A DNA stretch of 64,000 bases. Source: an uncultured Flavobacterium sp. (GTDB lineage Bacteria > Bacteroidota > Bacteroidia > Flavobacteriales > Flavobacteriaceae). The stretch lies in contig NZ_CANRNX010000003.1 of NCBI RefSeq assembly GCF_947632075.1, positions 1 to 64,000 of the forward strand, written 5' to 3'. Every line of letters begins with the position of its first letter. Position 1 is the first letter of the stretch. Positions 1 through 64,000 of this stretch are shown here, piece by piece. The position numbers and the translations under genes are program-made. The notes beneath the pieces were generated by a model. It saw nothing but the letters and a program-made list of their open reading frames with translations. It made no database searches and was not told the origin of the DNA.

Positions 1-150
1 AAAGTTTGGGAAACTCATTTTGATACCGGCACAAATTTTATTGACGTTTATATTAATTATCTTAGAAAAAAAATAGACAAACCCTTTCAATATAATTTAA
101 TTCACACAAAAAGTGGTCAAGGATTTATCCTGAAACAAGATGAAAATTAA
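1..150 (+). CDS. Response regulator, OmpR/PhoB family, C-terminal DNA-binding fragment (5' truncated by window)
   Basis: Open frame from base 1 translates KVWETHFDTGTNFIDVYINYLRKKIDKPFQYNLIHTKSGQGFILKQDEN*, a winged-helix C-terminus; overlaps the start of the kinase gene. Confidence 0.9.
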   Translation, partial: KVWETHFDTGTNFIDVYINYLRKKIDKPFQYNLIHTKSGQGFILKQDEN

Positions 151-1525
151 AACCAAGTTAGCCCTTTTATTTACTTTAATTACAACAACGCTTTTGTTGT
201 TTTTTGCTTCGATCATTTATTTTTCGGTTAAAAACAATCGAGAAAAAGAATTTTACGCGTTACTTAAACAAGAAGCAATTACAAAAGCAAACTTGTTTTT
301 AGAACTAAAAGTTGATGCACATACACTTCAAAATATTTATCAAAACAACAGACAAACCATTAATGAAGTTGAGGTTGCAATTTACAACACCAATTTAAAG
401 TTGTTATATCACGACAATGTTGAAGTTAATATGATTGAACAATCTCCAACATTTTTAAGACAAATTAAAACCCATGGAGAACTTACGCGCTACAAAAACA
501 AATGGCAAATTATTGGTTTAAACTATAAAATAAATGACAAAACGTATGTAATTACTGCTGCAGCTTATGACGAGTACGGATACAATGTATTAGATAGTTT
601 ATTAAAAACCTGCATCTTCGTTCTGGTGGTTTCTTTATTTTTAATTATTCCTGCTGCGTTTTATTTCACGAAAAAAGCTTTAGATCCAGTTAAAGAAATG
701 ACCCAAAAAGCTCAATTAATTTCCGCTTCAAATTTAGATTTACGTCTTACTACTGAAAAAAATGAAGATGAATTAGCAGAGCTTGCATCTACTTTTAATG
801 AAATGTTGAACCGTTTAGAAAACTCGTTCGAAGCTCAAAAAAACTTTGTTTCTAATATTTCACATGAGTTAAGAACACCTTTAGCTGCTATTATTACCGA
901 ACTTGAACTTACGAACATAAAAAACAAATCGATAGATGAATATAAAATTGCAGTACATAATTCTTTAAACGATGCCCAAAAAATTGTCCGACTAATCAAC
1001 AACCTATTTGATTTAGCTAAAGCAAGTTACGATCCGTCAAAAATACATCGAAAATTAATTCGAGTTGATGAGCTTTTATTAGATGCGGTTCATCAGGTTC
1101 AACAAATAAATAACAATTATAAAATTGATCTTTCGTTTAAGAAGTTTCCTGAAAACGAAGAAGATTTGCATATATATGCAAACGAATATTTATTAAAAGT
1201 TTGTTTTGTAAACTTGATGGAAAATGCATGTAAGTTTTCTGACAATGCATGCTGCGAAGTATTTATAGATTTAGATGAAGCTTTTTTTTATTTCGAATTT
1301 AAAGATAAAGGCATTGGAATTAATTCTGACGATTTACCGTACATTTTTAATTCTTTTTACCGCGGAAACAACCAAAACTTCAACTCTGGACATGGCATTG
1401 GTTTATCATTAACTCAAAAAATAATCGAATTGCATCAAGGAAAAATAAGCGTTACATCTAAAGTAAATATCGGCACTTCATTTTTGATATCTATTGCAAA
1501 AAAATCTAACTTTTATCCTTTCTAA
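140..1525 (+). CDS. Sensor histidine kinase (HAMP, HisKA, HATPase), metal-responsive CzcS/CusS-like
   Basis: Two TM segments, NISHELRTPLAA H-box, GIGINSDDLPYIF and GHGIGLSL ATPase motifs. Confidence 0.93.
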   Translation: MKIKTKLALLFTLITTTLLLFFASIIYFSVKNNREKEFYALLKQEAITKANLFLELKVDAHTLQNIYQNNRQTINEVEVAIYNTNLKLLYHDNVEVNMIEQSPTFLRQIKTHGELTRYKNKWQIIGLNYKINDKTYVITAAAYDEYGYNVLDSLLKTCIFVLVVSLFLIIPAAFYFTKKALDPVKEMTQKAQLISASNLDLRLTTEKNEDELAELASTFNEMLNRLENSFEAQKNFVSNISHELRTPLAAIITELELTNIKNKSIDEYKIAVHNSLNDAQKIVRLINNLFDLAKASYDPSKIHRKLIRVDELLLDAVHQVQQINNNYKIDLSFKKFPENEEDLHIYANEYLLKVCFVNLMENACKFSDNACCEVFIDLDEAFFYFEFKDKGIGINSDDLPYIFNSFYRGNNQNFNSGHGIGLSLTQKIIELHQGKISVTSKVNIGTSFLISIAKKSNFYPF

Positions 1526-1564
1526 TAATATTCTAATAATATTCTAAAAGCTCTCTAACAGCCT
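1521..1564 (+). promoter_or_regulatory. Candidate response-regulator operator: TCTAA at 1521, 1532, 1543 and 1554 (11-bp period)
   Basis: Direct reading; the array sits just upstream of a TAnnTTTG -7 element. Confidence 0.6.
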
Positions 1565-1581
1565 AAGTAAAACAACCACAA

Positions 1582-1589
1582 TAATTTTG
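1582..1589 (+). promoter_or_regulatory. Bacteroidota -7 promoter element TAATTTTG for the efflux operon
   Basis: Exact match to TAnnTTTG, 45 bp upstream of the ATG at 1634; no TTG at the -33 position. Confidence 0.5.
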
Positions 1590-1633
1590 CAGACATAAAA
1601 TCTTAGATCAAATACTATCTAAAAAAAAAGCCT

Positions 1634-2773
1634 ATGTCTGTATTTTACAAAACTTTTTTAAATCTTAAAAAGACAAATGCCTTTGTCTTTCTTTTTGTTG
1701 TGCTTTTAGGTTGCGAACAAAAAAACGAATCCTCTTCTGAAGAAAACTATTTAATTAAAGATCATATCATTTCGTTAACCGAAAAATCCACCATTAAATC
1801 TAGGATTAAAATCGAAAAGGCAAGTCAAGAGGTTGTTCATTTAGATTTAGATGTAAACGGTTATGTAAAAGCTATTCCAAATCAATTTGCTAAAATTGCA
1901 GCACCTTTTGTTGGTAGAATAACTAAATCACATATTAAATTAGGGCAAAAGGTAAAAAAGGGAACTCCTATTTTTTCACTTTCATCATCAGATTTTTTTA
2001 TTGCTCAACAAACTTATTTAACTACGTATCAAGAATTAAAAGTTGCGGAAATCAATTTAAAAAGACAAGAAGATTTACTAAAAAACGCTGTTGGAGTTAA
2101 ACGTGAATTAGAAGCAGCCGAGTTGGACTATAAAGTAAAAAAACTTGCATTAAACCAGGCTGTTGCTACATTAAACATTTATGATGTAAATCCATTAAAT
2201 ATGAAAATTGGCGAAGCTTTAATAGTTACCTCACCTATTGCTGGTACTATTATTCAAAACGATTTAATTATAGGTGATTATGTAAAGGAAGACAGTGAAG
2301 CTTTAGTAACCATTGCCGAATTATCTCAGGTTTGGATTGCTGCGCAAGTTAAAGAGAAAGATTTAGCTGTTTTAAAAAACCTAAACGAGGTTTTACTTTT
2401 TGCAGAAGCTTATTCAAATACACCTTTCATTGGACAGATAGTAAATATTGGTGATGTTGTTAACGAAGACACACGTAGTGTTGAAGTATTAATTGAAGTT
2501 AACAACGCTCAAAACTTATTAAAACCGGGAATGTATGTAAGCGTAAAACTTAAAGATTCTGGAAAAGAAATGCTTGTAATTCCAACAAAAGCCATTTTTC
2601 AAGAAAAAGACGATTCTTTTATTTTTTTACAAATAGGTGAAAACCAATTTAAAAAACAAAAAATTAAAAGTATATCAACCAACGATCCAAACAAAACAGC
2701 CATTCTAGAAGGTTTAAAACAATCAGACCAACTAATTATTGATGGTGGAATTTACTTACTTCAAGCAAAATAA
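1634..2773 (+). CDS. RND efflux periplasmic adaptor (CzcB/CusB family)
   Basis: Lipoprotein-like N-terminus (VVLLGC), HlyD/barrel-sandwich pattern, operon with RND pump. Confidence 0.92.
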   Translation: MSVFYKTFLNLKKTNAFVFLFVVLLGCEQKNESSSEENYLIKDHIISLTEKSTIKSRIKIEKASQEVVHLDLDVNGYVKAIPNQFAKIAAPFVGRITKSHIKLGQKVKKGTPIFSLSSSDFFIAQQTYLTTYQELKVAEINLKRQEDLLKNAVGVKRELEAAELDYKVKKLALNQAVATLNIYDVNPLNMKIGEALIVTSPIAGTIIQNDLIIGDYVKEDSEALVTIAELSQVWIAAQVKEKDLAVLKNLNEVLLFAEAYSNTPFIGQIVNIGDVVNEDTRSVEVLIEVNNAQNLLKPGMYVSVKLKDSGKEMLVIPTKAIFQEKDDSFIFLQIGENQFKKQKIKSISTNDPNKTAILEGLKQSDQLIIDGGIYLLQAK

Positions 2774-2775
2774 AA

Positions 2776-5700
2776 ATGAATAAATTAATTGATACTGCTA
2801 TTGCCAAACGATGGCTAATGCTTTCATTGTTTGCATTAATTGCTTTGTTTGGCTATTATTCTTGGAAACATTTAGCAATTGAAGCTTACCCTGATATTGC
2901 TGATGTAACTTCACAAGTTCTAACGCAAGTTCCGGGTTTAGCAGCCGAAGAAATTGAACAACAAATTACCATTCCAATTGAACGTGCTTTAAATGGTTTA
3001 CCTGGAATGCATGTAATGCGAAGCAAAAGTACTTTTGGTCTTTCGATAATTACACTTGTATTTAAAAACGGTGTAGATGATTATTGGGCAAGAATGCGCA
3101 TTCAAGAACGTTTAACTGAGTTGGAATTACCATTTGGGGCAGTTCCGGGTTTAGATCCTTTAACTTCACCAATTGGGGAGGTTTATCGTTATATAATTGA
3201 AAGTGATTCTCATGATTTACGTGAACTAACTGATTTGCAAAATTTTGTAATCATTCCAAAAATCAAACAAATTTCTGGAGTTGCTGAAGTGACTAATTTT
3301 GGCGGAATTACTACACAATATCAAATTGAACTTGATCCTAAAAAACTCGACACCTATAATTTATCTTTAAACGAGGTTATCAAAACCATAGAAGAAAACA
3401 ACATCAATTCTGGTGGAAGTATTTTACCTAAAGGTGATTTAGGTTATGTAATTCGGGGAATTGGTTTGGTTAAAGATTTAAACGATTTCGGTAAAATTGT
3501 AGTAAAATCAGAAAAAGGAATTCCTATTTTATTAAACGATATCGGAACGCTTAAATATGGAAATGTAGAACGAAAAGGAATTTTATCCTATACCGATCGT
3601 GAACGGGATTATTCTGACAGCATTGAAGGAATTGTTTTACTTTTAAAAGGAGAAGATACCTCAGCCGTTTTAGAAAACATTCATTTGGCAGTAGCCGAAT
3701 TAAATTCAGATTTACTACCGAATGGGGTTAAAATCCATCCTTTTTTAGATCGGACCGAACTGGTAAACACAACCTTAAACACGGTATCACATACATTAAT
3801 AGAAGGCATTGCCTTAGTTGTAGTAGTATTGATTATCTTTTTAAAAAACTGGCGTGGAGCTTTATTGGTTGCTATTACCATTCCATTATCACTTTTAATT
3901 GCATTCATTTTAATGCATTTTACCAATGTACCAGCAAACTTACTTTCGTTAGGTGCTATCGATTTTGGAATCATTGTAGATGGTTCAATTGTAATGCTCG
4001 AATCTATTCTTAAAAAACGAGAAGAAGATGAAAAAGAAGAGCTCAAAGAAAAAACCATAGCAACTATAGCTAAACAAGTTGCCAAGCCCATTTTCTTTGC
4101 AACGCTTATTATCACTACTGCATATTTACCGCTATTTGCGTTTGAACGGGTTGAAAAAAAACTATTTACTCCGATGGCATTTACCGTAAGTTATGCGTTG
4201 TTTGGCGCTCTGTGTGTAGCGCTTTTATTAATACCCGGGCTGGCTTATGCGGTTTATAAAAAACCTAAAAAAATACAGCAAAACAAATGGCTAGAAAAAC
4301 TTACAAACTCTTATTCAAATCGGATCATTCACATAATGAAAAAACCTAAGAGAGTTTTTCTTCCCTTAGCAACTGTTTTATTTTTTGCCATTGGTCTTAC
4401 TTTTTTGGTTGGAAAAGATTTTTTACCAACTTTAGACGAAGGTTCTATTTGGTCGCAGGTTGAACTTCCTCCAGGATTATCAATTGAAAAATCGAAAGAA
4501 ATGGCAGATACATTACGTGCCCGAACTATGAAATATGACGAGGTTACTTACATCATGATTCAAGCTGGTAGAAATGACGATGGAACAGATCCGTGGACAG
4601 CATCGCATTTTGAAGTTTCCATTGGAATTAAACCTTATAAAGATTGGCCTAAGGGAAAAACAAAAAACGATTTAATTCATGAATTAGCCAATGAATATGC
4701 AAGTTTACCAGGCTATACTGTTGGTTTTTCGCAACCAATGATTGATGGGGTTATGGATAAAATTTCGGGTGCACATAGCGAATTAGCTGTTAAAATTTAT
4801 GGTGATGATTTTGCAGAAACGCGTCGTATTGCTGAAAATATAATGAATGAACTAAAAACTGTTAAAGGAGCTGTTGATTTAGCAATTGATCAAGAACCGC
4901 CGCTACCACAATTGCAAATTCATGCTAACCGAGATAAAATTGCTCAATATGGATTAAACGCATCAGATGTTGCCGAACTCATTGAAGTAGGAATTGGCGG
5001 AAAAGCTATTTCACAAATTTTTATCGATGATAAAGTTTACGATATTATTTGTAGATATACAGATGAAAGCCGAAACACAACAGATAAGATAGCAAACTTA
5101 ATGTTAACCAATCAAGATGGAATTAAAATTCCGTTAGCTCAAGTTACCGATATCAAAACAAGTACAGGAGAAAGTACGATAACTCGAGAAATGAATAAAC
5201 GCCATTTAACCGTAAAATTAAATTTACGAAATCGGGATTTAGGTTCTTTCCTAAAAGAAGCTCAAAATAAAATTGAAAAAAACATAACCTATGATCATGC
5301 CAAAAACCACATCAAATGGAGTGGTCAATTCGAAAATCAAAACCGAGCGTACGATAGGTTAATTTTAATTGTTCCCTTAGCAATTGCATTGATGTTTTTA
5401 CTTTTATACGGAGCTTTTGGTAACATAAGACAAGCTTTGCTTTTAATTAGCATTGTGCCATTGGCTGTTTTTGGTGGCATGTTAGCTTTAAACATCAGAG
5501 GTATGACTTTAAATGTTTCTTCTGTTGTTGGGTTTATTGCTTTGTTTGGCGTTTCCATTCAAAATGGAGTTATCATGATTTCTTACATCAATCAGCTAAG
5601 AAAAAAAGGGCAATCACTTTACAGTGCAGTTATAGATGGAGCCAAAGATAGATTTAGACCTGTTTTAATGACAGCCACAGTTGCTGTATTGGGTTTATTA

Positions 5701-5865
5701 CCAGCATCTTTAGCAACTGGTATTGGCTCTGATGTTCAACGTCCGTTGGCAACCGTAATTGTTTATGGATTGATGTTTTCGAGCATCATTACTCTTTTTG
5801 CATTACCCGCTTTATATTATTTGGTAGAAAAAAAATGGGGAAGAGAAGAAGAAGAATCAAATTAA
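2776..5865 (+). CDS. Heavy-metal efflux RND transporter, CzcA/CusA family
   Basis: 1029 aa; DFGIIVDGSIVMLES in TM4 resembles the divalent-cation HME signature. Confidence 0.95.
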   Translation: MNKLIDTAIAKRWLMLSLFALIALFGYYSWKHLAIEAYPDIADVTSQVLTQVPGLAAEEIEQQITIPIERALNGLPGMHVMRSKSTFGLSIITLVFKNGVDDYWARMRIQERLTELELPFGAVPGLDPLTSPIGEVYRYIIESDSHDLRELTDLQNFVIIPKIKQISGVAEVTNFGGITTQYQIELDPKKLDTYNLSLNEVIKTIEENNINSGGSILPKGDLGYVIRGIGLVKDLNDFGKIVVKSEKGIPILLNDIGTLKYGNVERKGILSYTDRERDYSDSIEGIVLLLKGEDTSAVLENIHLAVAELNSDLLPNGVKIHPFLDRTELVNTTLNTVSHTLIEGIALVVVVLIIFLKNWRGALLVAITIPLSLLIAFILMHFTNVPANLLSLGAIDFGIIVDGSIVMLESILKKREEDEKEELKEKTIATIAKQVAKPIFFATLIITTAYLPLFAFERVEKKLFTPMAFTVSYALFGALCVALLLIPGLAYAVYKKPKKIQQNKWLEKLTNSYSNRIIHIMKKPKRVFLPLATVLFFAIGLTFLVGKDFLPTLDEGSIWSQVELPPGLSIEKSKEMADTLRARTMKYDEVTYIMIQAGRNDDGTDPWTASHFEVSIGIKPYKDWPKGKTKNDLIHELANEYASLPGYTVGFSQPMIDGVMDKISGAHSELAVKIYGDDFAETRRIAENIMNELKTVKGAVDLAIDQEPPLPQLQIHANRDKIAQYGLNASDVAELIEVGIGGKAISQIFIDDKVYDIICRYTDESRNTTDKIANLMLTNQDGIKIPLAQVTDIKTSTGESTITREMNKRHLTVKLNLRNRDLGSFLKEAQNKIEKNITYDHAKNHIKWSGQFENQNRAYDRLILIVPLAIALMFLLLYGAFGNIRQALLLISIVPLAVFGGMLALNIRGMTLNVSSVVGFIALFGVSIQNGVIMISYINQLRKKGQSLYSAVIDGAKDRFRPVLMTATVAVLGLLPASLATGIGSDVQRPLATVIVYGLMFSSIITLFALPALYYLVEKKWGREEEESN

Positions 5866-5878
5866 AAAAGAAGAAATT

Positions 5879-7147
5879 ATGAAAAAAATATTTTTTTTAC
5901 TTCAAACCTTTTTACTGTTTTTAAGCTCTAATACATATTCACAAAACATAAAAAATCGCGAACTAGCTTTCACAGATTATTTAAAAAATGTTCAAGATTA
6001 CAATAAAGCTTATGCAGTTGAGAAACTTAATGTTTCTATATCAGAATTAAATATCGCAAGTGCTAAAGCATTTCAAGATCCAGAATTATCTATTGGTTAT
6101 TTTGATAACGGAGAAAAAAAACACCAATTGGGATTTGGATACGAAAGTGAACTTGAATGGAAATTAGAGCTTGGAGACAAAAGAAAAGCTCGAATTAACC
6201 TAGCTAAAAGCGAATATAAATTAACACAATCTATTTTATTAAATTACTTTAAAAACTTAAAAGCAGATGCAACTTTAATTTATTTTGAGGCCTTACAAAA
6301 CGAAAAAATTTTTAAAGTCAAATCAAACTCTTATGAAGCAATGAAAGAGTTGGAAAAATCAGATAGTATTCGATTTGCTTTAGGAGAAATTTCTGAAATC
6401 AATGCTAAACAAAGTAAAATTGAAGCACTTAACTTAAAAAATGATGTTTTGAATGCCGAAATGAATTACCAACACAAGCTAATTCAGCTTGGGCTATTAA
6501 TGGGTGAAACCGACTATAACTTTATTTTAAATGCTAATTTCCCTAGTGTTAACAAAGAGTTTGATCTAAATTTGTTACAAAACCTAGCTTTAGAAAACAG
6601 AACAGATTTGATCGCTGCTTTACAATCTAAAGAAGTATCGCAACGAAATATTGAATTAGCTAAAGCCAACCGAGCTATAGATTTGGGTTTAAAATTTGGC
6701 ATAGAATATAATTCGATAGTTAGAAATGAAATTGCAGAAACTCCAAAATTCACAAAAATTGGAGGTGGTGTAGTTATACCGTTAAAGTTTTCAAATAGAA
6801 GAAATAACGAATTAAAAATCGCACAGCTAGCCTACGATCAATCACAACAATTATATGACTTAGCTCAATTAGAAGTTTTAGCAGACGTAAATCAAGCTTA
6901 TATTTCGTTTATCTCGAATAAAAAACAAGTTCAAACTTTTAATGTAGGATTATTAGAACAAGCAAAAATTGTTTTAGAAGGAAAATTTTACAGCTATAAA
7001 CGTGGTGAAACTTCCTTACTTGATGTTTTAGATTCACAACGAACGTATAATGAAATTCAAGAAAAATATTATGAAACTATTTTTAATTATACAGCTGCAT
7101 TGATTGAATTAGAACGCGCAACCGGAACTCAAAATATGATGTTATAA
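5879..7147 (+). CDS. Outer-membrane efflux protein, TolC/CzcC family
   Basis: Signal peptide, coiled-coil repeats, ends with QRTYNEIQEKYYETIFNYTAALIELERATG. Confidence 0.9.
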   Translation: MKKIFFLLQTFLLFLSSNTYSQNIKNRELAFTDYLKNVQDYNKAYAVEKLNVSISELNIASAKAFQDPELSIGYFDNGEKKHQLGFGYESELEWKLELGDKRKARINLAKSEYKLTQSILLNYFKNLKADATLIYFEALQNEKIFKVKSNSYEAMKELEKSDSIRFALGEISEINAKQSKIEALNLKNDVLNAEMNYQHKLIQLGLLMGETDYNFILNANFPSVNKEFDLNLLQNLALENRTDLIAALQSKEVSQRNIELAKANRAIDLGLKFGIEYNSIVRNEIAETPKFTKIGGGVVIPLKFSNRRNNELKIAQLAYDQSQQLYDLAQLEVLADVNQAYISFISNKKQVQTFNVGLLEQAKIVLEGKFYSYKRGETSLLDVLDSQRTYNEIQEKYYETIFNYTAALIELERATGTQNMML

Positions 7148-7188
7148 AAATAGATAAGCAGGAAAATAAACTCCTGCTTATCTATTTT
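7147..7188. terminator. Bidirectional intrinsic terminator between the efflux operon and recO
   Basis: 17-bp inverted repeat AAAATAGATAAGCAGGA / TCCTGCTTATCTATTTT. Confidence 0.8.
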
Positions 7189-7195
7189 GGCTTTA

Positions 7196-7909
7196 TCAAC
7201 TAAAAACCTCAATTAACACATTTAATGAATTGGGTTCTTTAAAATTTGCGATATGTTTTTCATAATAAGCAATTAACAATCGAAGTAAAGTCCGACGTTC
7301 GTTTGCGCTAAAGCATTTTTCATTAGCCGTTAAATCAAACTTCATTAATTTGCGAAGTAAAATAGTTTCTTCTTCATTTAAACAATCTGGATTGTATTGA
7401 TTTACAAAAACGCCTTCTCGGGCATTAAAATAAATCGAAAATTCATCAGAGTCGTCAAAATAGAATCCTAAATATTTGGTTAACTCAAGGATAAAATACA
7501 AATGAAAATTGGCAGTTCCTTCGTGGTTATCAAACCACAACAAAGCGGTTTCCATAAAGGAATATAATGGCTTGTTAGGTTCTTCTTCTTTAACGGCATT
7601 CGAAATAAATTCGGCCAAGAAAATAGCCATTACGTTTTTTACGTAATCTATATTTAACGAATGATACGGATGTGCTAAACTAACCGATTTAATGTATTCT
7701 AAACTCGACTTGTTTTTATGATCGGCCTCGATTTCCAACAAAGTCAACGGTTGAAAATACACACGGTTTTGTGCATTCTTAGCTTTAGAAAATGCATTAC
7801 GAATAAAATAAGTTTTGATTCCAGCTTGTTCGGTAAAACACTTTACTATTAAACTTTTTTCTTGGTAACGAATAGCACTAAAAACAATAACTTTAGTTTT
7901 TACCAACAT
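7196..7909 (-). CDS. recO: DNA repair protein RecO
   Basis: N-terminus MLVKTKVIVFSAIRYQEKSLIVKCFTEQAG; size and fold pattern of RecO. Confidence 0.9.
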   Translation of the reverse strand: MLVKTKVIVFSAIRYQEKSLIVKCFTEQAGIKTYFIRNAFSKAKNAQNRVYFQPLTLLEIEADHKNKSSLEYIKSVSLAHPYHSLNIDYVKNVMAIFLAEFISNAVKEEEPNKPLYSFMETALLWFDNHEGTANFHLYFILELTKYLGFYFDDSDEFSIYFNAREGVFVNQYNPDCLNEEETILLRKLMKFDLTANEKCFSANERRTLLRLLIAYYEKHIANFKEPNSLNVLIEVFS

Positions 7910-10197
7910 TATCTAACAATCATGATTTTTTTAACAGTTGTATCTCCTCCATCTGGTGAAGCAATAAACACCATATATACACCAGAAACCACTTTATTTC
8001 CAGAAAAATTATAGGTATTCCAAAGTACAGTTCCTCCTTCAGATTTTTTTTCAAAAACTAAATTCCCAGCAACATCGGTAATTTTCACATTAGCATTATC
8101 TACCAAACCGGTAATCTTAACTTCACCTGTAAACTCTGGACGAACCGGATTTGGAAAAACTTTTACATTATCTAATTTTTCTGTTGCTTCAGTTGCAAAA
8201 TTTAAGAAGGAAACAATTCCTTTACGTGTTACAAAAAACACTTCGCCTGTTTTTCCGTTAATTTGAACATCTGTAACATCATTACTTGGCAATGGAGAAT
8301 TTTGTGAATCGAAACGATATAGAGTTTCTTGTCCGTTTGGTGAAACTAAGAAAACTCCGGCTCCTGCCACCGAAATCCATTTGTTATTTGCTCCGTCTAC
8401 AGTGATTTTTAAAATTTGCTGTTGATATAATAATTCTTCAGCAGTATCATCTTGAAGAATAATGATTGGATTAGATCGTAAAGAATTTGAATTTACAAAT
8501 TGATCTACTGAAGAAAGCACACGTAAACCGTACATTGTCCCTATCCACAATTGATTATTATTATCAATTGCTAAAGAGTTGATATGTCGAGAGGGCAAAT
8601 TCCCCACTCCTTCAACACTTAATAAAAGTGTTTTATTGTTTCGTGTTTCGTTAAAAGCAATAACCCCACTGTTATTTGTTCCAATCCATTTAGTGTTATT
8701 TTTATCAATTACAGGAGCTGCAAATTTTTCTGTTTTCTGAACCTCTGCTGATAAAACACTTGTAAAAGAATATTGTTTCCAATTATCATTTAAGTCAAAA
8801 GACTTTAATGGAAAATCTGACCAACTATTAGAAATCCATCCCGTACCATTTCTATCAAACTCAGGACCAATTACACGCGTAGAATTAAAATTACCATCTA
8901 AAATACTAGATAAGATTGTATTAGAAAAATCGTATAAAGTTGAGCTACTTTCCTCAAATTTATTTTGATTTAAAGCTACATCTAACATTCCGTTAAAAAA
9001 AGAACTTACGTAAAGATGTCCTTTTTTTCGTGGGTTCATTGAGATATTACTTGTTGAAAGTATATTTCCGATTTTTGCTGCGGACAGATGTGACCAACCT
9101 AAATTAAAATTGTATTTACTAATTCCATAAGATTCATATATCGGAGAATAGTTATTTCTGATGCCTCCGAAGGCAACATAAAAGTCATTATTGTTTAAAT
9201 AAATTGAATATGCATTATTTGAAAGTGGTCCTTCGGGTGAGATTATGTATTCTGAATTTGCAACTTGATTAATAATCATAGCCCCATTAATTTTTGTACC
9301 TAAAAAAAAGGTTCCGTTTTTAATTAAAGCACAATTGAATTCACCCGTATTTTCGTTGAAAATGAATTCGAATTGTCTAGACAAATTCTGATTATATAAA
9401 CGTACCGCTTGGTGAGTAACTACTGTTAATTCTTTTTTAAATGCAGTAATTTTATAAAATCCACCATAAACAGTATCTACTACAATTGGCATATCGTTCT
9501 CAAAACGATTTAAAGTTAAGTTTTCTTTTACACCAACCAAAAAACCATCTAAATTTGCGATGCTTAACCATTTCGAAGTATCGAAAATTTGCCATTGTAT
9601 AAAATCGATTTTATTCTGATTTGAAAGCGAAATTCGTTTTAAACCAAATTGATCTGTAACCGCATAAATATAATTTCCTACAACTATCGTTTGAAGAACT
9701 TTTGTGTATTCACCAGAATTTCCTATGTAATACGAATCTCCGAAATTATTATCGTTTAAACGAATTACACTTATTCCGTAATCTGTAGAAACATAAGCAA
9801 AACCTTCTTCAACAAATATGTCGTTAATTCTTTTTAAATTATCTGGAATTGAATTCTTATTTACGATATCATTCAAAAAGATTACTTTACCTGAATGCTC
9901 TTCAATAATTGCAATTTGACCGTTTGAATTTCCAACAAGAATTTTACCAAAATTTGTACTATAAGCAATTGAGGTAATATCAAAAGCCTTAAATCCGTTT
10001 ATAGAATTATAAATTTCAGAAGATTCATCTTGATCATCCCAAACGAAAACAGCATTATCTGTAGCAAAATAAGTTTTAGAAGGCGAATGTGCTATGGCAC
10101 GAATTTCATTATAAGAAAAATAACCTTTCCAAAGTTGATTTTGCGCAAACGTGCTTATTGATAAACAAAAAAATAATATTTGATAAACGAATTTCAT
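7909..10197 (-). CDS. porZ: PorZ-like T9SS protein: beta-propeller repeats with a C-terminal T9SS sorting domain
   Basis: Signal peptide, propeller repeats (LWIGTMYGLRVL), C-terminal KVFPNPVRPEF...GVYMVFIASPDGGDTTVKKIMIVR; overlaps recO. Confidence 0.8.
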   Translation of the reverse strand: MKFVYQILFFCLSISTFAQNQLWKGYFSYNEIRAIAHSPSKTYFATDNAVFVWDDQDESSEIYNSINGFKAFDITSIAYSTNFGKILVGNSNGQIAIIEEHSGKVIFLNDIVNKNSIPDNLKRINDIFVEEGFAYVSTDYGISVIRLNDNNFGDSYYIGNSGEYTKVLQTIVVGNYIYAVTDQFGLKRISLSNQNKIDFIQWQIFDTSKWLSIANLDGFLVGVKENLTLNRFENDMPIVVDTVYGGFYKITAFKKELTVVTHQAVRLYNQNLSRQFEFIFNENTGEFNCALIKNGTFFLGTKINGAMIINQVANSEYIISPEGPLSNNAYSIYLNNNDFYVAFGGIRNNYSPIYESYGISKYNFNLGWSHLSAAKIGNILSTSNISMNPRKKGHLYVSSFFNGMLDVALNQNKFEESSSTLYDFSNTILSSILDGNFNSTRVIGPEFDRNGTGWISNSWSDFPLKSFDLNDNWKQYSFTSVLSAEVQKTEKFAAPVIDKNNTKWIGTNNSGVIAFNETRNNKTLLLSVEGVGNLPSRHINSLAIDNNNQLWIGTMYGLRVLSSVDQFVNSNSLRSNPIIILQDDTAEELLYQQQILKITVDGANNKWISVAGAGVFLVSPNGQETLYRFDSQNSPLPSNDVTDVQINGKTGEVFFVTRKGIVSFLNFATEATEKLDNVKVFPNPVRPEFTGEVKITGLVDNANVKITDVAGNLVFEKKSEGGTVLWNTYNFSGNKVVSGVYMVFIASPDGGDTTVKKIMIVR

Positions 10198-10354
10198 ATC
10201 CTAGATTTAATACTTACAAATATAAACGATAACTCATATAAAATTAGTACAATTTTATACTGAAAAAACTTGTTTACATTATTGTGAATAAGAATTTCAA
10301 ATATTTTTAATACTTTAAAACAAATAACCTAATTTTAACTTTATAGTTTTAAAC

Positions 10355-10460
10355 TTATTTGTACGGCTTTAGCCTTAGAAACGGGGAATCGTGTGTAAAC
10401 CACGAACTGTAGCGCAACTGTAAATAAACTTTAGTTTATGAGTCAGACCTCCGCAATTAA
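10355..10460 (+). ncRNA. Cobalamin (B12) riboswitch aptamer
   Basis: Conserved order of ACGGGGAATC, GTAGCGCAACTGTAA and B12-box-like GAGTCAGACCTCCGC. Confidence 0.88.
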
Positions 10461-10478
10461 GTTGACTTTGCTTCGCAT

Positions 10479-10568
10479 AAAAGTAAATGTCTGTTGGTCT
10501 TTTCGGTTTCCAATTTCCAGATTTCCTACCTGCATTTACTTTTTTAATTGTTTAATTATAAAAGTAAA
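10479..10568 (+). promoter_or_regulatory. Riboswitch expression platform with mutually exclusive helices
   Basis: AAAAGTAAATG (10479-10489) pairs with CATTTACTTTT (10533-10543); the same TTTACTTTT (10535-10543) can pair with AAAAGTAAA (10560-10568) 3 nt before the nrdB ATG. Confidence 0.6.
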
Positions 10569-10571
10569 AAA

Positions 10572-11546
10572 ATGAGTATTTTCAACAAACGCATCAACTA
10601 CAAACCCTTCGAATATCCTGAAGTTTTAGAGTTCACAAATGCTATTAATCAATCTTTTTGGGTACATTCTGAAATCGATTTCACAGCTGATATTCAAGAT
10701 TTTCATTCACACCTAACACCTCACGAACAAGAAACAGTTAAACGTAGTTTACTTGCGATCGCACAGATTGAAGTGAATGTAAAAACTTTTTGGGGCGATT
10801 TATATTTGCATCTTCCAAAACCTGAATTTAATGGTTTAGGAAGTACGTTTGCCGAATGTGAATTTCGCCATTCCGAGGCATATTCGCGTTTGTTAGAAGT
10901 TTTAGGATATAATAATGAATTCGAAAAAGTAATTGATATTCCGGTTATTGCTAAACGAATTCAGTATTTATCGAACGCATTAAAAAACTCAAAATCTGAC
11001 AATAAAAAAGACTATTTAAAATCGTTAATATTATTTACCATTTTAATTGAAAACGTTTCACTATTTAGTCAATTCGCAATCATTTTATCGTTTACTCGCT
11101 TTAAAGGAGTAATGAAAAACGTAAGTAATATTATTGCTTGGACATCAATCGACGAGCAAATACATGCAAACGGCGGCATTTACATCATCAACAAAATTAG
11201 AGAAGAATTTCCAGATTATTTTGACACTGAAACCATTCAAGAAATTAATGAAATTGTACTTCATTCTATAAACATAGAAGCTGAAATTCTAGATTGGATT
11301 TTTGAGTTTGGTGAATTAGACACCATTTCAAAACAAAACTTATTAAACTTTATGAAATTTAGAATAGACGAAAGCTTACAAAAAATAAACCTTTCAAAAT
11401 TATTCTTCATTACAGAAGAAAACTACCAACCGATGATTTGGTTTGAAGAAGAAATTTTTGCAAATAGCTTAGATGATTTTTTTGCAAAACGACCAGTAGA
11501 ATATACTAAACATGACAAAAGTATAACTGCAGACGATTTATTTTAA
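10572..11546 (+). CDS. nrdB: Class I ribonucleotide reductase small subunit (start moved from TTG 10548 to ATG 10572)
   Basis: ECEFRHSEAYSRLLEVLG metal/tyrosyl-radical motif; SIDEQIHANGG. Confidence 0.92.
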   Translation: MSIFNKRINYKPFEYPEVLEFTNAINQSFWVHSEIDFTADIQDFHSHLTPHEQETVKRSLLAIAQIEVNVKTFWGDLYLHLPKPEFNGLGSTFAECEFRHSEAYSRLLEVLGYNNEFEKVIDIPVIAKRIQYLSNALKNSKSDNKKDYLKSLILFTILIENVSLFSQFAIILSFTRFKGVMKNVSNIIAWTSIDEQIHANGGIYIINKIREEFPDYFDTETIQEINEIVLHSINIEAEILDWIFEFGELDTISKQNLLNFMKFRIDESLQKINLSKLFFITEENYQPMIWFEEEIFANSLDDFFAKRPVEYTKHDKSITADDLF

Positions 11547-11565
11547 TTCAACTCAAACAGAAATT

Positions 11566-13212
11566 ATGAAAAGATTATGGTGGCTTAACGAAGAAAGCGA
11601 ACAAATATTAAACAGAGGTTATTTATTAAAAGGAGAAACTACTCGAAAAGCAATAGAGCGTATAGCTTCTGCTGCTGCAAAAAGATTGTACAAACCAGAA
11701 CTTACTGAAGCTTTTATTGAAATGATTGAAAAAGGTTGGATGAGTTTATCGTCTCCTATTTGGGCAAATATGGGAACCGAACGCGGTTTACCTATTTCAT
11801 GTTTCAATGTTTATGTTCCTGATAATATTGAAAGTATTACTCATAAACTTGGTGAGGTAATTATGCAAACAAAAATTGGTGGTGGAACTTCTGGTTATTT
11901 TGGCGAATTGCGTGAACGAGGTAGTGCTGTAACTGACAATGGAAAAAGTAGTGGAGCGGTTAGTTTCATGAAATTATTTGATACCGCTATGGATACTATC
12001 TCTCAAGGAGGTGTTCGTCGAGGTGCTTTTGCAGCATATTTAGATATTGACCATGATGATATTAAAGAATTTTTAGACATAAAAAACATCGGTAATCCCA
12101 TTCAAAATTTATTTACCGGAGTTTGTGTTCCTGATTATTGGATGCAAGACATGATTGACGGAGATAGAGATAAACGTGAGATTTGGGCTAAAGTTTTAGA
12201 AAGTCGTCAACAAAAGGGATTACCTTATATTTTCTTTACAGACAATATCAATCGAAATAAACCTCAAGTTTATAAAGATAAAGAAATGCAAATTTTCTCT
12301 AGCAACTTGTGTTCAGAAATCGCATTACCTTCTTCAGCAAACGAATCATTTATTTGTTGTTTATCTTCAATGAACTTAGAATTGTATGACGATTGGAAAG
12401 ACACAGAAGCAGTTAAATTAGCTATTTTCTTTTTAGATGCTGTTTTACAAGAATTTATTGCAAAAACAGAAGACAATTACTATTTAAAGTCAGCCAATAC
12501 ATTTGCTGAAAATCACCGTGCACTTGGTTTAGGAGTTATGGGTTGGCATTCGTATTTGCAAAAAAACAAAATTGCATTCGAAAGTTTAGATGCTAAAATG
12601 CACACGAATAAAATTTTTAGTAATATTCAAGAAAAATCAATTAAGGCTTCTCAAGAATTAGCTCGTATTTATGGTGAACCTGAAGTTTTAAAAGGTTACG
12701 GATTACGTAACACAACCTTAATGGCAATTGCTCCAACAACCTCATCTTCTGCTATTTTAGGTCAAACTTCACCAGGAATTGAACCTTACAGCAGTAATTA
12801 TTACAAAGCTGGTTTAGCGAAGGGTAATTTTATGCGTAAAAATAAATACTTGAAAGCTTTACTTGAAGAAAAAGGAATAGATAATGAAGAAACTTGGAGA
12901 AGCATTATGTTAAATCACGGCAGTGTTCAACATTTAGAATCGCTGACTCAAGAAGAAAAAGATATTTTTAAAACGTTTAAAGAAATTAGCCAGTATGAAA
13001 TTATTTTACAAGCATCTATACGCCAAAAATATATAGATCAGGCACAAAGTTTAAACCTAAATATTCCAGCAAATGTTCCGGTAAAAGAAGTAAATCGTTT
13101 GATGATTGAAGCTTGGAAACTAGGAATTAAAACTTTGTATTATCAACGCAGTCAAAGCGTATCAAAAGAATTTGTAACAAACCTTGTTACTTGTTTAAGT
13201 TGTGAAGCTTAA
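11566..13212 (+). CDS. nrdA: Class I ribonucleotide reductase large subunit without N-terminal ATP-cone
   Basis: LPISCFNVYVPDN, GGTSGYFGELR, IAPTTSSSAILGQTSPGIEPYSSNYY; C-terminal CLSCEA redox pair; only 548 aa. Confidence 0.93.
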   Translation: MKRLWWLNEESEQILNRGYLLKGETTRKAIERIASAAAKRLYKPELTEAFIEMIEKGWMSLSSPIWANMGTERGLPISCFNVYVPDNIESITHKLGEVIMQTKIGGGTSGYFGELRERGSAVTDNGKSSGAVSFMKLFDTAMDTISQGGVRRGAFAAYLDIDHDDIKEFLDIKNIGNPIQNLFTGVCVPDYWMQDMIDGDRDKREIWAKVLESRQQKGLPYIFFTDNINRNKPQVYKDKEMQIFSSNLCSEIALPSSANESFICCLSSMNLELYDDWKDTEAVKLAIFFLDAVLQEFIAKTEDNYYLKSANTFAENHRALGLGVMGWHSYLQKNKIAFESLDAKMHTNKIFSNIQEKSIKASQELARIYGEPEVLKGYGLRNTTLMAIAPTTSSSAILGQTSPGIEPYSSNYYKAGLAKGNFMRKNKYLKALLEEKGIDNEETWRSIMLNHGSVQHLESLTQEEKDIFKTFKEISQYEIILQASIRQKYIDQAQSLNLNIPANVPVKEVNRLMIEAWKLGIKTLYYQRSQSVSKEFVTNLVTCLSCEA

Positions 13213-13285
13213 AAAAGCATATTAATTATTTTATTCTTAAAATAAGTAAGTGATGTGTAAAAAAATAAAAAAAAATACCATTTAT

Positions 13286-13314
13286 AATTTATGAAAATGT
13301 TTATTTCATAAATT
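13286..13314. repeat. 11-bp perfect inverted repeat AATTTATGAAA-N7-TTTCATAAATT
   Basis: Direct reading upstream of the thioesterase gene. Confidence 0.6.
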
Positions 13315-13336
13315 GTAAAAATCAAAATATAAAAAA

Positions 13337-13726
13337 ATGACGATAGAAGAAAGAATTAAAAAATCAGAAACGAGTATTTTCAAAGCAGTTTTTCCTAATA
13401 CAACCAATCATTACGATACGCTTTTCGGTGGAACTGCCATGCACATGATGGACGAAGTGGCTTTTATTACAGCTACCCGTTTTTCACGGCAAACGATGGT
13501 TACGGTTTCGTCTGACCGTATCGATTTTAATAAACCTATTCCTGCTGGAACTATTGTTGAATTAGTAGGTAAAGTAACCCATGTTGGAAACACGAGCTTA
13601 AAAGTAGAAGTAGAAATTTTTGTAGAGCAAATGTATGAAGATGTTAGGTATTTAGCTGTAAAAGGTCAATTCTCTTTTGTTGCATTAGATGACAATAAGA
13701 AACCAACCAAAGTTTTTAAAGAATAA
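13337..13726 (+). CDS. Acyl-CoA thioesterase (hotdog fold, YciA/BACH family)
   Basis: FPNTTNHYDTLFGGTAMHMMDEVAFITATRFSR. Confidence 0.9.
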   Translation: MTIEERIKKSETSIFKAVFPNTTNHYDTLFGGTAMHMMDEVAFITATRFSRQTMVTVSSDRIDFNKPIPAGTIVELVGKVTHVGNTSLKVEVEIFVEQMYEDVRYLAVKGQFSFVALDDNKKPTKVFKE

Positions 13727-13755
13727 AAAAGGAAGCCTTTTCAGCTTCCTTTTTT
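13725..13755. terminator. Bidirectional terminator, GGAAGC hairpin copy 1
   Basis: AAAAAAGGAAGCCTTTTCAGCTTCCTTTTTT. Confidence 0.85.
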
Positions 13756-13757
13756 AT

Positions 13758-14294
13758 TTAATATTCAGACTTCAACAAATAATTAAACAATTCTATATAC
13801 ATTTTAGTTTTATAAATCTGAAAAGAATTTAAAGATTCTAAGCTCTCAAATTTTCTTCCTGAAAAATAAATAATTCGATTACCAAAAAAATAATATTCCT
13901 CTTTAGTTACATTCACTTCACTAATAGTAAGAACTTTTTGATTAGATAAAAATTTCACTTCTTGAAAATGTTTTTCTTCTAAAACAAATGACAATTGTTT
14001 ATTAGCTAAATACAAAATTGTAAATTCTTCAGCGAAAGGAACACCGTAATTAATTTCAATTTTTTCTAAAACATCGTTTAGATAGAAATGTTTTATTGAA
14101 TTAGCCTCAAGATGAAATTCATCATTAGATATTATTTCAACTTCATCCCAATTTTCAATCGAATCAATTCTATTCTTATTTTCTAATATAGAATTTTCAA
14201 TTTGAATGTAATCTATTTCTAACTTTTCTTTATTATGATTACAAGAGATCAAAACAAAAACATTCAATAAAACAACAAAACAGAATCTTACCAT
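13758..14294 (-). CDS. Hypothetical lipoprotein
   Basis: Lipobox VFVLISC; no family recognised. Confidence 0.7.
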   Translation of the reverse strand: MVRFCFVVLLNVFVLISCNHNKEKLEIDYIQIENSILENKNRIDSIENWDEVEIISNDEFHLEANSIKHFYLNDVLEKIEINYGVPFAEEFTILYLANKQLSFVLEEKHFQEVKFLSNQKVLTISEVNVTKEEYYFFGNRIIYFSGRKFESLESLNSFQIYKTKMYIELFNYLLKSEY

Positions 14295-14320
14295 TAACCA
14301 TACTTTTCTTAAAAGTAAAC

Positions 14321-14352
14321 AAAAAAAAGGAAGCCTACTCAGCTTCCTTTTT
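14321..14352. terminator. Terminator, GGAAGC hairpin copy 2
   Basis: AAAAAAAAGGAAGCCTACTCAGCTTCCTTTTT; 17 of 19 stem-loop bases identical to copy 1. Confidence 0.8.
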
Positions 14353-14368
14353 CAATATATAAAAAATT

Positions 14369-15511
14369 TTATTTTAATGCTTGTTCAATATCAGCAATTA
14401 AATCTTCGATATCTTCAACACCAACACTTAAACGAACCATGTCGTCTGTTACACCAATTTCTGCACGCTTTTCTGCAGGAATTGAAGCGTGTGTCATTAA
14501 AGCTGGGTGATTTGCCAAAGATTCAACGCCTCCTAAAGATTCTGCCAAAGTAAATACTTTTAAGTTCTCTAAGAACTTAATCGCATCTGCTTTAGCACCA
14601 GATTTAAATGTGAAAGAAACCATTCCACCAAAACCTTTAGACATTTGCTTTTTAGCTAAGTCATGTTGTGGATGCGAAGGTAATCCTGGGTATAAAACTT
14701 GATCAATTAACGGATGTTGCTCTAAATATTCAGCTACTTTTTGTCCGTTTAAACAATGACGCTCTACACGTAAATGCAAAGTTTTAATTCCGCGTAAAAC
14801 CAAGAAACTTTCTTGCGGTCCTAAAGTAGCTCCGGTTGCGAATTGTGTAAAATGTAACTGTTTTCCTAATTCTTCATCTTTAATAACTAAAGCACCAGCA
14901 ATAACATCTGAATGTCCACCTAAATATTTAGTAGCCGAATGCATAACAATATCAGCACCTGAATCTAAAGGTTTTTGTAAATACGGAGTTGCAAAAGTAT
15001 TATCAACCGCGAATAAAATATTGTTTTGTTTAGTGATTTTTGCAATCGCTTCGATATCTGCTAATTTCATTAACGGATTTGTTGGCGTTTCAATCCACAC
15101 TAATTTTGTATTTTCATTTATTTTAGATTGGAATAACTCTAAATCATTCATATTAATGAAATGGAATTTAATTCCTAAATCTTGATAAAAACGAGTGAAT
15201 AAACGGTAAGTTCCACCGTATAAATCATCCATTGCAATAACTTCATCGTTTGGTTTTAATAAACGTAAAACACAATCAATTGCTGCTAAACCAGATGAAA
15301 ACGCTAAACCACGCGCACCGTTTTCAATACTTTCTAATGCATGTTCTAAAGCTGTACGTGTTGGATTATCTGCTCTACTATATTCGTAACCTGTGTGAAC
15401 TCCCGGACTTTTCTGTGCAAAAGTTGATGTATGATAAATTGGTGGCATTACCGCTCCAGTACTTGGATCGTGATGTTGCCCACCATGAATTACTTTCGTA
15501 TTAAATTTCAT
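14369..15511 (-). CDS. Cystathionine gamma-synthase / gamma-lyase family PLP enzyme
   Basis: YEYSRADNPTRTALE, MHSATKYLGGHSDVIAGA PLP-lysine motif. Confidence 0.92.
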   Translation of the reverse strand: MKFNTKVIHGGQHHDPSTGAVMPPIYHTSTFAQKSPGVHTGYEYSRADNPTRTALEHALESIENGARGLAFSSGLAAIDCVLRLLKPNDEVIAMDDLYGGTYRLFTRFYQDLGIKFHFINMNDLELFQSKINENTKLVWIETPTNPLMKLADIEAIAKITKQNNILFAVDNTFATPYLQKPLDSGADIVMHSATKYLGGHSDVIAGALVIKDEELGKQLHFTQFATGATLGPQESFLVLRGIKTLHLRVERHCLNGQKVAEYLEQHPLIDQVLYPGLPSHPQHDLAKKQMSKGFGGMVSFTFKSGAKADAIKFLENLKVFTLAESLGGVESLANHPALMTHASIPAEKRAEIGVTDDMVRLSVGVEDIEDLIADIEQALK

Positions 15512-15597
15512 AACTAAAACGTTTTTTAAAAATAATCACAAAGATACTTTTTATGAAGGAAATATTATAGATTTGTTTCATATTAACAAAAAATTAT

Positions 15598-16359
15598 ATG
15601 ACCAAAAAATTACTTTTATTAATCTGTTTTTCAACACTATTATTCAGTTGTAGCAAAAAAGAAACTTGGCAATTAGAAACTAAAACATACCTATTAAAAA
15701 CTTCACTTCCGTGTAAAGGTGACGAGTGTAGTTATGTTGAATTCAATATTCCTACAATAATATCTGAAGATGAAAATTTAAAAAAGATAAATCAAATTGT
15801 TCTTGATACTGTAAAAAAACACATCGGCTTTGAAAGTAATGCTTCAGAGATTAAAAACTACGAAGATTTAGCACATTCTTTCATCAATTCATACGACGAA
15901 ATTAAACGTGCATTTCCGAATGAACCACTACCTTGGGAAGCTTCTGTTGACGGAACTTTTGAAATTTTTAATAGCAAAAGCATTAACATTGTATTGAATT
16001 ACTACACTTTTACAGGTGGTGCGCACGGAAACGAAGGTGTTATTTCATTATTTTATAATTTAGAAAACGGCAAATCCATTACTCAAAAAGATTTGTTTTT
16101 AGATTATGAAGGTTTTAAAAAAATTGCCGAACGTGATTTTAGAACTTCAGTGAATTTATCTCCAACAGATGACATCAATAAAAACGGAAATTTATTTAAG
16201 GATAAACAATTTAGTTTACCACAAAATATAATCATTACGCAAAATGAAATAATTTTGCATTATAATAAATACGAAATAGCACCCTATTCGTCTGGAACAA
16301 CTATTTTAAAATTCCCGATGAAAACTTTTAAAAAATATTTAAATCCACTTTATTTCTAA
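15598..16359 (+). CDS. DUF3298/DUF4163-like (RsiV-type) lipoprotein
   Basis: Lipobox STLLFSC; TGGAHGNEGVISLFYNLENGKSITQKDLF. Confidence 0.8.
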   Translation: MTKKLLLLICFSTLLFSCSKKETWQLETKTYLLKTSLPCKGDECSYVEFNIPTIISEDENLKKINQIVLDTVKKHIGFESNASEIKNYEDLAHSFINSYDEIKRAFPNEPLPWEASVDGTFEIFNSKSINIVLNYYTFTGGAHGNEGVISLFYNLENGKSITQKDLFLDYEGFKKIAERDFRTSVNLSPTDDINKNGNLFKDKQFSLPQNIIITQNEIILHYNKYEIAPYSSGTTILKFPMKTFKKYLNPLYF

Positions 16360-16369
16360 AATTTGAATT

Positions 16370-17839
16370 TTGAGCATTTATAAAAAACTTTTCGGTCAAA
16401 CAATAATTTACGGAATTGCTACTGTTGTTCCAAAAATGATCGGTTTCATCATGGCACCGTATCACATCAACTGGCTGCCGAAAGATGCTTACGCAGATTA
16501 CACTTTAATTTTTTCTTGGATGATGTTTTTTAATGTCATTTTATCATTCGGAATGGAAACCGCTTTCTTCAGATTTTACAACAAAAAAGAAAATAAAAAC
16601 GAAGTGATAAACAATACCATTTTATTTTTAATGGCTGTCTGTGGTATTTTTTTAGGAGGAATTTATCTTTTTAAAGAATACGTTGATTTGTATTTTGGAA
16701 TTCCACCAATAGTTGTTAGTTATCTAATTTGGATTTTAGTTTTAGACACCTTAGTTGTTATTCCGTTTGCTATTTTACGAGCACAACAAAGACCTATAAA
16801 ATACAGTTTTATAAAAATAACCAATGTATTTATAAATGCCGGATTAACAGTTATTCTGCTGTATTCAATCCCAAACTTTTTAACTCAGAATCCAACAAAC
16901 GAATTTGCTAAATATTATAATTCAGATTTTAAAGTTGGTTATTTATTTCTATCTAACCTAGTTGCCAGCGGCGTAACCTTAATTTTACTTTCCAATCATT
17001 ATTTAAAGTTGAAATTCAAATTCAACAAATCATTATGGAAAGAAATGATTATTTATAGTTTCCCCGTAATGATTGGAGGGTTAGCTTTTGTAATTAACGA
17101 AACTTTTGATAAAGTTTTTCTAAAAGAATTGCTTCCTGAAAATTTCAAAGATTTAGGTTTAGCAAGTTATGGAGCTATTTATAAAATCGGTGTTTTCATG
17201 GTTTTATTCCGAACGGCTTACTCAATGGGAATTGAACCCTTCTTTTTCAGTTACGCAAAAAATGACGACGCACCTATTAAATATGCAACGGTTACAAAAT
17301 ATTTTGTGATTTTTGGAAGTTTAGCCATGTTAACCATTGTTATCTTAGCCGATGTTATTAAAATCATTTATATTCCGCAAAAAGATTATTGGTTTGCAAT
17401 GGAAATTGTTCCTTATGTAATTTTAGCAAACTTAATGTTAGGTATTTACACCAACTTATCGGTTTGGTATAAAATTCAAGACAAAACAAAAATAGGAGCC
17501 TATATTTCAATCATCGGAGCAATTGTGACTGTTGTATTAAATTTCATCTTAATTCCAACAATCGGATTAACAGGAGCGGCCATTACCACCTTGATTGCTT
17601 ATGCTAGTATGATGTTAATTTCATACATTATAGGCCAAAAATCATATCCAATTCCCTACGATAAAAAAGCCATCGGATTGTATTTAGGAACATCAATCGT
17701 ATTCGCATTCACGTATTTTTATAAATTTAGAGATAATTATTTTATAGGAATTACTTTCCTTCTTATCTTCGTAGCAATGATTTATTACAACGAAAAAGTA
17801 ATGATTCAACGAATGCTTAAATCTGTTCTTAAAAAATGA
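16370..17839 (+). CDS. Polysaccharide flippase (Wzx/MATE-like), TTG start
   Basis: About 12-14 TM helices; [26 protein letters not shown]; the TTG yields the family-typical N-terminus. Confidence 0.88.
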
Positions 17840-18270
17840 AAATAAATATCATCAATAAATCGCAACATCCATTACCAAGCTATGAAACAATTGCTTCTGC
17901 CGGAATGGATTTACGTGCAAACATCAACGAACCAATTACGTTACAACCAATGCAACGCGCTTTAATTCCAACCGGATTATTCATAGAATTACCAATTGGT
18001 TTTGAAGCTCAAGTACGCCCAAGAAGCGGATTAGCGTTAAAAAAAGGAATTACTTGTTTAAATTCACCAGGAACTGTTGATGCAGATTACCGTGGTGAAG
18101 TTGGCGTAATCTTAGCCAATTTATCTACAGAACCTTTTATAGTTGAAAACGGCGAACGCATTGCACAAATGATTATTGCAAAGCATGAACGTGCGGAATG
18201 GATTGAAGTAGAAGAATTATCAACAACAGAACGCGGTGCTGGCGGATTTGGTAGCACGGGTGTAAAATAA
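17836..18270 (+). CDS. dut: dUTP diphosphatase
   Basis: [43 protein letters not shown] motifs; ATGA overlap with the flippase stop. Confidence 0.97.
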
Positions 18271-18279
18271 TTTTATAAG

Positions 18280-18828
18280 ATGCGAATCAAATTTTCTTTC
18301 ATATTGTCACTATGTATTCTTCTTGTAACTTCGTGTTCTAAAGAAAAAGTAGATTATTTCAATCAATTTACAGAAAACATTGGAGTAATTGAATTTGAAA
18401 AGACAATTGATTCTGACGAAAACTACAGCTTCGACAAACCATCTGATTGGTATTTTACATTGTTTGAACAAAAAAATAATATCAACTTCGAACACGTATA
18501 TAGTAAAGATAACAATAATCGATTTACAGTTTTTAAGATTAAATCTGACGAAGATTTAAATCAATTAAGCGAAATTCTTATCGAAAATACAAGAACACAA
18601 CTTTTACCAATTATAGAAGGTTTAGAAATATTAGGAAATGGAGAAACAAATTTTTTAAGATATCCTTCTTATTATTATCACACTCAGGACGCACAAGGAT
18701 CTAATGTAGTTAGTTTTATTTTGAAAAGTAAACAATACGACCATTATTATCGTGTTATAATAGAAGCCGATAAAAAAAATCTACCAACAATGTTACATTG
18801 TTTAACAACTTTTGAAATTTTAAAATAA
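18280..18828 (+). CDS. Hypothetical lipoprotein
   Basis: Lipobox ILLVTSC; no family recognised. Confidence 0.75.
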   Translation: MRIKFSFILSLCILLVTSCSKEKVDYFNQFTENIGVIEFEKTIDSDENYSFDKPSDWYFTLFEQKNNINFEHVYSKDNNNRFTVFKIKSDEDLNQLSEILIENTRTQLLPIIEGLEILGNGETNFLRYPSYYYHTQDAQGSNVVSFILKSKQYDHYYRVIIEADKKNLPTMLHCLTTFEILK

Positions 18829-18843
18829 TTTAAAGAAACACAA

Positions 18844-19854
18844 ATGAAAATAATAGTACCAATGGCTGGTCGTGGTTCACGCTTACGTCCGCATACATTA
18901 ACAACACCAAAACCATTAATTCCTATTGCTGGTAAACCAATCGTTCACCGTTTGGTTGAAGATATCGCTAAAGTAATCAATCAACCAATTGATGAAATTG
19001 CTTTTATCATCCACGAAAGTTTCGGAAAAGATGTTGAAAAAGATTTAATTGCTATTGCAGAAAAATTAGGTTCTAAAGGAACTATCTATTACCAAAATGA
19101 AGCTTTAGGAACTGCTCATGCCATTTTATGTGCTAAAGAATCTATGCAAGGACCAATTGTTGTAGCTTACGCTGATACGTTATTCCGTGCAGATTTCTCA
19201 TTAGATGCAACAGCAGATTCTGTAATTTGGGTAAAAGCGGTAGAAGATCCATCTGCTTTTGGAGTAGTTCAATTAAACGATAAAAATGAAATTGTTGATT
19301 TCGTTGAAAAACCAAAAGAATTTGTTTCTGACTTAGCTATTATTGGAATTTACTTCTTTAAATCGGCAGAAAATTTACGTTCAGAATTAGAATATTTATT
19401 AGATAATAACATCGAAAAGGGTGGCGAATATCAATTAACTGATGCTTTAGAAAACATGAAGCAAAAAGGTTTACGTTTTGTTCCTGGAAAAGTTGATGAA
19501 TGGATGGATTGTGGAAATAAAAACGTAACGGTTGACACTAATAACCGTATGTTGAATTTCTTACATGTAGATGGAGAAAACTTAGTTTCAGCTTCTGTAA
19601 TTATTGAAAATTCGACAATTATTGCGCCTTGTTATATCGGAGAAAACGTTACTATTAAAAATGCATCAGTTGGTCCAAATGTTTCTTTAGGAAACAACTG
19701 CAAAGTTGAAAATACTACGATTAAAAACAGTTTAATTCAAACAAATTCAACTATTGTAAATGCAACATTAGATAATGCAATGGTAGGAAATCATGCTAAA
19801 TTTGATGGAAATTTCACAAATATCAGTATTGGAGATTATTCTGTTTTAGAATAA
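18844..19854 (+). CDS. Sugar-phosphate nucleotidyltransferase with C-terminal left-handed beta-helix
   Basis: MKIIVPMAGRGSRLRPHTLTTPKPLIPIAGKP; hexapeptide-type repeats at C-terminus. Confidence 0.93.
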   Translation: MKIIVPMAGRGSRLRPHTLTTPKPLIPIAGKPIVHRLVEDIAKVINQPIDEIAFIIHESFGKDVEKDLIAIAEKLGSKGTIYYQNEALGTAHAILCAKESMQGPIVVAYADTLFRADFSLDATADSVIWVKAVEDPSAFGVVQLNDKNEIVDFVEKPKEFVSDLAIIGIYFFKSAENLRSELEYLLDNNIEKGGEYQLTDALENMKQKGLRFVPGKVDEWMDCGNKNVTVDTNNRMLNFLHVDGENLVSASVIIENSTIIAPCYIGENVTIKNASVGPNVSLGNNCKVENTTIKNSLIQTNSTIVNATLDNAMVGNHAKFDGNFTNISIGDYSVLE

Positions 19855-19867
19855 GCTATCATAATAT

Positions 19868-19903
19868 AAAAATCCGTTTTCGGAATGAAAACGGATTTTT
19901 ATT
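19868..19903. terminator. Intrinsic terminator
   Basis: AAAAATCCGTTTTCGGAATGAAAACGGATTTTT. Confidence 0.85.
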
Positions 19904-19931
19904 TTTATATTGCATTAATAAAATCTCTTAA

Positions 19932-20735
19932 TTAGTCGATTTTCACAATAGTAACTGAGGACAAAGAAGTACTATCAAAATATACTGTTCCATCATAATT
20001 ACTTCCACTTTTATATCTTTCCGAAACTAAAGTTAACACCTGCCCTGCCGTTACATCAGCATAAGCACTCAAAATAAAGCCGAATCTTCCATTTATATTA
20101 ACATTTGAAGGATTATACTGAGGTGCTAAAGTCACAAGCTTAGACGAAGCTAATTGGCCACCAATTTCAAAAGAGATATAAGCACTAAGTCTTGAATTAT
20201 GAACAGCTGGGTTTTGTCTCAATGCAAGATTAGCACTTAATAAATAAACGCCACTTTTTTTTATTCTTAAACTCGTAGCATTTATTCTTTCAAAAACACT
20301 TGTATCATCATTAAAAGCCTGAGTTCCGAAAATCGGAATAGCAATCTTGGTATTTAAATTTGAAGGATTAATATTTGTTGTGTTTCCTTGTACGTTATGG
20401 AACTGAACTGCTACATCCTGCGCTTTGTTTATATTTGCTGGAGTAATCCATTTCCCATCAAACCAGGCATATAAATCAGGAGAAACTGCATTAAGACCAC
20501 TGCCAGCATTAGCCGTATTAAGAACAAGAGTTCCATTAGGAATATTTCCTGTCAATGGACTTTTATTATTAGCAGCTTGCAAAGCAACGCGCGGTATTAG
20601 TACTCCTTTATTGTTTGCACTTGTAACCTGCAAAGCTGTTGAACCAGGCGGGTTTTTAATCCCTACGCCAGTAATTTGTCCGTAAAATATTGTTGTTAAC
20701 GATAACAATAATATCATGTATGTATTTTTTTTCAT
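19932..20735 (-). CDS. Secreted tandem paralog C (C1q/TNF-like jelly-roll C-terminus suspected)
   Basis: Signal peptide; shared block GVGI..ALQV..KGVLIPRVAL..GTLVLNT; C-terminal beta pattern with KKSGVYLLSANLAL. Confidence 0.65.
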   Translation of the reverse strand: MKKNTYMILLLSLTTIFYGQITGVGIKNPPGSTALQVTSANNKGVLIPRVALQAANNKSPLTGNIPNGTLVLNTANAGSGLNAVSPDLYAWFDGKWITPANINKAQDVAVQFHNVQGNTTNINPSNLNTKIAIPIFGTQAFNDDTSVFERINATSLRIKKSGVYLLSANLALRQNPAVHNSRLSAYISFEIGGQLASSKLVTLAPQYNPSNVNINGRFGFILSAYADVTAGQVLTLVSERYKSGSNYDGTVYFDSTSLSSVTIVKID

Positions 20736-20748
20736 GTTTTCTTGTCTT

Positions 20749-21564
20749 TTAACGTATTCTTATTATAGAAATACTTGAATCTCCAGCACTTTCAAAACTT
20801 ACTGGTGATGCCCCATATGGATTTGCATTCGTACCTCCGTAGGAACCTTCAGTGCGTTTTATTTTAATACTTACCACATCACCTCTTTTCAATAATAAAA
20901 ACTCTGTATAGGAATGAGAAAATAGTCCACGGCGGGCATTTATACTGGAAGTAAAACCTGGGCTAAATACCTGCTCTGTGCCTACAGCTGCATTGTTTAC
21001 AAACACTCTCGAAGATAATGATAATCTACCCTGGTTGTCATTAGCAGATAATCTATCAAATGATAATAAAACACTTATAGAATACAATCCATCTCTACCT
21101 ATTGTAACTGTACTTGCAGTCGAATTAACATTATAAATATTTGAACTATCATTAAAGTTTTTTGTACCAAAAAGCCTTACATTTTGCCAACTTGTTGAAT
21201 TATAATTCACTGTAGTTTCATTATTTAAATACTTCATAGCTGCATTATCAAGGGATTCTGAAATGTTATTCCAAAGTTTATCATTCGAATCCCACCAGTA
21301 AATTCCTGGAGTAATCCTGTTTGGAAAGGTTCCCGTTGTATTAGTATTAAACACCATAGTTCCAAAAGGAATATCATTCGGTAAAGGATTCGTAGAAGAT
21401 TTTGAAGTTAAGGCATACCTGGGCAGTAAAAAACCACTATCAGATGAATTTAACTGCAACATAACCCCGTTTTCGATAGACTGTGTTCCGATACCTGATT
21501 GAGAATACACTTTTAAAGTAATTATAAAAATTACAAAAAAGAAAATATTAAACCTGTTTTTCAT
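20749..21564 (-). CDS. Secreted tandem paralog B
   Basis: Signal peptide; GIGT..LQLN..GFLLPRYAL..GTMVFNT; GRDGLYSISVLLSF. Confidence 0.65.
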   Translation of the reverse strand: MKNRFNIFFFVIFIITLKVYSQSGIGTQSIENGVMLQLNSSDSGFLLPRYALTSKSSTNPLPNDIPFGTMVFNTNTTGTFPNRITPGIYWWDSNDKLWNNISESLDNAAMKYLNNETTVNYNSTSWQNVRLFGTKNFNDSSNIYNVNSTASTVTIGRDGLYSISVLLSFDRLSANDNQGRLSLSSRVFVNNAAVGTEQVFSPGFTSSINARRGLFSHSYTEFLLLKRGDVVSIKIKRTEGSYGGTNANPYGASPVSFESAGDSSISIIRIR

Positions 21565-21566
21565 AA

Positions 21567-22361
21567 TTATCTTATTTTTTCAATTGAAAATGTTGATGTA
21601 TTAGCAGTTTTGAATCGAACATCTGTACCAGGATCTAATTCATAGGTTGTCATAGTAATTCTTTGCCCTGCTACGTTAATTGGTACATATAAAGTATAAG
21701 ATCTCCCATTAGGAAAATAAGTTTCCGCTCCTCCTTCAGTATCCCATCTACCTGGGATATAAATATTTTCACTTATAATATTACTTTGACCATTTACTAG
21801 TAACTCAACTCCAAAGTTATCAGCCCCACCACTAGACGATAAATCCAGATTTAAGGTTATTTTATAAAAACCAGCTTCGTTAATTTGCAACGTTGTATCG
21901 CTAATCTTTTGATATAAACTCGGATCTTTATTAAATCTTACATTAGCAAAAATCGGAGCTAAATAATTTGTTGATTGATTTAAATCAGTGGTTGTGTCTT
22001 GGTTTGAAAATTTTGCAGATATTCCACTTTTTCGTTGCTCAATTCTAATCCATTTATCTTCATACAATTCCCAAAAATAAAAACCTGGATAAACAGAAGT
22101 ATCACCAGAGCCTGCAGTTGCAGTATTATAAACGAGTAAACCATTCCACCGGCCACCTGTTATTGGAAGAAAAACATCAGTGGAAGTTAAAGCAACACGA
22201 GGCACAAGAAATCCACCATAATAGCTACTTGACGCTGATGGTTTACTCTCAATCTGAAGCTCTATACCATTGTTTACACTTTTAGTACCAATTCCTGTTT
22301 GAGCAAAGCTTTTAAGACTCAAGGGGGCTATTACCCCAAAAATGAATATGATTTTTCTCAT
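21567..22361 (-). CDS. Secreted tandem paralog A
   Basis: Signal peptide; GIGT..LQIE..GFLVPRVAL..GLLVYNT; NEAGFYKITLNLDL. Confidence 0.65.
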   Translation of the reverse strand: MRKIIFIFGVIAPLSLKSFAQTGIGTKSVNNGIELQIESKPSASSSYYGGFLVPRVALTSTDVFLPITGGRWNGLLVYNTATAGSGDTSVYPGFYFWELYEDKWIRIEQRKSGISAKFSNQDTTTDLNQSTNYLAPIFANVRFNKDPSLYQKISDTTLQINEAGFYKITLNLDLSSSGGADNFGVELLVNGQSNIISENIYIPGRWDTEGGAETYFPNGRSYTLYVPINVAGQRITMTTYELDPGTDVRFKTANTSTFSIEKIR

Positions 22362-22423
22362 AAGTAAGTTTAAAAATTATAAATTTCTTTGAGTTCACGA
22401 TTTATCTCACAAAAAATGCATAA

Positions 22424-22454
22424 CAAATTTAGTTAAAAAAAAACTATTTAACAA
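22424..22454 (-). promoter_or_regulatory. Candidate Bacteroidota promoter for the tandem paralog operon
   Basis: On the minus strand TTG-N20-TAAATTTG (plus strand CAAATTTA 22424-22431, CAA 22452-22454). Confidence 0.5.
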
Positions 22455-22605
22455 TATTTTAGATTTAAATTAAAAATAACAAAATATATTAACACTAAAT
22501 AACATTTTATATAAAAAAAGTAGAGTTGTTATAATTTAATATTTATATAGTACTTTGGAATAGTTCTTGAAGAAAGTTCTTATACATTTGTAATTATTTA
22601 AACTT

Positions 22606-23421
22606 ATGAAAAAACTCCTTATATTTTTCCTTTTATCTATAGTTCTATCTTCTTGTAAAAACAAGAAAGATTTAACTTTAGATAATTCGTTAAAAAACGA
22701 TTCTATTGATACTGAAGCTACTCTTAACACGTCAGTTGACATTGCAAAAGCTTCTGAACTATATTTAAAAGTAGTTAAAGAACATAAAAGTTTAAAAAAA
22801 GACTTCAACACGCTACAAATAAATGCTGATATTAGTTTTAGAAATAATAATTTGCAAGAAAAAATTAACGCAGATATCCGTATTGAAAAAAACAAAACAA
22901 TTCTAATTGGATTAAAAAAATTTGGTATTACAGGTGCTAAAATTTACATTACTCCTAATCGAGTGAGTTATTATGAAATAATAAATGGATCTCATTACGA
23001 TGGTGATTTTGATTTTATAAGTAATTTTTTGGGTACCGATTTAAATTTTGAACAAATACAAAACGTATTAATTGGTTCTGCGATCTTTAATTTAGAAGAC
23101 GAACCTTTAAATACAAAATTACAAGACGGTGTTTACAAACTTTACAAAGAAACTCCTTTAATAAATATGGTTTATGTATTAGATGGTTCTGCCAAATTAA
23201 GTCAAGAAGTAATTAATCAAAAAGGAACAGAAGATAAATTAATTATAGACTATTTATCATATCAAACTCAAGATAGCCTTATATTACCAAACCAATTATT
23301 GATTCGTGCTATACAGGATGGCGAAACAAGCATTAGAGTTAATTACAAAAAACTAGATATTAACCCAAATATTTCTTTTCCTTATAAAATACCTAACGGT
23401 TCAAAAGAAATTATTTTTTAA
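22606..23421 (+). CDS. DUF4292 family lipoprotein
   Basis: Lipobox SIVLSSC; INADIRIEKNKTILIGLKKFGITGAKIYITPNRVSYYE. Confidence 0.8.
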   Translation: MKKLLIFFLLSIVLSSCKNKKDLTLDNSLKNDSIDTEATLNTSVDIAKASELYLKVVKEHKSLKKDFNTLQINADISFRNNNLQEKINADIRIEKNKTILIGLKKFGITGAKIYITPNRVSYYEIINGSHYDGDFDFISNFLGTDLNFEQIQNVLIGSAIFNLEDEPLNTKLQDGVYKLYKETPLINMVYVLDGSAKLSQEVINQKGTEDKLIIDYLSYQTQDSLILPNQLLIRAIQDGETSIRVNYKKLDINPNISFPYKIPNGSKEIIF

Positions 23422-23444
23422 TTAAATTTGACAAACTTTTTTCA

Positions 23445-24725
23445 ATGCTACGATTTTTAGTCTTTATTATTAGTTTCTTATTTACATTATCTGCATCCTC
23501 GCAAGATTATGATGCGCAACAACGTAAATTAGAAAACAGAAAAGCGCAAATTCTTAAAGAAATTAAGGAAGTTCAATCTATGCTTAATTCTGAAAAAAAG
23601 AAAGAACGTAATATTTTAAATGAGATTGCAAATCAGAATAAAAAGATAAAACTTACAACAGAGTTAATTCATAATTCTCAAAAACAAAATCGAATTTTAT
23701 CTGATGATATTTACACAGCTACCTTACAATCAAACAAATTAAAACGCGAATTAAAAGTTTTACAAGAAGATTACGCAAAAACAATTGTAAAATCGTACAA
23801 AACTCGTTCAGAGCAAAGCCGAATTTTATTTATCCTTTCTTCAGATAATTTTCTACAAGCTTATAAGCGATCACAATATATTAAGCAATACGCCAATTAT
23901 AGAAAAAATCAAGGTGAAGAGATTAAAGAAAAATCTAAAGAATTAGAGATTCTTACAAAAAAATTAGAAATACAAAAAGCTAAACAAGAGCAAATTTTAG
24001 CCGAACAAGAAAAAGAAAAAATTGTTTTAGAAGAAGCTAAAAAAGTACAAAATACTTTAATGGCTGAGGTAAAAAAAGATCAGAAAAAATATGCTGGCCA
24101 AATTAAAAACAAACAAGCTGAAACTAAGAAAATCGATAAGGAAATAAAAGTTGTTATTCAAAAAGCAATTGCTGAGGCAAACCGAAAAGCTAAAGAAAAA
24201 GCAGAAAGAGAACGTTTAGCTCGTGAAAAAGCAACAGGAAAAAAAGAAACTCCTGCAAAAACAAAACCTGTTAGCTCATCAAAATTTGATTTAACACCGG
24301 AAGAAAAAACTTTAGCAAACTCTTTTAAAAATAACCGAGGTAGACTTCCTTGGCCTGTAGAAAAGGGATACATTTCTTTAAAATATGGAGATCAACCTTT
24401 ACCAGGAATGCCAAATGTTATTGTTCACAATAGTGGAGTTGAAATCTCTACAGAAGCCGGAAGTATTGTTCGCGCAGTTTTCGAAGGTGAAGTTTTTAAA
24501 ATTCAAAGTATTGGAAATATTAAGTTAGTCTATATACGTCATGGGGATTATATAAGTATTTATCAAAATTTAGGCTCGATTTCTGTAACAAATGGCCAAA
24601 AAGTTACAACAAAACAACGTATTGGAACTGTTGCACCAAATCACGAAGGAAGAACAGTATTAAAATTTGTGATTTCACAGAACGATACTTTCATGAATCC
24701 TGAATCTTGGTTAAGCTCAAAATAA
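23445..24725 (+). CDS. Murein hydrolase activator EnvC-like, M23 peptidase domain
   Basis: Long coiled coil then LytM-like C-terminal domain GRLPWPVEKGYISLKYG. Confidence 0.9.
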   Translation: MLRFLVFIISFLFTLSASSQDYDAQQRKLENRKAQILKEIKEVQSMLNSEKKKERNILNEIANQNKKIKLTTELIHNSQKQNRILSDDIYTATLQSNKLKRELKVLQEDYAKTIVKSYKTRSEQSRILFILSSDNFLQAYKRSQYIKQYANYRKNQGEEIKEKSKELEILTKKLEIQKAKQEQILAEQEKEKIVLEEAKKVQNTLMAEVKKDQKKYAGQIKNKQAETKKIDKEIKVVIQKAIAEANRKAKEKAERERLAREKATGKKETPAKTKPVSSSKFDLTPEEKTLANSFKNNRGRLPWPVEKGYISLKYGDQPLPGMPNVIVHNSGVEISTEAGSIVRAVFEGEVFKIQSIGNIKLVYIRHGDYISIYQNLGSISVTNGQKVTTKQRIGTVAPNHEGRTVLKFVISQNDTFMNPESWLSSK

Positions 24726-24732
24726 AATTATC

Positions 24733-25266
24733 ATGAAACTAATAAAACCTTTTAATTTACAACAATGGATTACAGACAATAAACATCTGTTAAAACCACC
24801 AGTTTCAAACAAAAACATTTATTCAGAATCAGACGATTATATTGTAATGGTTGTTGGCGGACCAAATGCACGTAAAGATTATCACTATAATGAAACTGAA
24901 GAATTATTTTATCAGTTAGAAGGAAATATTCAAGTTGCAGTTCAAACAGAAAATGGTAAAGAAGTTTTAAATTTAGGTCCTGGTGACATGTTTCTTTTAC
25001 CTTCGAAAATGCCGCATTCTCCAATTCGATCAGAAAATTCAATTGGATTAGTTGTAGAAAGAAAACGCAAACACTTAAATGTAAAAGATGGACTTTTATG
25101 GTTTTGCGATAATTGCAATGAAAAATTATACGAAGTTTACTTTCCACTAAACAATATAGAAACCGATTTCTTATCTCATTTTCAACATTTTTACACTTCA
25201 GAAGAGTTAAGAACTTGTAAAAAGTGTAATCACATTATGGAAGCCGACCCACGTTTTATTAAATAA
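24733..25266 (+). CDS. nbaC: 3-hydroxyanthranilate 3,4-dioxygenase
   Basis: Cupin with DYHYNETEELFYQLEG; C-terminal CDNC...CKKC second iron site. Confidence 0.93.
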   Translation: MKLIKPFNLQQWITDNKHLLKPPVSNKNIYSESDDYIVMVVGGPNARKDYHYNETEELFYQLEGNIQVAVQTENGKEVLNLGPGDMFLLPSKMPHSPIRSENSIGLVVERKRKHLNVKDGLLWFCDNCNEKLYEVYFPLNNIETDFLSHFQHFYTSEELRTCKKCNHIMEADPRFIK

Positions 25267-25330
25267 ATAATTTTTGGCTAATTTTTTTAATTATTTGTAT
25301 ATTAGCCCAACTAATATCAAAAAACTAAAA

Positions 25331-26878
25331 ATGACAAATCAAGCCGCTGATTTCGGAATAGAAGAAGCATTACAAAAGTTAGGAATTAAAGAAATTAACG
25401 ACGGTACTTCAACAGGAAACGAATGGTTTTCAAACGGTGCAATCATTGAATCATATTCACCTGCAACAGGAAAATTAATCGGAAAAGTTAAAACATCAAC
25501 TGCTGAAGATTACGAAGCTGCAATGCAAAAAGCTACTGAAGCTTACAAAACTTGGAGAATGGTTCCTGCTCCAAAAAGAGGTGATTTAGTTCGCCAAATG
25601 GGAGACGCTTTACGCGAAAACAAAGACGCTTTAGGTAAATTGGTTTCTTACGAAATGGGAAAAAGTTTACAAGAAGGTTTAGGTGAAGTTCAAGAAATGA
25701 TTGACATCTGTGATTTTGCAGTAGGATTATCTCGTCAGCTTTATGGATTAACAATGCATTCAGAAAGACCAATGCACAGAATGTACGAACAATATCACCC
25801 AATCGGAATTGTTGGAATCATTTCTGCATTCAACTTCCCAGTTGCTGTTTGGTCTTGGAACACCATGTTAGCATGGATTTGTGGTGACGTTTGTATCTGG
25901 AAACCATCTTCAAAAACACCTTTATGCGCAGTTGCTTGCCAAAACATCATTTCAAAAGTTTTAAGAGACAATAACATTCCAGAAGGAGTTAGCTGTTTAG
26001 TTACAGGAAACGCTTGTGGAGATTTAATGAATAACGACAAACGTATCCCTTTAGTATCTTTCACAGGTTCAACAAGAATTGGTCGTCACGTATCTAAAAC
26101 AGTTGCAGAACGTTTCGGAAAAACAATTTTAGAATTAGGAGGAAACAACGCAATCATCGTATCTGAACATGCAGATTTAAAAATGGTTTTAGTTGGAGCT
26201 GTTTTCGGAGCTGTAGGAACTGCAGGACAACGTTGTACTTCAACGCGTCGTTTAATCGTTCACGAAAGTGTTTACGATAAAACAATCGAAACATTACAAA
26301 AAGCTTACGCTCAATTAAACATCGGAAATCCATTAAACGAAAACAATCACGTAGGTCCACTTATTGATAAGGGTGCTGTAACAGATTACTTAAATGCAAT
26401 TGAACAAGCTAAAAAAGAAGGTGGTAAAATTATTGTTGAAGGTGGAGTTTTAGAAGGAGAAGGATACGAAAGCGGATGCTATGTAAAACCTTGTATCATT
26501 GAAGCTAAAAACGAATTTGAAATTGTTCAAGCAGAAACTTTTGCACCAATTTTATACGTTTTAAAATACAGTACAATCGAAGAAGCAATTGATATGCAAA
26601 ATGGTGTTCCTCAAGGATTATCATCTTCAATCTTTACAAATAACTTAAGAGAAGCTGAATTATTCCTTTCACAAGCAGGTTCTGACTGTGGAATCGCTAA
26701 CGTAAACATCGGAACTTCTGGTGCTGAAATTGGTGGTGCTTTCGGTGGAGAAAAAGAAACTGGAGGTGGAAGAGAATCTGGTTCTGATGCTTGGAAAGTT
26801 TACATGAGAAGACAAACAAACACAATCAATTACGGAACTGAGTTACCTTTAGCTCAAGGAATTAAATTTGATTTTTAA
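25331..26878 (+). CDS. Aldehyde dehydrogenase, ALDH7/aminoadipate-semialdehyde-dehydrogenase-like (start moved from TTG 25274)
   Basis: [34 protein letters not shown] active-site Cys. Confidence 0.9.
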
Positions 26879-26889
26879 TCTTAATAACT

Positions 26890-26923
26890 AAAAAATCCCC
26901 AAAGATAATCTTTGGGGATTTTT
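26890..26923. terminator. Intrinsic terminator
   Basis: AAAAAATCCCCAAAGATAATCTTTGGGGATTTTT. Confidence 0.85.
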
Positions 26924-26944
26924 ATTAATATAAATATTTTCAAA

Positions 26945-28342
26945 CTAATTTGCAGAACAAGTCGTTTCAACTAAAGGTAGATTCGTATTTTTAATTGCAC
27001 CAAAACCTCCGATTACATCAATCATATTATGAAAACCACGAGCTTTCAAAATAGAAGCAGCAATCATGGAACGGTATCCACCTGCACAATGTAAATAAGT
27101 TGTTTCTGTTGAAGGAAAATCTGAAATATGTTCATTAATGAAATCCAAAGGTAAATTTGGTACATTTTCAATATGTGAACTATTGTATTCACCTGGTTTT
27201 CTAACATCAATTACATTTTTTTCGCCCGAGTTTATTTTTTTTTCTAACTCTTGAGCTGTAATTCGTTCAATAGAATCGGTTTCAAATCCTGCAGCTTTCC
27301 AAGCATCAATTCCATCAGCTAAATATCCTAAAGTATTATCATAACCTACGCGAGATAATCTTGTAATTGTTTCTTGCTCTCTTCCTTCTGGAGTAACTAA
27401 GACAATTGGTTGATTAATATCTGTGATTAATGCTCCAACCCAAGGCGCAAACCCTCCATCAACTCCAATAAATATTGAACCTGGAATATGTTGTTTACCA
27501 AATGAATCAGCATCTCTTACATCTAAAATTAAAGCTTCTGAAGCAACTTCTTTAAATTCTTCAGGTAAAAAAGCTTTATTATTTTCAATAATTGATTCAA
27601 TACTTTCGTAACCTTCTTTATTTAAGCGAACATTCTCAGGAAAATAAGCTGGCGGTGGTAACAATCCTTCAGTTACTTCTTGAACAAATTCTTCAACTGT
27701 CATATTTTCTCTTAGGGCATAATTTGTTTTTTTCTGCTCACCTAAAGTACCAACGGTTTCTTTACTTAAATTTTTTCCACAAGCAGAACCAGCTCCGTGT
27801 GCAGGATATACAATAACATCATCTGCTAAAGGCATAATCTTAGTTCGCAAACTATCATATAAAATTGCAGCTAATTGCTCTTGAGTCATGTCTGCAGCCT
27901 TTTGAGCTAAATCTGGTCTTCCTACATCACCTAAAAAAAGTGTATCTCCACTAAAAATTGCGTAATCTTTACCCGTTTCATCTTTTAAAAGATAGGTAGT
28001 ACTTTCCATTGTATGTCCTGGAGTATGTAAAGCTGTAATGGTAATTTTTCCTACTCTAAAAACTTCTCCATCTGTGGCAACATACGTATCGAAAGCAGGG
28101 TCTGCAGTTGGACCATAAACAATTTTTGCACCAGTTTTTTGAGACAAAGTTAAATGCCCACTAACAAAATCGGCATGAAAATGTGTTTCAAAAATATATT
28201 TAATTTTAGCATTGTCTTTATTAGCTCGATCTATATACTGTTGAACTTCACGTAATGGATCAATAATTGCAACTTCTCCTTCACTTTCTATATAGTATGC
28301 ACCTTGTGCTAAACATCCAGTGTAAATTTGTTCTATCTTCAT
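26945..28342 (-). CDS. MBL-fold persulfide dioxygenase fused to two rhodanese domains
   Basis: THFHADFVSGH, HTPGHTMEST, FSGDTLFLGDVGRPD; second rhodanese loop HCAGGYRS. Confidence 0.9.
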   Translation of the reverse strand: MKIEQIYTGCLAQGAYYIESEGEVAIIDPLREVQQYIDRANKDNAKIKYIFETHFHADFVSGHLTLSQKTGAKIVYGPTADPAFDTYVATDGEVFRVGKITITALHTPGHTMESTTYLLKDETGKDYAIFSGDTLFLGDVGRPDLAQKAADMTQEQLAAILYDSLRTKIMPLADDVIVYPAHGAGSACGKNLSKETVGTLGEQKKTNYALRENMTVEEFVQEVTEGLLPPPAYFPENVRLNKEGYESIESIIENNKAFLPEEFKEVASEALILDVRDADSFGKQHIPGSIFIGVDGGFAPWVGALITDINQPIVLVTPEGREQETITRLSRVGYDNTLGYLADGIDAWKAAGFETDSIERITAQELEKKINSGEKNVIDVRKPGEYNSSHIENVPNLPLDFINEHISDFPSTETTYLHCAGGYRSMIAASILKARGFHNMIDVIGGFGAIKNTNLPLVETTCSAN

Positions 28343-28415
28343 TGTTATAATTGCATTTTATTAGAATGTAAAAATACGTTTTTTATATATTTTTATTGTT
28401 GACTTGAATCAGCTT

Positions 28416-29213
28416 TTAAAAAAATTCTTTAAAGATTATATAAACAGACATGCTTAAAATAAACCATCCGAATATCACTCGTAAATTTTTATCCATTATT
28501 TTTCTTGATAATCTCATTCCTATAAAAATTCCAACAATAGAAACCGATGTAAAACTCATAAGAATTTTCCAATCTATTTCTTGATGACCTAAATCTCCAG
28601 TGAAACCAATTAAAGATTGACAAGCAATAATGGTTAATGATGTACCAATGGCTTTTTTCATTGGTAAATTCGCAAAGAAAACTAAAGTAGGAATTATTAA
28701 AAAACCGCCACCTGCACCAACTAAACCAGAAATAGTTCCGATTAATAATCCTTGAGAAGCTAATGGAATAAAAGAGGTTAAAATTTCTTGCTTTGCAATA
28801 TTTTTATGTCTTGGCTTTCTGATCATACGAGATGAGGCAGCAAACATTACCACTGCAAAAAGTGCCATAATTAGTTTTGATTTAGAAACTTCTGTCTGAT
28901 TCGACAAAACAATTGTATCTGGTAGTAACGGAACTAACTCTGCTCTGGTTAAAAAAACAGCTATTAACGATGGAATACCGAAAGCTAAAACAATTTTAAA
29001 ATGAACATTTCCTTCTAAAACGTTTCGAACACTTCCAACTAAAGAAGTTGAACCAACTATAAAAAGCGAATATGCTGTTGCCAAAACCGGATCAATTCCT
29101 ACAACGTAAACCAAAATTGGAACTGTTAAAATAGAACCTCCACTTCCAATCAAACCAAGCGAAACACCAATTAAAAGGGCTAAAACAACACCTAATATTT
29201 CGAAAATTTCCAT
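28416..29213 (-). CDS. TauE/SafE family sulfite/anion exporter
   Basis: SLGLIGSGGSILTVPILVYVVG and GLVGAGGGFLIIPTLVFFANLPMKKAIGTSL repeats. Confidence 0.92.
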   Translation of the reverse strand: MEIFEILGVVLALLIGVSLGLIGSGGSILTVPILVYVVGIDPVLATAYSLFIVGSTSLVGSVRNVLEGNVHFKIVLAFGIPSLIAVFLTRAELVPLLPDTIVLSNQTEVSKSKLIMALFAVVMFAASSRMIRKPRHKNIAKQEILTSFIPLASQGLLIGTISGLVGAGGGFLIIPTLVFFANLPMKKAIGTSLTIIACQSLIGFTGDLGHQEIDWKILMSFTSVSIVGIFIGMRLSRKIMDKNLRVIFGWFILSMSVYIIFKEFF

Positions 29214-29320
29214 TGAAAGTAGTTTATAAATTTCTAACGCAAAATAAACTTTTAATTTTAATAAAGTATAATTTTAGTTATTTAATGTTTAATCAAAAAC
29301 GTCAATTATAAATTTCTTTC

Positions 29321-29328
29321 TACCTTTG
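29321..29328 (+). promoter_or_regulatory. -7 element TACCTTTG for murF-alr
   Basis: Exact TAnnTTTG, 18 bp upstream of the ATG at 29347. Confidence 0.45.
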
Positions 29329-29346
29329 ATTAAGATTTTTTATAAT

Positions 29347-31785
29347 ATGAACTTCTCTTTTCAAGATTTTAAAAATATTTTTCAGACCAATTTTGCTTCA
29401 ACGAAAAATTTTGAGAGCATAGACATTTCTGACGTTTCTATTGACAGCAGATCTTTAAGAAATAACAGCAATACATTATTTTTTGCGCTAAAAGGTCAAA
29501 ATCACGACGCGCATTTATTTATTGAAAACTTAATTTCTGATGGAATTCGATTTTTTGTAGTTGAAGAAATTCCTTCGCATTTAAAAGAAAAAGCACTTTT
29601 CTTTGAGGTAAACAATACTTTAGAAGCTTTTCAAAATTTTGTTTCAAATTATCGAACAAAATTTAATTTCCCTGTAATCGGAATAACTGGAAGTAACGGT
29701 AAAACCATTGTAAAAGAATGGTTGAATTTTTTATTGAATACCGATTTCAATATCATCAAAAATCCAAAAAGTTATAATTCTCAAGTTGGCGTTCCATTAT
29801 CAGTAATTGCAATTAATGACAATCACAATTTAGGAATTTTTGAGGCCGGAATTTCACTTCCCAATGAAATGAATAACTTAGAAAAAATCATTCAACCAAC
29901 CATTGGAATTTTAACTTCAATTGGTTCGGCACACGAAGAAGGTTTTCAAAATCGAGATCAAAAAATTTCTGAAAAACTCAAACTTTTCAAAAATGTAGAA
30001 ATCTTAATTTGTGAACAGAAAAATGAAGTTTTAAACTTAGTTGATTCAAACATAAAAACACTAACCTGGAGTTTTAAAAACGATGGGAATATAAATTTTA
30101 CAATTAAATCTGATTCTACTTTAGAAGTAACATATAAAAACGAATCTTTCGAAATTCAAATTCCGTTCAACGACAAATCATCGCTTCAAAACATTGCCAC
30201 TTGCGTAACTACTTTGTTGTTTTTAGAAATTCCAATAAAAGCTATTCAACAACGTATTCAAAATTTGTATCGAGTTGAAATGCGTTTGCAAATTAAAAAT
30301 GGTTTAAACAATTGTACCGTAATTGACGATAGTTATTCATCAGATTATCAATCGTTAAAAATTGCTTTAGATGTTTTAGAAAATCACAAAACGCACGAAA
30401 GTAAAACGGTTATTTTATCGGATATTTTTCAAAGCGGATTCAACGAAAGCGAACTTTATACTAAAGTTGAAAAGTTACTTTTAAGCAATAAAATTCATCG
30501 CGTTTTTGCCATCGGAAACAAAATCTCTCAACATTTACATAATTTATCAAATGTTGTTCGTTTTAATACAACTCAAGAATTTTTATCTGTTTTTAATTCG
30601 AATGAATTTAATAATGAAACCATTTTAATTAAAGGTGCTCGGAGTTTTGAATTTGAAAAAATTGTTGCTTTACTTGAAGAAAAAAAGCACGAAACTGTTC
30701 TTGAGATTAATTTAGATGCCATTACACATAACCTTAATTTTTATAAATCTAAGCTTAAACCAGAAACAAAAGTTATGGTTATGGTAAAAGCATTTGGTTA
30801 TGGAAACGGAAGTTATGAGATTGCAAAATTGTTACAACATCATAAGGTTGATTATTTAGGAGTTGCCTTTGCAGACGAAGGAGTTGAATTACGTAATGCA
30901 GGAATTACCATGCCAATTATTGTTATGAATCCTGAAAATTCGGCTTTTTCAACAATGCTTGCATATCAATTAGAACCTGAAATTTATGGCATTCAAGAAC
31001 TTAATGAATTTATTAAAATTGCACAAGCACACAATTTATATCAGTATCCTATACATTTAAAACTGAATACAGGTATGAATCGTTTAGGTTTTATTCCGGA
31101 TAATTTTAAAGAATTGATTTCCATCTTAAAAGGAACGAATTTATTAGAAGTGAAAAGTCTTTTTTCTCATTTAGCTACGAGCGATGTGCCAGAAGAAATA
31201 GATTTTACCCGTTTACAATTACATAAATTTAAAGAATGGAGTTTTGAATTGATAGAAAAACTTCAAATTAAACCAATTCGTCATGTGTTAAACACTTCAG
31301 GAATATATAACTTCTCAGAACATCAATATGAAATGGTTCGTTTGGGAATTGGCCTTTATGGCGTAGGAAATGATACTCTTGAAGACGAGCAACTTCAAAA
31401 CGTAGCAACTTTAAAAACACTTATTTTACAGATTAATAATGTTATGTTTGGAGAGAGTGTTGGTTACGGACGACGTTTTGTAGCTAAACGAAATTCAAGA
31501 ATAGCTACTATACCTATTGGTTACGCAGACGGAATTCGACGTTCTTGGGGCAATGAGATAGGTTATGTGTTAATCAATAATCAAAAAGCACCAATCGTAG
31601 GTTCCATTTGTATGGATATGATGATGGTAGATGTTACCGATATTTCTTGTAAAATTGGCAGTGAAGTAATTGTTTTTGGCAAAGATTTACGAGTAACAGA
31701 AATAGCAAAATCATGGAATACAATCCCTTATGAAGTAATGACAGGAATTTCTCAACGTGTAAAACGAGTTTTCTTTAAAGAATAA
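29347..31785 (+). CDS. Bifunctional MurF ligase / alanine racemase (start moved from TTG 29326)
   Basis: GITGSNGKTIVKEW MurF P-loop; VMVMVKAFGYGNG alanine racemase PLP motif. Confidence 0.95.
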   Translation: MNFSFQDFKNIFQTNFASTKNFESIDISDVSIDSRSLRNNSNTLFFALKGQNHDAHLFIENLISDGIRFFVVEEIPSHLKEKALFFEVNNTLEAFQNFVSNYRTKFNFPVIGITGSNGKTIVKEWLNFLLNTDFNIIKNPKSYNSQVGVPLSVIAINDNHNLGIFEAGISLPNEMNNLEKIIQPTIGILTSIGSAHEEGFQNRDQKISEKLKLFKNVEILICEQKNEVLNLVDSNIKTLTWSFKNDGNINFTIKSDSTLEVTYKNESFEIQIPFNDKSSLQNIATCVTTLLFLEIPIKAIQQRIQNLYRVEMRLQIKNGLNNCTVIDDSYSSDYQSLKIALDVLENHKTHESKTVILSDIFQSGFNESELYTKVEKLLLSNKIHRVFAIGNKISQHLHNLSNVVRFNTTQEFLSVFNSNEFNNETILIKGARSFEFEKIVALLEEKKHETVLEINLDAITHNLNFYKSKLKPETKVMVMVKAFGYGNGSYEIAKLLQHHKVDYLGVAFADEGVELRNAGITMPIIVMNPENSAFSTMLAYQLEPEIYGIQELNEFIKIAQAHNLYQYPIHLKLNTGMNRLGFIPDNFKELISILKGTNLLEVKSLFSHLATSDVPEEIDFTRLQLHKFKEWSFELIEKLQIKPIRHVLNTSGIYNFSEHQYEMVRLGIGLYGVGNDTLEDEQLQNVATLKTLILQINNVMFGESVGYGRRFVAKRNSRIATIPIGYADGIRRSWGNEIGYVLINNQKAPIVGSICMDMMMVDVTDISCKIGSEVIVFGKDLRVTEIAKSWNTIPYEVMTGISQRVKRVFFKE

Positions 31786-31823
31786 AAAACTATATTTAGG
31801 TATATATCCTTAAATAAAATACA

Positions 31824-31831
31824 TATTTTTG
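31824..31831 (+). promoter_or_regulatory. -7 element TATTTTTG for mscL
   Basis: Exact TAnnTTTG, 29 bp upstream of the ATG. Confidence 0.4.
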
Positions 31832-31859
31832 CGTTATAAACTTATAAAAAAATAATACT

Positions 31860-32258
31860 ATGGGATTTTTTACTGAATTTAAGGAATTCGCTGTTAAAGG
31901 TAATGTAATTGATTTAGCTGTCGGTGTAGTTATCGGTGCTGCATTTGGTAAAATTGTAACTTCATTAGTTGAAGATATTATTACACCTGCAATTTTAACT
32001 CCTGTATTAAGCGCAGCAAACCTAAGCAACTTAGCAGAATTGGTAGTACCAGGTACAGCAATAAAGTACGGAAATTTCATTTCAGCAGCAATTTCATTTT
32101 TAATCGTTGCTTTTGCATTATTCCTAATTATTAAAGGAATTAACAAATTTAAAAAGAAAGAAGAAGAAGCAATTGCACCACCTGCTCCAAAAGGACCAAC
32201 TCAAGAAGAGTTATTAATGCAAATTAGAGATTTGTTACAAAAACAACAAACTAAATAA
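31860..32258 (+). CDS. mscL: Large-conductance mechanosensitive channel
   Basis: [38 protein letters not shown]. Confidence 0.97.
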
Positions 32259-32261
32259 TAT

Positions 32262-32297
32262 AAAAAAGCGATTGAAACTTAATTCAATCGCTTTTTT
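32262..32297. terminator. Bidirectional terminator between mscL and pnp
   Basis: AAAAAAGCGATTGAA...TTCAATCGCTTTTTT. Confidence 0.88.
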
Positions 32298-32319
32298 AAT
32301 CTCTAATTCAAAAATAAGA

Positions 32320-34497
32320 TTATTTTTTATCTTCAGTTTTCGGAGCATCATTTGGTTTTGCTTCCGGTTTCTTTTCTTCTTTCGGAGGACGAGGTAATAA
32401 TGCTTTACGAGAAACTTTTGGTTTCTTGTTTTTAGGGTCTAATCCCATGTATTTAACATCAATCACATCACCTTCCTTTAATACATCAGAAACATTTTCA
32501 ATACGTTTCCAATCTAATTCAGATACGTGTAATAACGAATCTTTACCAGGAACGAATTCAACTACAGCGCCAAAGTCTAAAATCTTAGTTACTTTAACAG
32601 TATAAGTTTCTCCTTCTGTTGGTTGGAATGTTTGGTTTTGAATGCTTGAAATAGCTTTATCCATTCCAGCTTGATTTGTACCTAATACCTCAATTAAACC
32701 TAATTCACCTTCTTCTGTAATTACAATTGTAGTTTCAGTTTCAGCTTGTAAGTTTTGAATATTTTTACCACCTGGTCCAATAACTGCACCGATGAAATCT
32801 TTAGGAATTGAGAATTTGATGATTTTAGGAGCATGAGCTTTTACATTAGCTTTTGGCTCAGCAATTGTATCAACTAATAAACCTAAGATATGTAAACGAC
32901 CATCATGAGCTTGTTTTAAAGCTTGTTCCATGATATCGTAAGCTAATCCTTCAATCTTAATGTCCATTTGGCAAGCAGTGATTCCCTTTTCAGTTCCAGT
33001 AACTTTAAAGTCCATATCTCCTAAGTGATCTTCATCACCTAAGATGTCAGATAATACTGCCCAACGACCTGTTTTCGCATCAGAAATTAATCCCATTGCA
33101 ATTCCAGAGACTGGTCTTGTCATTTGGATACCTGCATCTAATAACGCTAAAGTTCCAGCACAAACAGTTGCCATTGACGATGACCCGTTAGATTCTAATA
33201 CGTCAGATACTAAACGAATAGTATATGGACAATCTGCAGGAATCATAGTTTTTAAAGCACGTTGTGCTAAGTTTCCGTGTCCAACTTCTCTACGAGAAAC
33301 ACCTCTTAAAGGTTTTGCTTCTCCTGTTGAATATGGAGGGAAGTTGTAATGTAAATAGAAACGTTCTTCACCTTGTTCACTTGGTAAGTCAATAACGTTT
33401 GCTTCTCTAGAAGTTCCTAAAGTTACAGTCGCTAAAGCTTGAGTTTCTCCACGTGTAAAGATTGAAGATCCGTGAGTAGATGGTAAATAATCGATTTCAC
33501 ACCAAATTGGGCGAATTTCAGTTGTTTTACGACCGTCTAAACGAATTCCTTGATCTAAGATTAAATTACGAACAGCTTCTTTTTGAACCTTAGAGAAATA
33601 TTTAGAAACTAAATCTCCATTTTCAGCCAATTCTTCTTCAGTGAAAGTAGCAACTAACTCTTCTTTAACAAAAGCAAATTTCTCACCTCTTTCGTGTTTT
33701 GCACTTGCTTCAGCAGCAATTGCATACAATTTATCGTAAGCAAATGCATTTACTCTTTCTAGAATTTCTTGGTTTTCTTTTTCTGCTTCGTATTCTCTAT
33801 AATTAAATAATCCTAATGCCGCGCGCAACTTTTCTTGTGCTTCAACTTGTTTGATGATTGCCTCGTGTGCAAACTTAATTGCTTGAACCATCTCAGCTTC
33901 AGAGATTTCCTTCATTTCACCTTCAACCATCGCAACAGAATCTTTAGAAGCACCAATCATCATATCGATGTCAGACTCTTCTAATTGTTTCTTTGTAGGA
34001 TTGATTATGAATTCGCCATTGATTCTACCTACTCTAACTTCAGAAATGTAGTTATAGAAAGGAATATCTGAAACAGCTAATGCTGCAGATGCAGCTAAAC
34101 CAGCTAATGCATCAGGCATAACATTTTCATCATGAGACATTAATTGAATCATGATTTGTGTTTCTGCATGGTAGTCGTCTGGGAATAACGGACGTAAAAC
34201 ACGGTCCACTAAACGCATTGTTAAAATTTCGCTATCACTTGGACGAGCTTCTCTTTTGAAGAAACCTCCTGGAAAGCGTCCAGCTGCAGAGAATTTTTCT
34301 CTATAATCTACTGTTAAAGGTAGAAAATCAATACCTGGATTTGCAGTTCTTGCTGAAACTGCTGTTGCCAAAAGCATACAATCTCCTGAGCGAACGACTA
34401 CTGAACCGTCAGCTTGTTTGGCTAATTTTCCTGTTTCGATTTCGATGGTTCTTCCATCTCCTAAATCGATGATTTCTTTGGTTACTTTAGGAATCAT
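32320..34497 (-). CDS. pnp: Polynucleotide phosphorylase
   Basis: RNase PH repeats, KH ([18 protein letters not shown]) and S1 domains. Confidence 0.97.
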
Positions 34498-34553
34498 AAT
34501 TTCTTTAGTTTATTAAACAAAGGGTTTTGTTTTGCTTAACATCTTAAGCAGTG

Positions 34554-34591
34554 TGTGTGTGTTGTTGTGTTGTTGTGTGTAGTTGTTTGAA
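34554..34591. repeat. GT/CA-rich low-complexity tract in the rpsO-pnp intergenic region
   Basis: AGTGTGTGTGTGTTGTTGTGTTGTTGTGTGTAGTTGTT. Confidence 0.85.
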
Positions 34592-34624
34592 ACCCAATGA
34601 AAAACCAAACTTCTGTTAGCTTTT

Positions 34625-34661
34625 GTATAAAAAAAAATAAAGAGGCGCGCGGGCACCTCTT
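34625..34661 (-). terminator. Intrinsic terminator after rpsO
   Basis: Minus strand AAGAGGTGC-CCGC-GCGCCTCTT followed by a T-rich tract. Confidence 0.8.
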
Positions 34662-34671
34662 AATCCATTGA

Positions 34672-34941
34672 TTATTTTCTAATATTCAATTCTTTAATAA
34701 TTTCACGATATCTGTTGATCTCAGTTTTCTTTAAGTAATCTAAAAGTCTTCTTCTTTTACCTACTAAAATCACTAATGAACGCTCAGTGTTATAATCGTG
34801 ACGGTTCTTTTTTAAATGCTCAGTTAAGTGAGAAATTCTGTAAGTGAATAACGCAATTTGTCCTTCAGCAGAACCAGTGTTTGCAGCATTACCTCCGTGT
34901 TTAGCGAAGATTTGCTCTTTAACTTCTTTAGTTAAATACAT
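34672..34941 (-). CDS. rpsO: 30S ribosomal protein S15
   Basis: NTGSAEGQIALFTYRISHLTEHLKKNRHDYNTERSLVILVGKRRRLLDYLKK. Confidence 0.97.
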   Translation of the reverse strand: MYLTKEVKEQIFAKHGGNAANTGSAEGQIALFTYRISHLTEHLKKNRHDYNTERSLVILVGKRRRLLDYLKKTEINRYREIIKELNIRK

Positions 34942-35031
34942 GCTAATATTGTTTAAATGATTGTTATGTATGAATTAGATTTTCTAATTCTTTGCAAATG
35001 TACGTTATTTTTTGAATTATGCAATTTTTAA

Positions 35032-35619
35032 TTATTGTATTTTGGTAAGGATAATTTTTTTATTCTTTTTCGAAGTTCCTGTTAAAATTAAATTAGCACC
35101 GTTGTTAACCAATTCCATATCGAAATTTTCATGTATAAAATGATCGTAAATAAAATTGTATGTTTTTATATCTTCTTCTGTTAATGTATTATCTACAAAA
35201 TCATTAAAAGAATGCGATTGTACTGTTATATGACATACGTTAGCTTCGTAAGTAGCCAGCATATACGAAGAGTAAAATGGTATACTATGATTGTTTATAT
35301 GAAAAACACCATCTAAATAAAAATTCTTTAATCGGTTATTTTGATATGAAATATCTGTAAATGATAATTCTATTTCACCAACATTATATAATACAGAATC
35401 TACTTGTAAACTATTTAATTCTAAAGTATTCATTTCAGAAACTTTCCATCTACCTTGCATTTTCGGTATAGATTTATCTAAAAAGCTATTGTAGTTTTCG
35501 ACAAACACCCTTTCTCTTTCGCTATTTTCTAATCTATTTTTCTCATTAATATCTTCGACTTCACAAGATGAAAATACTAATGTTAGTGATAGTAATAAAA
35601 TTGTTATTGAATTTTTCAT
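35032..35619 (-). CDS. Hypothetical lipoprotein
   Basis: Lipobox LVFSSCE; no family recognised. Confidence 0.7.
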   Translation of the reverse strand: MKNSITILLLSLTLVFSSCEVEDINEKNRLENSERERVFVENYNSFLDKSIPKMQGRWKVSEMNTLELNSLQVDSVLYNVGEIELSFTDISYQNNRLKNFYLDGVFHINNHSIPFYSSYMLATYEANVCHITVQSHSFNDFVDNTLTEEDIKTYNFIYDHFIHENFDMELVNNGANLILTGTSKKNKKIILTKIQ

Positions 35620-35660
35620 ATTTTTATTTTTTTGTAAATATAAAAGTATAAAACAAAATT

Positions 35661-36122
35661 CTATGAATTATATAGTTTAGCAATTTCTTGATTTATCCAT
35701 TCTAAAAATTGCTCATCATCTTTACCAAAAGCATTTAACGTATTTGAATCGATATCGATTTGTCCGATATTTTTCTCATCAACAAACAACGGAATTACAA
35801 TTTCTGATTTTACATTTATGTTACATGAAATATAATTATCTTGGGCAGTTACATCTTCTACAACAAAATTTTGGTTAGAAACAGCAACTTGCCCACAAAT
35901 TCCTTTTCCAAAAGGAATAACTGTATGATCTGTAGGCGCACCAGCATAAGGTCCTAAAATCAACTCTTCTTTATCTCCGTTTCTGAAATAAAAACCAACC
36001 CAATCGTAATATTCTACTTTATCTTTAAGTAAAATGCAAATTTGTTCTAATTTTTGATGTAAATCAATTTCTGATTTTTGTAAAATATTTGTACAGTTTT
36101 CTTTTAAATTATTGAAGCTCAT
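35661..36122 (-). CDS. GAF-domain protein, free methionine-(R)-sulfoxide reductase-like
   Basis: YYDWVGFYF, LGPYAGAP, GKGICGQVA, SCNINVKSEIVIPL. Confidence 0.85.
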   Translation of the reverse strand: MSFNNLKENCTNILQKSEIDLHQKLEQICILLKDKVEYYDWVGFYFRNGDKEELILGPYAGAPTDHTVIPFGKGICGQVAVSNQNFVVEDVTAQDNYISCNINVKSEIVIPLFVDEKNIGQIDIDSNTLNAFGKDDEQFLEWINQEIAKLYNS

Positions 36123-36196
36123 GATATCTTTTTTGTAAATTTAAAGGATTAAATTCCAAAAAAATTACTTTGATTTTTTTTTAACATATAAACACG

Positions 36197-36204
36197 TACA
36201 TTTG
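36197..36204 (+). promoter_or_regulatory. -7 element TACATTTG immediately before the HYC_CC_PP gene
   Basis: Exact TAnnTTTG, 4 nt before the ATG at 36209. Confidence 0.5.
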
Positions 36205-36208
36205 TTAA

Positions 36209-36640
36209 ATGCAAAAACAGAAATACATATCGTTTTTATTGGCGGTTATTCTAATGTTTTCGAACGTTGGATTAGCTATTAATATTCATTATTGTAAAGA
36301 TGCAATTGCAGAAGTTGCTTTTGATTTTTTATCTGAATCGAAACTAACTTCATTACAAGAAGAAAAATCTGAAATTTGCTGTGGAAAGAAAAAAACAACA
36401 GAAAATGACGAGCCTTGTTGTAAAGACGAAGTAGTTAAACAGAAAGTAGACGAAAATCAAATCGCAACAAATTCAGTACAGTTTCAAGTAAATAATTTTC
36501 TTGCACCTGTAATCTATCAGTTAGTAATTCCTGAAACTTTTGAATTACAAATTCCTAAAAACACATTCGTTCAATTCTATTGTGAATCGAATGCACCACC
36601 TCTTTATAAGTTATATCGCAAATTAGTTTATTACGCATAA
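36209..36640 (+). CDS. HYC_CC_PP-type small exported metal-associated protein
   Basis: IHYCKD, EICCGKKK, EPCCKDE, NAPPLYKLY motifs. Confidence 0.85.
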   Translation: MQKQKYISFLLAVILMFSNVGLAINIHYCKDAIAEVAFDFLSESKLTSLQEEKSEICCGKKKTTENDEPCCKDEVVKQKVDENQIATNSVQFQVNNFLAPVIYQLVIPETFELQIPKNTFVQFYCESNAPPLYKLYRKLVYYA

Positions 36641-36694
36641 AAACATAGATTTTTAATTGATTATTAAATATCTATAAATTTTTTATGCACTAAA

Positions 36695-38935
36695 ATGAAA
36701 AAATATATCTTATTGTTATTTTGCGTATTGTTTCAAAGCATTCAAGCGCAAGAAATTATTTCAGGAAAAGTTGTAGACAAAAACAACAAACCACTTGAAT
36801 ATGCCTTGGTTTCTTGGAAAGGTACCGAGATTGGAACCGAAACTGATTCTAAAGGTAGCTTTGAATTAGAATTTGTTTCTGATGCTATTTTAGAAATTTC
36901 TTATGTAGGTATGGAAATTTCGCAAACCTCAACATTTCCTACAAAAACAAATCTCACTTTTACTTTAACTGAAGAAAAGGCTTTAGATGAATTGGTTATT
37001 AAAACTAACCGTAGAACTACAACGCGTTCGTTAACTTCGAATACGAACACCATGACCATGAACAGCGCCGAACTACTTAAGGCAGCTTGTTGTAATTTGG
37101 CCGAATCTTTTGAGACTAATCCGGCGATTGATGTAAATTTCTCTGATGCAATTTCAGGAAGCAAACAAATTAAAATGCTTGGATTAACAAGTCCGTATAT
37201 TTTAATAGCAGAAGAAAACATTCCTACAGTCCGCGGAGCTTCGCAGGCTTATGGTTTGTCGTTTACGCCAGGAACTTGGGTTGAAAGCATTCAGGTTACT
37301 AAAGGAGCCGGAAGTGTTGTTAATGGTTTCGAAAGTATTTCAGGTCAAATCAATACCGAATTAATTAAACCTGCAACAGACATTCCCTTTTATCTGAATT
37401 TATACGGTTCAACCGATTCGAGATTTGAAATCAACACCCATTTAAATCATAAATTAAACAACAAATGGAGTTCAAGTTTATTTATTCACGGAAATACGCG
37501 AGTTGCCAAAAACGATATGAACCACGATGGCTTCTTAGATAATCCGTTAGGAAACCAAATCAATGTTATGAATCGTTGGCAATATATAGACCAAGAAAAA
37601 GGCTTAGTTGCTTTTTTATCTGCTCGTTATATGAAAGATGACAAACAAACAGGTGAAATTGATTTTGATAAGAAAAGAGATAAAGGAACCACTAACCTTT
37701 GGGGTTCTGAAATCAACACAGAAAAATTTGATGCGAATGCTAAAATTGGTTACGTTTTTCCAGATATGCCGTATCAAAGTATTGGTTGGCAAAACTCTTT
37801 CAGTTACCACAATCAACAATCTTATTTTGGTTTAAACGAATACAACATTACACAAAGAAGTTTTTATTCGAATTTAATTTTTAGTTCAATTATCAGCAAT
37901 ACGTTACATAAATTTTCTACAGGTTTAAATTTCATGTACGATAATTACGGTGAAAATGTTTTCAATTACACAGCAAACAATTACGACAGAACAGACAATT
38001 CGGTTGGAGCTTTTTTTGAATATACTTATGATAATGCAGATAATTTTGCATTAGTATTAGGAGGCCGAGTAGATAATTCTAATCGTTTAGGTTTATTTGT
38101 TACACCAAGAGTACATTTAAGATATAATCCGTGGGAAGATGCCGTTTTCAGAGCTTCAGCTGGAAGAGGAAAACGTTTAGCAAATATCTTTGCAGAGAAT
38201 CAATATTTATTTGCAAGCTCAAGAACCTTCAATATAAATTACAGTGACGGAAAAGCGTACGGTTTAGATCCAGAAATTGCTTGGAATTACGGAATTAGTT
38301 TTTCACAAGGATTTCATTTATTTGGAAGAAAAGCTGAAGTAGCTTTTGACTTCTATCGTACAGATTTCCAAAATCAAATTGTAGTTGATTTAGATCAATC
38401 AGCAAGAACTGTAGATTTTTATAATTTAGAAGGAAAATCCTACGCAAATTCATTTCAGTTTGACATGACATATAACCTAGCTAAACATTTGAATTTTCGT
38501 GCAGCTTATAAATATTACGACATTAAAACAACTTACAAATCAGGAAATTTAGAACGTCCGTTACAAGCTAAAAATCGTTTTTTTGTTAATTTAGAATATC
38601 AAACACACGAAACTGAAACAGGTGGAAGTTGGAAATTTGACGCCACTTGGAATTGGTTAGGAAAACAGCGCTTGCCTTACACAGGTGACAATTTAGCAGA
38701 GAACAGATTAGGTGAGTATACCAATCCGTTTTCTACATTAAATACTCAAATAACAAAGGTATTTAACGATAGATTTGAAATTTATGTTGGTGGAGAAAAC
38801 ATCACTAACTACCAACAAAACAGAGTTATTTTAGGTGCAGATGATCCGTTTGGTTCAAATTTCGATAGCACCATTATTTACGGTCCAATTTTTGGACAAA
38901 TGTATTATGCAGGTTTAAGATTTAAAATAAAATAA
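36695..38935 (+). CDS. TonB-dependent receptor with N-terminal carboxypeptidase-like regulatory domain
   Basis: ISGKVVDKNNKPLEYALVSWKGTEIGTETDSKGSFEL; plug with AACCNLAESFETNPAIDV; C-terminal barrel. Confidence 0.93.
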   Translation: MKKYILLLFCVLFQSIQAQEIISGKVVDKNNKPLEYALVSWKGTEIGTETDSKGSFELEFVSDAILEISYVGMEISQTSTFPTKTNLTFTLTEEKALDELVIKTNRRTTTRSLTSNTNTMTMNSAELLKAACCNLAESFETNPAIDVNFSDAISGSKQIKMLGLTSPYILIAEENIPTVRGASQAYGLSFTPGTWVESIQVTKGAGSVVNGFESISGQINTELIKPATDIPFYLNLYGSTDSRFEINTHLNHKLNNKWSSSLFIHGNTRVAKNDMNHDGFLDNPLGNQINVMNRWQYIDQEKGLVAFLSARYMKDDKQTGEIDFDKKRDKGTTNLWGSEINTEKFDANAKIGYVFPDMPYQSIGWQNSFSYHNQQSYFGLNEYNITQRSFYSNLIFSSIISNTLHKFSTGLNFMYDNYGENVFNYTANNYDRTDNSVGAFFEYTYDNADNFALVLGGRVDNSNRLGLFVTPRVHLRYNPWEDAVFRASAGRGKRLANIFAENQYLFASSRTFNINYSDGKAYGLDPEIAWNYGISFSQGFHLFGRKAEVAFDFYRTDFQNQIVVDLDQSARTVDFYNLEGKSYANSFQFDMTYNLAKHLNFRAAYKYYDIKTTYKSGNLERPLQAKNRFFVNLEYQTHETETGGSWKFDATWNWLGKQRLPYTGDNLAENRLGEYTNPFSTLNTQITKVFNDRFEIYVGGENITNYQQNRVILGADDPFGSNFDSTIIYGPIFGQMYYAGLRFKIK

Positions 38936-38943
38936 TTAAAACA

Positions 38944-39297
38944 ATGAAAAAGTACCTAATAATTTTTGTAGCAATATTCGGAATAGCATTCAATTCAAAT
39001 GCTCAAGAAAAAAAGAAAAAAAATGCTAAATATGATATTGAAGTTCGAGGAAATTGTGACATGTGCAAGAAAAGAATTGAAAAGGCAGCCTTTGGAGTTA
39101 AAGGTGTAAAATCTGCCGAATGGCATGCTGAAGATCAAACTTTACATGTTATTATGGATGAAAATAAAACATCAACTACAACAATTTCACAAGCGATAGC
39201 AAAGGTTGGTCATGACACAGGTGAAGTTCGTGCAACTGATGAAGATTACGCAAACCTTCATAATTGCTGCGTTTACGATCGTAACGAAACAAAATAA
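38944..39297 (+). CDS. Exported heavy-metal-associated (HMA) domain protein
   Basis: Signal peptide; RGNCDMCKKRIEKAAFGVKGVKSAEW; C-terminal HNCCVYDRNE. Confidence 0.9.
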   Translation: MKKYLIIFVAIFGIAFNSNAQEKKKKNAKYDIEVRGNCDMCKKRIEKAAFGVKGVKSAEWHAEDQTLHVIMDENKTSTTTISQAIAKVGHDTGEVRATDEDYANLHNCCVYDRNETK

Positions 39298-39300
39298 AAA

Positions 39301-39340
39301 CAAAAAAGCCTCAAACATATAATTTGAGGCTTTCTTGTTT
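39301..39340. terminator. Intrinsic terminator
   Basis: AAAAAAGCCTCAAACATATAATTTGAGGCTTTCTTG. Confidence 0.8.
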
Positions 39341-39352
39341 ATGACTTAAATA

Positions 39353-40030
39353 CTATTTACTCTTTTTTGCTTTAATAGCTTTCATTACTAAAGGTACAGT
39401 AGTAACAATTACAATTACAATAATAATATATTCAATGTAATGTGTTAAATCTACATCATAATTATCTAATAAAATTCGATATAAATAATGCCCTGCGAAT
39501 ATTAACGAGTAAGCCCAAAGGAAAGAACTTACAATATTAAAAAGCATAAATCTTTTAATTTCCATATTTGCTATACCTGCAATAATTGGAGCGAACGTTC
39601 TAATAATTGGTAAAAAACGTGCAAATATAATTGCTCTACCTCCATGTTTATCAAAGAAAGCTTTTGATTCAAAAAGATATTTCTTTTTAAAAATCCAAGT
39701 ATCTTCTTTTTGATAAAGGTAGTTCCCACTTTTTGCACCGAACCAATATCCAAATGTGTTACCAACAATTCCAGCAAAAGCTACAAGAGATGCTAAAGCC
39801 CAAACATTCATAAAATCATTTTCTATATGAATAAATTCAGCCATTAAAGATTTACTGTAAATCCCTGATAGAAACAACAAACTATCTCCCGGTAAGAAAA
39901 AACCAACTAATAAACCGGTTTCTGCAAATATGATAAATAAGATAACGTAAATACCAATTTTATGTCCGGCTATTTCTAAATTAATATAAAATTCGGGGTT
40001 AATTAAATCTGCCCAATTAAAATTCTCCAT
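39353..40030 (-). CDS. DedA/VTT family membrane protein
   Basis: FAETGLLVGFFLPGDSLLFLSG, ARFLPIIRTFAPIIAG. Confidence 0.93.
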   Translation of the reverse strand: MENFNWADLINPEFYINLEIAGHKIGIYVILFIIFAETGLLVGFFLPGDSLLFLSGIYSKSLMAEFIHIENDFMNVWALASLVAFAGIVGNTFGYWFGAKSGNYLYQKEDTWIFKKKYLFESKAFFDKHGGRAIIFARFLPIIRTFAPIIAGIANMEIKRFMLFNIVSSFLWAYSLIFAGHYLYRILLDNYDVDLTHYIEYIIIVIVIVTTVPLVMKAIKAKKSK

Positions 40031-40048
40031 GGTTGTTTGTCTGTTTAT

Positions 40049-41296
40049 TTATTCTTGTTCTGTTTGTATTGATTTTCCTTCCCATTTGTCAACTGCAGCA
40101 GTCGAAAGTGCGTTACCTAAAACATTGGTCATACTACGAGCCATATCACAGAAATGGTCAATTGGTAAAATTAATGCAATTCCTTCTGGCGGAATTCCGA
40201 ACATTGCACAAGTAGCAACAATAACAATTAGTGACGCTCTTGGTACACCCGCAACTCCTTTACTTGTTAACATCAAAACTAAAAGCATTAGCAACTGTTG
40301 TTCAATTGGCATTTCAATTCCGTAAACTTGAGCTATGAAAACACTTGCAAAAGTCATGTACATCATACTTCCGTCGAGGTTAAAAGAATATCCTAATGGT
40401 AACGTAAATGATACAATTTTTGGTTGACATCCAAATTTTTCTAATTCTTCGACCATCTTCGGAAACACAGCTTCACTACTTGTTGTCGTAAAAGCAATTA
40501 ATAAAGGTGTTTTAATATGACGAAGTAAATCCCATAAACGCTTACCTAAAATTAAATATCCTACAAAAAGTAAAACTACCCATAAAACCAAAATACCAGC
40601 CACAAACGCTAAAAGATAATTAGCATAAAGTTTAAATATTTCAAATCCGTAACTTGCAACAGCAGCAGCCACAGCACCTAAAACTCCAAGCGGAGCTGTC
40701 CACATAATGTAGTTTACCATTTTTAAAACTACATTCGCAATAGTATCAAGGGCTTTAGTTAGCTTCTCTCCTTCTTTTCCAATTGCTGCTAATGCAACTC
40801 CAAAAATAATTGAAAAAACAACTATTTGTAAAATTTCATTGGTTGCAAAGGCTTCAAAAATACTTTTAGGAAAAACGTGTGTTACAAACTGTTCTAATGA
40901 AAACTCTTGTGAATTTTTCAGCAAATCAGAAGCAGCTTCGGCAGGATTCTCCATTTGAATAGTAGTTCCTTTACCAGGTGACATTAAATTCACCAAAAAC
41001 AATCCGATTAATAAGGACACTAATGATGCAGAAATAAACCATCCCATCGCTTTTCCACCTACACGGCCAACCATTTTCATATCACCCATTTTGGCAATTC
41101 CAACAACTAAAGTTGAAAATACTAAAGGAGCGATAATCATTTGTACCAATCGAATGAAAATAGTTCCTAAAAGTTTTATATTTTTAGAAAAACTTGCTAT
41201 GTGCTCAGGGAATTGATAATGCACAATTCCCCCAATTGCTACACCAATAATTAATGCTGCAATAATTCCAATAAATAGTTTGTTATTACTTTTCAC
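40049..41296 (-). CDS. Dicarboxylate/amino acid:cation symporter (DAACS)
   Basis: AFTTTSSEAVFPKMVEEL, LPLGYSFNLDGSMMYM. Confidence 0.95.
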   Translation of the reverse strand: MKSNNKLFIGIIAALIIGVAIGGIVHYQFPEHIASFSKNIKLLGTIFIRLVQMIIAPLVFSTLVVGIAKMGDMKMVGRVGGKAMGWFISASLVSLLIGLFLVNLMSPGKGTTIQMENPAEAASDLLKNSQEFSLEQFVTHVFPKSIFEAFATNEILQIVVFSIIFGVALAAIGKEGEKLTKALDTIANVVLKMVNYIMWTAPLGVLGAVAAAVASYGFEIFKLYANYLLAFVAGILVLWVVLLFVGYLILGKRLWDLLRHIKTPLLIAFTTTSSEAVFPKMVEELEKFGCQPKIVSFTLPLGYSFNLDGSMMYMTFASVFIAQVYGIEMPIEQQLLMLLVLMLTSKGVAGVPRASLIVIVATCAMFGIPPEGIALILPIDHFCDMARSMTNVLGNALSTAAVDKWEGKSIQTEQE

Positions 41297-41481
41297 GCTT
41301 AAGTATTTTTTGAAGCGTGAAAATAGGTATTTTTTTTTACTTATGGGTTATCTATTTTTTACAATACTGTTTTTTTAAGTTTTTTTTAAGAAGTCTTCTA
41401 AAATATAAAAGATAGTTTTTTTTGAATTGGTAATAAATCAATTTGTTTGCTTATTTTTATGCCGATTTAAAAAAATTAATA

Positions 41482-43392
41482 ATGAGAAAACTACTTATTT
41501 TAACTTTAAGTATAGCAAGTTTATCTGCCAATGCTCAACAAAAAGTAATGACTAAAGAACTTTTGTGGGAATTAGGTAGAGTTAATCCGGTTGGATTATC
41601 TGAAAATGGAAAGTATTTGTATTATGCTGTTGGAACACCAAATGTTTCTGAAAATAAAATCAATACAAAATATTATCAAGTTTCTATTGATGGTAAAAAA
41701 GTTAAAGAACTGGAATCATTAGACGGATTAACAGTTGATGAAAATATTTCTACAGACGGAAAATTCAAATTATCAGACGAATCGGTAAAAATCAATAACA
41801 TTTTAGGTAAAGATTATTATCCTGAAATGCAAAAATCTAATGTTTACATTTATGATGAATTAGATTACAAACATTGGGATAAATATAACGATGGGAATTT
41901 TAATCACGTTTTTGTTACTAATTTAGAAAACGGTGAAAAAATTGACCTTTTAGAAAATGAATCTTTCAACTCACCACAAAAACCTTTTGGAGGTAATCAA
42001 GACTACATTTGGTCACCAGACGGAAAATCGGTAGTTTATGTTTCTAAAAAACTAAAAGGAACAGCTTATGCATTAAGCACAAATACCGATTTATACGAAT
42101 ACAATTTAGAAACTAAACAAACTACAAACTTAACCCCTAATAATAAAGGTTACGATACAAATCCGCAGTTTTCACCAAACGGAGAATTGTCTTGGCTACA
42201 AATGAAAAACGACGGATATGAAGCTGATAAAAACGATATCATTGTTCGCTATTTAGGAACAGATATGAACTTAACTGCTAATTGGGACGGAACAGTTGAT
42301 AGTTTTGTTTGGAGTTTAAATGGTGAAGAAATTTATTTCACAGCTCCTATTGATGGAACTATCCAATTATTCAAAGTTAACTTTCCTGGCAAAAAAAGAA
42401 TTGCTCCAACAGTACAACAAGTAACAAATGGAAATTTTGACGTTACTGGAATAGTAGGTTTCTCTGGAAATAAAATTGTTTTAACCCGTACAGATTTTAA
42501 CACTGCAACCGAAGTGTATTCTTACGATTTAAAATCGAAAAAATGGCAACAAATTACTCATGTAAACGATGCAGCTTATAAAGATATTGCTAAAGTAAAA
42601 ATTGAAAAACGTTACGTTACAACAACAGACGGAAAGAAAATGTTAGTATGGGTAGCTTTACCTCCTAACTTTGATGCAAATAAAAAATATCCAACTTTAT
42701 TATATTGTCAAGGTGGTCCACAATCTCCACTTACACAATTTTATTCATTCCGTTGGAATATTCAATTAATGGCATCAGAAGGTTATATTGTTGTAATGCC
42801 AAATCGTAGAGGAATGCCAGGTCATGGTGTTGAATGGAACGAAGCTATTTCAAAAGATTGGGGCGGACAAGTAATGCAAGATTACTTAACTGCAATTGAT
42901 GAATTAGCAAAAGAACCTTATGTAGACAATGATCGTTTAGGTGCTATTGGAGCAAGTTATGGTGGATATTCAGTTTATTATTTAGCAGGAATTCACGACA
43001 ATCGTTTTAAATCATTTATTTCTCATTGTGGAGTTTTCAACCTTGAATCTATGTATGGAACAACAGAAGAGATGTTCTTTACAAACTGGGATGCAGGTGG
43101 AGCTTATTGGGATAAAGACAACGAAGCAGCGCAAAAAACATATAAAGAATTTAATCCTAAAAATAACGTAGCAAACTGGAATACGCCAATTTTAATTTTC
43201 CATGGAGGAAATGATTTCCGAGTACCAATTGGGCAAGGTCAAGAAGCTTTTCAAGCAGCTCAATTACAAGGAATAAAATCACGTTTTGTTTATCTTCCTG
43301 AAGAAAATCATTGGGTAACAAGACCACAAAACGCACAAATTTGGCAAGGTGAATTCTTCCGTTGGTTAGATGAAACTTTAAAACAAAATTAA
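41482..43392 (+). CDS. S9 family prolyl oligopeptidase/DPP-like peptidase (start moved from TTG 41443)
   Basis: Signal peptide MRKLLILTLSIASLSANAQ; IGASYGGYSVYYLAG catalytic Ser. Confidence 0.93.
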   Translation: MRKLLILTLSIASLSANAQQKVMTKELLWELGRVNPVGLSENGKYLYYAVGTPNVSENKINTKYYQVSIDGKKVKELESLDGLTVDENISTDGKFKLSDESVKINNILGKDYYPEMQKSNVYIYDELDYKHWDKYNDGNFNHVFVTNLENGEKIDLLENESFNSPQKPFGGNQDYIWSPDGKSVVYVSKKLKGTAYALSTNTDLYEYNLETKQTTNLTPNNKGYDTNPQFSPNGELSWLQMKNDGYEADKNDIIVRYLGTDMNLTANWDGTVDSFVWSLNGEEIYFTAPIDGTIQLFKVNFPGKKRIAPTVQQVTNGNFDVTGIVGFSGNKIVLTRTDFNTATEVYSYDLKSKKWQQITHVNDAAYKDIAKVKIEKRYVTTTDGKKMLVWVALPPNFDANKKYPTLLYCQGGPQSPLTQFYSFRWNIQLMASEGYIVVMPNRRGMPGHGVEWNEAISKDWGGQVMQDYLTAIDELAKEPYVDNDRLGAIGASYGGYSVYYLAGIHDNRFKSFISHCGVFNLESMYGTTEEMFFTNWDAGGAYWDKDNEAAQKTYKEFNPKNNVANWNTPILIFHGGNDFRVPIGQGQEAFQAAQLQGIKSRFVYLPEENHWVTRPQNAQIWQGEFFRWLDETLKQN

Positions 43393-43403
43393 TTACACAT
43401 ATC

Positions 43404-43433
43404 AAGGAATCTGAAATTTCAGGTTCCTTTTTT
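43404..43433 (+). terminator. Intrinsic terminator
   Basis: AAGGAATCTGAAATTTCAGGTTCCTTTTTTAG. Confidence 0.75.
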
Positions 43434-43503
43434 AGTTAATAATTTCATCATTTAATGTAACAATTATTATCTTTATACGCCTTATAATAAAAATTAAGAT
43501 ATA

Positions 43504-44697
43504 ATGTTTAAACAAAAACTAAAACCATTCGTTGCAGCTTTAATTATTGCTTTAGGTGTTTCTGGAAATACTTTGGCTCAAGATAATTTAGTAAACGCTG
43601 TTAAAAATAATCAAAGTGCAAATAGTAAAGAATTATTCACTTTTACAGACGTAATCAATTTAGAAACCACTCCGGTTAAAGACCAAGGTTCATCTGGAAC
43701 TTGTTGGTCATATTCAGGAAATTCATTTATTGAATCTGAAATGATTCGTAAAGGAAAAAAGCCGGTTGAATTAGCTCAAATTTACACAGCGCGTAACGCT
43801 TATATAGAAAAAGGAAAAATGTATGTTAAAATGCATGGAAATGTTGAACTTGGAGAAGGCGGGCAATTTCATGATGTAATGAATACGTACAAAAAATACG
43901 GTGCAGTTCCACGTGAAGTTTATACAGGTTTAAGTGAAGGGCAAACAAGAAATAATTTTTCTGAAATGTCTAAAATGAATGAAGCTATTTTAGGGTCAAT
44001 CATTAAAAATGAAAAACTTTCAGACAATTGGTTAGAAGCATATACGGCTGTGATTGATACCTATTTAGGTCAAGCTCCAAAAGAGTTTATGTACGAAGGT
44101 AAAAAATACACACCAAAATCATTTGCAGATGAAGTAGTTGGAATCAATCCTGATGATTATATTGAAATTTCTTCATTTAAAGAATATCCATATTATTCAA
44201 AATTTGTTTTATTAGTTCCAGACAATTGGTCTTTTGATTTAGTTTACAACGTTAAAATGAATGAATTAGTAGATATTGTTGATAACGCATTAAAAGAAGG
44301 TTATACTGTAGCTTGGGCTGGTGACGTTTCTGAAAAAGGTTTCAGTTGGAAAAACGGAATTGCTTATATTCCTGAAATCAATTTCACTTCAATGACACCA
44401 GAGCAAAAAGCAGAAATGTTCAATGGTCCAAAATCTGAGAAAAAAGTTTCAGAAGATGATCGTCAAAAAGCTTTTGACAATTATGAAACAACAGATGATC
44501 ACGGTATGCACATTGTTGGAATTGCAAAAGACCAAAACGGTAAAGAATATTATATTGTAAAAAATTCTTGGGGACTATCTAACGATCATCAAGGTTATTT
44601 ATACATGACAAAAGAATATATGAAATATAAAGCAACTGCGATTATGGTTAACAAAAATGCTGTTCCAAAAGCAATTGCAAAAAAATTATCGTTATAA
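43504..44697 (+). CDS. C1B family aminopeptidase (bleomycin hydrolase-like), exported
   Basis: VKDQGSSGTCWSYSGNSF Cys; DDHGMHIVGIAKD His; IVKNSWG Asn. Confidence 0.93.
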   Translation: MFKQKLKPFVAALIIALGVSGNTLAQDNLVNAVKNNQSANSKELFTFTDVINLETTPVKDQGSSGTCWSYSGNSFIESEMIRKGKKPVELAQIYTARNAYIEKGKMYVKMHGNVELGEGGQFHDVMNTYKKYGAVPREVYTGLSEGQTRNNFSEMSKMNEAILGSIIKNEKLSDNWLEAYTAVIDTYLGQAPKEFMYEGKKYTPKSFADEVVGINPDDYIEISSFKEYPYYSKFVLLVPDNWSFDLVYNVKMNELVDIVDNALKEGYTVAWAGDVSEKGFSWKNGIAYIPEINFTSMTPEQKAEMFNGPKSEKKVSEDDRQKAFDNYETTDDHGMHIVGIAKDQNGKEYYIVKNSWGLSNDHQGYLYMTKEYMKYKATAIMVNKNAVPKAIAKKLSL

Positions 44698-44705
44698 TTT
44701 TATTC

Positions 44706-44737
44706 AAAAAAAGAGATGCCCAAACATCTCTTTTTTA
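44706..44737 (+). terminator. Intrinsic terminator
   Basis: AAAAAGAGATG-CCCAAA-CATCTCTTTTTT. Confidence 0.83.
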
Positions 44738-44753
44738 ATTTAAAACAAAAACT

Positions 44754-45713
44754 ATGAGTAAAGATTCTTTAAATATAATCAAAGATTCTGTTTCGTTAAG
44801 AGATACTATTACCTTAGCCGGACAGAAAAAACATATCATCGAAGCAATCAAACCAGATCACGTAAAAGAAGGTGTTACACAACATATTTCTGAAGTTTCA
44901 GATTATTTTGAAAAAGTGATTGCTATGTCATTAAACGCGATTCCTGAACTTTTTAAAGGCTTCTTATTTTTAATGTTTGGATTATTTATAATTCGAACTA
45001 CTTTAAAAATTGTAAAATCAAGATTTGAAAAGCGAAATGTAGACATCTCATTAAGAGGATTCTTATTATCAATCATCAAATTCGTTTTATATGCTTTATT
45101 AGTTCTTTCTGTAGCAGCAAATTTAGGTTTTGAAATGACTGCAATTTTAGGAGCTTTATCAGGTTTAGTATTAGCAGTTGGTTTAGCGCTTCAAGGTTCA
45201 CTTTCAAATTTTGCTGGTGGAGTTTTAATTCTATTATTCCGTCCGTTTGAAGTTGGAGATTACATCGAAAACAATTCTGGCACAGATGGTACGGTTGATA
45301 AAATTGATTTACTTTACACTTCATTAACCACTTCAAATGGAATAAAAGTTTTCAGTCCGAACGGAGCTTTAGCTAATTCAGTAATTAAAAACTTTACAAA
45401 AATTACTAATCGACGTTTCGAATACACCATCGGAATTGGATATGAAGATAATATTAAAACAGCTCGAACAATAATTTTTAATATTTTAACTAATGATGAG
45501 CGTGTACTTAAAACACCTGTTCCAGAAGTTTTTGTTGATGAGTTAGCGGATAGTTCTGTAAACTTAACCATTAGAGGTTGGACTTTAAAAACTGATTATT
45601 GGGCAACAAGAAATAGTTTGCAAGAAGAGATTAAAAATGAATTGGATAAAGCAGGAATTTCAATTCCGTATCCACAAAGAGAAATGCATATCATTTCTGA
45701 AAAAGATAAATAA
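44754..45713 (+). CDS. Small-conductance mechanosensitive channel (MscS family)
   Basis: AVGLALQGSLSNFAGGVLILLFRPFEVGDYIE. Confidence 0.95.
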   Translation: MSKDSLNIIKDSVSLRDTITLAGQKKHIIEAIKPDHVKEGVTQHISEVSDYFEKVIAMSLNAIPELFKGFLFLMFGLFIIRTTLKIVKSRFEKRNVDISLRGFLLSIIKFVLYALLVLSVAANLGFEMTAILGALSGLVLAVGLALQGSLSNFAGGVLILLFRPFEVGDYIENNSGTDGTVDKIDLLYTSLTTSNGIKVFSPNGALANSVIKNFTKITNRRFEYTIGIGYEDNIKTARTIIFNILTNDERVLKTPVPEVFVDELADSSVNLTIRGWTLKTDYWATRNSLQEEIKNELDKAGISIPYPQREMHIISEKDK

Positions 45714-45742
45714 AAAAAGCAAGCTTAAAGCTTGCTTTTTTA
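45712..45742. terminator. Bidirectional terminator between mscS-like and tex
   Basis: AAAAAAAGCAAGCT-TAA-AGCTTGCTTTTTT. Confidence 0.88.
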
Positions 45743-47869
45743 TTATAAAACCATCGTTAACTGTAAACGTTTTTTAGCTACATCAACTTCTAAAACCTTT
45801 ACTTGAACGTGTTGATGCAATTTAACAACTTCATTTACGTCACTCACAAAACCGTCTTTAAGTTGCGAAATGTGAACCAAACCACCTTCTTTAATTCCAA
45901 TGTCAACAAAACATCCAAAATTGGTAATGTTATTCACAATTCCGTTGTAAATATTTCCAACAACCACATCGTTAATCGTTTTTAAATTAGCATCAAACTC
46001 TAAAACTTTAACATTCTTACGCGGATCAATTCCTGGTTTTTCTAACTCTTTAACCAAATCTTGTAAATACAAAATTCCAAAATCGTTAGACACATATTTT
46101 TGTAAATCTATTTTAGCAATCAACTCTTTATTTCCTATTAAATCAGTTAAAGAAACTTTTAAATATTTTGCCATCTTTTCTACCAATGCATAAGCTTCTG
46201 GGTGAACCGAAGAATTATCTAACGGATGTTCCGCATTAAAAATTCGAACAAAAGCAGCTGCTTGTTGATATGCTTTTTCACCTAAACGAGGCACTTTTTT
46301 CAACTGTTTTCTGTTGGTAAAAGCACCATTTTCTGCACGGAAATTCACTATATTTTCAGCCATTTTCTCACCAATACCCGAAACATAACTCAATAACGAT
46401 TTACTTGCGGTATTTAAGTTCACTCCTACTTTATTCACCGAACGCATCACCACAGCATCTAACTCGTTTTTCAATAAGGTTTGATCAACATCGTGTTGGT
46501 ATTGCCCTACTCCAATTGATTTTGGATCAATCTTCACCAATTCTGCTAACGGATCTTGTAAACGACGACCGATTGAAACCGCTCCACGAACCGTTACATC
46601 GTAATTCGGAAATTCATCACGAGCAATTTTAGAAGCCGAATAAACCGAAGCTCCAGCTTCACTAACCACAAATACTTGAATTGGATTATCGAAAGCTATC
46701 TTTTTAATGAAAAATTCCGTTTCTCTAGAAGCTGTTCCATTTCCGATAGCAATTGCATCAATCTTGTAGGAATTGGCCATAGAACGCACTTTTTTAATAG
46801 CCATTGTGGTATCTTTTTGTGGTGCGTGTGGAAAAATAGTTTCGTTATATAACAAATTTCCGTTTTCATCAATACAAACTACTTTACAACCTGTTTTAAA
46901 ACCAGGATCAATAGCTAAAACGCGTTTCTCCCCTAACGGAGCAGATAATAACAACTGCGTTAAGTTTTCTGAAAATACCCCAATAGATTGCAAATCGGCT
47001 TTTAATTTAGCTTCTTGTAAAACTTCGTTAGAAAGCGTTGGTTCTAATAAACGTTTGAACGAATCGGCAATAGCTTTTTCGATATGAACAGTCGTTTCAT
47101 GATTCGGATTTTTTATAATCGTTTCTTGCATAAAAGCCAAAGCTTCTTCTTTATCGATAGCCACATCCAACTTAACAAAACCTTCGTTAGTTGCACGTAA
47201 CATAGCCAATAAACGGTGTGATGGCGCTTTTAATAACGATTCGCTCCAATCAAAATATTGCTCGTATTTAGAAGCTCCTTCTTCCTCTTTCTTAGCTTTA
47301 ACTACTTTAGTTGAAACGGTTGAATTACGCTGATATTTTCTACGTAAAGCTTTACGAACAAACATGTTTTCGTTAATCCATTCAGCCATAATATCGCGTG
47401 CTCCTTGTAAAGCATCGTCTTCATTGGCTACTTTATCATTTAAATATTTCGATGAAACAAAATCTAAATCGTTTACATTTTGTGACATCAACATTTTAGC
47501 CAAAGGTTCTAAACCGTTTTCACGAGCGGTATCGGCTTTGGTTTTACGTTTCTTTTTGTACGGAAGGTAAATATCTTCAAGTTCAGTTAAATCGTAACTT
47601 GCTTCGATTTTAGCTTTTAAAACATCTGTTAATTGATTTTGCTCTTCAATTGATTTTAAAATAGCTTCTTTACGTTTAATGATTTCTTGATAACGAGCTG
47701 AAGTTTTAGCAATCGTTTCAATCTGAACCTCATCTAAATTACCAGTTTGATCTTTTCTGTATCGAGAAATAAACGGAATCGTAGCATCTTCTGCTAAAAG
47801 TCGCAACGTATTTTCTATATTTTGGGGAGGAGTTTGTAAAAACTGTTGGATATATTGAATTACATTCAT
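45743..47869 (-). CDS. tex: Tex-family RNA-binding transcription accessory protein (start moved to MNVIQYIQQFL)
   Basis: YLPYKKKRKTKADTARENGLEPLA, VLAIDPGFKTGCKV, HhH and C-terminal S1 domain. Confidence 0.95.
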   Translation of the reverse strand: MNVIQYIQQFLQTPPQNIENTLRLLAEDATIPFISRYRKDQTGNLDEVQIETIAKTSARYQEIIKRKEAILKSIEEQNQLTDVLKAKIEASYDLTELEDIYLPYKKKRKTKADTARENGLEPLAKMLMSQNVNDLDFVSSKYLNDKVANEDDALQGARDIMAEWINENMFVRKALRRKYQRNSTVSTKVVKAKKEEEGASKYEQYFDWSESLLKAPSHRLLAMLRATNEGFVKLDVAIDKEEALAFMQETIIKNPNHETTVHIEKAIADSFKRLLEPTLSNEVLQEAKLKADLQSIGVFSENLTQLLLSAPLGEKRVLAIDPGFKTGCKVVCIDENGNLLYNETIFPHAPQKDTTMAIKKVRSMANSYKIDAIAIGNGTASRETEFFIKKIAFDNPIQVFVVSEAGASVYSASKIARDEFPNYDVTVRGAVSIGRRLQDPLAELVKIDPKSIGVGQYQHDVDQTLLKNELDAVVMRSVNKVGVNLNTASKSLLSYVSGIGEKMAENIVNFRAENGAFTNRKQLKKVPRLGEKAYQQAAAFVRIFNAEHPLDNSSVHPEAYALVEKMAKYLKVSLTDLIGNKELIAKIDLQKYVSNDFGILYLQDLVKELEKPGIDPRKNVKVLEFDANLKTINDVVVGNIYNGIVNNITNFGCFVDIGIKEGGLVHISQLKDGFVSDVNEVVKLHQHVQVKVLEVDVAKKRLQLTMVL

Positions 47870-47896
47870 CGTGTGGGATTTAAAAAGCGAAAATAC

Positions 47897-47904
47897 TACC
47901 TTTG
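47897..47904 (+). promoter_or_regulatory. -7 element TACCTTTG
   Basis: Exact TAnnTTTG, 16 bp upstream of the ATG at 47921. Confidence 0.45.
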
Positions 47905-47920
47905 TATCAATTTTAATAAT

Positions 47921-48184
47921 ATGAAATACGTATTTCTTTATTTTATCATCGTTAATTATATTGCTTTTAGCATGTTTCATTTAGACAAGAAACGTGCTAC
48001 AAAGGGCAAAGCACGTATTTCTGAAAAAAGCTTACTAACCATTTGTGGTTTTGGTGGCAGCTTTGGCGCTTGGTTAGCGATGAAAAACTTTAATCATAAA
48101 ACACGAAAAAATAGTTTTAAGATTCCGTTTTATATTATTGTGGTTACTCAAGCAGTGATTCTATTTTTTGTTTTTAGAAGATAA
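47921..48184 (+). CDS. DUF1294 family small membrane protein (start moved from 47846)
   Basis: FSMFHLDKKRATKGKARISEKSLLTICGFGGSFGAWLAMKNFNHKTRKNSF. Confidence 0.88.
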   Translation: MKYVFLYFIIVNYIAFSMFHLDKKRATKGKARISEKSLLTICGFGGSFGAWLAMKNFNHKTRKNSFKIPFYIIVVTQAVILFFVFRR

Positions 48185-48304
48185 AATCTAATTCGTAAAA
48201 ATCAACTAATCTCAGACTACATATTGCACATTAAATTTAGTTAGTTTAAATTTAAGTAATATTAAAAACTCAGTTTAACTTAAATAATTTAGATTATACA
48301 TGAT

Positions 48305-49657
48305 ATGCATATTGATAACAGAATGATTTTTTCAATTCCTAAGAAAATAATTAGTTGGCAAAAACGCTCACCTTTTTTAATTCTTATTTTAGCTGCAATA
48401 GTTGGTGCATTCACTGGTTTATTGGGATCATTATTTCAACTTACGCTTAATTTCATCTTAAATTGGCATGAAATATTTTCGAAAGATTCATCAGAATTTC
48501 CTTATTCAATCAACTATTTTTTAATATTTATAATTGCAGCCCTTATGGGTGCTTTATCTTATTTTTTAGTCAGAAAATATGCACCAGAAGCAAGTGGCTC
48601 GGGTATTCCTGAAGTTGAAGGAGCTTTAATGGATAAAAGACCAATTCGTTGGTGGCGTGTTTTACCAGTAAAATTCTTTGGAGGTTTAGCAGCTCTTGGC
48701 AGTGGAATGATTTTAGGAAGAGAAGGACCTACGGTTCAAATTGGAGCTAATTTAGGAAAAATGGTTTCTGATAGTTGTAAACTTGAAAATAAAGAATTAC
48801 AACATACACTGATTTCAGCAGGTGCTGGTGCAGGAATTACAACAGCATTTAATGCTCCGCTTGGTGGAATTTTATTTGTGATAGAAGAAATGCGTGAAGA
48901 ATTCTCTTATACCAAGACTTCAATTTTAGCTGTTTTTATTGGATGTATTTCCGCGTGTATATCCTATCAGTTAATTATAAATTCCAATCCAATTTTATCC
49001 ATTCCAACAGCCCAATCTGTTCCCATAAATAGCTTATGGATTTTTATTATTCTTGGATTAATATTAGGAATTATAGGTACTTGTTCTAATTTTTTAATTT
49101 TAAAAACACGTACTCTGCTACAAACATTTTATAATAAAAATAATTATTACTTTATTTTAACTGGAGCAGTTTTAGCAGGAATTTCTGGATTATTATATTC
49201 ATTTCGTTCAGAATTAGCTGGAGATGGTTTTAATGTTATTCCAAAAGTAGTTGAAGGTTTCTATGGATTATATCCATTATTTCTTATTTTGATATTTAGA
49301 TTCTTTGCTACTATTATCTCATTTGGTTCTGGAGCTCCAGGTGGAATTTTTTCACCAACTATGGCTTTAGGAGCAATAATTGGAGTATTGTTTGGTTTTA
49401 TTGTACAAGATTTTTTACCTAGTCATGACATAAATTTAGCAACATTTACAATTTTAGCAATGGCAGGTTTATTTGCTGCAACCATTAGAGCACCACTTAC
49501 GGGAATTGTAATTGTAATGGAAATGACTAATAGCTTTATGTTGATTTTACCTTTAATTTTCACCTGTACAGCTGCTTCTTTCATGGCTCAAACTTTAGGA
49601 GCCTCGCCTTTGTATTCAGCTATTCTTCAGACTACATTGAAAAACAAGAACAATTAA
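48305..49657 (+). CDS. ClC-family chloride channel/transporter
   Basis: ASGSGIPEVEG, GMILGREGPTVQIGA, FGSGAPGGIFSP. Confidence 0.96.
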   Translation: MHIDNRMIFSIPKKIISWQKRSPFLILILAAIVGAFTGLLGSLFQLTLNFILNWHEIFSKDSSEFPYSINYFLIFIIAALMGALSYFLVRKYAPEASGSGIPEVEGALMDKRPIRWWRVLPVKFFGGLAALGSGMILGREGPTVQIGANLGKMVSDSCKLENKELQHTLISAGAGAGITTAFNAPLGGILFVIEEMREEFSYTKTSILAVFIGCISACISYQLIINSNPILSIPTAQSVPINSLWIFIILGLILGIIGTCSNFLILKTRTLLQTFYNKNNYYFILTGAVLAGISGLLYSFRSELAGDGFNVIPKVVEGFYGLYPLFLILIFRFFATIISFGSGAPGGIFSPTMALGAIIGVLFGFIVQDFLPSHDINLATFTILAMAGLFAATIRAPLTGIVIVMEMTNSFMLILPLIFTCTAASFMAQTLGASPLYSAILQTTLKNKNN

Positions 49658-49667
49658 TAAAAAACAG

Positions 49668-49708
49668 AAAACACCACACTTAAAATATTATAAGTGAGGT
49701 GTTTTTTA
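49668..49708. terminator. Bidirectional terminator
   Basis: AACACCACACTTA...TAAGTGAGGTGTTTTTT. Confidence 0.8.
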
Positions 49709-49734
49709 AAATTTTATAAATACTATAATTTAGC

Positions 49735-50697
49735 TTAACTACTTAATGTTTTTGCAAGGTAAACCCATGCTGGTGCAGCAATAATAAACCCGATTACACT
49801 TACTGCAAGACTTGATGTTGCTTGACGTGTATAAACATTATATTTTCCGGAAATGATTACCCCAGAAAATGCCGGTGGTAACGCAACAGCTAAAACTAGC
49901 ATTTGCAGTACCAAAGTACTTAAACCAAATAAAAGTCCAACACCTAAGAAAATACCAGGCATTAAAACTAGTTTGAAGAAGGTGTTATAAGCAATTTCCC
50001 AATCCAGTTCAAATTTATATGCAGCAAGTGTAAGTCCGGCTGCAAAAACAGCAACACTTGAATTTGCTTGTGCAAGTAAACTAAATGTAGGATCGATTTG
50101 AGGAGGTAATTTAATTCCAACAAGTACTAAAACAACAGCAAGAAGTGGCGCCCAAACAACAGGTTGCTTTAAAGAATCAAGAATAGCACTTCCTTGTCCT
50201 TTAGTATTCTGATCAGTATTGTTACTACCCGAATTCAGTAAATATAATCCAATTGGAAGTGTTATTGCATTTACAACAATAGCAACAATAGCAACAACCA
50301 AACCAGTTTCAATTCCTGTTCCGTAAAGCGGATCAAGAATAGCATATCCAAGAAATCCGATAGTTGGCGAACCAGCTACAAGAGCACAAACAGCAGATTC
50401 AGCTTTAGTACGTTTAAAAAACCATTGCATCGTATAGTAAGAAACCATAAACAATACAACCAAACCTACAACTGATATGATAGTTAAGGTTGCATTTTCA
50501 AACAACATTTTTCTATCTGCTTTAACAATTGAGATAAACAAGGCCGCGGGTAAAGCGTAATCTAAAACAAGTTTATTAAATACTTGTGATTGACCTTCTT
50601 GAAAGACATTTTTTTTTCCGCTGATATATCCTATAGCCATAATAACTAAAATTGGAATCAGGTCTGAAAAAAGCATCTTCGACATAAAATCTTCCAT
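49735..50697 (-). CDS. AEC family (auxin-efflux-carrier-like) transporter
   Basis: About 10 TM helices; [46 protein letters not shown]. Confidence 0.9.
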
Positions 50698-50728
50698 ATA
50701 CAGTTCTTTTATTAAAGTTTATAAAAAA

Positions 50729-50781
50729 ACTGATCCAGTAATAACAAACAAAATGTAATACAGGATCAGTTATTTCTTATT
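50729..50781 (-). terminator. Candidate intergenic attenuator/terminator between oxdC and the AEC transporter gene
   Basis: Minus strand AACTGATCC-(large loop)-GGATCAGTTTTTT. Confidence 0.5.
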
Positions 50782-50794
50782 AAATTCAATCCGA

Positions 50795-51925
50795 TTAACC
50801 TTTAACGATTGTTTGGTATTTCTGACGTAAAGAAGAAATAAACGGTTCTTCGATATCTAAATGTCCAGTTACCAAATCTTTTGGTGTAAGAGCTAACCAG
50901 TTATTAAGTGAAACATCGCTATAACGTCCTTTATGGAAAACGTTTAGTACTCGTACTGGCTCTGTTCCGATGTTTTCGATGTAATGCGTTAAAGTTCTTG
51001 GTACATAACCAACATCTCCGGCAACAAAATCAAAAGTTCTTGCATTGTTTACAGCATCAAAAACTGTCATACGAGCTTGTCCGCTAATATAATATTGTAG
51101 TTCATCTGCATCTGGATGCCAGTGAATTTCGCGCATTCCACCTGGCTCTAAATCAATAATAAGCGTTGCAAGATCTGTAACTTCAAAAGTTTGATTATCT
51201 ATTAATTGAGTCGCTCCACCTTCAAATGTTTTTCTAGGTTCTTTAGATGCTTTGAAAACATACTTATTGGTAAAATTAACAGCACCTAATTCTTTACGAA
51301 CTTCTTCAAGCGGTCCAGGAACAGGAAGACGGAAAATATATTTTTCACTAGCCGGAATTCCGTCAAAAGCACTTTCTGCTACACCGAAGTTTTTAGCTAA
51401 AACCTCTTTAGGAGTATGAGCAAAAAGCTCAGTTAATAAAAGGGTTTGATTTTCAGAAAAATTACCATCATTAAATACAAGTACAAATTCAGTACCTTCT
51501 TCTAAACCTTGAATAGCATGAGGAAAACCAGGAGGCGCATACCAAAGATCACCTTCTTCTAAATCTTCAATTAAAACATTTCTTTTATCATCTATTAAAT
51601 AGAATCTTACTTTACCTTGAAGAACATAAGCCCACTCACCTTCTTTATGCCAATGAAGTTCACGTGTTACTCCAGCAGGAAGTCGCATATTCACAATAGC
51701 CATTTCTTCCATACTTCCCATCTCTCTTTGGGTTACTTCTCGTGCCCAACCACCATCTTCTAAACGATTGTGTGCCATTGCAAATGGGAATTTTAAATTA
51801 GGAATACCACCGTGGTCTGTTTCTGGAGGTAACAAAATATCTGGGTTTTGTTTTTCGACTTCATGATTACGAGGTCCTACAATATCTGCTCCTTGAGCTC
51901 CGCGAATAGGTTGTTTGTCTTTCAT
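50795..51925 (-). CDS. oxdC: Oxalate decarboxylase (bicupin)
   Basis: RELHWHKEGEWAYVLQG and REIHWHPDADELQYYISG cupins; FSENQT lid; close to B. subtilis OxdC from memory. Confidence 0.92.
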   Translation of the reverse strand: MKDKQPIRGAQGADIVGPRNHEVEKQNPDILLPPETDHGGIPNLKFPFAMAHNRLEDGGWAREVTQREMGSMEEMAIVNMRLPAGVTRELHWHKEGEWAYVLQGKVRFYLIDDKRNVLIEDLEEGDLWYAPPGFPHAIQGLEEGTEFVLVFNDGNFSENQTLLLTELFAHTPKEVLAKNFGVAESAFDGIPASEKYIFRLPVPGPLEEVRKELGAVNFTNKYVFKASKEPRKTFEGGATQLIDNQTFEVTDLATLIIDLEPGGMREIHWHPDADELQYYISGQARMTVFDAVNNARTFDFVAGDVGYVPRTLTHYIENIGTEPVRVLNVFHKGRYSDVSLNNWLALTPKDLVTGHLDIEEPFISSLRQKYQTIVKG

Positions 51926-52075
51926 TGTTAGATTTTTTAATAATGTTTTTACTAAGTTAACTAAAAAAACAAACTTTTATAAAAAAAACAACAAATAAAT
52001 TAACATGTTTTTTTATATTTAAAATAAAAAATACATTACTTCAATATCTATATATAATGTATTAAAAAAAACAAA

Positions 52076-52106
52076 AAAAAACGACTCATTTCTGAATCGG
52101 TTTTTC
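52076..52106 (-). terminator. Terminator hairpin copy A (CGACTCATTTCTGAATCGGTTT)
   Basis: 22 nt identical to copy B at 52811-52832; T-run on minus strand. Confidence 0.75.
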
Positions 52107-52109
52107 TAA

Positions 52110-52682
52110 TTATCTAATAAAACGAATAATTGTAGGATAAAAATTCTTTAGCGTTCCTTTAGAAATTCGTATGGCATTTATAATAGGATAAATGAAATTG
52201 AAAATGTACAAAAACACAACACTAAGTAATAAACTTTCAAAACTTAACGGAGTTTCTAAATGGATGATTTTTCCGAATGCTCCAAAGAAAACCAATAAAA
52301 AAGAAATTACTGAATATAAAATCTGAAAATTTAAAATATTCTTTCCTTGTTTATCTACATTGTCAATTCTATTCTTATTGGTTAACCATAAAATTAATGG
52401 CAAAATAATATTTCCTAAAGGCAAAACAAAACCTAATAATACAGATAAATGCAACCAAATGACAAATGAATTATCTTGTGTTTTTTCAAAATTAACAATC
52501 TCATCTGGTGTTATTTCTAAAGCATCACATAATAATTTTAAAGTTGCTCCGCGAGGCGTAGTTTCGTTATTTTCGATACGTTGAATGGTACGAACATTTA
52601 CTTTAGAAAGTTCTGCTAATTGCTCTTGAGATAAAGCTTTTTGTTTTCTGATTTGTGAAATTTTAATTCCGATGGTTTCCAT
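52110..52682 (-). CDS. HTH (Xre) regulator fused to a DUF4870-like membrane domain
   Basis: ISQIRKQKALSQEQLAELSKVNVRTIQRIENNETTPRGATL, then several TM helices (WLHLSVLLGFVLPLGNIILPLILWL). Confidence 0.85.
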   Translation of the reverse strand: METIGIKISQIRKQKALSQEQLAELSKVNVRTIQRIENNETTPRGATLKLLCDALEITPDEIVNFEKTQDNSFVIWLHLSVLLGFVLPLGNIILPLILWLTNKNRIDNVDKQGKNILNFQILYSVISFLLVFFGAFGKIIHLETPLSFESLLLSVVFLYIFNFIYPIINAIRISKGTLKNFYPTIIRFIR

Positions 52683-52748
52683 AATTGATAGATTAAATTT
52701 TGTTTAGCAAAACTAATTTCAAATCGAAAAAAGACTTACGTCACAAAG

Positions 52749-52768
52749 CCGACATTTACCCGACATTT
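52749..52768. promoter_or_regulatory. Direct repeat CCGACATTT x2 at 11-bp spacing upstream of the HTH gene
   Basis: CCGACATTTACCCGACATTT. Confidence 0.45.
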
Positions 52769-52805
52769 GTGTCAAAGCTAACAAAATCAAGACTTTTATA
52801 AAAAT

Positions 52806-52834
52806 TAAACCGACTCATTTCTGAATCGGTTTAA
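52806..52834 (-). terminator. Terminator hairpin copy B after rpiB
   Basis: AAACCGACTCATTTCTGAATCGGTTT. Confidence 0.75.
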
Positions 52835-52856
52835 AAATATATTTTCTGCAAATTAC

Positions 52857-53288
52857 TTACGAACAAGCAATCTTCCCTACTCTATTTGCGTGACGTCCAC
52901 CTTCGAATTCCGCTGTAAGAAAAGCTTCAACCATTTCCACTACTTGCGGAATAGCAGTGAAACGAGCCGGAATAGAAATTACATTCGCATCGTTATGTTG
53001 ACGAGCTAAAACAGCTATTTCTTTAGTCCAACAAAGTGCACAACGAACGCCTTGATGTTTGTTTGCAGACATGGCAATTCCGTTACCAGAACCACAAATT
53101 ACAATTCCAAAATCTACTTTTTTATCTTCTACATCTTGAGCAACTTTATGTCCGAAATCTGGATAATCAACAGAATCAAATGAATCTGTTCCGTAGTTGA
53201 TAACTTCAATACCTTTAGCTTCTAACATAGCTATAAGCGCTTTTTTGTACTCTGGACCTGCGTGGTCGTTTCCGATGGCAATTTTCAT
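52857..53288 (-). CDS. rpiB: Ribose-5-phosphate isomerase B
   Basis: MKIAIGNDHAGPEYK, GIVICGSGNGIAMSANKHQGVRCALCW. Confidence 0.97.
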   Translation of the reverse strand: MKIAIGNDHAGPEYKKALIAMLEAKGIEVINYGTDSFDSVDYPDFGHKVAQDVEDKKVDFGIVICGSGNGIAMSANKHQGVRCALCWTKEIAVLARQHNDANVISIPARFTAIPQVVEMVEAFLTAEFEGGRHANRVGKIACS

Positions 53289-53396
53289 AATTTTATGTGT
53301 TGTGTTGTTAAAGCAAAAATAGTCAGAAAGTTTGAGAAGTCTTAACTAATTAACTAGAATTTGAAAATAGTTTTTTTTATTTCTTTATTTTCAGAA

Positions 53397-53435
53397 ATAA
53401 AAAAACCTGCAAAACGAATTGTTTGCAGGTTTGTC
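53397..53435 (-). terminator. Intrinsic terminator after the acyl-CoA synthetase gene
   Basis: AAACCTGCAAA...TTTGCAGGTTT with T-run on minus strand. Confidence 0.83.
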
Positions 53436-53438
53436 TTT

Positions 53439-53512
53439 TAGCCCAGATTAAAGCGACATCCTTTTGCTTTTAGCTAAAAGTAAAAGATATAGCGAAAAGC
53501 TGGAAATACCTT
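53439..53512 (+). ncRNA. Flavobacterial intergenic structured element, possibly the Rfam Flavo-1 motif
   Basis: AGCCCAGATTAAAGCGACATCCTTTTGCTTTTAGCTAAAAGTAAAAGATATAGCGAAAAGCTGGAAAT; CCAG/CTGG outer pairing and CTTTTGCTTTTAGCTAAAAGTAAAAG hairpin. Confidence 0.6.
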
Positions 53513-53521
53513 CTAAAAAAA

Positions 53522-55135
53522 CTATAACCCAAGTTCTTTAATTGAAATTTCACGCATTTCGCCTTTTCTTACTTTTCCTGAAATGGTCATCGGAAATTCG
53601 GAAACAAACTTCCAGTATTTAGGAATTCGGTAATGCGCAATTTTTTGGTCGCAATATGCACGAAGTTCATCAGGTGTTATCTCAGCTCCTTCGTGTAATT
53701 TTACCCAAGCCATAACTTCTTCACCATATTTTTCACTTGGAACTCCAATTACCTGAACATCTACAATTTTAGGATGCGTATACAAAAAATCTTCAATCCA
53801 TTTAGGTGAAATATTTTCTCCACCTCGAATGATTAAATCTTTGATACGCCCAGTAATAATAACATATCCATCTTCATCCATAGAAGCTAAATCACCGGTA
53901 TGCATCCAACGTCCTTCATCTAAAACCTCGGCCGTTTTAGCAGGATCATTCCAATATTTTAGCATTACAGAATAACCACGCGTACATAATTCACCAGATT
54001 CGCCTCTGGGAACGATTTTTCCTGTTTCAGGATTTATGATTTTAATTTCTAAATGATCCATAACGGTTCCAACTGTTGACACCTGTTTTTCAAAAGGAAT
54101 TCCAATTTTGGTTTGTGTAGAAACGGGAGAAGTTTCAGTCATTCCGTAGCAAATACTTACCTCTTTCATATTCATTTCAGACTGAACTCGTTTCATGATT
54201 TCAACCGGACATAACGATCCTGCCATAACCCCTGTTCGTAATGAACTTAAATCATAGTCCTTGAAATTCGGGATTCCTAACATAGAAATAAACATGGTTG
54301 GAACTCCGTATAATGATGTACATTTTTCTGTAGAAACAGCTTCTAAAGTTTTTACAGCATCGAATCCATCATTTGGAATAACCATACAAGAACCGTGAGT
54401 TACACAAGCTAAGTTTCCAATTACCATTCCGAAACAATGATAAAATGGAACCGGAATACAAACACGATCTTTTTGAGTATATTTTAATCGTTCACCAATA
54501 AAAAAACCGTTGTTTAAAATATTATGATGTGACAATGTTACACCTTTAGGAAAACCAGTTGTACCAGATGTATATTGAATATTTACCGGATCATCGAACT
54601 GAACAGCATTTTCGAAATTCTCTAAAATTTCGTTTGAAATAGATTTTCCTTCATCAATAAATTGATCCCAATTTTCGTTCAGATAAACTACATGCTTTAA
54701 GGTTTCACAATCTTCAATCACCGAAGAAAGCATATCTTTAAAATTACTCGTTTTAAAACTTGCAGCCGAAACCATCAAACTTATTCCAGATTGATTAATT
54801 GCAAACTCAACTTCATGCGCTCGATACGCCGGATTTACGGTTACCAAAATTGCTCCGATTTGAGCGGTTGCGAATTGCAGCAACGTCCATTCAAAACAAT
54901 TTGGTGACCAAATTCCTACACGATCTCCTTTGGCAATTCCGGCTGCAATTAAACTTTTTGCTACCTTTGTAGTATCCTTATAAAAGGTTTGATAATCTGC
55001 TTTGTAATTCTGATGAACACTAATTAATGCATCGGCCGTTGGAAATTGCTTCACAATTTTCTTCAAATTTTGCCCAATTGTTTCTCCTAATAAAGAAATT
55101 TCAGAAACTCCATTTACATAAGATATTGTATTCAT
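53522..55135 (-). CDS. AMP-dependent acyl-CoA synthetase
   Basis: IQYTSGTTGFPKGVTLSHHNILNN, ICYGMTETSPVS, GRIKDLIIRGGENISPKWIEDFL. Confidence 0.95.
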   Translation of the reverse strand: MNTISYVNGVSEISLLGETIGQNLKKIVKQFPTADALISVHQNYKADYQTFYKDTTKVAKSLIAAGIAKGDRVGIWSPNCFEWTLLQFATAQIGAILVTVNPAYRAHEVEFAINQSGISLMVSAASFKTSNFKDMLSSVIEDCETLKHVVYLNENWDQFIDEGKSISNEILENFENAVQFDDPVNIQYTSGTTGFPKGVTLSHHNILNNGFFIGERLKYTQKDRVCIPVPFYHCFGMVIGNLACVTHGSCMVIPNDGFDAVKTLEAVSTEKCTSLYGVPTMFISMLGIPNFKDYDLSSLRTGVMAGSLCPVEIMKRVQSEMNMKEVSICYGMTETSPVSTQTKIGIPFEKQVSTVGTVMDHLEIKIINPETGKIVPRGESGELCTRGYSVMLKYWNDPAKTAEVLDEGRWMHTGDLASMDEDGYVIITGRIKDLIIRGGENISPKWIEDFLYTHPKIVDVQVIGVPSEKYGEEVMAWVKLHEGAEITPDELRAYCDQKIAHYRIPKYWKFVSEFPMTISGKVRKGEMREISIKELGL

Positions 55136-55442
55136 TTTAATTTGCTTTTTTAATTCATGTCAAATTACAAAAAACATACTTCAACCAAACAGTTTTAACA
55201 TTGATATTTTCGTAAAAATTCACAGAATTATTTAAATATTAATCAAAAATATATTTAAAATTAATTTTTAGTGTATTTAACATTGGAACGATTTATGATG
55301 AGTAAATAATCAGAAAATTTTAAAATAAGGTTAACTATTCTTAAAATAGGTAGTTGATAGAATTTTCGTAATTTTAAAAAATAATAGATAGATAAGTGTC
55401 TTAATTTAATTCCGTACAGATATTTATCAAGTAATTGAAGAA

Positions 55443-57617
55443 ATGACAAAAAAAATAAAACGATTAGGTAAAAAAGATAAAGACTTTTCAGGAAAAATTT
55501 TGAAATTATTATCTAAAAATCCAAGCAAATCATATAACTATAAACAAATCGCTGCTGCTTTTGAAGTTGACGATACAAAAAGTAGAAATGACATTATTAA
55601 AGAATTAAAATACTTAACTTCTAAAGAAAAAATTGAGGAAGTTGACAGAGGTAAATTCCAAATTGTAATGCAGTCAGATTATGTAGAAGGTGTAATTGAT
55701 ATGACTTCAAGAAAAACAGCATATTTGGTTTCACCAGATTTAGAAGAAGATGTTTTTGTTCCTACAAACAATTTAAATAAAGCATTAGATAAAGATAAAG
55801 TTAAAGCATACATTTTTAACAAACGTAAAGGTAAAAAACCAGAAGCTGAAATTGTTGAAATTATTGAACGATACAAAACTGAGTTTGTTGGAGTTTTACA
55901 AGAACATAAAACTTTTGGCTTTGTAGTAATTGCAAATCCAAAAATGTACGCAGATTTCTTTATTCCGAAAGAAAAATTCAATGGTGCAGTTGAAGGTGAT
56001 GTTGTGGTTGTTGAAATGACCGATTGGCCAGAAAAAGCAAACAACCCATACGGAAAAATTACTAAGATTTTAGGTAAACAAGGCGAACATAATACCGAAA
56101 TGCATGCCATTTTAGCAGAATACGGTTTACCAAGTGATTTTCCGATTGAAGTTGAAACTTATGCGCAACGTTTAGATACTTCAATTTCTGAAACAGAAAT
56201 TGAGAAACGTAGAGATATGCGCGACGTATTGACCTTTACGATTGACCCTCGTGATGCAAAAGATTTTGACGACGCCTTATCTTTCCAACAATTAGAAAAT
56301 GGAAACTTCGAAATAGGAATTCATATTGCCGATGTTTCTCATTACGTTCAAGAAGGCACTGTTTTAGACGAGGAAGCTTACCAACGTGCAACTTCAGTTT
56401 ATTTGGTTGATCGAGTTGTTCCGATGTTACCAGAAGTGCTTTCGAACTTTGCTTGTTCCTTACGTCCGAACGAAGAAAAATACACCTTTTCAGCTATTTT
56501 CGAATTGAATAATAAAGCCGAAATTTTGAATAAATGGTTTGGTAGAACCGTTACCTATTCAGACAAACGAATGGCTTACGAAGAAGCTCAAGTAATTATC
56601 GAAACTAAAGGAAATACAGTTCCTGCAGAAATTTCAATTTCTGGAAATGAAGAAGTTATTGAGCAGCCTGTTGTTGATGCAGTGATTAAAATGGATGAAT
56701 TGGCTAAAATTTTACGTTCAAAACGTATGGCGAATGGAGCTATTTCTTTTGATAAGGTTGAAGTAAAATTCCATTTAAATGAAGAAGATGAACCAACCGG
56801 AGTTTATTTTAAAGTTTCGAAAGATGCAAACCATTTAATTGAAGAATTCATGCTTTTGGCCAACCGTAAAGTTTCTGAATTTATTGGAAAGCAAGAAAAA
56901 ACGTTTATTTACCGTATTCACGATGAACCAGATACCGATAAATTATTCAACTTACAAACCGTTATTAATAAGTTTGGATATAGCTTGAATTTTAAATCAA
57001 AACAAACTATATCAAAATCATTAAATGAATTATTGGTTAATGTCAATGGTAAAAAAGAGCAAAACATGGTAGATACATTAGCAATCAGAACCATGAGCAA
57101 AGCCGTTTATTCTACAGATAACATTGGACATTACGGATTAGCATTTGATTACTACTCACATTTTACATCACCAATTCGAAGATATCCAGATATTATTGCA
57201 CATCGTTTATTACAACATTATTTAGATAATGGATCTACGGTAAATGAAGAAGATGTAGAAGTGAAAGCAGTGCATTGTTCTCAAATGGAAAATTTAGCTG
57301 CAAACGCCGAACGTGATAGCGTAAAATACATGCAGGTTAAATTTATGCAAGACCATAAAGATCAAGAATTTTTAGGTGTGATTTCTGGAGTAACTGAATG
57401 GGGAATTTATGTTGAAATTGTTGATAACAAATGTGAAGGAATGGTTCGTATACGTGAAATCAAAGGAGATTATTACGTTTTTGATCCAGAACAATATGCA
57501 ATGATTGGAGAAACAACTAAAGATATTATTCAACTTGGTGATGAAGTAATCGTAAAGGTTAAAAATGCCGATTTGGTAAAAAAACAATTAGATTTTCATT
57601 TTATTAAAAAAGCTTAA
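55443..57617 (+). CDS. rnr: Ribonuclease R
   Basis: TIDPRDAKDFDDALSF RNB motif, HYGLAFDYYSHFTSPIRRYPDIIAHRLL, C-terminal S1. Confidence 0.96.
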   Translation: MTKKIKRLGKKDKDFSGKILKLLSKNPSKSYNYKQIAAAFEVDDTKSRNDIIKELKYLTSKEKIEEVDRGKFQIVMQSDYVEGVIDMTSRKTAYLVSPDLEEDVFVPTNNLNKALDKDKVKAYIFNKRKGKKPEAEIVEIIERYKTEFVGVLQEHKTFGFVVIANPKMYADFFIPKEKFNGAVEGDVVVVEMTDWPEKANNPYGKITKILGKQGEHNTEMHAILAEYGLPSDFPIEVETYAQRLDTSISETEIEKRRDMRDVLTFTIDPRDAKDFDDALSFQQLENGNFEIGIHIADVSHYVQEGTVLDEEAYQRATSVYLVDRVVPMLPEVLSNFACSLRPNEEKYTFSAIFELNNKAEILNKWFGRTVTYSDKRMAYEEAQVIIETKGNTVPAEISISGNEEVIEQPVVDAVIKMDELAKILRSKRMANGAISFDKVEVKFHLNEEDEPTGVYFKVSKDANHLIEEFMLLANRKVSEFIGKQEKTFIYRIHDEPDTDKLFNLQTVINKFGYSLNFKSKQTISKSLNELLVNVNGKKEQNMVDTLAIRTMSKAVYSTDNIGHYGLAFDYYSHFTSPIRRYPDIIAHRLLQHYLDNGSTVNEEDVEVKAVHCSQMENLAANAERDSVKYMQVKFMQDHKDQEFLGVISGVTEWGIYVEIVDNKCEGMVRIREIKGDYYVFDPEQYAMIGETTKDIIQLGDEVIVKVKNADLVKKQLDFHFIKKA

Positions 57618-57619
57618 TT

Positions 57620-58294
57620 ATGAAGAATATAGCATTAGCTACAATAGCATTAATTACATTCAACTTACAAGCACAGGTTGAAAAAAATGTTGGTGATTTT
57701 TCTGAAATCAGAACAACAAATCGAATAAAAGTAGAATTGATTCCGAGTACAGAAAACAAAGTGATTTTAAATTCTGAAGATGAAGGAAACGTTAGTTTGG
57801 TTAATAAAAACGGAAGGTTAGCTGTAAAAAACAAGATTAAAGAATTAGTTTCTGATTCAGATTTCAAAGTAAGTGTAAAAGTATATTTTAAAAGTCTAAA
57901 TACTATCGAAGCTGAATCTGGAAGTTACATTTTCAGTACTAAAGAAATAGAATTTTCTAAACTTAAATTAAACTCAAGTTCAGGATCGCAGTTAGATATA
58001 AAAATTAATGCTAAAAATGTTGAAGCAAAAGTTTTTGCAGGAGCAACTATGGAATTACAAGGAAAAGCAGACACTGGAACTTTAATTGCAAATGCAGGTG
58101 GATTTATTGATGCAAAAGATCTTAATTTCACATCGGTTGATGCAACAGTTAATGCAGGTGGTAAAATTGATGTGAAAGCTACAGAAACTGTAAACGCAAC
58201 AACAAGAGCAGGTGGAAATATCAATGTTTTCGGAAACCCAAAAACAATTACAGAAAAAACAACAGCAGGCGGAAATATCCATCGAGTAAAATAA
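57620..58294 (+). CDS. Head-GIN (DUF2807-like) exported protein
   Basis: Signal peptide; repetitive beta-helix pattern TVNAGGKIDVKATETVNATTRAGGNINVFG. Confidence 0.85.
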   Translation: MKNIALATIALITFNLQAQVEKNVGDFSEIRTTNRIKVELIPSTENKVILNSEDEGNVSLVNKNGRLAVKNKIKELVSDSDFKVSVKVYFKSLNTIEAESGSYIFSTKEIEFSKLKLNSSSGSQLDIKINAKNVEAKVFAGATMELQGKADTGTLIANAGGFIDAKDLNFTSVDATVNAGGKIDVKATETVNATTRAGGNINVFGNPKTITEKTTAGGNIHRVK

Positions 58295-58363
58295 TTTTTC
58301 GTATCTTGCAACTCTTAAATATAATGCCAATTTTTAATTGGCATTTGTTTTATCTTTAAATAT

Positions 58364-59056
58364 ATGGACGATTTTATTACAGCAATATCATTAGGTTTTT
58401 TCTTAAGTTTTATGATAGGCCCTGTTTTTTTTATATTAATTGAAACCAGTATAACCAAGGGAATAAAAGCTGCTTTAACTTTTGATTTAGGCGTTATTTT
58501 AGCAGATATTACTTTCATACTTGTTGCTTACTTTAGTAGCTTTAAATTAATTAGTAAGATAAAAGACGATCCAGCGCTATTTATTTTTGGTGGAGGAATT
58601 ATGGCAACTTATGGAGTAATTTCTTACGTAAAACTTAAAAAATTAAATAAAGCAGAAATACACGTAGAAACTTCAAGTTATAAAAAAAACTATTTTTCTT
58701 TATTCGCTAAAGGCTTTTTACTTAATTTTATAAATATCGGAGTTTTAGGTTTTTGGTTAGCAATAATCATTACTTTAGGTCCAGAAATGGACATGATTCC
58801 CAAACGTTTATTTTTATTCTTTGCTTACGTGATTTTAGCTTATGCAATAACCGATGTTTTTAAAATAATATTAGCTAAACAATTACAAAGTAAACTTACC
58901 CCAAGAAACATTCTAAAAGTAAAAAAATTAAGTTCAATTTTACTTATTGTTTTTGGTTTGGTAATTATGTCAAAATCAATCATTCCAAATAACTCAAAAT
59001 TTATTGATGAAAAAATTCTTTCAAACAGTCATCATAAAAAAGATACTATAAAATAA
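58364..59056 (+). CDS. LysE family transporter
   Basis: MDDFITAISLGFFLSFMIGPVFFILIETSITKGIKAALTFDLGVILADITFI. Confidence 0.9.
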   Translation: MDDFITAISLGFFLSFMIGPVFFILIETSITKGIKAALTFDLGVILADITFILVAYFSSFKLISKIKDDPALFIFGGGIMATYGVISYVKLKKLNKAEIHVETSSYKKNYFSLFAKGFLLNFINIGVLGFWLAIIITLGPEMDMIPKRLFLFFAYVILAYAITDVFKIILAKQLQSKLTPRNILKVKKLSSILLIVFGLVIMSKSIIPNNSKFIDEKILSNSHHKKDTIK

Positions 59057-59088
59057 AAAAGCTGCATTTTTCAATGCAGCTTTTTTAT
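59054..59088. terminator. Bidirectional terminator
   Basis: AAAAAAGCTGCATTTTTCAATGCAGCTTTTTT. Confidence 0.87.
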
Positions 59089-59098
59089 GATAATAAAT

Positions 59099-60352
59099 TT
59101 ATTCTTTAATAACAATTTGCATTGTTTCGGTGTTCACCTGTTTTAATAATACTGTTTGGTTTTGAATTACAGATTTAGCTGCATTTTCATCAAAATGTCT
59201 AATAGTATATAACGAAACGTTTTCATTAAAACTAACATTAAAATTTTTAGAAAGTACTTCGTTCAAAGCTTCAAAATTATTAAACTTATCTTCTACACAA
59301 ACGGTAAAACTTATTGCAGAATTTTGAATAACATTCACTTTAATATGATTTTCTCCAAACCATTTAAAAATTTCACTCACTTGAGATTCCATGATAAAGG
59401 AGAAATCTTTAGATGAAATTGAAATTAACAACTGATTTTTCTTTACTATAAAACAAGGAACAAAAGGCTCTAAAACAGCTCCTTTTGAAACTGACGTTCC
59501 TGGTAAAGTTGGATTCACAAATGATTTTACATATAAAGGAATTTCTTTTTTCTGTAACGGTTGTAGGGTTTTCGGATGAATTACAGATGCTCCATAAAAT
59601 GCTAATTCTATTGCTTCACGATACGAAATTTGATTCAATAAAGTAGTGTCTTCAAAATAACGCGGATCTGCATTTAAAACACCTGGTACATCTTTCCAAA
59701 TAGTAACACTTTCTGCATCTAAACAATAAGCGAAAATAGCCGCAGAATAATCAGAACCTTCTCTTCCCAAAGTTACCGAAAAATGATTCGGATCTGAGCC
59801 TATAAATCCTTGAGTGATGTAAAGTTTCTCTGACTGAATTTGATTTTTAATATTATTTTCGGTTTTAACCCAATCAACCACTGCATCACGGTAAGTGGTA
59901 TCTGTTTTAATTAAATTTCTAGAATCAATCCAAACATTTTCTATACTTTCTTGATTGAAAAAATAACTTAAAATAGTTGTAGATAAAATTTCACCGAAAC
60001 AAACAACTTGATCATAAACAAAGTTATAATTAGGCGATTTATTGTTTGACAAAAAATATTCCATTTCACCAAACAACACATTTACCTTATCAAAAACTAA
60101 ATGATTTTTATTCTCAAATAAACCATTTATAATACTAAAATGATAGTCTTTAACAACTTGGATTGCCTGCTTCAGTTCATCTGGTTTCTTAAAATAATTA
60201 TTAATTACATCTTCTAACGCATTGGTTGTCTTTCCCATTGCAGATGCGATGATTAAACTATTATCAAAACCTACTGTTTGTAAAACGTGTAAAACGTTTC
60301 TTATCGCTTGCGAATCTTTTATCGAAGCGCCTCCAAATTTAAATACTCTCAT
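59099..60352 (-). CDS. lysC: Aspartate kinase
   Basis: MRVFKFGGASIKD, TLGREGSDYSAAIFAYCLDAESVTIWKDVPGVLNADPR. Confidence 0.93.
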   Translation of the reverse strand: MRVFKFGGASIKDSQAIRNVLHVLQTVGFDNSLIIASAMGKTTNALEDVINNYFKKPDELKQAIQVVKDYHFSIINGLFENKNHLVFDKVNVLFGEMEYFLSNNKSPNYNFVYDQVVCFGEILSTTILSYFFNQESIENVWIDSRNLIKTDTTYRDAVVDWVKTENNIKNQIQSEKLYITQGFIGSDPNHFSVTLGREGSDYSAAIFAYCLDAESVTIWKDVPGVLNADPRYFEDTTLLNQISYREAIELAFYGASVIHPKTLQPLQKKEIPLYVKSFVNPTLPGTSVSKGAVLEPFVPCFIVKKNQLLISISSKDFSFIMESQVSEIFKWFGENHIKVNVIQNSAISFTVCVEDKFNNFEALNEVLSKNFNVSFNENVSLYTIRHFDENAAKSVIQNQTVLLKQVNTETMQIVIKE

Positions 60353-60598
60353 TTTTACTATAAATAAATCATTTTTTATTTTATTTAAATTGTTTAGTTG
60401 TTTATTAAAAATAGTGTTATTGTCAAAATAGTCAATTTTGAAACACTATAATCCAACTTTCGAAATTACAAAAATCTATATTACTGACTAACAAAAGTTT
60501 GTTAAATTAAAAAGCTTTAAACATAATTGAATTATAACAAGGTTAAAAATATAATTTTATCGATATTTGCGTAAAAGAACACAACTCGTATTATTACA

Positions 60599-61603
60599 AT
60601 GGAACAAAGACACATTACCTTAGGGGAATTTATCATTAAACGTCAGGATGATTTCGGATACTCAACCGGAGAATTATCAAGATTAATTAACTCAATCCGA
60701 TTAGCTGCAAAAATTGTAAGTCAGAAAGTAAATCAAGCCGGACTTGTTGACATTACTGGATCTTTCGGTAAAGAAAATATTCAAGGTGAAGTTCAACAAA
60801 AACTTGATGTTTATGCAAATGAAGTGTTTATTGAAACATTAGTAAACAGAGATATTTTATGCGGAATAGGTTCTGAAGAAAATGATGACTTTATATCAAT
60901 TTCAGGAAACGACAAATCAAACACCAATAAATATGTAGTTTTAATGGATCCGCTTGATGGCTCTTCAAACATTGATGTAAACGTTTCTGTTGGTACAATT
61001 TTTTCTATTTTTAGAAGAGTTACGCCAATCGGCACTCCAGTTACTTCAGAAGATTTTTTACAAAAAGGAATTCATCAAGTTGCGGCAGGTTATGTTATTT
61101 ACGGCTCATCTACTATGTTAGTTTACACTACCGGAAATGGCGTTAATGGTTTTACACTTGATCCTGCTTTAGGAACATTTTTTTTATCACATCCAAATAT
61201 GAAAATTTCTGAAGATGGTTCAATTTACTCAGTCAATGAAGGTAATTACAATCAATTTGACCAAGGAGTAAAAAATTATATTGAATTTTGTAAAGAAGAC
61301 GAAACTAAAAAACAATATAGTTCACGATACATTGGAAGTTTAGTTGCTGATGTTCATAGAAATATGCTTAAAGGCGGAATTTATATGTATCCTGGAATTA
61401 AGAAAAATCCAAACGGAAAATTACGCTTATTATATGAATGTAATCCATTTGCATTTATTATTGAACAAGCCGGAGGAAAGGCGTCAGACGGCTTAAACAG
61501 AATTATGGAAATTGAACCGAAAGAATTACACCAACGCGTTCCGTTTTTTTGCGGAAGCAAAAACATGGTTGATAAAGCAGAAGAATTTATTAAAAAACAA
61601 TAA
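60599..61603 (+). CDS. fbp: Class I fructose-1,6-bisphosphatase
   Basis: [50 protein letters not shown]. Confidence 0.97.
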
Positions 61604-61605
61604 TA

Positions 61606-61638
61606 AAAAAGAGCAAGTTTATACTTGCTCTTTTTTAT
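61606..61638. terminator. Bidirectional terminator
   Basis: AAAAAAGAGCAAGTTTATACTTGCTCTTTTTT. Confidence 0.87.
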
Positions 61639-62072
61639 TATTGTTTTTTAATAAAATTATCGATTGAATTATAAAAATTTTCATAATCAACCTCTAAAAC
61701 CAAAAGTGACAAAGCTTTATCTGTTAATTTATTGATATCTCCAGAAAAACCTAATGCAGCAGTAAACTTTCGTAAAATATCTTTTTGTTTTGGTCCTAAA
61801 ATATGATTTACAAAAACCATCCGAGATAAATCATAAAGTCTTTCAATACGCTGGGTTTGCAAATAAGGTGGATTTACAGGATAATTATTCGGATTTTCTA
61901 AAATTTTTTTATAATCCTCATCCGAAATATCTAATTTAACTTTAAGTTCGTTGATAAAATGCATTTCTTCTTCACTAAAATTCCCATCAGCCAATGCTAC
62001 ACGAACAATTGCAGCAAAATGGCCTTTATTTCTTTCTGTAAAACCAGAATCGTAAATATCGTAATATGACAT
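61638..62072 (-). CDS. TerB-like helical protein
   Basis: AAIVRVALADGNFSEEEMHFINELKVKLDISDEDYKKIL. Confidence 0.8.
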   Translation of the reverse strand: MSYYDIYDSGFTERNKGHFAAIVRVALADGNFSEEEMHFINELKVKLDISDEDYKKILENPNNYPVNPPYLQTQRIERLYDLSRMVFVNHILGPKQKDILRKFTAALGFSGDINKLTDKALSLLVLEVDYENFYNSIDNFIKKQ

Positions 62073-62392
62073 AATATATATTTTTTTAATAATCTATTAA
62101 ACAATATTATAATATTAATAAAAAAAAACTACATTTAAATTAGTATTTTATTTTTTTTAACTTCAGACTATATAACAATTAACTATCTTCTTTTCAAATA
62201 TTTTTCATATCTTTACAAACAACTGAAAAACAATAAACTAGCAATTATTTTTCTCTTTCTCAAAAAAAATAGTTTTTTGTTTACAAAATATTTTTATAAC
62301 GATAAGTAATTGTTACTTTTGTCGCTTGAATAAGCAAGTTTTAAAGTAGTTATTTAACAAAGCTATTTACTTATTATTCGGTAATTTAACTT

Positions 62393-62830
62393 ATGGAACA
62401 ACAAAAGTTATCTAAGAAAATAAAATACGACAAAGCCTACCTAAGAATTGCAAAAGAATGGGGACAATTATCGTATTGCCAACGTAAAAAAGTTGGAGCA
62501 ATCATCGTTAAGAATAAAATGATTATTTCCGACGGATATAACGGTACTCCTTCAGGTTTTGAAAATTGTTGCGAAGACAACAATGGTATTACAAAATGGT
62601 ATGTTTTACATGCCGAAGCAAATGCTATTTTAAAAGTAGCAAAATCTACCCAAAGTTGTGAAAATGCTACTTTATACATTACTATGTCGCCTTGTAAAGA
62701 ATGTAGCAAACTTATTCACCAATCTGGAATTACCCGAGTAGTTTATATAGCTGATTATAAAGATAAAGAAGGAATTGAGTTTTTAGAAAAGGCTGGTGTT
62801 GAAATTGTTCAAATTTCTGATTTAGATTAA
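62393..62830 (+). CDS. dCMP deaminase family
   Basis: HAEANAILKVAKS and MSPCKECSKLIHQSGI zinc-deaminase motifs. Confidence 0.95.
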   Translation: MEQQKLSKKIKYDKAYLRIAKEWGQLSYCQRKKVGAIIVKNKMIISDGYNGTPSGFENCCEDNNGITKWYVLHAEANAILKVAKSTQSCENATLYITMSPCKECSKLIHQSGITRVVYIADYKDKEGIEFLEKAGVEIVQISDLD

Positions 62831-62835
62831 TCTTT

Positions 62836-64000
62836 ATGAAACTTAGAAAATATTTATGGCCCATTCTTGTAGCTTTTTCATTAGTTGCAGGGGTTCTAAT
62901 TGGTGGTTATTTATCTTTTTTAAACAATCCACTAAATTCTTATCAAGACAAAGGTCGTGTAAAACTGAATAAATTAATTGACTTAATCGAACAAGAATAT
63001 GTTGACAACGTAAATACAGATTCGATAATAGATTTAACTGTAAATAATATTCTTGCCCAATTAGATCCTCATTCTGTTTACATTGCTAAAAGCGAAATGG
63101 ATGAAGTTCAAGAATCTATGAAAGGTTCATTTGTAGGAATTGGAATAAATTATTACAATTACAAAGACACCTTAACAGTAATTAAACCCGTTTTCGGCGG
63201 ACCTTCTTATAAAGCTGGTCTAAGAAATGGAGATAGAATTTTATACGCAGATGACAAAAAACTTTTTGGAAAAGAAATCAACAACGATTCGTTGGTAAAC
63301 CTTTTAAAAGGAGATTCCGGTTCTAAAGTAACTTTAAAAGTTTACCGAAAAACAGAAAATAAAATCATACCAGTAGTAGTAACACGAGGTGATATTCCTT
63401 TGAAAAGTGTTGATGTAGCTCTAATGCTTACTGATAAAATTGGTTACATTAAAATTAATCGCTTTTCAGAAACAACTTATTCTGAATTTAAGTCAGCATT
63501 AGAAGAACTAATTGCTAACGGAAGTGATGGTTTAATTTTAGATTTACGTGAAAACGGTGGTGGCTATTTAGACCAAGCTGTAGAAATTGTTGATGAATTT
63601 TTACCAGAAGGAGAAATCATCGTTAAAACCATCAATAAACAAGGAAAAGAACGCATTACTAAAGCAACAGGAAAAGGAAGCTTTGAAAACGGAAAGATTA
63701 CTATATTAATTAACGAGAATACCGCTTCTGCAAGCGAAATTATTGCTGGTGCAATTCAAGATAACGACAGAGGAATCATTGTTGGAAGACGCTCTTATGG
63801 CAAAGGTTTAGTTCAACGAGAAATGTATTTAGGAGATGGATCTGCTGTACGTTTAACCACAGCAAGATATTATACCCCTTCAGGTAGATCTATCCAAAAA
63901 CCATACAACGACGGAGTTGACGAATATTCTCATGAATTATATAGCAGATTTGAATCTGGGGAACTTTATGAACGTGATAGTATTCATTTAGCAGATAGCT
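62836..64000 (+). CDS. S41 C-terminal processing peptidase (truncated by window end; absent from ORF track)
   Basis: ATG at 62836: MKLRKYLWPILVAFSLVAGV; PDZ region; NENTASASEIIAGAIQDNDRGIIVGRRSYGKGLVQ. Confidence 0.95.
   Translation, partial: MKLRKYLWPILVAFSLVAGVLIGGYLSFLNNPLNSYQDKGRVKLNKLIDLIEQEYVDNVNTDSIIDLTVNNILAQLDPHSVYIAKSEMDEVQESMKGSFVGIGINYYNYKDTLTVIKPVFGGPSYKAGLRNGDRILYADDKKLFGKEINNDSLVNLLKGDSGSKVTLKVYRKTENKIIPVVVTRGDIPLKSVDVALMLTDKIGYIKINRFSETTYSEFKSALEELIANGSDGLILDLRENGGGYLDQAVEIVDEFLPEGEIIVKTINKQGKERITKATGKGSFENGKITILINENTASASEIIAGAIQDNDRGIIVGRRSYGKGLVQREMYLGDGSAVRLTTARYYTPSGRSIQKPYNDGVDEYSHELYSRFESGELYERDSIHLADS

Follow-up and report, generated by a model that had tools for sequence, protein, structure and literature searches.

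A putative copper-handling cassette of Bacteroidota: a HYC_CC_PP leader, a TonB-dependent receptor with an invariant plug cysteine pair and an exported HMA protein

Introduction

The closest described counterparts of the locus analysed here are operons headed by a short exported protein that senses copper as a nascent chain. CruR of Bordetella pertussis, in the sections of its description drawn on here, is an exported leader of 145 aa with CXXC and RAPP motifs that controls a copper TonB-dependent transporter (TBDT) (PMC9426467), and its arrest has been demonstrated in vitro (PMC12992588). CutF of Rhodobacter capsulatus, according to the consulted portions of PMC9973294, senses copper as an exported nascent chain, has a stem-loop ahead of cutO and acts on a multicopper oxidase. 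The same portions survey CutF-like proteins, defined as having fewer than 150 aa, PP within the last 15 residues, a cleavable Sec signal peptide and a copper-linked gene on the same strand at most 1000 nt downstream, the start-covering stem-loop having been shown for CutF; 19% of them (40% when normalised) came from Bacteroidota, with TonB proteins frequent and RND proteins also present among the neighbours. In a 2025 survey, copper leaders of the RAPP/RGPP type were missing from Bacteroidota (PMC12992588). For Bizionia argentinensis, a related organism, HMA proteins and a TonB-dependent receptor (TBDR) have been proposed for Cu(I) (PMC11213822).

Here we analyse a three-gene cassette within a 64,000-nucleotide stretch of DNA from an uncultured Flavobacterium sp. 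(the window). The initial annotation knew of no described mechanism for such a cassette, which was too strong a statement: a copper TBDT under CruR and a multicopper oxidase under CutF are controlled in a like manner.

Cassette layout and genomic surroundings

The three genes share one strand with intergenic gaps of 54 bp (HYC to receptor) and 8 bp (receptor to HMA gene) in the ORF list, and a terminator-like hairpin follows them (Table 1), which bears out the compact, terminated cluster described in the initial annotation. The cysteine pairs it reported in every protein are also present: CC57-58 and CC70-71 in HYC, one pair in the receptor plug, and a CxxC motif and a CC tail in the HMA protein. 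The flanking genes, encoding a GAF-domain protein upstream and a DedA-type VTT protein downstream, are oppositely oriented and look unrelated to the cassette. The closest named relative is Paenimyroides tangerinum, with 88% receptor identity. An Rfam search of the cassette gave no match, and a sigma-70 promoter scan returned hits no more numerous than in shuffled sequence. Overall, the three genes look like one copper-handling unit of Bacteroidota, and the conservation of the cysteine pairs and of the cassette pattern is far above chance. Elsewhere in the window a CusA/CzcA-type RND pump, above the TIGR00914 cut-off, lies at 2779-5859; the single HYC gene of the genome is not adjacent to it.

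Table 1. Features of the cassette, in window coordinates.
Feature	Position	Strand	Score or conservation
HYC_CC_PP ORF, 143 aa	36209-36640	+	NF047658 102.2 bits vs cut-off 28; heads copper operons
HYC codons 27-29 (H27-Y-C29)	36287-36295	+	H27, C29 invariant in 20 diverse members
HYC Cys70-Cys71, with C29 and C58 a putative Cu site	36416-36421	+	C71 130/130, C70 127/130
HYC Pro130-Pro131, proposed stalling element	36596-36601	+	P130 126/129, P131 127/129
Intergenic hairpin, HYC stop (36638-36640) to receptor start (36695)	36645-36675	+	-10.4 kcal/mol, z -3.3
TonB-dependent receptor (TBDR), CC-plug clade, 746 aa	36695-38935	+	PF13715, PF07715, PF00593; 100/100 branch
Plug Cys132-Cys133 (AACCNLAESFETNP)	37088-37093	+	81/81 near relatives; 46/46 phylum loci and three further genomes
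Exported HMA protein, C-terminal HxCC tail, 117 aa	38944-39297	+	PF00403 25.9 bits vs cut-off 24.8
HMA CxxC metal site, C38-D-M-C41	39055-39066	+	C38, C41 83/83
HMA tail H106-N-C-C109	39259-39270	+	C108, C109 83/83; H106 75/83
Terminator-like hairpin, two-way, closes cassette	39298-39340	.	

A receptor clade with an invariant cysteine pair in the plug

The window receptor exceeds the Pfam cut-offs for the CarboxypepD_reg, Plug and barrel domains. Against the SusC/RagA model TIGR04056 it scores 62.6 bits, below the cut-off of 368, and Foldseek matches of its fold (BtuB, Cir, OprC) are generic TBDRs only. The vicinal cysteines sit about 30 residues past the likely TonB box. Their count among near relatives comprises 80 loci found with the receptor plus the window itself, and the peptide patterns used to collect these relatives did not include CC. 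Of 198 Bacteroidota genomes searched with an HMM, 61 contain the receptor or a relative with E no greater than 1e-40; 46 family loci, inspected with their flanks, make up the phylum set, all of which have ACC in the plug, as do three further genomes. Nine related receptors lack CC, and the same nine also lack an HMA or HYC neighbour; in a tree, a strongly supported branch has the CC receptors on one side. The plug CC, whose lack of conservation in receptors beside HYC or HMA genes the initial annotation had named as one outcome that would refute its reading, is kept in every CC-family receptor so placed. In 36 of the 46 phylum loci the pair is the sole cysteine of the receptor core, so that no disulfide with another receptor cysteine is possible there.

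Two AlphaFold runs (20 and 73 rows) on a relative's TBDR-HMA read-through gave a good barrel and HMA domain and a plug with pLDDT of about 25-35. Three loci (L192, L194 and L197) hold a separate branch of CC receptors, with a third cysteine nearby (ACCDLAGCF or ACCDLSGCF) and neither an HMA nor a HYC gene next to them, and in genome G146 a stop codon splits the receptor reading frame (L187:4942-7213).

The HMA protein and its tie to the receptor

The cassette HMA protein shares with MerP/CopZ-type proteins an HMA domain with CxxC and differs from them in its invariant C-terminal CC tail, mostly HxCC, and in being fused in places to receptors or to DUF3347; its scores are below the curated NCBIfam cut-offs for CopZ (33 vs 91 bits) and MerP (21.5 vs 92.6 bits). 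Its gene lies directly 3' of the receptor gene in 79 of 80 loci, the contig ending at that point in the exception. Across the phylum set (n = 46) it is upstream in 14, downstream in 13 and fused in 4, hence adjacent or fused in 31, with no HMA neighbour in the other 15. The HMA family is present in 45 of 50 genomes with the receptor as opposed to 21 of 148 without it, counts that are uncorrected for kinship, and five receptor genomes have no HMA protein of the cassette family at all.

Fusions of the form HMA-receptor and HMA-HMA-receptor occur as single open frames in four genomes belonging to two separate clades. Pfam finds receptor domains in each of the four; it finds the HMA domain in three of them, in one slightly below cut-off, and the remaining, fourth fusion matches the HMA model built in the analysis. 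The N-terminus of TonB-dependent receptors faces the periplasm, and in the fusions the HMA domain is therefore placed under the plug. As judged from sequence, the invariant CC, the gene adjacency and these N-terminal fusions support a joint function of receptor and HMA protein. Direct metal transfer between HMA and plug CC, in either direction, we regard as moderately probable.

Several observations concern HMA variants and their surroundings. One natural fusion (L178:4397-7114) has a His-rich linker of HEGHDH repeats between HMA and receptor, and AACC in its plug. HMA with the CC tail also occurs inside longer proteins (L231:5371-6258 and L233:5125-5988), that of L231 together with DUF3347. 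In sixteen loci (e.g., L088:7739-9838 and L099:8613-10651) a conserved gene pair lies 3' of the HMA gene and encodes a predicted exported protein with no family match (starting TCCSGG in L088) and a DUF3179 protein.

HYC resembles a nascent-chain regulator

The HYC family was found in 59 of the 198 Bacteroidota genomes. The name HYC_CC_PP appears in no paper of the literature searched, none of which reports an experiment on any of the three cassette proteins, and the parts of the E. anophelis and R. anatipestifer literature consulted do not single out the cassette. The initial annotation had placed HYC on the inner side, for which we find no support: the protein of the window begins as exported proteins do, with a hydrophobic stretch ending in VGLA (seen by eye), and is best regarded as a leader ORF. 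In 20 diverse members the sole invariant residues are H27, C29, C58, C70, C71, P130 and P131; in the larger sample C29 is kept in 128/130 and C58 in 125/128, with the first cysteine of the CC57-58 pair variable. The distance from CC to the stop is 70.6 residues with a standard deviation of 1.8, and that from C29 to CC has a standard deviation of 4.5. The ribosome tunnel and translocon together span roughly 70 residues, so the CC could reach the periplasm as translation ends. In the window 12 residues separate the PP from the stop. TGA is the stop codon of HYC in 61/74 and 33/55 cases, as compared with 33/482 and 122/538 for other genes of the same loci; the window HYC ends in TAA.

What follows HYC varies. 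Among 129 HYC genes, sampled mostly through the receptor and HYC searches and sorted roughly by motifs and models, the next gene most often encodes a CC receptor (60 cases, 2 with HMA fused to it), followed by HMA-MauE (19), exported HMA proteins (16), full RND pumps (9), and copper ATPases and HMA-AraC regulators (6 each), the remainder being RND fragments, unclassified genes and others.

The gap behind HYC has a characteristic fold, in which the bases at the HYC stop, or just past it, form pairs with those immediately ahead of the following start codon. At least 6 pairs between the stop arm and the start arm form in 70% of HYC gaps and in 34% of control gaps (co-directional and of similar length), and the HYC stop codon itself is paired in 59% versus 16%; in the phylum-wide subset the figures are 62% versus 40% and 53% versus 18%. 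When arms were swapped among 102 non-redundant gaps, own arms paired better than swapped ones (p = 1.8e-18; controls, p = 0.07), p-values that treat related loci as independent and carry no correction for kinship. The arms diverge in sequence and keep their complementarity. About 30% of HYC gaps lack a long-range stem. RNAalifold on 14 related gaps recovered no more than the inner stem, because the 3' arms misalign. Selected hairpins reach z from -3.3 to -6.5. That of the window is short, beginning 4 nt past the HYC stop and ending 19 nt ahead of the receptor start, and none of 200 shuffles was equally stable; being smaller and following TAA, it is one of the less pronounced cases.

The cysteine motif, the PP, the fixed CC-to-stop distance, the stop-codon hairpin and the varied downstream genes make HYC better read as a nascent-chain regulator. 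By analogy with CutF and CruR, it is probably a cis-acting, co-translational copper sensor.

Which metal

Maribacter-like genomes have, ahead of the receptor gene, a gene for a P1B-1 ATPase that carries the motifs CPC, NxxxxxxYNxxxxP and MxxSS. Among NCBIfam models CopA matches it best, under the equivalog cut-off, and it exceeds the cut-off of the copper ATPase model TIGR01511. In several of these loci the ATPase is itself preceded by an AraC-type regulator whose N-terminus is HMA-like, and other genomes have an HMA-MauE protein as the neighbour. Where HYC occurs without a CC receptor, a CusA/CzcA-type RND pump is often directly next, and CusB, a copper ATPase or a copper-resistance oxidase lies near some of these receptor-less operons. 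From such neighbours the metal is very probably Cu(I)/Ag(I). Short AraC-type regulators with the HMA-like N-terminus IKNMVCDRC (L046:1827-2411, L237:10410-10973) recur in copper operons, and the HMA-AraC regulators are possibly direct metal-sensing activators.

Proposed mechanism

For the cassette as a whole, the account we favour, with some confidence, is a copper operon composed of a HYC leader sensor, a CC-plug receptor and an HMA partner. HYC would act in cis during its own translation and export. Cu(I) would bind the cysteine motif of the nascent chain, translation would pause at the PP/C-terminal end or at the HYC stop codon, and the paused ribosome would hold open the hairpin by which the start of the following gene is otherwise masked. 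The plug cysteine pair of the receptor would be a periplasm-facing transfer site for Cu(I), and the exported HMA protein, as its periplasmic partner, would swap Cu(I) with it through CxxC and HxCC; in some lineages this partner is part of the receptor chain itself.

Alternative explanations and the direction of transport

A metal hand-off involving all three proteins, as envisaged in the initial annotation, would make HYC a stable periplasmic copper protein passing metal between receptor, HMA protein and inner membrane. The export-type N-terminus and invariant cysteines of HYC, together with its linkage to receptor and HMA genes, fit such a relay. We nevertheless consider it unlikely: unrelated copper genes follow HYC, including those of inner-membrane ATPases and cytoplasmic regulators, and neither the PP, the CC-to-stop spacing, the TGA bias nor the stop-codon hairpin requires a carrier. 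What survives of that proposal is the cooperation of receptor and HMA protein, with Cu(I)/Ag(I) as the most likely metal, and what lacks support is the relay station, as HYC also heads receptor-less operons with CusA or HMA genes. The plug CC might be structural or redox-active, forming a vicinal disulfide or a mixed disulfide with the HMA tail in place of a metal site, and its invariance in receptor cores mostly devoid of other cysteines agrees with that; a partner with a CxxC metal motif in its HMA domain, the copper operon setting and the His-rich linker of one fusion speak for metal and make this reading, too, a poor candidate. Vicinal cysteines are good binders of Hg(II) and Ag(I), an affinity that, with the weak MerP/MerTP matches of the HMA protein, would suit a MerP-like HMA and a receptor for Hg(II), Ag(I) or a metal-thiol complex. 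The annotated neighbours include no mercury-resistance gene and instead a Cu-type ATPase, CusA and a copper-resistance oxidase, so that another thiophilic metal is very unlikely.

If the cassette is a leader-controlled copper operon, the direction of transport is a closer matter: net import has slightly better than an even chance, and tolerance or export slightly less. A tolerance unit, induced by excess copper, whose receptor and HMA protein trap or expel periplasmic Cu(I), is a serious though lesser possibility, and can be reconciled with HYC as a sensor. Maribacter-type loci hold the CPC copper ATPase and the HMA-AraC regulator in the same stretch, and the HYC genes ahead of CusA have a hairpin of the same layout, a sign that the polarity is shared; were it identical everywhere, the receptor would be copper-induced like CusA, favouring tolerance. 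Known metal TonB-dependent transporters, however, are importers, and the opposite polarity does exist: at the head of a copper TBDT operon, CruR reduces expression with copper present, as reported in the sections consulted (PMC9426467). It is quite improbable that the receptor serves as an outlet, with copper delivered to the periplasm by pumps moving through HMA and plug CC to the outside by TonB-driven plug movement and copper-stalled nascent HYC as the switch.

Significance

To our knowledge, the route of copper across the outer membrane and its recipient beneath the plug are largely unknown in general. An invariant-CC receptor clade with HMA fused at the periplasmic end offers a concrete and mutable hand-off site. 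If HYC is indeed a copper-sensing leader, a widespread Bacteroidota family named solely for its motifs would gain a function, and nascent-chain copper sensing would become testable beyond Pseudomonadota. With PP lacking RA, HYC could be the Bacteroidota counterpart of the RAPP/RGPP-type leaders.

Comparison with known systems

As far as the consulted parts of PMC9426467 and PMC12914433 describe the CruR-BfrG/CrtA systems, they and the HYC operons both have a short leader of about 145 aa (exported in CruR and probably so in HYC) with a cysteine motif, a C-terminal PP and fixed Cys-to-Pro spacing, and a copper-linked TBDT. CruR has CXXC, RAPP, a 162-nt gap and Rho-dependent control in these accounts, whereas HYC has HxC/C/CC, PP without RA, short gaps and a stop-to-start hairpin, and an HMA partner of CrtA is not mentioned in those parts. 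The 20 diverse HYC members gave no hit to Pfam DUF2946, the CruR/CutF family, at E up to 1, and have CC and PP in place of a RAPP motif. HYC thus seems to work like CruR/CutF, and membership of that family is not implied.

CutF and HYC are alike, in what the consulted text of PMC9973294 reports, in having PP near the C-terminus and a stem-loop ahead of the downstream gene, and HYC is probably exported as CutF is. By the rules of that survey the window HYC is short enough (143 aa), has its PP at 130-131 of 143 and is followed on the same strand by the receptor 54 nt away; its stem-loop is predicted (z -3.3), with the stem ending 19 nt before the start. HYC relatives with 15-16 residues past PP fall narrowly outside the 15-residue rule.

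OprC of Pseudomonas aeruginosa and the cassette receptor are both copper-linked TBDTs with cysteine in the plug; OprC has a single plug cysteine, part of a CxxxM-HxM site to which both plug and barrel contribute (PMC8610252), and the cassette receptor has a vicinal pair. An OprC-type CxxxM is absent at the window plug cysteines (C132xxxA, C133xxxE). The Bizionia argentinensis TBDR was picked by the OprC motif, with motif-less receptors set aside (PMC11213822).

Nascent copper sensors are thus a class already known, CutF-like proteins having been surveyed earlier in Bacteroidota, and the description of CutF, in the parts consulted, names no HYC_CC_PP, stop codon within the stem, CC-to-stop ruler or TGA bias (PMC9973294). 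What the present analysis adds is HYC_CC_PP as such a leader, its stop-codon hairpin, spacing ruler and TGA bias, and the clade of CC-plug receptors with their HMA proteins.
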